This document shows, piece after piece, positions 1 to 11,270 of a DNA stretch of 11,270 bases. The stretch is from assembly GCA_024278215.1 (NCBI GenBank), contig JAJRTR010000166.1, forward strand, positions 1 to 11,270. The letters are read 5' to 3'. Every line of letters begins with the position of its first letter. Position 1 is the first letter of the stretch. The position numbers and the translations under genes were made by a program. The stretch comes from a bacterium (GTDB taxonomy: Bacteria; UBP15; UBA6099; JAJRTR01). The notes beneath the pieces were generated by a model. The model was not told the DNA's origin, made no database searches, and worked only from the letters and a program-made list of their open reading frames with translations.

Positions 1-334
1 CAGGAAGAAATTTTATTTTAAGTTCATCTGAACCAGAAAGAAGCGGGATAGTCGAGAGCAGGCCGGAGGCGTGTGCTGTAAGAGCGGTGGACGCGCAGGC
101 GGCGGCAAGCTCCTCCATGCAGAGGCAATGCGCTATCAGTCCCGCGCCGCTTCCACCTGTTTTCTTTGGGACTACGTGGCATAGCAGGCCCGCCGAGGCG
201 ATCTTCTTCAGTTGCTCATGCGCGGGCTTCTTACGTGCGTCCACTTCTTCAGCAGCAGGAGATATTTCTTTCGCACACAACTCTCGCGCAGCTTTTTGAA
301 CTTCCTGTTGTTGCTCCGTAAAATTCAGGTCCAT
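1..334 (-). CDS. Acyl-CoA dehydrogenase, N-terminal part (cut by window edge)
   Basis: Translated on the minus strand from the ATG at 334, this gives an open frame of 111 codons that runs off the left edge. It begins MDLNFTEQQQEVQKAARELC and continues with KEISPAAEEVD. That is the usual opening of the all-helical N-terminal domain of acyl-CoA dehydrogenases, FAD enzymes that put a double bond between C2 and C3 of an acyl-CoA. The later segment CMEELAAACASTALTAHASG fits the E-E-L-A-x-x-x-x-S/A-x-x motif of that domain. The FAD-binding and catalytic regions lie outside the window. The start lies one base after the TGA (336-338) of the upstream dehydrogenase, so the two are very probably translationally coupled, as expected for subunits needed in equal amounts. 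Whether they form a heteromer is inference. Confidence 0.88.
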   Translation of the reverse strand, partial: MDLNFTEQQQEVQKAARELCAKEISPAAEEVDARKKPAHEQLKKIASAGLLCHVVPKKTGGSGAGLIAHCLCMEELAAACASTALTAHASGLLSTIPLLSGSDELKIKFLP

Positions 335-335
335 A

Positions 336-1517
336 TCAGCTTTTCATCCCTTCCTTCTTTGCCTTTTTCAGGTTCATTATCATGCGGGAAATAATATTGC
401 GCTGGATTTCAGAAGTTCCGCCTCCGATTGTGCCGAGCTTGGCGTCCCTGTAACCCCATTCGACCGGATACTCTTTCATATAACCATAGCCGCCGTGAAT
501 CTGTACGGCATGGTCCGCCAGCTTCAAACCCATCTCCGTTATAAATAGCTTGGAGATTGATGCTTCAAGCATTGCGGGCATCTCATTCTTTTTCATCCAG
601 GCCACCTTGTACATGATGCGCTTTGACGCCGCATGAATCATCTTCATTTCAGCGAGCTTGCTTTGCACTGCCTGAAATTCAGATATGGAGCGTCCGAACT
701 GTTTTCTGTCTTTTGCGTACTGCGAGCAAATCTCTATCGCAGCCGCCATGCCCCCTACACCCGCGGCGAGAAGGCATGAGCGTTCCCACTCGAGAATAGT
801 TTTCCCCACCTGGAGAAATCCGTATCCTTCAGCCCCGAGCATATTTTCAGCAGGAACCTCGCAATCCTCGAAGATCAGCTCCGAAGTAGTGGAAGTGCGA
901 TTACCCATCTTGTTGAGTTCTTTGCCCACAGAAAATCCGGGGAAATCCTTCTCCACTATAAACGCGCTTATTCCCATGTGCTTCATTTCTTTGTTTGTAA
1001 CGGCGATAACAACAAAAACATTACCTATGGGGCCGTTAGTAATAAACATCTTCGTGCCGTTAAGGATATACTTGTCTCCTTTTTTTACTGCGGTGGTCTG
1101 AACGCCCGCCGCGTCGGACCCAGCGCCCGGTTCTGTAAGCCCGAATCCGCCGATCCATTCCGCCGATGCTATTTTCGTCAGATATTTCTTCTTTTGCTCT
1201 TCGGTGCCAACCAGCCAGATGGGAACCCCGCACAGGACAGTATGCGCTCCCCAGGAAAGACAGAGTCCGGCAGTCGCTCCACCGTGGCCCAGCGCCTCCA
1301 TTCCGATAAGCGTGGTGAGAATGTCCGCTCCCGCCCCACCGTATTCCTCGGGAAACGGCAGGCCCATCATCCCGTACTCCGCCATCTTCTTCCAGGCAGG
1401 CCACGGAAACTCGCCCCTGGTTTCGTACTCTTCCATCAACGGCATAATCTCGTTACGTGAGAATTTATAAACAGCGTCTCTGAAAGCAAGCTGTTCTTCC
1501 GTTAAGCTGTAATCCAT
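336..1517 (-). CDS. Acyl-CoA dehydrogenase, isovaleryl/long-chain-like catalytic base
   Basis: This is a 393-residue FAD-dependent acyl-CoA dehydrogenase of full family length. The N-terminal helical domain covers about 1-120. The beta domain carries the signature GFGLTEPGAGSDAAG at 124-138 and MFITNG at 157-162. The C-terminal helical domain has DRKQFGRSISEFQAVQ at 270-285, QIHGGYGYMKEYPVE at 339-353 and RDAKLGTIGGGTSEIQR at 357-373. Short- and medium-chain enzymes have their catalytic Glu just before the G-T of that last motif. Here the position is Gly366. A Glu at 245 (LEWERSC) sits where isovaleryl-CoA and long-chain enzymes carry their base, so the enzyme is probably active. I chose the ATG at 1517 because AAAGGAG (1526-1532) lies 8 nt upstream. 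An in-frame TTG at 1538 would put that ribosome site inside the gene. The substrate is unknown. Confidence 0.95.
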   Translation of the reverse strand: MDYSLTEEQLAFRDAVYKFSRNEIMPLMEEYETRGEFPWPAWKKMAEYGMMGLPFPEEYGGAGADILTTLIGMEALGHGGATAGLCLSWGAHTVLCGVPIWLVGTEEQKKKYLTKIASAEWIGGFGLTEPGAGSDAAGVQTTAVKKGDKYILNGTKMFITNGPIGNVFVVIAVTNKEMKHMGISAFIVEKDFPGFSVGKELNKMGNRTSTTSELIFEDCEVPAENMLGAEGYGFLQVGKTILEWERSCLLAAGVGGMAAAIEICSQYAKDRKQFGRSISEFQAVQSKLAEMKMIHAASKRIMYKVAWMKKNEMPAMLEASISKLFITEMGLKLADHAVQIHGGYGYMKEYPVEWGYRDAKLGTIGGGTSEIQRNIISRMIMNLKKAKKEGMKS

Positions 1518-1550
1518 TGCCACCGCTCCTTTCGACAAGTGATGCTTATC

Positions 1551-1586
1551 CTATCCCGCATATTTTTTCACCAATGCGGGCTACTC
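1551..1586. repeat. Palindromic intergenic element, copy A
   Basis: Arms TATCCCGCAT (1552-1561) and ATGCGGGCTA (1574-1583) pair in 9 of 10 positions around a 12-nt loop. A near-identical element lies at 11135-11170: the first 15 bases are identical, then comes a variable centre of 4-5 nt, then 16 bases with two C/T changes. The element fills the gap between the acyl-CoA dehydrogenase start and the TetR stop, and its end touches that stop codon. It resembles REP/BIME-type dispersed palindromes. In the cluster transcript it could act as a processing or attenuation hairpin. Confidence 0.65.
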
Positions 1587-2193
1587 ATTTCTTCTCGCAT
1601 TCAAGACATCTGATTATCAGGTCATACACTGAGTCTGCTTTTTCGATTAGACTGTCTTTCGAGTCCTGAAAAAGCCACCTGAGTGCAAATGCCCGCAGAG
1701 TAGCGAACAGCATGTATGCAGCATCTTCGGTGTTCACCAGGCGGAACTCTCCTTTTTTGACACCATTCCGAATCTCTTTTTCCATGAAAACAATATGCTC
1801 CTGATAGGCAGATAAAATGCTGTTCTTGACTTCACTCTCAAAATCCAGCTTTTCCATCAACAGCATCTGGAAGAATGATTTCCGATTTTCAAAAAACTCA
1901 AACTCCGCTCGAATGAGTGCCGCCAGCCGTTTCTTCGGTTCTTCAACATCTTTGATTCGCTTCTCAACGCTTTTTGTAAGAATTGCATAGCCTCTCGAAA
2001 GAATAGCGTTTAGAATCGCATCCTTTGAATCGAAACACTTATATAGCGTAAACTTAGAAATCAGAGCGCGTTCCGCTATTTCATTCACGGTTGCTCCGTG
2101 AAAACCTTTTTTCATAAAAACTTCCTGGGCGGCATCCAGAATCTCACCGTTTCTCTTTCGTTCACGTTTTTCTTTAATACTCAGTTCACTCAT
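1585..2193 (-). CDS. TetR/AcrR-family transcriptional regulator
   Basis: A 202-residue one-component repressor of typical TetR length. The N-terminal DNA-binding domain is clear: EILDAAQEVFMKKGFHGATV at 17-36, then the helix-turn-helix NEIAERALISKFTLYKCFDS at 37-56 and KDAILNAIL. The remaining 140 residues form the divergent helical ligand-binding and dimerisation domain. The start has GGGAG about 9 nt upstream. The gene sits inside the catabolic-looking cluster, between the BKACE and acyl-CoA dehydrogenase genes. TetR proteins beside acyl-CoA dehydrogenases often sense acyl-CoAs (FadR of Bacillus, PsrA of Pseudomonas), so local control by an acyl-CoA intermediate is a reasonable inference. 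The ligand cannot be read from sequence. A 24-bp palindrome at 2245-2268 just upstream is a candidate binding site. Confidence 0.93.
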   Translation of the reverse strand: MSELSIKEKRERKRNGEILDAAQEVFMKKGFHGATVNEIAERALISKFTLYKCFDSKDAILNAILSRGYAILTKSVEKRIKDVEEPKKRLAALIRAEFEFFENRKSFFQMLLMEKLDFESEVKNSILSAYQEHIVFMEKEIRNGVKKGEFRLVNTEDAAYMLFATLRAFALRWLFQDSKDSLIEKADSVYDLIIRCLECEKK

Positions 2194-2244
2194 TTACAAT
2201 ATCTCCCTTACTATGTGACCGATGTAAAACCTGATAGTTATGAA

Positions 2245-2268
2245 ATCAATTCTCATTTGGAAATTGAT
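2245..2268. promoter_or_regulatory. Candidate TetR-type operator palindrome
   Basis: Perfect 7-bp arms ATCAATT and AATTGAT are separated by 10 nt in the 88-bp gap between the BKACE stop (2282) and the TetR start (2193). Length and position suit autoregulation by the TetR protein. No convincing sigma-70 promoter accompanies it, and AT-rich palindromes of this size can arise by chance. Confidence 0.3.
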
Positions 2269-2281
2269 CGACAACATGAGT

Positions 2282-3145
2282 TCAGTCCCTTTTCGGAAGA
2301 TTCAATATCTCCCGCGCCTCGTCCGGTGTGGCCGGTTTACGATCCAGCATACGGGCCATGTCCGCTACCTTCGCGACCTGTTCCCAACTTCCCTTCGCCA
2401 GTTCTTTGCCGCTTATATAGAGATTGTCCTCGAGACCCACTCGCAAGTTACCGCCCATCACTATCGCGGCCATGTTCGCCTGAAATGAATTTGGGCCTAC
2501 CCCGCAGACACACCACGTAGAACCAGCAGGTATGGAATTAACGAAAGCAACCAGGTAATCCATTCTGAACCTGATTCCACCGGCCACTCCGAACACGAAG
2601 TTAAAGTGCATTGGCTCTTCAAGAATTTTCTGCTTCTGGAGAAGAAGCACATTGTGAACGTGTCCGATATCGTACACTTCGCACTCGGGCTTAACATTGT
2701 TTTCCAGCATGATTTTGGCAAATTTTTTCACCATATCGAGCTTGTTTTCAAAAACAAAATCGAATATTATCTCGCCGGTCTTGTGATCCGCTAATGCAAA
2801 ATTCATGGTGCCTGTATTCAGGGATGCGAAATCAGGTTTGAATTCAGGTATGTGATGGATTCTTTCTTTCTCCGGCACACCGACACCGACCGCCGTGCTG
2901 AGATTAATCAGAATCGGGCAGCGCTCACGTATGCCGTTCACTATACCGCCCATGATTTCCAGGTTGGAAGTCGGCATCCCCGTTTCGGGATCGCGGGCAT
3001 GTATATGCACAATCGCAGCCCCGTTTTCATAGCACTTCACGGCTTCTTCAATAAACTCATCCTTCTTGTACGGTACATTTGGATTTTGCTCTTTACGTGT
3101 TGCCGCGCCAGTAAGCGCCGCTGTGATCACTACTTTGTCAGACAT
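2282..3145 (-). CDS. Beta-keto acid cleavage enzyme family protein (BKACE, DUF849)
   Basis: A 287-residue TIM-barrel metalloenzyme of normal family length. BKACE enzymes, typified by 3-keto-5-aminohexanoate cleavage enzyme (Kce) of lysine fermentation, react a beta-keto acid with acetyl-CoA to give acetoacetate and a new acyl-CoA. Visible hallmarks are VHIHARD (46-52) with the two zinc-binding histidines 47 and 49, SLNTGTMNF (108-116), KPECEVYDIGH (152-162), CGVGPNSFQANMAA (214-227) and RVGLEDN (235-241). In the last, Glu239 matches the third zinc ligand, and Arg235 and Asp240 match the conserved active-site pair. GGAGGT lies 7 nt before the start. Neighbouring dehydrogenases suggest it acts on a keto acid made by this cluster. 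Kce itself is unlikely because no other lysine-fermentation gene is present. The substrate is unknown. Confidence 0.93.
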   Translation of the reverse strand: MSDKVVITAALTGAATRKEQNPNVPYKKDEFIEEAVKCYENGAAIVHIHARDPETGMPTSNLEIMGGIVNGIRERCPILINLSTAVGVGVPEKERIHHIPEFKPDFASLNTGTMNFALADHKTGEIIFDFVFENKLDMVKKFAKIMLENNVKPECEVYDIGHVHNVLLLQKQKILEEPMHFNFVFGVAGGIRFRMDYLVAFVNSIPAGSTWCVCGVGPNSFQANMAAIVMGGNLRVGLEDNLYISGKELAKGSWEQVAKVADMARMLDRKPATPDEAREILNLPKRD

Positions 3146-3192
3146 TTACGAACCTCCATTATTTTGTTATCGTCGTATTCAATGCGTCCCGT

Positions 3193-4257
3193 TTATCCCG
3201 GCACGCTGCGCCCCGCCATTTTTCGAATAAGCTTGATGGGATTTGTTTTCATCATTCCTTCTTCTTGCATCCACTCGACAACCTCTTCGACTCCGCGCTC
3301 CGGTGTTGGATACTCGAACTCGTAGCCGAGGTCAAGAATTTTTTTGTTGCTGATGTAAACATCTACCGGGAAAATCTCCAGAGGCCCTTTTTCCAGGAGA
3401 GGCCGGGATTTTGTAACGTTCTTCGCAATCCATTCTGATATACTCGCCGCGATAAGACCTGCTTCCCTCGATATTTCAGGAGGCACAAAAAGCGGCACTG
3501 TAGGCTTACCCATAGCCTTCGCAATCAGCTTGATGAAGCCGGGAATCGTGATCCCGGAACTGTCAACCACGCAGTATTCTTCTCCTGCGGCTTCCTCTTT
3601 GTCCGCCACGAAAATCGACGCGCCGCCCATATCCCTGGCATGTACAGTACCAAGACGGTACTTAAAATTAGCCGGATAAAAAACAACCGGCAATGCCGCG
3701 AAAATATCGAACATCTGCGCGGCTCCATATTTCGCCCGTGGGCCATACACAACCCCTGGCCGCACGATTGTCGTGGCCAGTTTCCCTTCTTCATTGAACC
3801 TGTGCGCGATCTGGTCCTGCTTGTGTTTTGTTACGCTATAATCTTCTATCGGCGATTTTGGATAATCCTCACATATCGGGAGTTTGTCGAACTGCTGGTT
3901 ACCGTATACACCGCTCGTGCTCCAGGAAACCAGCCTGCGGACTCCTGCCTCGCTCGCCGCCATGCAGAGGTTTTCCATTCCCTGCACATTTACCGCCTCC
4001 AGCAGTTCCAGAGATGCGGACCAGTCGAATATCGCCGCGGTATGCAGCACGACATCCACATCTTTGACAACAGTCCTGAGGCTTTCCGGATCGGTGAGGT
4101 CACTTGGTATGAACTCGGCGCCTGACGGAAGATAGCTTCTGTCCGCTCCCACCATGTCCGTAGCCCTGAAGTCCAATCCCCGCTCGTGCAGCAAGTCACA
4201 CAAATGCGACCCGGTAAAACCGCACGCGCCCGTTACCAGATATTTCGTTTCACTCAT
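3193..4257 (-). CDS. NAD(P)-dependent extended SDR (epimerase / 3-beta-HSD-like)
   Basis: A 354-residue extended short-chain dehydrogenase/reductase. The Rossmann dinucleotide motif GACGFTG is at 10-16, an acidic residue (Asp34) ends the second strand and favours NAD, and DLTD follows at 53-56. The active site reads SWSTSGVYG (111-119) and Tyr140-SVT-Lys144, giving a complete Ser/Thr-Tyr-Lys set. RPGVVYGP and GTVHARDM are typical of the substrate domain. The family includes sugar epimerases, 3-beta-hydroxysteroid dehydrogenases and dihydroflavonol reductases. In a cluster with acyl-CoA and keto-acid enzymes, oxidation of a secondary alcohol to a ketone (or the reverse) fits better than nucleotide-sugar chemistry, but that is inference. 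AGGGGG lies about 10 nt before the ATG. A related gene lies at 5844-6920, and the C-terminal stretch NKKILDLGYEFEYPTPERGV is shared in form with it. Confidence 0.92.
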   Translation of the reverse strand: MSETKYLVTGACGFTGSHLCDLLHERGLDFRATDMVGADRSYLPSGAEFIPSDLTDPESLRTVVKDVDVVLHTAAIFDWSASLELLEAVNVQGMENLCMAASEAGVRRLVSWSTSGVYGNQQFDKLPICEDYPKSPIEDYSVTKHKQDQIAHRFNEEGKLATTIVRPGVVYGPRAKYGAAQMFDIFAALPVVFYPANFKYRLGTVHARDMGGASIFVADKEEAAGEEYCVVDSSGITIPGFIKLIAKAMGKPTVPLFVPPEISREAGLIAASISEWIAKNVTKSRPLLEKGPLEIFPVDVYISNKKILDLGYEFEYPTPERGVEEVVEWMQEEGMMKTNPIKLIRKMAGRSVPG

Positions 4258-4316
4258 ATCTTGTTTTCCCCCTTTTTATTGTTTCTGTTCTATATTTTCC
4301 GCATCAGAACACAGCA

Positions 4317-5426
4317 TCAGTATTCTCCAAATTCACAGCCGCCCATCCGTCCATCGAAAGTATCTATGAGTTCATAGGCTCCACCCGATTTGCGGTAAAG
4401 TTTCACCGTTCCGGATGCGTGGTGTCCGTTCCATAGCTGGTTGTGCTTTTTTTCTCCGTCCGGATTTTCATAGTTGAACAACTGCATGTAATCGCGCGGA
4501 CACGAGAAACTTATTTCGATTTTCGCATTTTTATTCCATGCGGTGATATCCCATATCCCTTTTTTATCTGTAGTTTTACAAACAAAACGTTGTTTGGGAT
4601 TCAGCCATACCTTCGAGAAATTGAACTCATACAGTTGGCCTTCATGATAAAAGGCAACGAGAAGTCTCCTGGGCAGATTCATTCCGAAAAAAACCGGTTG
4701 TGCGCCTCCAACATCCATACTTGTCATTTTAAGTTTTTTCCCAGTGGAATGGCTTGTGAAATTGTTGCAGTTCAACCAGACCCAGTTTCTCGTGTAATCA
4801 GTGCCCCAGTTCTTATCCTGGTAACCACAGCATGTGTCCGGAGTTATGCCGTACTCCTCGCCATTAAATTCTATTGTTCCTGTATATTCAGTTTTCATTC
4901 CCTCTACATGCCAGAACATTTGGAAGGCACTAAGCGTGCGTAACGGTTTTGACGCCCCGAAACCAACGTCATACGACAGTACCTTTTTGACTTTAATATC
5001 CCAGCTCATTTCTCCTGCGTTCGCCATGAATTCCGGGTGCGCCAAAGATTCTTCCTTTGTTATCCTGACCGCCCCCTTGATATGGGTTTCCGTCGCGGTG
5101 TGTGCCCCGATCCTGACATCCATTTTTTGCGGCGAAGCGGAAAAGTCATCGATGCCGTAGAAATTGTGAATCTGCACCGCGCCTTCCTTGCCCCAACTCC
5201 CGGCTTTCAGCATGGCATAAGAAGGTTTAATGCCTTTTCGCTTGTTTTCTTCAAGCTGGCCCAGGATGGGTTCTTTCCCGCCAAGCGCGGGATTCACGAC
5301 ATAATATTCGATAAAGAATGGTCTTTCTTCCCCGGTTGCCTTGCTTATGCCCACCAGCGAATGCCACCACCAGTCATAGCCTCTTCGGGCAAGCCGGCCT
5401 TTGAGCATGTATCCGTTTCTGCTCAT
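4317..5426 (-). CDS. Tocopherol-cyclase-like / CrtC-like lipocalin-fold protein
   Basis: A 369-residue protein, all-beta in character, with no signal peptide or membrane helix. Near the start it has YDWWWHSLVG (17-26) and ERPFFIEYYVVNP (34-46). In the middle, GYQDKNWGTDYTRNWVWLNC (201-220) leads into NNF. The D-K-N-W-G...W-x-W pattern is the signature I associate with tocopherol cyclase-like proteins (VTE1 family) and resembles the hydratase CrtC. These double-barrel lipocalin-fold proteins bind hydrophobic terpenoid or polyketide substrates and can catalyse cyclisation, hydration or Diels-Alder reactions. True tocopherol synthesis is not implied, since no prenyl-quinone gene is present. AAGGGGGG lies about 7 nt before the ATG. 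The gene starts 19 bp after the small membrane protein, and the two flanking SDRs suggest a shared pathway. Function is unassigned. Confidence 0.72.
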   Translation of the reverse strand: MSRNGYMLKGRLARRGYDWWWHSLVGISKATGEERPFFIEYYVVNPALGGKEPILGQLEENKRKGIKPSYAMLKAGSWGKEGAVQIHNFYGIDDFSASPQKMDVRIGAHTATETHIKGAVRITKEESLAHPEFMANAGEMSWDIKVKKVLSYDVGFGASKPLRTLSAFQMFWHVEGMKTEYTGTIEFNGEEYGITPDTCCGYQDKNWGTDYTRNWVWLNCNNFTSHSTGKKLKMTSMDVGGAQPVFFGMNLPRRLLVAFYHEGQLYEFNFSKVWLNPKQRFVCKTTDKKGIWDITAWNKNAKIEISFSCPRDYMQLFNYENPDGEKKHNQLWNGHHASGTVKLYRKSGGAYELIDTFDGRMGGCEFGEY

Positions 5427-5445
5427 CCTTTTCCCCCCCTTACCT

Positions 5446-5844
5446 TCACTTTGTTGAAGATTGCGTTTTAGATGATTTCCACGACGGCTGGAACGGGGCG
5501 GAACTATCCTTTAATGAAAACGGCCAGACCATACCGGCCTGGGTCCGGTCATGCCCAAAAAGATATGTGGCAATCTGACCACTGAAGTTAAACCAAAGCG
5601 GATAGCTGAGCGCCGTTGGTATCGCCACAGCGATGGGAACCGTTACTGCGGGAAAGAGCCCGAACCACGGTTCGATGACTCCAAGTCCGGCCATCAGGAT
5701 ATTGCCCCAGAAAATCGCTGTGATACTAGATAAAAGGAAAAACCACCAGTCGGGATTCTTCCTTCTCAAGCGTTTCGCGTAAATCATCGCCAATATGAAC
5801 CCCGCAATTATTACTGCCGGAATATCAAAAACACACATTTCCAT
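5446..5844 (-). CDS. Small three-helix membrane protein of unknown function
   Basis: A 132-residue protein I cannot assign to a family. Three hydrophobic segments are visible at about 8-23, 33-56 and 62-85. The basic loop AKRLRRKN after the first helix suggests that loop is cytoplasmic, with the N-terminus outside and the hydrophilic Ser/Lys-rich tail (about 105-132) inside. The start is taken as the ATG at 5844, which overlaps the TGA of the upstream SDR by one base (TGATG) and has GAGGGGG 8 nt upstream. The open frame extends three codons further to a GTG at 5853 with no separate ribosome site. Overlap with the SDR and a 19-bp gap to the cyclase-like gene make it part of the same transcript. 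It may anchor the pathway at the membrane or move its substrate, which is inference. Confidence 0.82.
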   Translation of the reverse strand: MEMCVFDIPAVIIAGFILAMIYAKRLRRKNPDWWFFLLSSITAIFWGNILMAGLGVIEPWFGLFPAVTVPIAVAIPTALSYPLWFNFSGQIATYLFGHDRTQAGMVWPFSLKDSSAPFQPSWKSSKTQSSTK

Positions 5845-6920
5845 CACAGCCACCCCCTCTCACGACACCACGTTATATAATCCCATACGCCTTTTCGCGG
5901 ATCCTCATAGATGAATTCAAATCCAAGATCTTTTATTTTCTTATTTAAAAACCAGTACTGGTGTGTCAGGTACTCAACCATCGGCACGTCTATCTTTGGG
6001 CGCGTGCCGAGCTTGCGAGCTTTGCGGTCAAGTCTTGATATGAACCAAAGGGAAATTTTCGCGAATGCCTTGTACATCAGCCACAACACCGGAACCCTGA
6101 TAGTATGCTCGAGACCCAGCGCCCGCGCCGAAAACTCCATCCACTCACTCTGCTGAATGCAGTCGCTCAATACATTGTACGCCTGCCCGACAGCTTCTTC
6201 TTTATCTGTTACGAAAAGTGCTGCTCGCACCAGGTCCGTCACGTGCACCGACGGCATCATAAGTGTTTTGCTTTTTGGATAAAAAGAAACCGATACACCC
6301 GTACCGATTTTCTTTATTCCATAAAGGATATGATATACACCATACCTGTGCCGCGGTCCGTATATCGGCGCAGGCCTGATAATAGTCAGCGGAAGCCCCT
6401 TTTCCTCATACATCGCAAGCAGCACTTTCTCCTGCTCCATCTTGGACTTCGAGTAATCGTTCCCCGGAGCATAAGGCGCAGTCTCATCGGAAGGCACTTC
6501 ATGAGGCGCACCGTACACTCCATCCGTGCTCCAGTGAACAAATCGTCCGACACCATGTTCGACCACCAGTTCAGCGAGGTTGCGCGTACCTTCAACATTT
6601 ATCTTGTACAGAACATCCCACTTCGCGAAATAATCATAAAGAGATGCTGTGTGGAAGATTGCATCGTAGGGTTCACAATCGAACAGAGGCTTCAGAGATT
6701 CCTTGTCTGTAAGGTCTGCGGTAATGAACTTTATCCCCATATCCCGGACAAAGTCCTCATACATCATCGGGTGCAGATCGCCGTTTTCACAATAATATTC
6801 CTTATGCAGATTGCCAGTAAGGTCCGTTCCCGTAACATCCCAGCCATTTTCCACCAGCAATTCAACCATGTGCGTTCCGGTGAATCCGCATGCACCTGTG
6901 ACAAGCGCTCTTTTCGGCAT
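5844..6920 (-). CDS. NAD(P)-dependent extended SDR, first gene of the cluster
   Basis: A 358-residue extended SDR. The dinucleotide-binding GACGFTG is at 9-15, TADLTD at 67-72, the active-site strand HWSTDGVYG at 129-137 and Tyr156-SKS-Lys160 completes the triad. IIRPAPIYGPR and PSVHVTDLVRAALF follow as in other epimerase/3-beta-HSD-like members. It is a paralogue of the SDR at 3193-4257: both share GACGFTG and an NKKI-DLG-(Y/F)-EF ending. The region around 280-305 is hydrophobic and aromatic (VLWLMYKAFAKISLWFI), which could be a membrane-associating helix or the lid of a lipid-binding pocket. I chose the ATG at 6920 with GGGAG 8 nt upstream. A GTG at 6935 in the same frame is less likely because it would place that ribosome site inside the gene. 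Confidence 0.9.
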   Translation of the reverse strand: MPKRALVTGACGFTGTHMVELLVENGWDVTGTDLTGNLHKEYYCENGDLHPMMYEDFVRDMGIKFITADLTDKESLKPLFDCEPYDAIFHTASLYDYFAKWDVLYKINVEGTRNLAELVVEHGVGRFVHWSTDGVYGAPHEVPSDETAPYAPGNDYSKSKMEQEKVLLAMYEEKGLPLTIIRPAPIYGPRHRYGVYHILYGIKKIGTGVSVSFYPKSKTLMMPSVHVTDLVRAALFVTDKEEAVGQAYNVLSDCIQQSEWMEFSARALGLEHTIRVPVLWLMYKAFAKISLWFISRLDRKARKLGTRPKIDVPMVEYLTHQYWFLNKKIKDLGFEFIYEDPRKGVWDYITWCRERGWL

Positions 6921-7013
6921 TATCTTCACTCCCACATCAATTTTCTACTCAATTGCTTCCCATTTGAAAAAGCATCTTCCAACTACGCAATCGTATTTCT
7001 AAATCTGTAACTG

Positions 7014-7065
7014 TTCACGGGGAATGCCCGTGAATATTTTGGAGTGCAGCGACTGTGTCGTTGCA
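7014..7065. repeat. Two adjacent stem-loops
   Basis: TTCACGGG-GAATG-CCCGTGAA (7014-7034) is a perfect 8-bp stem with a 5-nt loop. It is followed by a 9-bp stem with one G-U pair and loop TGT (7045-7065, arms TGCAGCGAC and GTCGTTGCA). Neither is followed by a T-run, so they are not typical intrinsic terminators. They lie roughly 95-145 bp upstream of the SDR start and would fall in its leader if transcription begins further right. Confidence 0.5.
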
Positions 7066-7075
7066 TATACGGAGC

Positions 7076-7145
7076 CACTATAGTAATGAAAAGGTGCATT
7101 TCGCAAAAACTGACGTTTTTGCATTCCAAAGTTTTCCCGATAGTG
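7076..7145. repeat. Imperfect long inverted repeat around a perfect 8-bp hairpin
   Basis: The centre is GCAAAAAC-TGAC-GTTTTTGC (7103-7122), a perfect 8-bp stem. Flanking arms continue loosely outward to CACTAT (7076-7081) pairing with ATAGTG (7140-7145). A second, mutually exclusive pairing joins TTTGGAGTGCA (7038-7048) with TGCATTCCAAA (7120-7130), 11 bp with one wobble. The mix could be an alternative-structure RNA leader or the decayed end of a mobile element. Confidence 0.4.
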
Positions 7146-7548
7146 CCGGTCAAGCACAAAAAGCGAGTCTGTGATTTTGAGCAAATCTATAAATCATCAG
7201 TCGCATAAAGCTGTTTTATCAACTCCCCTGTGAATGGTTACCTAAATCTGTTTTCAATCTTGCCACCTTGCATACCTGTCGTTATTATTCTTACCTATTG
7301 TCTGTTTTCAGACCGTTAGTATGTTTAACTTATCACAAAGATAATTGCAATACAATAACATCAGAAAGTTTTTTTTCAAAGAGTGTGCGATATGAAGACT
7401 ACGTAGTGCCAGAACGGAAACCCCGCGAACCCCGATCACAACTGGTGCCAGGCTCCGAGAAGGCAGATGATGATATTTGACTCGTAGCGATTGAAAGCCT
7501 GTGAGAATGGTAATGCAGATATGATTCGTGTGCGAAATAAGTCATTTT

Positions 7549-7565
7549 CAAAAACAATGTTTTTG
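7549..7565. repeat. Hairpin CAAAAAC-AAT-GTTTTTG, related to 7103-7122
   Basis: A perfect 7-bp stem with a 3-nt loop. Like the hairpin at 7103-7122 it pairs AAAAAC with GTTTTT, and like it is followed by CGGTCAAG (7574-7581 here, 7147-7154 there). The spacing to that octamer differs, so the two are related but not simple copies. Shared regulatory sites or relics of one repeat are both possible. Confidence 0.4.
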
Positions 7566-7596
7566 TTAAAGTCGGTCAAGATGCATTTAAAATGCT

Positions 7597-7608
7597 GAAC
7601 GCACGTTC
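7597..7608. promoter_or_regulatory. GAAC-N4-GTTC palindrome (LexA/SOS-box-like)
   Basis: GAACGCACGTTC matches the GAAC-N4-GTTC core of the LexA (DinR) box known from Bacillus and several other phyla. It directly adjoins the -10 of the leftward promoter-like sequence at 7609-7636 and covers its expected start site, the usual place for a repressor. A second dyad, GCATTT-A-AAATGC (7583-7595), lies beside it. No SOS gene is nearby, so another regulator is equally possible. Confidence 0.35.
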
Positions 7609-7636
7609 GTTATAGTCGATCATTGTTGGTTGACAA
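7609..7636 (-). promoter_or_regulatory. Leftward sigma-70-type promoter candidate
   Basis: Read on the minus strand: TTGTCA (7636-7631), a 16-bp spacer, TATAAC (7614-7609). Both boxes match consensus at five of six positions. The expected start is near 7602, inside the palindrome 7597-7608. Leftward, the first solid gene is the SDR at 6920, which would give a leader of about 680 nt containing all the hairpins described. It could instead drive a small RNA or a lost gene. Confidence 0.45.
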
Positions 7637-7657
7637 TTATCATCTTCAACTTATTAC
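7630..7657 (+). promoter_or_regulatory. pgi: Rightward sigma-70-type promoter candidate for pgi
   Basis: A perfect TTGACA (7630-7635) is followed by a 16-bp spacer and TATTAC (7652-7657), a four-of-six -10. It would give a 5' leader of roughly 130 nt before the pgi ATG at 7798. Its -35 overlaps the -35 of the leftward promoter candidate on the other strand, so the two could not easily be occupied at once. Confidence 0.4.
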
Positions 7658-7797
7658 ACACGAATATAGTATTACACAATATCATTATCCTCAGACGCAC
7701 TTTTTAATTGTTGTTCACCAGAATCATCTTCAATGATACAATACACTATGGGAAAATTACTGTTATGAAAATCACCGGAAAAAAAAGGGAGGCACAA

Positions 7798-9228
7798 ATG
7801 GCAAAAAAGAAGAACAGATCGACGGCGGCCATAATTAAATATGACTATACGAATATGACGGATAGCGCAATAGGAGCAAGACACGGAATAACTGAAAAGC
7901 AAATAGAAAAAACAATGCCTCACGCGCAGGAAGTCCACAGGCGGCGCGTTGCGGAACGCAAAGCTGGCAAGCTCCCGTTCATGGACCTTCCCTACAAGAT
8001 AAATGAGGCGTCGGATATTGCCGGATTCGCAAAAAGCACAGCGGAAAAATTCGACAATGTCGTTGTTCTCGGCATCGGCGGATCGGCGCTGGGCACGATA
8101 TGCCTCCAGAGCGCGCTCAATCCTGCTTTTCATAATCTGAAGGACAACAGGAAAAGAAAAGCACCCCGTCTTTTTGTTGAAGATAATATCGACCCTGAAC
8201 GACTCGCCGACATGCTCGATGTCCTCGATCCTAAAAAAACACTTTTCAATGTAATATCAAAATCAGGCTCGACCGCCGAAACGATGAGCGCGTTTCTCGT
8301 CGCCCGCAATTTCATAAAAAGAACACTTGGCCCCGCCGCTGTAAAGGACCACATCGTCGCGACTACCGATGTGTCAAAAGGTGTTCTGAGGGACATCGCC
8401 GACAGCGAAGGACTCAGGAGTTTCATCGTACCCGACGGAGTCGGCGGCAGATTTTCAGTGCTCACACCTGTCGGGCTTCTCCCGGCGGCTCTAGTCGGAA
8501 TCGACATCCTGAAGCTGCTCGAAGGCGCAGCCATCATGGACAAAAGGTGCAGGTCCGCCTCCCCCGCAAAGAATCCCGCACTGATGGCCGCCCTGCTTCA
8601 ATATATTGCACTGACCCGCAAAGGCAAGAGCATACAGGTCATGATGCCCTATGCGAACGCACTGCGTGATGTTGCCGACTGGTTCCGACAGTTATGGGCG
8701 GAGAGTCTCGGCAAAAAGTATTCGCTGGACGGCAAAGTCGTCAATAGCGGCCAGACACCGGTCAAAGCTCTTGGTGCCACTGACCAGCATTCTCAGGCAC
8801 AATTGTACATGGAAGGCCCCAACGACAAGACAATCACCTTCCTGCGTGTCGAAAACTTCAGGAAAGATGTGAAAATACCCGGCGGCTATTCGAAAACCGA
8901 AGGGCTTTCATATCTCGCCGGTCACACTTTCGGCGAGCTGATACGTGCCGAGCAGGCGGCGACACAGATCGCAATTACGGACAACAATCGCCCCAACTCC
9001 ACGATAATACTCCCTGAGATAAGCCCGGCGACAATCGGGCAACTTCTTTACATGCTGGAAATTGAGACGTCATACATGGGGCTGTTGCTGAACATAGACG
9101 CATTCGACCAGCCGGGTGTCGAAGCAGGCAAAGTGGCCGCCTACGCGCTCATGGGCCGGGCAGGTTTCGAAAAACGCGCCGCCGAAATAAATAAAGAAGC
9201 GGCGAAGGTGAAAAGAAAAATAATATGA
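7798..9228 (+). CDS. pgi: Glucose-6-phosphate isomerase
   Basis: A 476-residue phosphoglucose isomerase, which interconverts glucose 6-phosphate and fructose 6-phosphate in glycolysis and gluconeogenesis (cytosol). It is of the shorter bacterial type; the E. coli enzyme has about 550 residues. Visible motifs are GIGGSALG (92-99), the phosphate-binding SKSGSTAET (154-162), DGVGGRFSVLTPVGL (213-227, family signature 1 with Arg218), AESLGKK (301-307) with the catalytic Glu302, GATDQHSQ (326-333) with His331, and GLLLNIDAFDQPGVEAGK (428-445, signature 2) ending in the active-site Lys445. I chose the ATG at 7798 because AGGGAGG (7786-7792) lies 5 nt upstream. The same frame is open to an ATG at 7765 and beyond, but those starts lack a ribosome site and do not extend the family alignment. 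It stands alone and converges on the HD-GYP gene. Confidence 0.96.
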   Translation: MAKKKNRSTAAIIKYDYTNMTDSAIGARHGITEKQIEKTMPHAQEVHRRRVAERKAGKLPFMDLPYKINEASDIAGFAKSTAEKFDNVVVLGIGGSALGTICLQSALNPAFHNLKDNRKRKAPRLFVEDNIDPERLADMLDVLDPKKTLFNVISKSGSTAETMSAFLVARNFIKRTLGPAAVKDHIVATTDVSKGVLRDIADSEGLRSFIVPDGVGGRFSVLTPVGLLPAALVGIDILKLLEGAAIMDKRCRSASPAKNPALMAALLQYIALTRKGKSIQVMMPYANALRDVADWFRQLWAESLGKKYSLDGKVVNSGQTPVKALGATDQHSQAQLYMEGPNDKTITFLRVENFRKDVKIPGGYSKTEGLSYLAGHTFGELIRAEQAATQIAITDNNRPNSTIILPEISPATIGQLLYMLEIETSYMGLLLNIDAFDQPGVEAGKVAAYALMGRAGFEKRAAEINKEAAKVKRKII

Positions 9229-9254
9229 CAGAGCCAACTGCAAACTCTGATTCT

Positions 9255-9282
9255 GCTATGGTCGGCTACAATTGTCCATAGC
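9255..9282. terminator. Weak hairpin between convergent genes
   Basis: GCTATGG (9255-9261) pairs with CCATAGC (9276-9282) around a 14-nt loop in the 109-bp gap between pgi and the HD-GYP gene. The position suits a bidirectional terminator, but the loop is long and no T-run follows on either strand, so termination here is uncertain. Confidence 0.25.
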
Positions 9283-9337
9283 TGCGTTGTCGGCACAAAA
9301 GTGGGTTTACACAAAAAGCAGGTAATTTCAAAATAAG

Positions 9338-10930
9338 TTAATGCTTCGCTCCGGGGTCTTTCAGAGTATAGACTTTCTTTTTCACGAAGGTATCTAATAC
9401 TTTCTTGTCAAGGCGGCCCGCCTTGACTTCTTCTTCGAGGATTTTGAGTGAACGAGCAACAGGGATAGCAGGCTTGTAGGGCCGGTCCTGCGCTGTCAGG
9501 GCATCATAGACATCCACGAGCCCGAGAATGCGGCCCTGCAAACTTATTTCGTCGCCTTTCAACCCTTTAGGGTATCCGCTGCCGTCAAGCCGTTCGTGGT
9601 GCATCACTGCGATTTCAGGCACTCGCTTAAGACGCCTCGAAAACGGTATGCTGCTGAGTATCTTATAGCTGCTCTCGACATGGGCGTTCATTATTTTCCG
9701 CTCACTAACCGTCAGGTTGCCGCGCGGTACTCTAAGTTTTCTCATCTCTTCAGCATATAGATATTTTCGTCGCCGCCCCAGCGCGTTTTTGAATGTTTTC
9801 CTGCCTATTCTTTCCAGATGGTTCTTTTCTTCAGGCGACAGGAAGCCGGGCTTGTTTATTCTTTCAATAAAAGTGAAATCATCTCCGACTTCTTCTATAC
9901 ATTCCTTCATTCTCTTTTCCAGCTTTTCTATATAACCGGCGCTATCGTTCTTCTTTCCCGCTTTACTCATTTTTACGAGACTCGATGATACGACCGAAAG
10001 TTTTATTCCTTCGAACCGCTCGCGCACTTTTTCCAGTTCGTCCGGGAAAAGCTTGTTCTCCTTGGTGAGAATATTTTCGCGGACACCGATTTTCCCGACA
10101 TCATGGAGCCATGCCGCGTATTCCAGTTCCTTAAGTTCATCGTCCGTAAAACAACCAAGTTCTCTTGCGAGAGCTGCCGCATACAAGGCAACACGCCTCG
10201 AGTGTCCTGCTGTGGCCGGGTCCCGTTCGTCGATCGCACTTGCGGAAAAACGCACTACCGAGTCGAACAGGTCCGCGACTTCCTTGTACAGTGTAGCGTT
10301 TTCAATTGCCACGGCGGCCTGTGAAGCCAGTGACATCAGGATTTTCTGGTCACGCACCGAAAACGGCACGACCTGCCAGTCGTCCACCTTGTTTATAAGC
10401 TGCACTGCGCCGCTCACCGTTCCATCGTGCCCAACCATCGGCACTGTCAGCATCGATCTTGTACGCAGCCCTGTTTTCTTGTCGATGCTTTTGTTGAATG
10501 AGTACGGCTCATCTTCAGGAATCACATATACATCACCGATATTGAGAGGTACACATTCGAGCGCGACATAACCGGCTATGCTCTTGTCATTGATCGGCAA
10601 CCGTATTTCCTTAAGCTGCTTGCTGTCGACAACGTGAAAATACAGTTCGTCGGTTTCCTTGTCAACAAGATAGAGTGTGCCCTTCTGCGCTTTCAGCAAG
10701 CTCTTTGCCTCGTCAATAATTCTTGTCAGAAGTGAAAAAAGATCAATCTCGGAACTGATGGCGACACCGACATCGAGCAATCGTGTAGAGAGGTTCTGCA
10801 GGTCTTCAAGCTCCTTCTGCACATCGCGAATATGCACCTCGAGTTCTTTAAAATGCTTCCTGAACTCATTTATCGGATCAAGCCCGGGCGCCTGCAAATA
10901 ATCAATCTTTTCTTTTATTTCTTTTGTCAT
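9338..10930 (-). CDS. GAF-domain HD-GYP phosphodiesterase / response protein
   Basis: A 530-residue cytoplasmic signalling protein. Residues 24-50 look like a short coiled coil. A GAF sensor domain spans about 55-215 (DVGVAISSEIDLFSLLTRII, GTLYLVD, SMLTVPM, GAVQLINK, QAAVAIENATLY). An HD-GYP domain follows from about 222: HSRRVALYAA (His243), AAWLHDVGKIG (His276-Asp277, Lys280), NAHVESS (His417), MHHERLDGSGYPKG (His444-His445, GYP 452-454) and LVDVYDALTAQDRPYK (Asp473). The metal ligands and the GYP motif are intact, so cyclic-di-GMP hydrolysis is likely. Between the Lys of HDVGK and the Leu-Thr helix before His417 lies an insertion of about 105 charged residues (about 301-405) absent from minimal HD-GYP domains. 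The ATG at 10930 has no strong ribosome site. The gene stands alone, and the GAF ligand is unknown. Confidence 0.93.
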   Translation of the reverse strand: MTKEIKEKIDYLQAPGLDPINEFRKHFKELEVHIRDVQKELEDLQNLSTRLLDVGVAISSEIDLFSLLTRIIDEAKSLLKAQKGTLYLVDKETDELYFHVVDSKQLKEIRLPINDKSIAGYVALECVPLNIGDVYVIPEDEPYSFNKSIDKKTGLRTRSMLTVPMVGHDGTVSGAVQLINKVDDWQVVPFSVRDQKILMSLASQAAVAIENATLYKEVADLFDSVVRFSASAIDERDPATAGHSRRVALYAAALARELGCFTDDELKELEYAAWLHDVGKIGVRENILTKENKLFPDELEKVRERFEGIKLSVVSSSLVKMSKAGKKNDSAGYIEKLEKRMKECIEEVGDDFTFIERINKPGFLSPEEKNHLERIGRKTFKNALGRRRKYLYAEEMRKLRVPRGNLTVSERKIMNAHVESSYKILSSIPFSRRLKRVPEIAVMHHERLDGSGYPKGLKGDEISLQGRILGLVDVYDALTAQDRPYKPAIPVARSLKILEEEVKAGRLDKKVLDTFVKKKVYTLKDPGAKH

Positions 10931-11017
10931 ATTTGATTCATCGCCATATCAACTTAATATTCCGAAGCCGCACAAAATCCTTTTTTGTTTTACGAACATA
11001 ATTTACTCTTAATGTCA

Positions 11018-11046
11018 ATTGTATGTTTTTGACGCAAAAATCGCAA
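11018..11046 (-). promoter_or_regulatory. Promoter candidate for the GAF/HD-GYP gene
   Basis: Read on the minus strand: TTGCGA (11046-11041), a 17-bp spacer, TACAAT (11023-11018). The -10 matches five of six, the -35 four of six. It lies about 90 bp before the ATG at 10930 in an AT-rich stretch. A nearby TTGACA (11018-11013) lacks a good -10 at the right distance. Confidence 0.4.
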
Positions 11047-11134
11047 TCAATGTTAAGGTTTTTATGAAAGATTGTTGTCACAGCACGACCGAATGCTATG
11101 TGTGAAGTGTGAGATTCCGGTCTTCTGCCGACAG

Positions 11135-11170
11135 CTATCCCGCATATTTCACCCCAATGTGGGCTATTCC
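11135..11170. repeat. Palindromic intergenic element, copy B
   Basis: Same element as at 1551-1586. Arms TATCCCGCAT (11136-11145) and ATGTGGGCTA (11157-11166) pair with one mismatch and one G-U pair, around an 11-nt loop. The two base changes outside the loop are C to T, and the one in the stem keeps a G-U pair in plus-strand RNA. It adjoins the transposase-like remnant at 11182. Confidence 0.65.
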
Positions 11171-11181
11171 CCACTCGGCAC

Positions 11182-11270
11182 AGGAAAGCTTTTCATGAAG
11201 CTGTTCTTGATGAGATACTGGAAGAAAGGGTCGTTTCGAGCCGTGGCCGTCGAAATCCGAGGGGGTATTA
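11182..11270 (+). pseudogene. Transposase C-terminal remnant (DDE/IS4-like), continues past window
   Basis: The plus-strand frame reads RKAFHEAVLDEIL, then EERVV, then SRGRRNPRG, and runs to the window edge. I associate the F-H-x-x-V-L-x-E-I spacing followed by G-R-x-N-P-R-G with the last 40 or so residues of IS4-like DDE transposases, where it is usually followed by a basic KRKMSNY-like tail. Upstream the frame is open only to a TGA at 11110-11112 and has no ATG, and the intervening bases are the palindromic element. So this looks like a 5'-deleted insertion-sequence scar, not an intact gene. The call rests on short motif memory over 29 codons. Confidence 0.45.

Follow-up and report, generated by a model that had tools for sequence, protein, structure and literature searches.

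Among the closest described counterparts of the enzymes considered here are several that act on steroid side chains. The α2β2 steroid dehydrogenases carry a catalytic glutamate in one subunit only (PMC8399759; PMC11153573), and the Ltp2 and Sal aldolases have a thiolase fold without the nucleophilic cysteine, with YDHF or YDCY as the catalytic motif (PMC12329534). We compared these systems with a locus whose window, the whole stretch of DNA analysed, is the entire contig G000:C143 (11,270 bases). The cluster to which it would belong is a mosaic, with a left half found across the bacterial order and a lineage-specific right half.

Layout of the gene run

All eight open reading frames of the run lie on the minus strand, as seen in the ORF list and in a profile search of the window (Table 1), and the distances between them, in order from SDRa to ACAD2, are −10, 19, 59, 47, 88, 46 and 1 bases. 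The initial annotation had described eight same-strand genes with short gaps or overlaps and a TetR gene among them; this description holds, but the run starts at position 6,935 and not at 6,920. The acyl-CoA dehydrogenase pair that it had named is present in part: both members match the family and ACAD1 is complete, but only the N terminus of ACAD2 falls within the window, whose left edge cuts this gene because the window is a whole contig. We infer that the run is co-transcribed. Neither scan for transcription signals draws a dividing line in it, with 12 terminators seen compared with 10.9 in shuffled sequence, and 23 promoter-like sites where 14.3 ± 3.4 were expected. No Rfam family was found in the window. 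The TetR-family regulator scored 89.6 bits against the NCBIfam FadR model, under its cut-off of 200.

Table 1. Coordinates of the run and of its upstream neighbours in the window
Feature	Description	Position	Strand	Basis or remark
SDRa	Extended SDR / NAD-dependent epimerase-dehydratase family, 363 aa, first of run	5844..6935	-	PF01370, 141 bits
p7	135 aa, three predicted membrane helices	5446..5853	-	Hydropathy; 10-base overlap with SDRa
TC	PF14249 lipocalin-fold protein, 369 aa	4317..5426	-	59 bits
SDRb	Extended SDR, 354 aa	3193..4257	-	PF01370, 121.5 bits
BKACE	Beta-keto acid cleavage enzyme, 287 aa	2282..3145	-	PF05853, 323 bits
TetR	TetR-family regulator, FadR(YsiA)-like	1585..2193	-	PF00440 and PF08359
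ACAD1	Complete acyl-CoA dehydrogenase, helix-G catalytic Glu (EWER)	336..1538	-	Profile match, alignment
ACAD2	N-terminal 111 residues of partner acyl-CoA dehydrogenase	2..334	-	Remainder probably on contig C140 (L203:2-805)
PGI	Upstream neighbour of run	7708-9228	+	
GAF-HD-GYP	Upstream neighbour of run	10930-9338	-	

The dehydrogenase pair and its thiolase-fold partners

What is probably the missing portion of ACAD2 opens a second contig, C140, where seven further genes come after it. By family profiles, these encode, in order, an iron alcohol dehydrogenase (Fe-ADH), a 137-residue protein with no family assignment, two thiolase-fold proteins (Thl1 and Thl2), an SCP2/DUF35 protein, a DUF35 protein and a CoA ligase. 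The two ACAD2 halves match up with one residue missing between them, and the one other broken ACAD2 N-terminal half that we found, on C199, has its partner on C63 and not on C140. These matches suggest that the window joins C140 at ACAD2. With its CoA ligase and two thiolase-fold genes, C140 bears out the initial expectation that the cluster extends leftwards to a ligase and a thiolase. The ligase is PaaK-like, with its top scores against phenylacetate-CoA ligase models, and benzoylsuccinyl-CoA thiolase is among the PDB matches of Thl1 and Thl2; the ligase and thiolase-fold scores lie far under the PaaK and BbsB cut-offs. A TAG codon interrupts Fe-ADH. This codon, the type of ligase and the benzoylsuccinyl-CoA thiolase matches were counted against a steroid-like pathway.

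The ACAD pair and the Cys-less thiolase pair beside DUF35 proteins constitute the left half of the cluster, which is kept across the bacterial order. The Thl1–Thl2–SCP2/DUF35–DUF35 set is entire in G001, G003 and G004 and occurs three times in the window's own genome; in G002 and G005, Thl1–Thl2 lie at contig edges. ACAD1 and ACAD2 are neighbours in G001, G002, G004, G005 and G006, and the pair is found together with the Thl/DUF35 set at window/C140, at C199/C63 and in G005.

Like ChsE1/2, ChsE4/5 and Scd1AB, ACAD1 and ACAD2 form an adjacent gene pair with the catalytic glutamate in one subunit only. The helix-G glutamate is present in all five aligned ACAD1 homologs, whereas ACAD2 has A/A/A/V/G at this position and no glutamate at the other known position either. 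ACAD1 differs from the steroid enzymes in placing its glutamate on helix G, and its nearest sequence relatives are general short/branched-chain dehydrogenases rather than ChsE; we counted this affiliation against a steroid-like pathway.

In both Thl1 and Thl2, A/G stands in place of the nucleophilic Cys of a genuine thiolase, and F/N in place of its GHP His. Where thiolases have His-Asp, Thl2, and only Thl2, has Tyr-Asp, a further likeness to Ltp2 and Sal; the YDHF/YDCY motif itself is not present, a phmmer alignment giving HSSY in Thl1 and YDPS in Thl2. As in Ltp2–ChsH2 and Sal–Shy, DUF35 genes adjoin the thiolase-fold genes, with zf-ChsH2 and OB_ChsH2 proteins coming after Thl2. Unlike Ltp2 and Sal, the thiolase-fold genes here are in tandem, and the ChsH2-type zinc ribbon is fused to SCP2 domains, whereas MaoC hydratase is its counterpart in those systems, a difference also counted against a steroid-like pathway. 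BbsAB likewise combines a thiolase-fold protein with a DUF35 partner but, unlike Thl1 and Thl2, has a Cys nucleophile. Judged from sequence, the layout of the left half is that of the steroid side-chain enzymes (ChsE, Ltp2/Sal–DUF35).

Genes of the lineage-specific right half

The right half comprises SDRa–p7, TC, SDRb and BKACE. The eight-gene set is absent from 80 PF14249 loci of many phyla and from order relatives, and at none of the 80 does the PF14249 gene lie beside orthologs of the window's SDR, BKACE or acyl-CoA dehydrogenase genes; we therefore rejected the idea that this gene marks a conserved pathway. In relatives, the PF14249 protein, SDRb and BKACE are each located elsewhere, the relatives of SDRb (59–68%) within the bacterial order. 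The initial annotation had named scattering of the genes in related genomes as grounds for refuting its eight-gene cluster, and relatives do largely scatter the window's part of it. Of the co-occurrence that it had suggested checking, the SDRa–p7 and ACAD1–ACAD2 sub-modules proved to be conserved, but the full set is in no other genome examined. Like the initial annotation, our analysis turned up no named pathway with this gene set. The failure of the right half to recur as a set was counted against a single steroid-like pathway.

SDRa and p7 are adjacent, in equal order and with equal overlap, in the unrelated genomes G173, G246, G247 and G071. The pair is rare (4 of 386 sampled genomes, the window's own included), and in G173 and G071, where the SDRa orthologs are at 66% and 56%, it has no CoA genes around it. 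p7 has no match in Pfam or NCBIfam, and its structure is a low-confidence single-sequence model.

TC scores well above the curated PF14249 cut-off of 26.6 bits. Its AlphaFold model (pLDDT 93.6) has fold matches at Z 19–23 over 260–291 residues, and has the full-length two-barrel lipocalin-like fold of the PF14249/CrtC/AttH proteins (tocopherol cyclase, kievitone hydratase, 25-phosphosteroid lyase and the pericyclases CghA and Fsa2). The matches to 25-phosphosteroid lyase and kievitone hydratase have Z 19.9 and 20.6 at 13% identity. Unlike the solved members, to which it is 7–14% identical, TC has invariant motifs of its own, GYDWWWH and DKNWG. Its family occurs as a stand-alone gene in many phyla, rumen bacteria included, and we know of no characterised member or activity of this type.

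BKACE resembles Kce (3-keto-5-aminohexanoate cleavage enzyme) in its full-length PF05853 match and, by alignment, in retaining the HxH and Glu of the metal site. It differs in having Ala at Glu14 of Kce, a residue characteristic of Kce proper, and in scoring 293 bits, under the NCBIfam cut-off of 382. The substrate of BKACE is probably not an amino-keto acid. A paralog (85%) lies on C89.

Candidate pathway and alternatives

Our preferred reading, which we hold with equal belief and doubt, is that the window holds the right half of a catabolic cluster of about 15 genes, which continues on C140 and degrades a bulky hydrophobic acid in a CoA-dependent manner by a steroid-like mechanism. The SDRs would oxidise a secondary alcohol of a bulky hydrophobic molecule, with p7 probably anchoring SDRa at the membrane, and TC would bind the oily part, where it may carry out a hydration, an elimination or a cyclisation. 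Formation of the CoA ester would fall to the PaaK-like ligase, ACAD1/ACAD2 would act as one heteromeric dehydrogenase with a single catalytic subunit, and water would be added by a hydratase encoded elsewhere, for which C63 offers a candidate in a MaoC-type protein. Chain cleavage would be the task of Thl1/Thl2 together with the DUF35 proteins; as the nucleophilic Cys has been lost, a retro-aldol reaction is more probable than thiolysis. The SCP2 domains would hold the hydrophobic acyl-CoA, BKACE would dispose of a released beta-keto acid, and TetR would regulate the genes. The cluster looks like the route initially envisaged, in which oxidation of a hydrophobic substrate precedes CoA-dependent chain shortening.

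If this reading is true, heteromeric acyl-CoA dehydrogenases and DUF35-partnered thiolase-fold aldolases are not confined to actinobacterial and proteobacterial steroid use; they would be a more general machinery for shortening bulky acyl chains, with several copies per genome in a little-known order, and the lipocalin-fold family of TC would gain a testable role. A bolder version, which we consider doubtful, is that a steroid-side-chain-style machine of new composition (a dehydrogenase with a Glu-less subunit, a paired Cys-less aldolase and a ChsH2-type zinc ribbon with SCP2) is the order's standard route for a non-steroid polycyclic or isoprenoid acid, to which this lineage, in opening up a new substrate, added the SDR–membrane-protein pair together with a lyase or hydratase of lipocalin fold.

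The break in conservation near TetR, with the order-wide core to its left and genes that are separate in other lineages to its right, favours two unrelated units that happen to be neighbours. One would be a lipid-modifying operon (SDRa–p7–TC–SDRb and perhaps BKACE), specific to the lineage and acquired in part by horizontal transfer; the other would be an acyl-CoA degradation operon under FadR-type regulation, from TetR leftwards. They would share a strand and not a pathway. This account is unlikely but a serious contender. The run's two widest gaps flank the neighbourhood of TetR (88 bases before it), TetR is FadR-like, and SDRa–p7 can stand apart from CoA genes, as in G173 and G071; yet no gap exceeds 88 bases, the strand is constant, we saw no convincing terminator between the halves, and the right half also has a CoA-dependent enzyme, BKACE.

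The best models of the ligase and the benzoylsuccinyl-CoA thiolase matches would fit the degradation of an aromatic or arylsuccinate-type acid in the style of the benzylsuccinate pathway, through a PaaK-like ligase, a dehydrogenase, SDR oxidation and thiolysis by a BbsAB-like DUF35–thiolase. We consider this improbable given the scores far under the PaaK and BbsB cut-offs and the loss from Thl1 and Thl2 of the nucleophilic Cys that thiolysis requires. The SDRs here are of the extended, epimerase type, whereas BbsCD is a classical-type SDR, and the SCP2 and lipocalin-fold proteins suggest a larger, lipid-like ligand. That the cluster truly degrades steroid or sterol side chains, acting on sterol-derived acids, is very improbable, despite the Glu-less dehydrogenase subunit, the Cys-less thiolase-fold proteins with DUF35, the SCP2 domains, the 3beta-HSD-like SDRs and the fold kinship of TC with 25-phosphosteroid lyase: Thl1 and Thl2 lack the YDHF/YDCY motif, ChsE is not the nearest relative of ACAD1, and a ketosteroid Delta1-dehydrogenase was not found in the genome (95% complete), where only two FAD_binding_2 proteins, SdhA (succinate dehydrogenase) and a GlpB-like protein, pass at E 1e-15. 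Whole-steroid breakdown is unsupported because of this missing dehydrogenase, and we rejected it; the same negative result was weighed against our preferred reading.

Palindromes at 6930-7707, sought as an operator for the window's TetR, are absent from relatives. The same search recovered TGATAATATCA, which occurs at the C199 and G005 loci only.

Gene run and probable contig continuation

The run lies on a complete contig (C143, 11,270 bases) of a draft genome (4.55 Mb, 207 contigs, 95% complete), for which we found six relatives in the same order and none in the same family. The eight minus-strand genes of the initial annotation are real, with slightly shifted boundaries, and their interpretation there was half right: they encode an SDR (SDRa), a 135-residue protein (p7), a PF14249 lipocalin-fold protein, a second SDR (SDRb), BKACE, TetR, an acyl-CoA dehydrogenase (ACAD1) and the N-terminus of another (ACAD2). 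The intergenic gaps of −10, 19, 59, 47, 88, 46 and 1 bases make a candidate operon plausible. A 770-base region with two exact palindromes separates SDRa from the divergent PGI gene.

ACAD2 ends after 111 residues (...KFLP) at the contig edge. With a full-length relative as query, a search of the window's genome returned ACAD2 halves at three other contig ends. The C199 and C63 halves fit directly and those of the window and C140 fit with one residue missing relative to the relative's sequence, whereas pairing C199 with C140 would give an overlap in differing sequence. From this match, rather than from reads, we infer that the window joins C140. The leftward continuation anticipated by the initial annotation is borne out by C140, which carries thiolase-fold proteins (Thl1 and Thl2) and a CoA ligase, followed by a 242-base gap and a nucleotidyltransferase-like gene. 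The TAG in its alcohol dehydrogenase gene could reflect a recent pseudogene, a sequencing error or a strain variant.

Features of the window, its genome (G000) and a same-order relative (G005); C140 genes are in order on one strand, and L numbers denote retrieved loci
Feature	Location	Position	Remark
p7	window	5446-5853	
Intergenic region	window	6936-7707	
Palindrome CAAAAACTGACGTTTTTG	window	7104	exact
Palindrome CAAAAACAATGTTTTTG	window	7549	exact
ACAD2 C-terminal half	C140 end	query 118-373	LASAELIG...
ACAD2 C-terminal half	C63 end	query 136-372	SDIETTA...
ACAD2 N-terminal half	C199 end	query 1-131	...DPSGG; sole N-terminal half found besides the window's
Fe-alcohol dehydrogenase	C140	L203:814-2019	one in-frame TAG
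137-residue protein	C140		no family match
Thl1	C140		
Thl2	C140		
Two SCP2 stretches and ChsH2-type zinc ribbon	C140		
DUF35 protein	C140		
PaaK-like CoA ligase	C140		
Third Thl set	C43 (L218, 25001-45000)	about 7282-11300	
Palindrome TCTGATAATATCAGA	C199 (L229)	26892-26906	near-perfect
Palindrome TCTGATAATATCAGA	G005:C102 (L230)	2827-2841	near-perfect

An order-wide CoA core

Conservation splits the cluster into two halves. On the left, ACAD1 has orthologs in all six order relatives (G001–G006; 66–73% identity), with ACAD2 directly downstream in every one except G003, where the contig ends. The Thl1–Thl2–SCP2/DUF35–DUF35 set is complete in G001, G003 and G004 and present three times in the window's genome (C140, C199 and C43); Thl1–Thl2 lies at contig ends in G002 and G005, and no set passed in the fragmented G006. 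The dehydrogenase pair is divergent beside this set in G005, behind a CoA ligase, and at the C199/C63 locus, followed by a MaoC-type protein on C63; none was found within the 20 kb read around the C43 set. In two families, the promoter region separating Thl1 from the divergent ligase/ACAD1 genes contains the candidate operator TCTGATAATATCAGA; sites with ≤1 mismatch number only four in seven genomes.

The helix-G Glu of ACAD1 (EWERS or EYERS) is retained by all five homologs compared, and Glu is absent from the MCAD position; prolyl-ACP dehydrogenase 4irn aligns with the same EWER. In isovaleryl-CoA dehydrogenase and LCAD, the catalytic base comes from the helix-G position (PMC11153573). ACAD2 has Ala, Ala, Ala, Val and Gly there, and Gly, Asp, Gly and Asn at the MCAD position (one sequence incomplete). 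The pair thereby shares the pattern of the α2β2 dehydrogenases of steroid side-chain breakdown, in which adjacent genes encode one active and one Glu-less subunit (PMC8399759). Neither Thl1 nor Thl2 has the acyl-accepting Cys or the GHP His, and HDCF is replaced by HSSY in Thl1 and YDPS in Thl2. The catalytic base of Ltp2 and Sal is the Tyr of YDHF/YDCY (PMC12329534), whereas Thl2 keeps just Tyr-Asp, so we only infer aldolase chemistry.

Lineage-specific genes and the favored reading

On the right, the overlapping SDRa–p7 pair occurs in four genomes from two other lineages and is rare (4/386 sampled genomes, the window's own included); a second SDR follows it in G173 and G246, and no CoA-pathway genes adjoin it in G173 or G071. 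The p7 protein, which has no Pfam or NCBIfam match and is predicted to form three membrane helices, may be a membrane anchor of the SDR. It shares invariant SYPxWF and PFxPxW motifs with its homologs (L140, L141, L207 and L208). BKACE retains the metal-site HxH and Glu, with Ala in place of Kce Glu14. Its 85% paralog lies on C89, and its orthologs in the order (61–71%) have different surroundings; the sole hint of a link to CoA genes is a 7.5-kb G002 contig carrying a 61% BKACE, a CoA ligase and the start of ACAD1. SDRb relatives (59–68%) lie elsewhere, and none of the window's partner genes adjoins PF14249 in 80 loci. To date, the combination of all eight genes is known only from this genome.

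We favor a single cluster that would break down a bulky hydrophobic acid, its CoA core working like steroid side-chain removal; the main rival reading, still plausible, is two unrelated units side by side. Two findings count against a true steroid route: the ketosteroid dehydrogenase needed by known routes was not found among the genome's FAD_binding_2 proteins, which comprise just succinate dehydrogenase and one GlpB-like protein, and the closest sequences to ACAD1 are general short/branched-chain enzymes.

Relatives of the PF14249 protein (44–67% identity) come from Anaerolineae, Spirochaetes, Actinomycetota, Bacillota, a cyanobacterium and further groups. Within the order its homologs are all remote (near 27%), a distribution suggesting horizontal acquisition. 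Its AlphaFold model, built from 34 relatives (pLDDT 93.6), matches the pericyclases CghA/Fsa2, AttH NE1406, kievitone hydratase and 25-phosphosteroid lyase over the whole length (Z 19–23, identities 7–14%), with all other matches below Z 8. Prenyl or sterol tails are the targets of two of these enzymes, but the fold by itself does not specify the reaction. In Anaerolineae, Spirochaetes and some Firmicutes (L024–L029, L033–L039, L062 and L063), the gene often adjoins a DUF362 protein, and at several of these loci also a 4Fe-4S protein, aldehyde:ferredoxin oxidoreductase or MarR regulator. In Butyrivibrio and rumen clostridia (L080, L084, L088, L074 and L077), it often lies beside a classical SDR and/or an Old-Yellow-Enzyme-type reductase.
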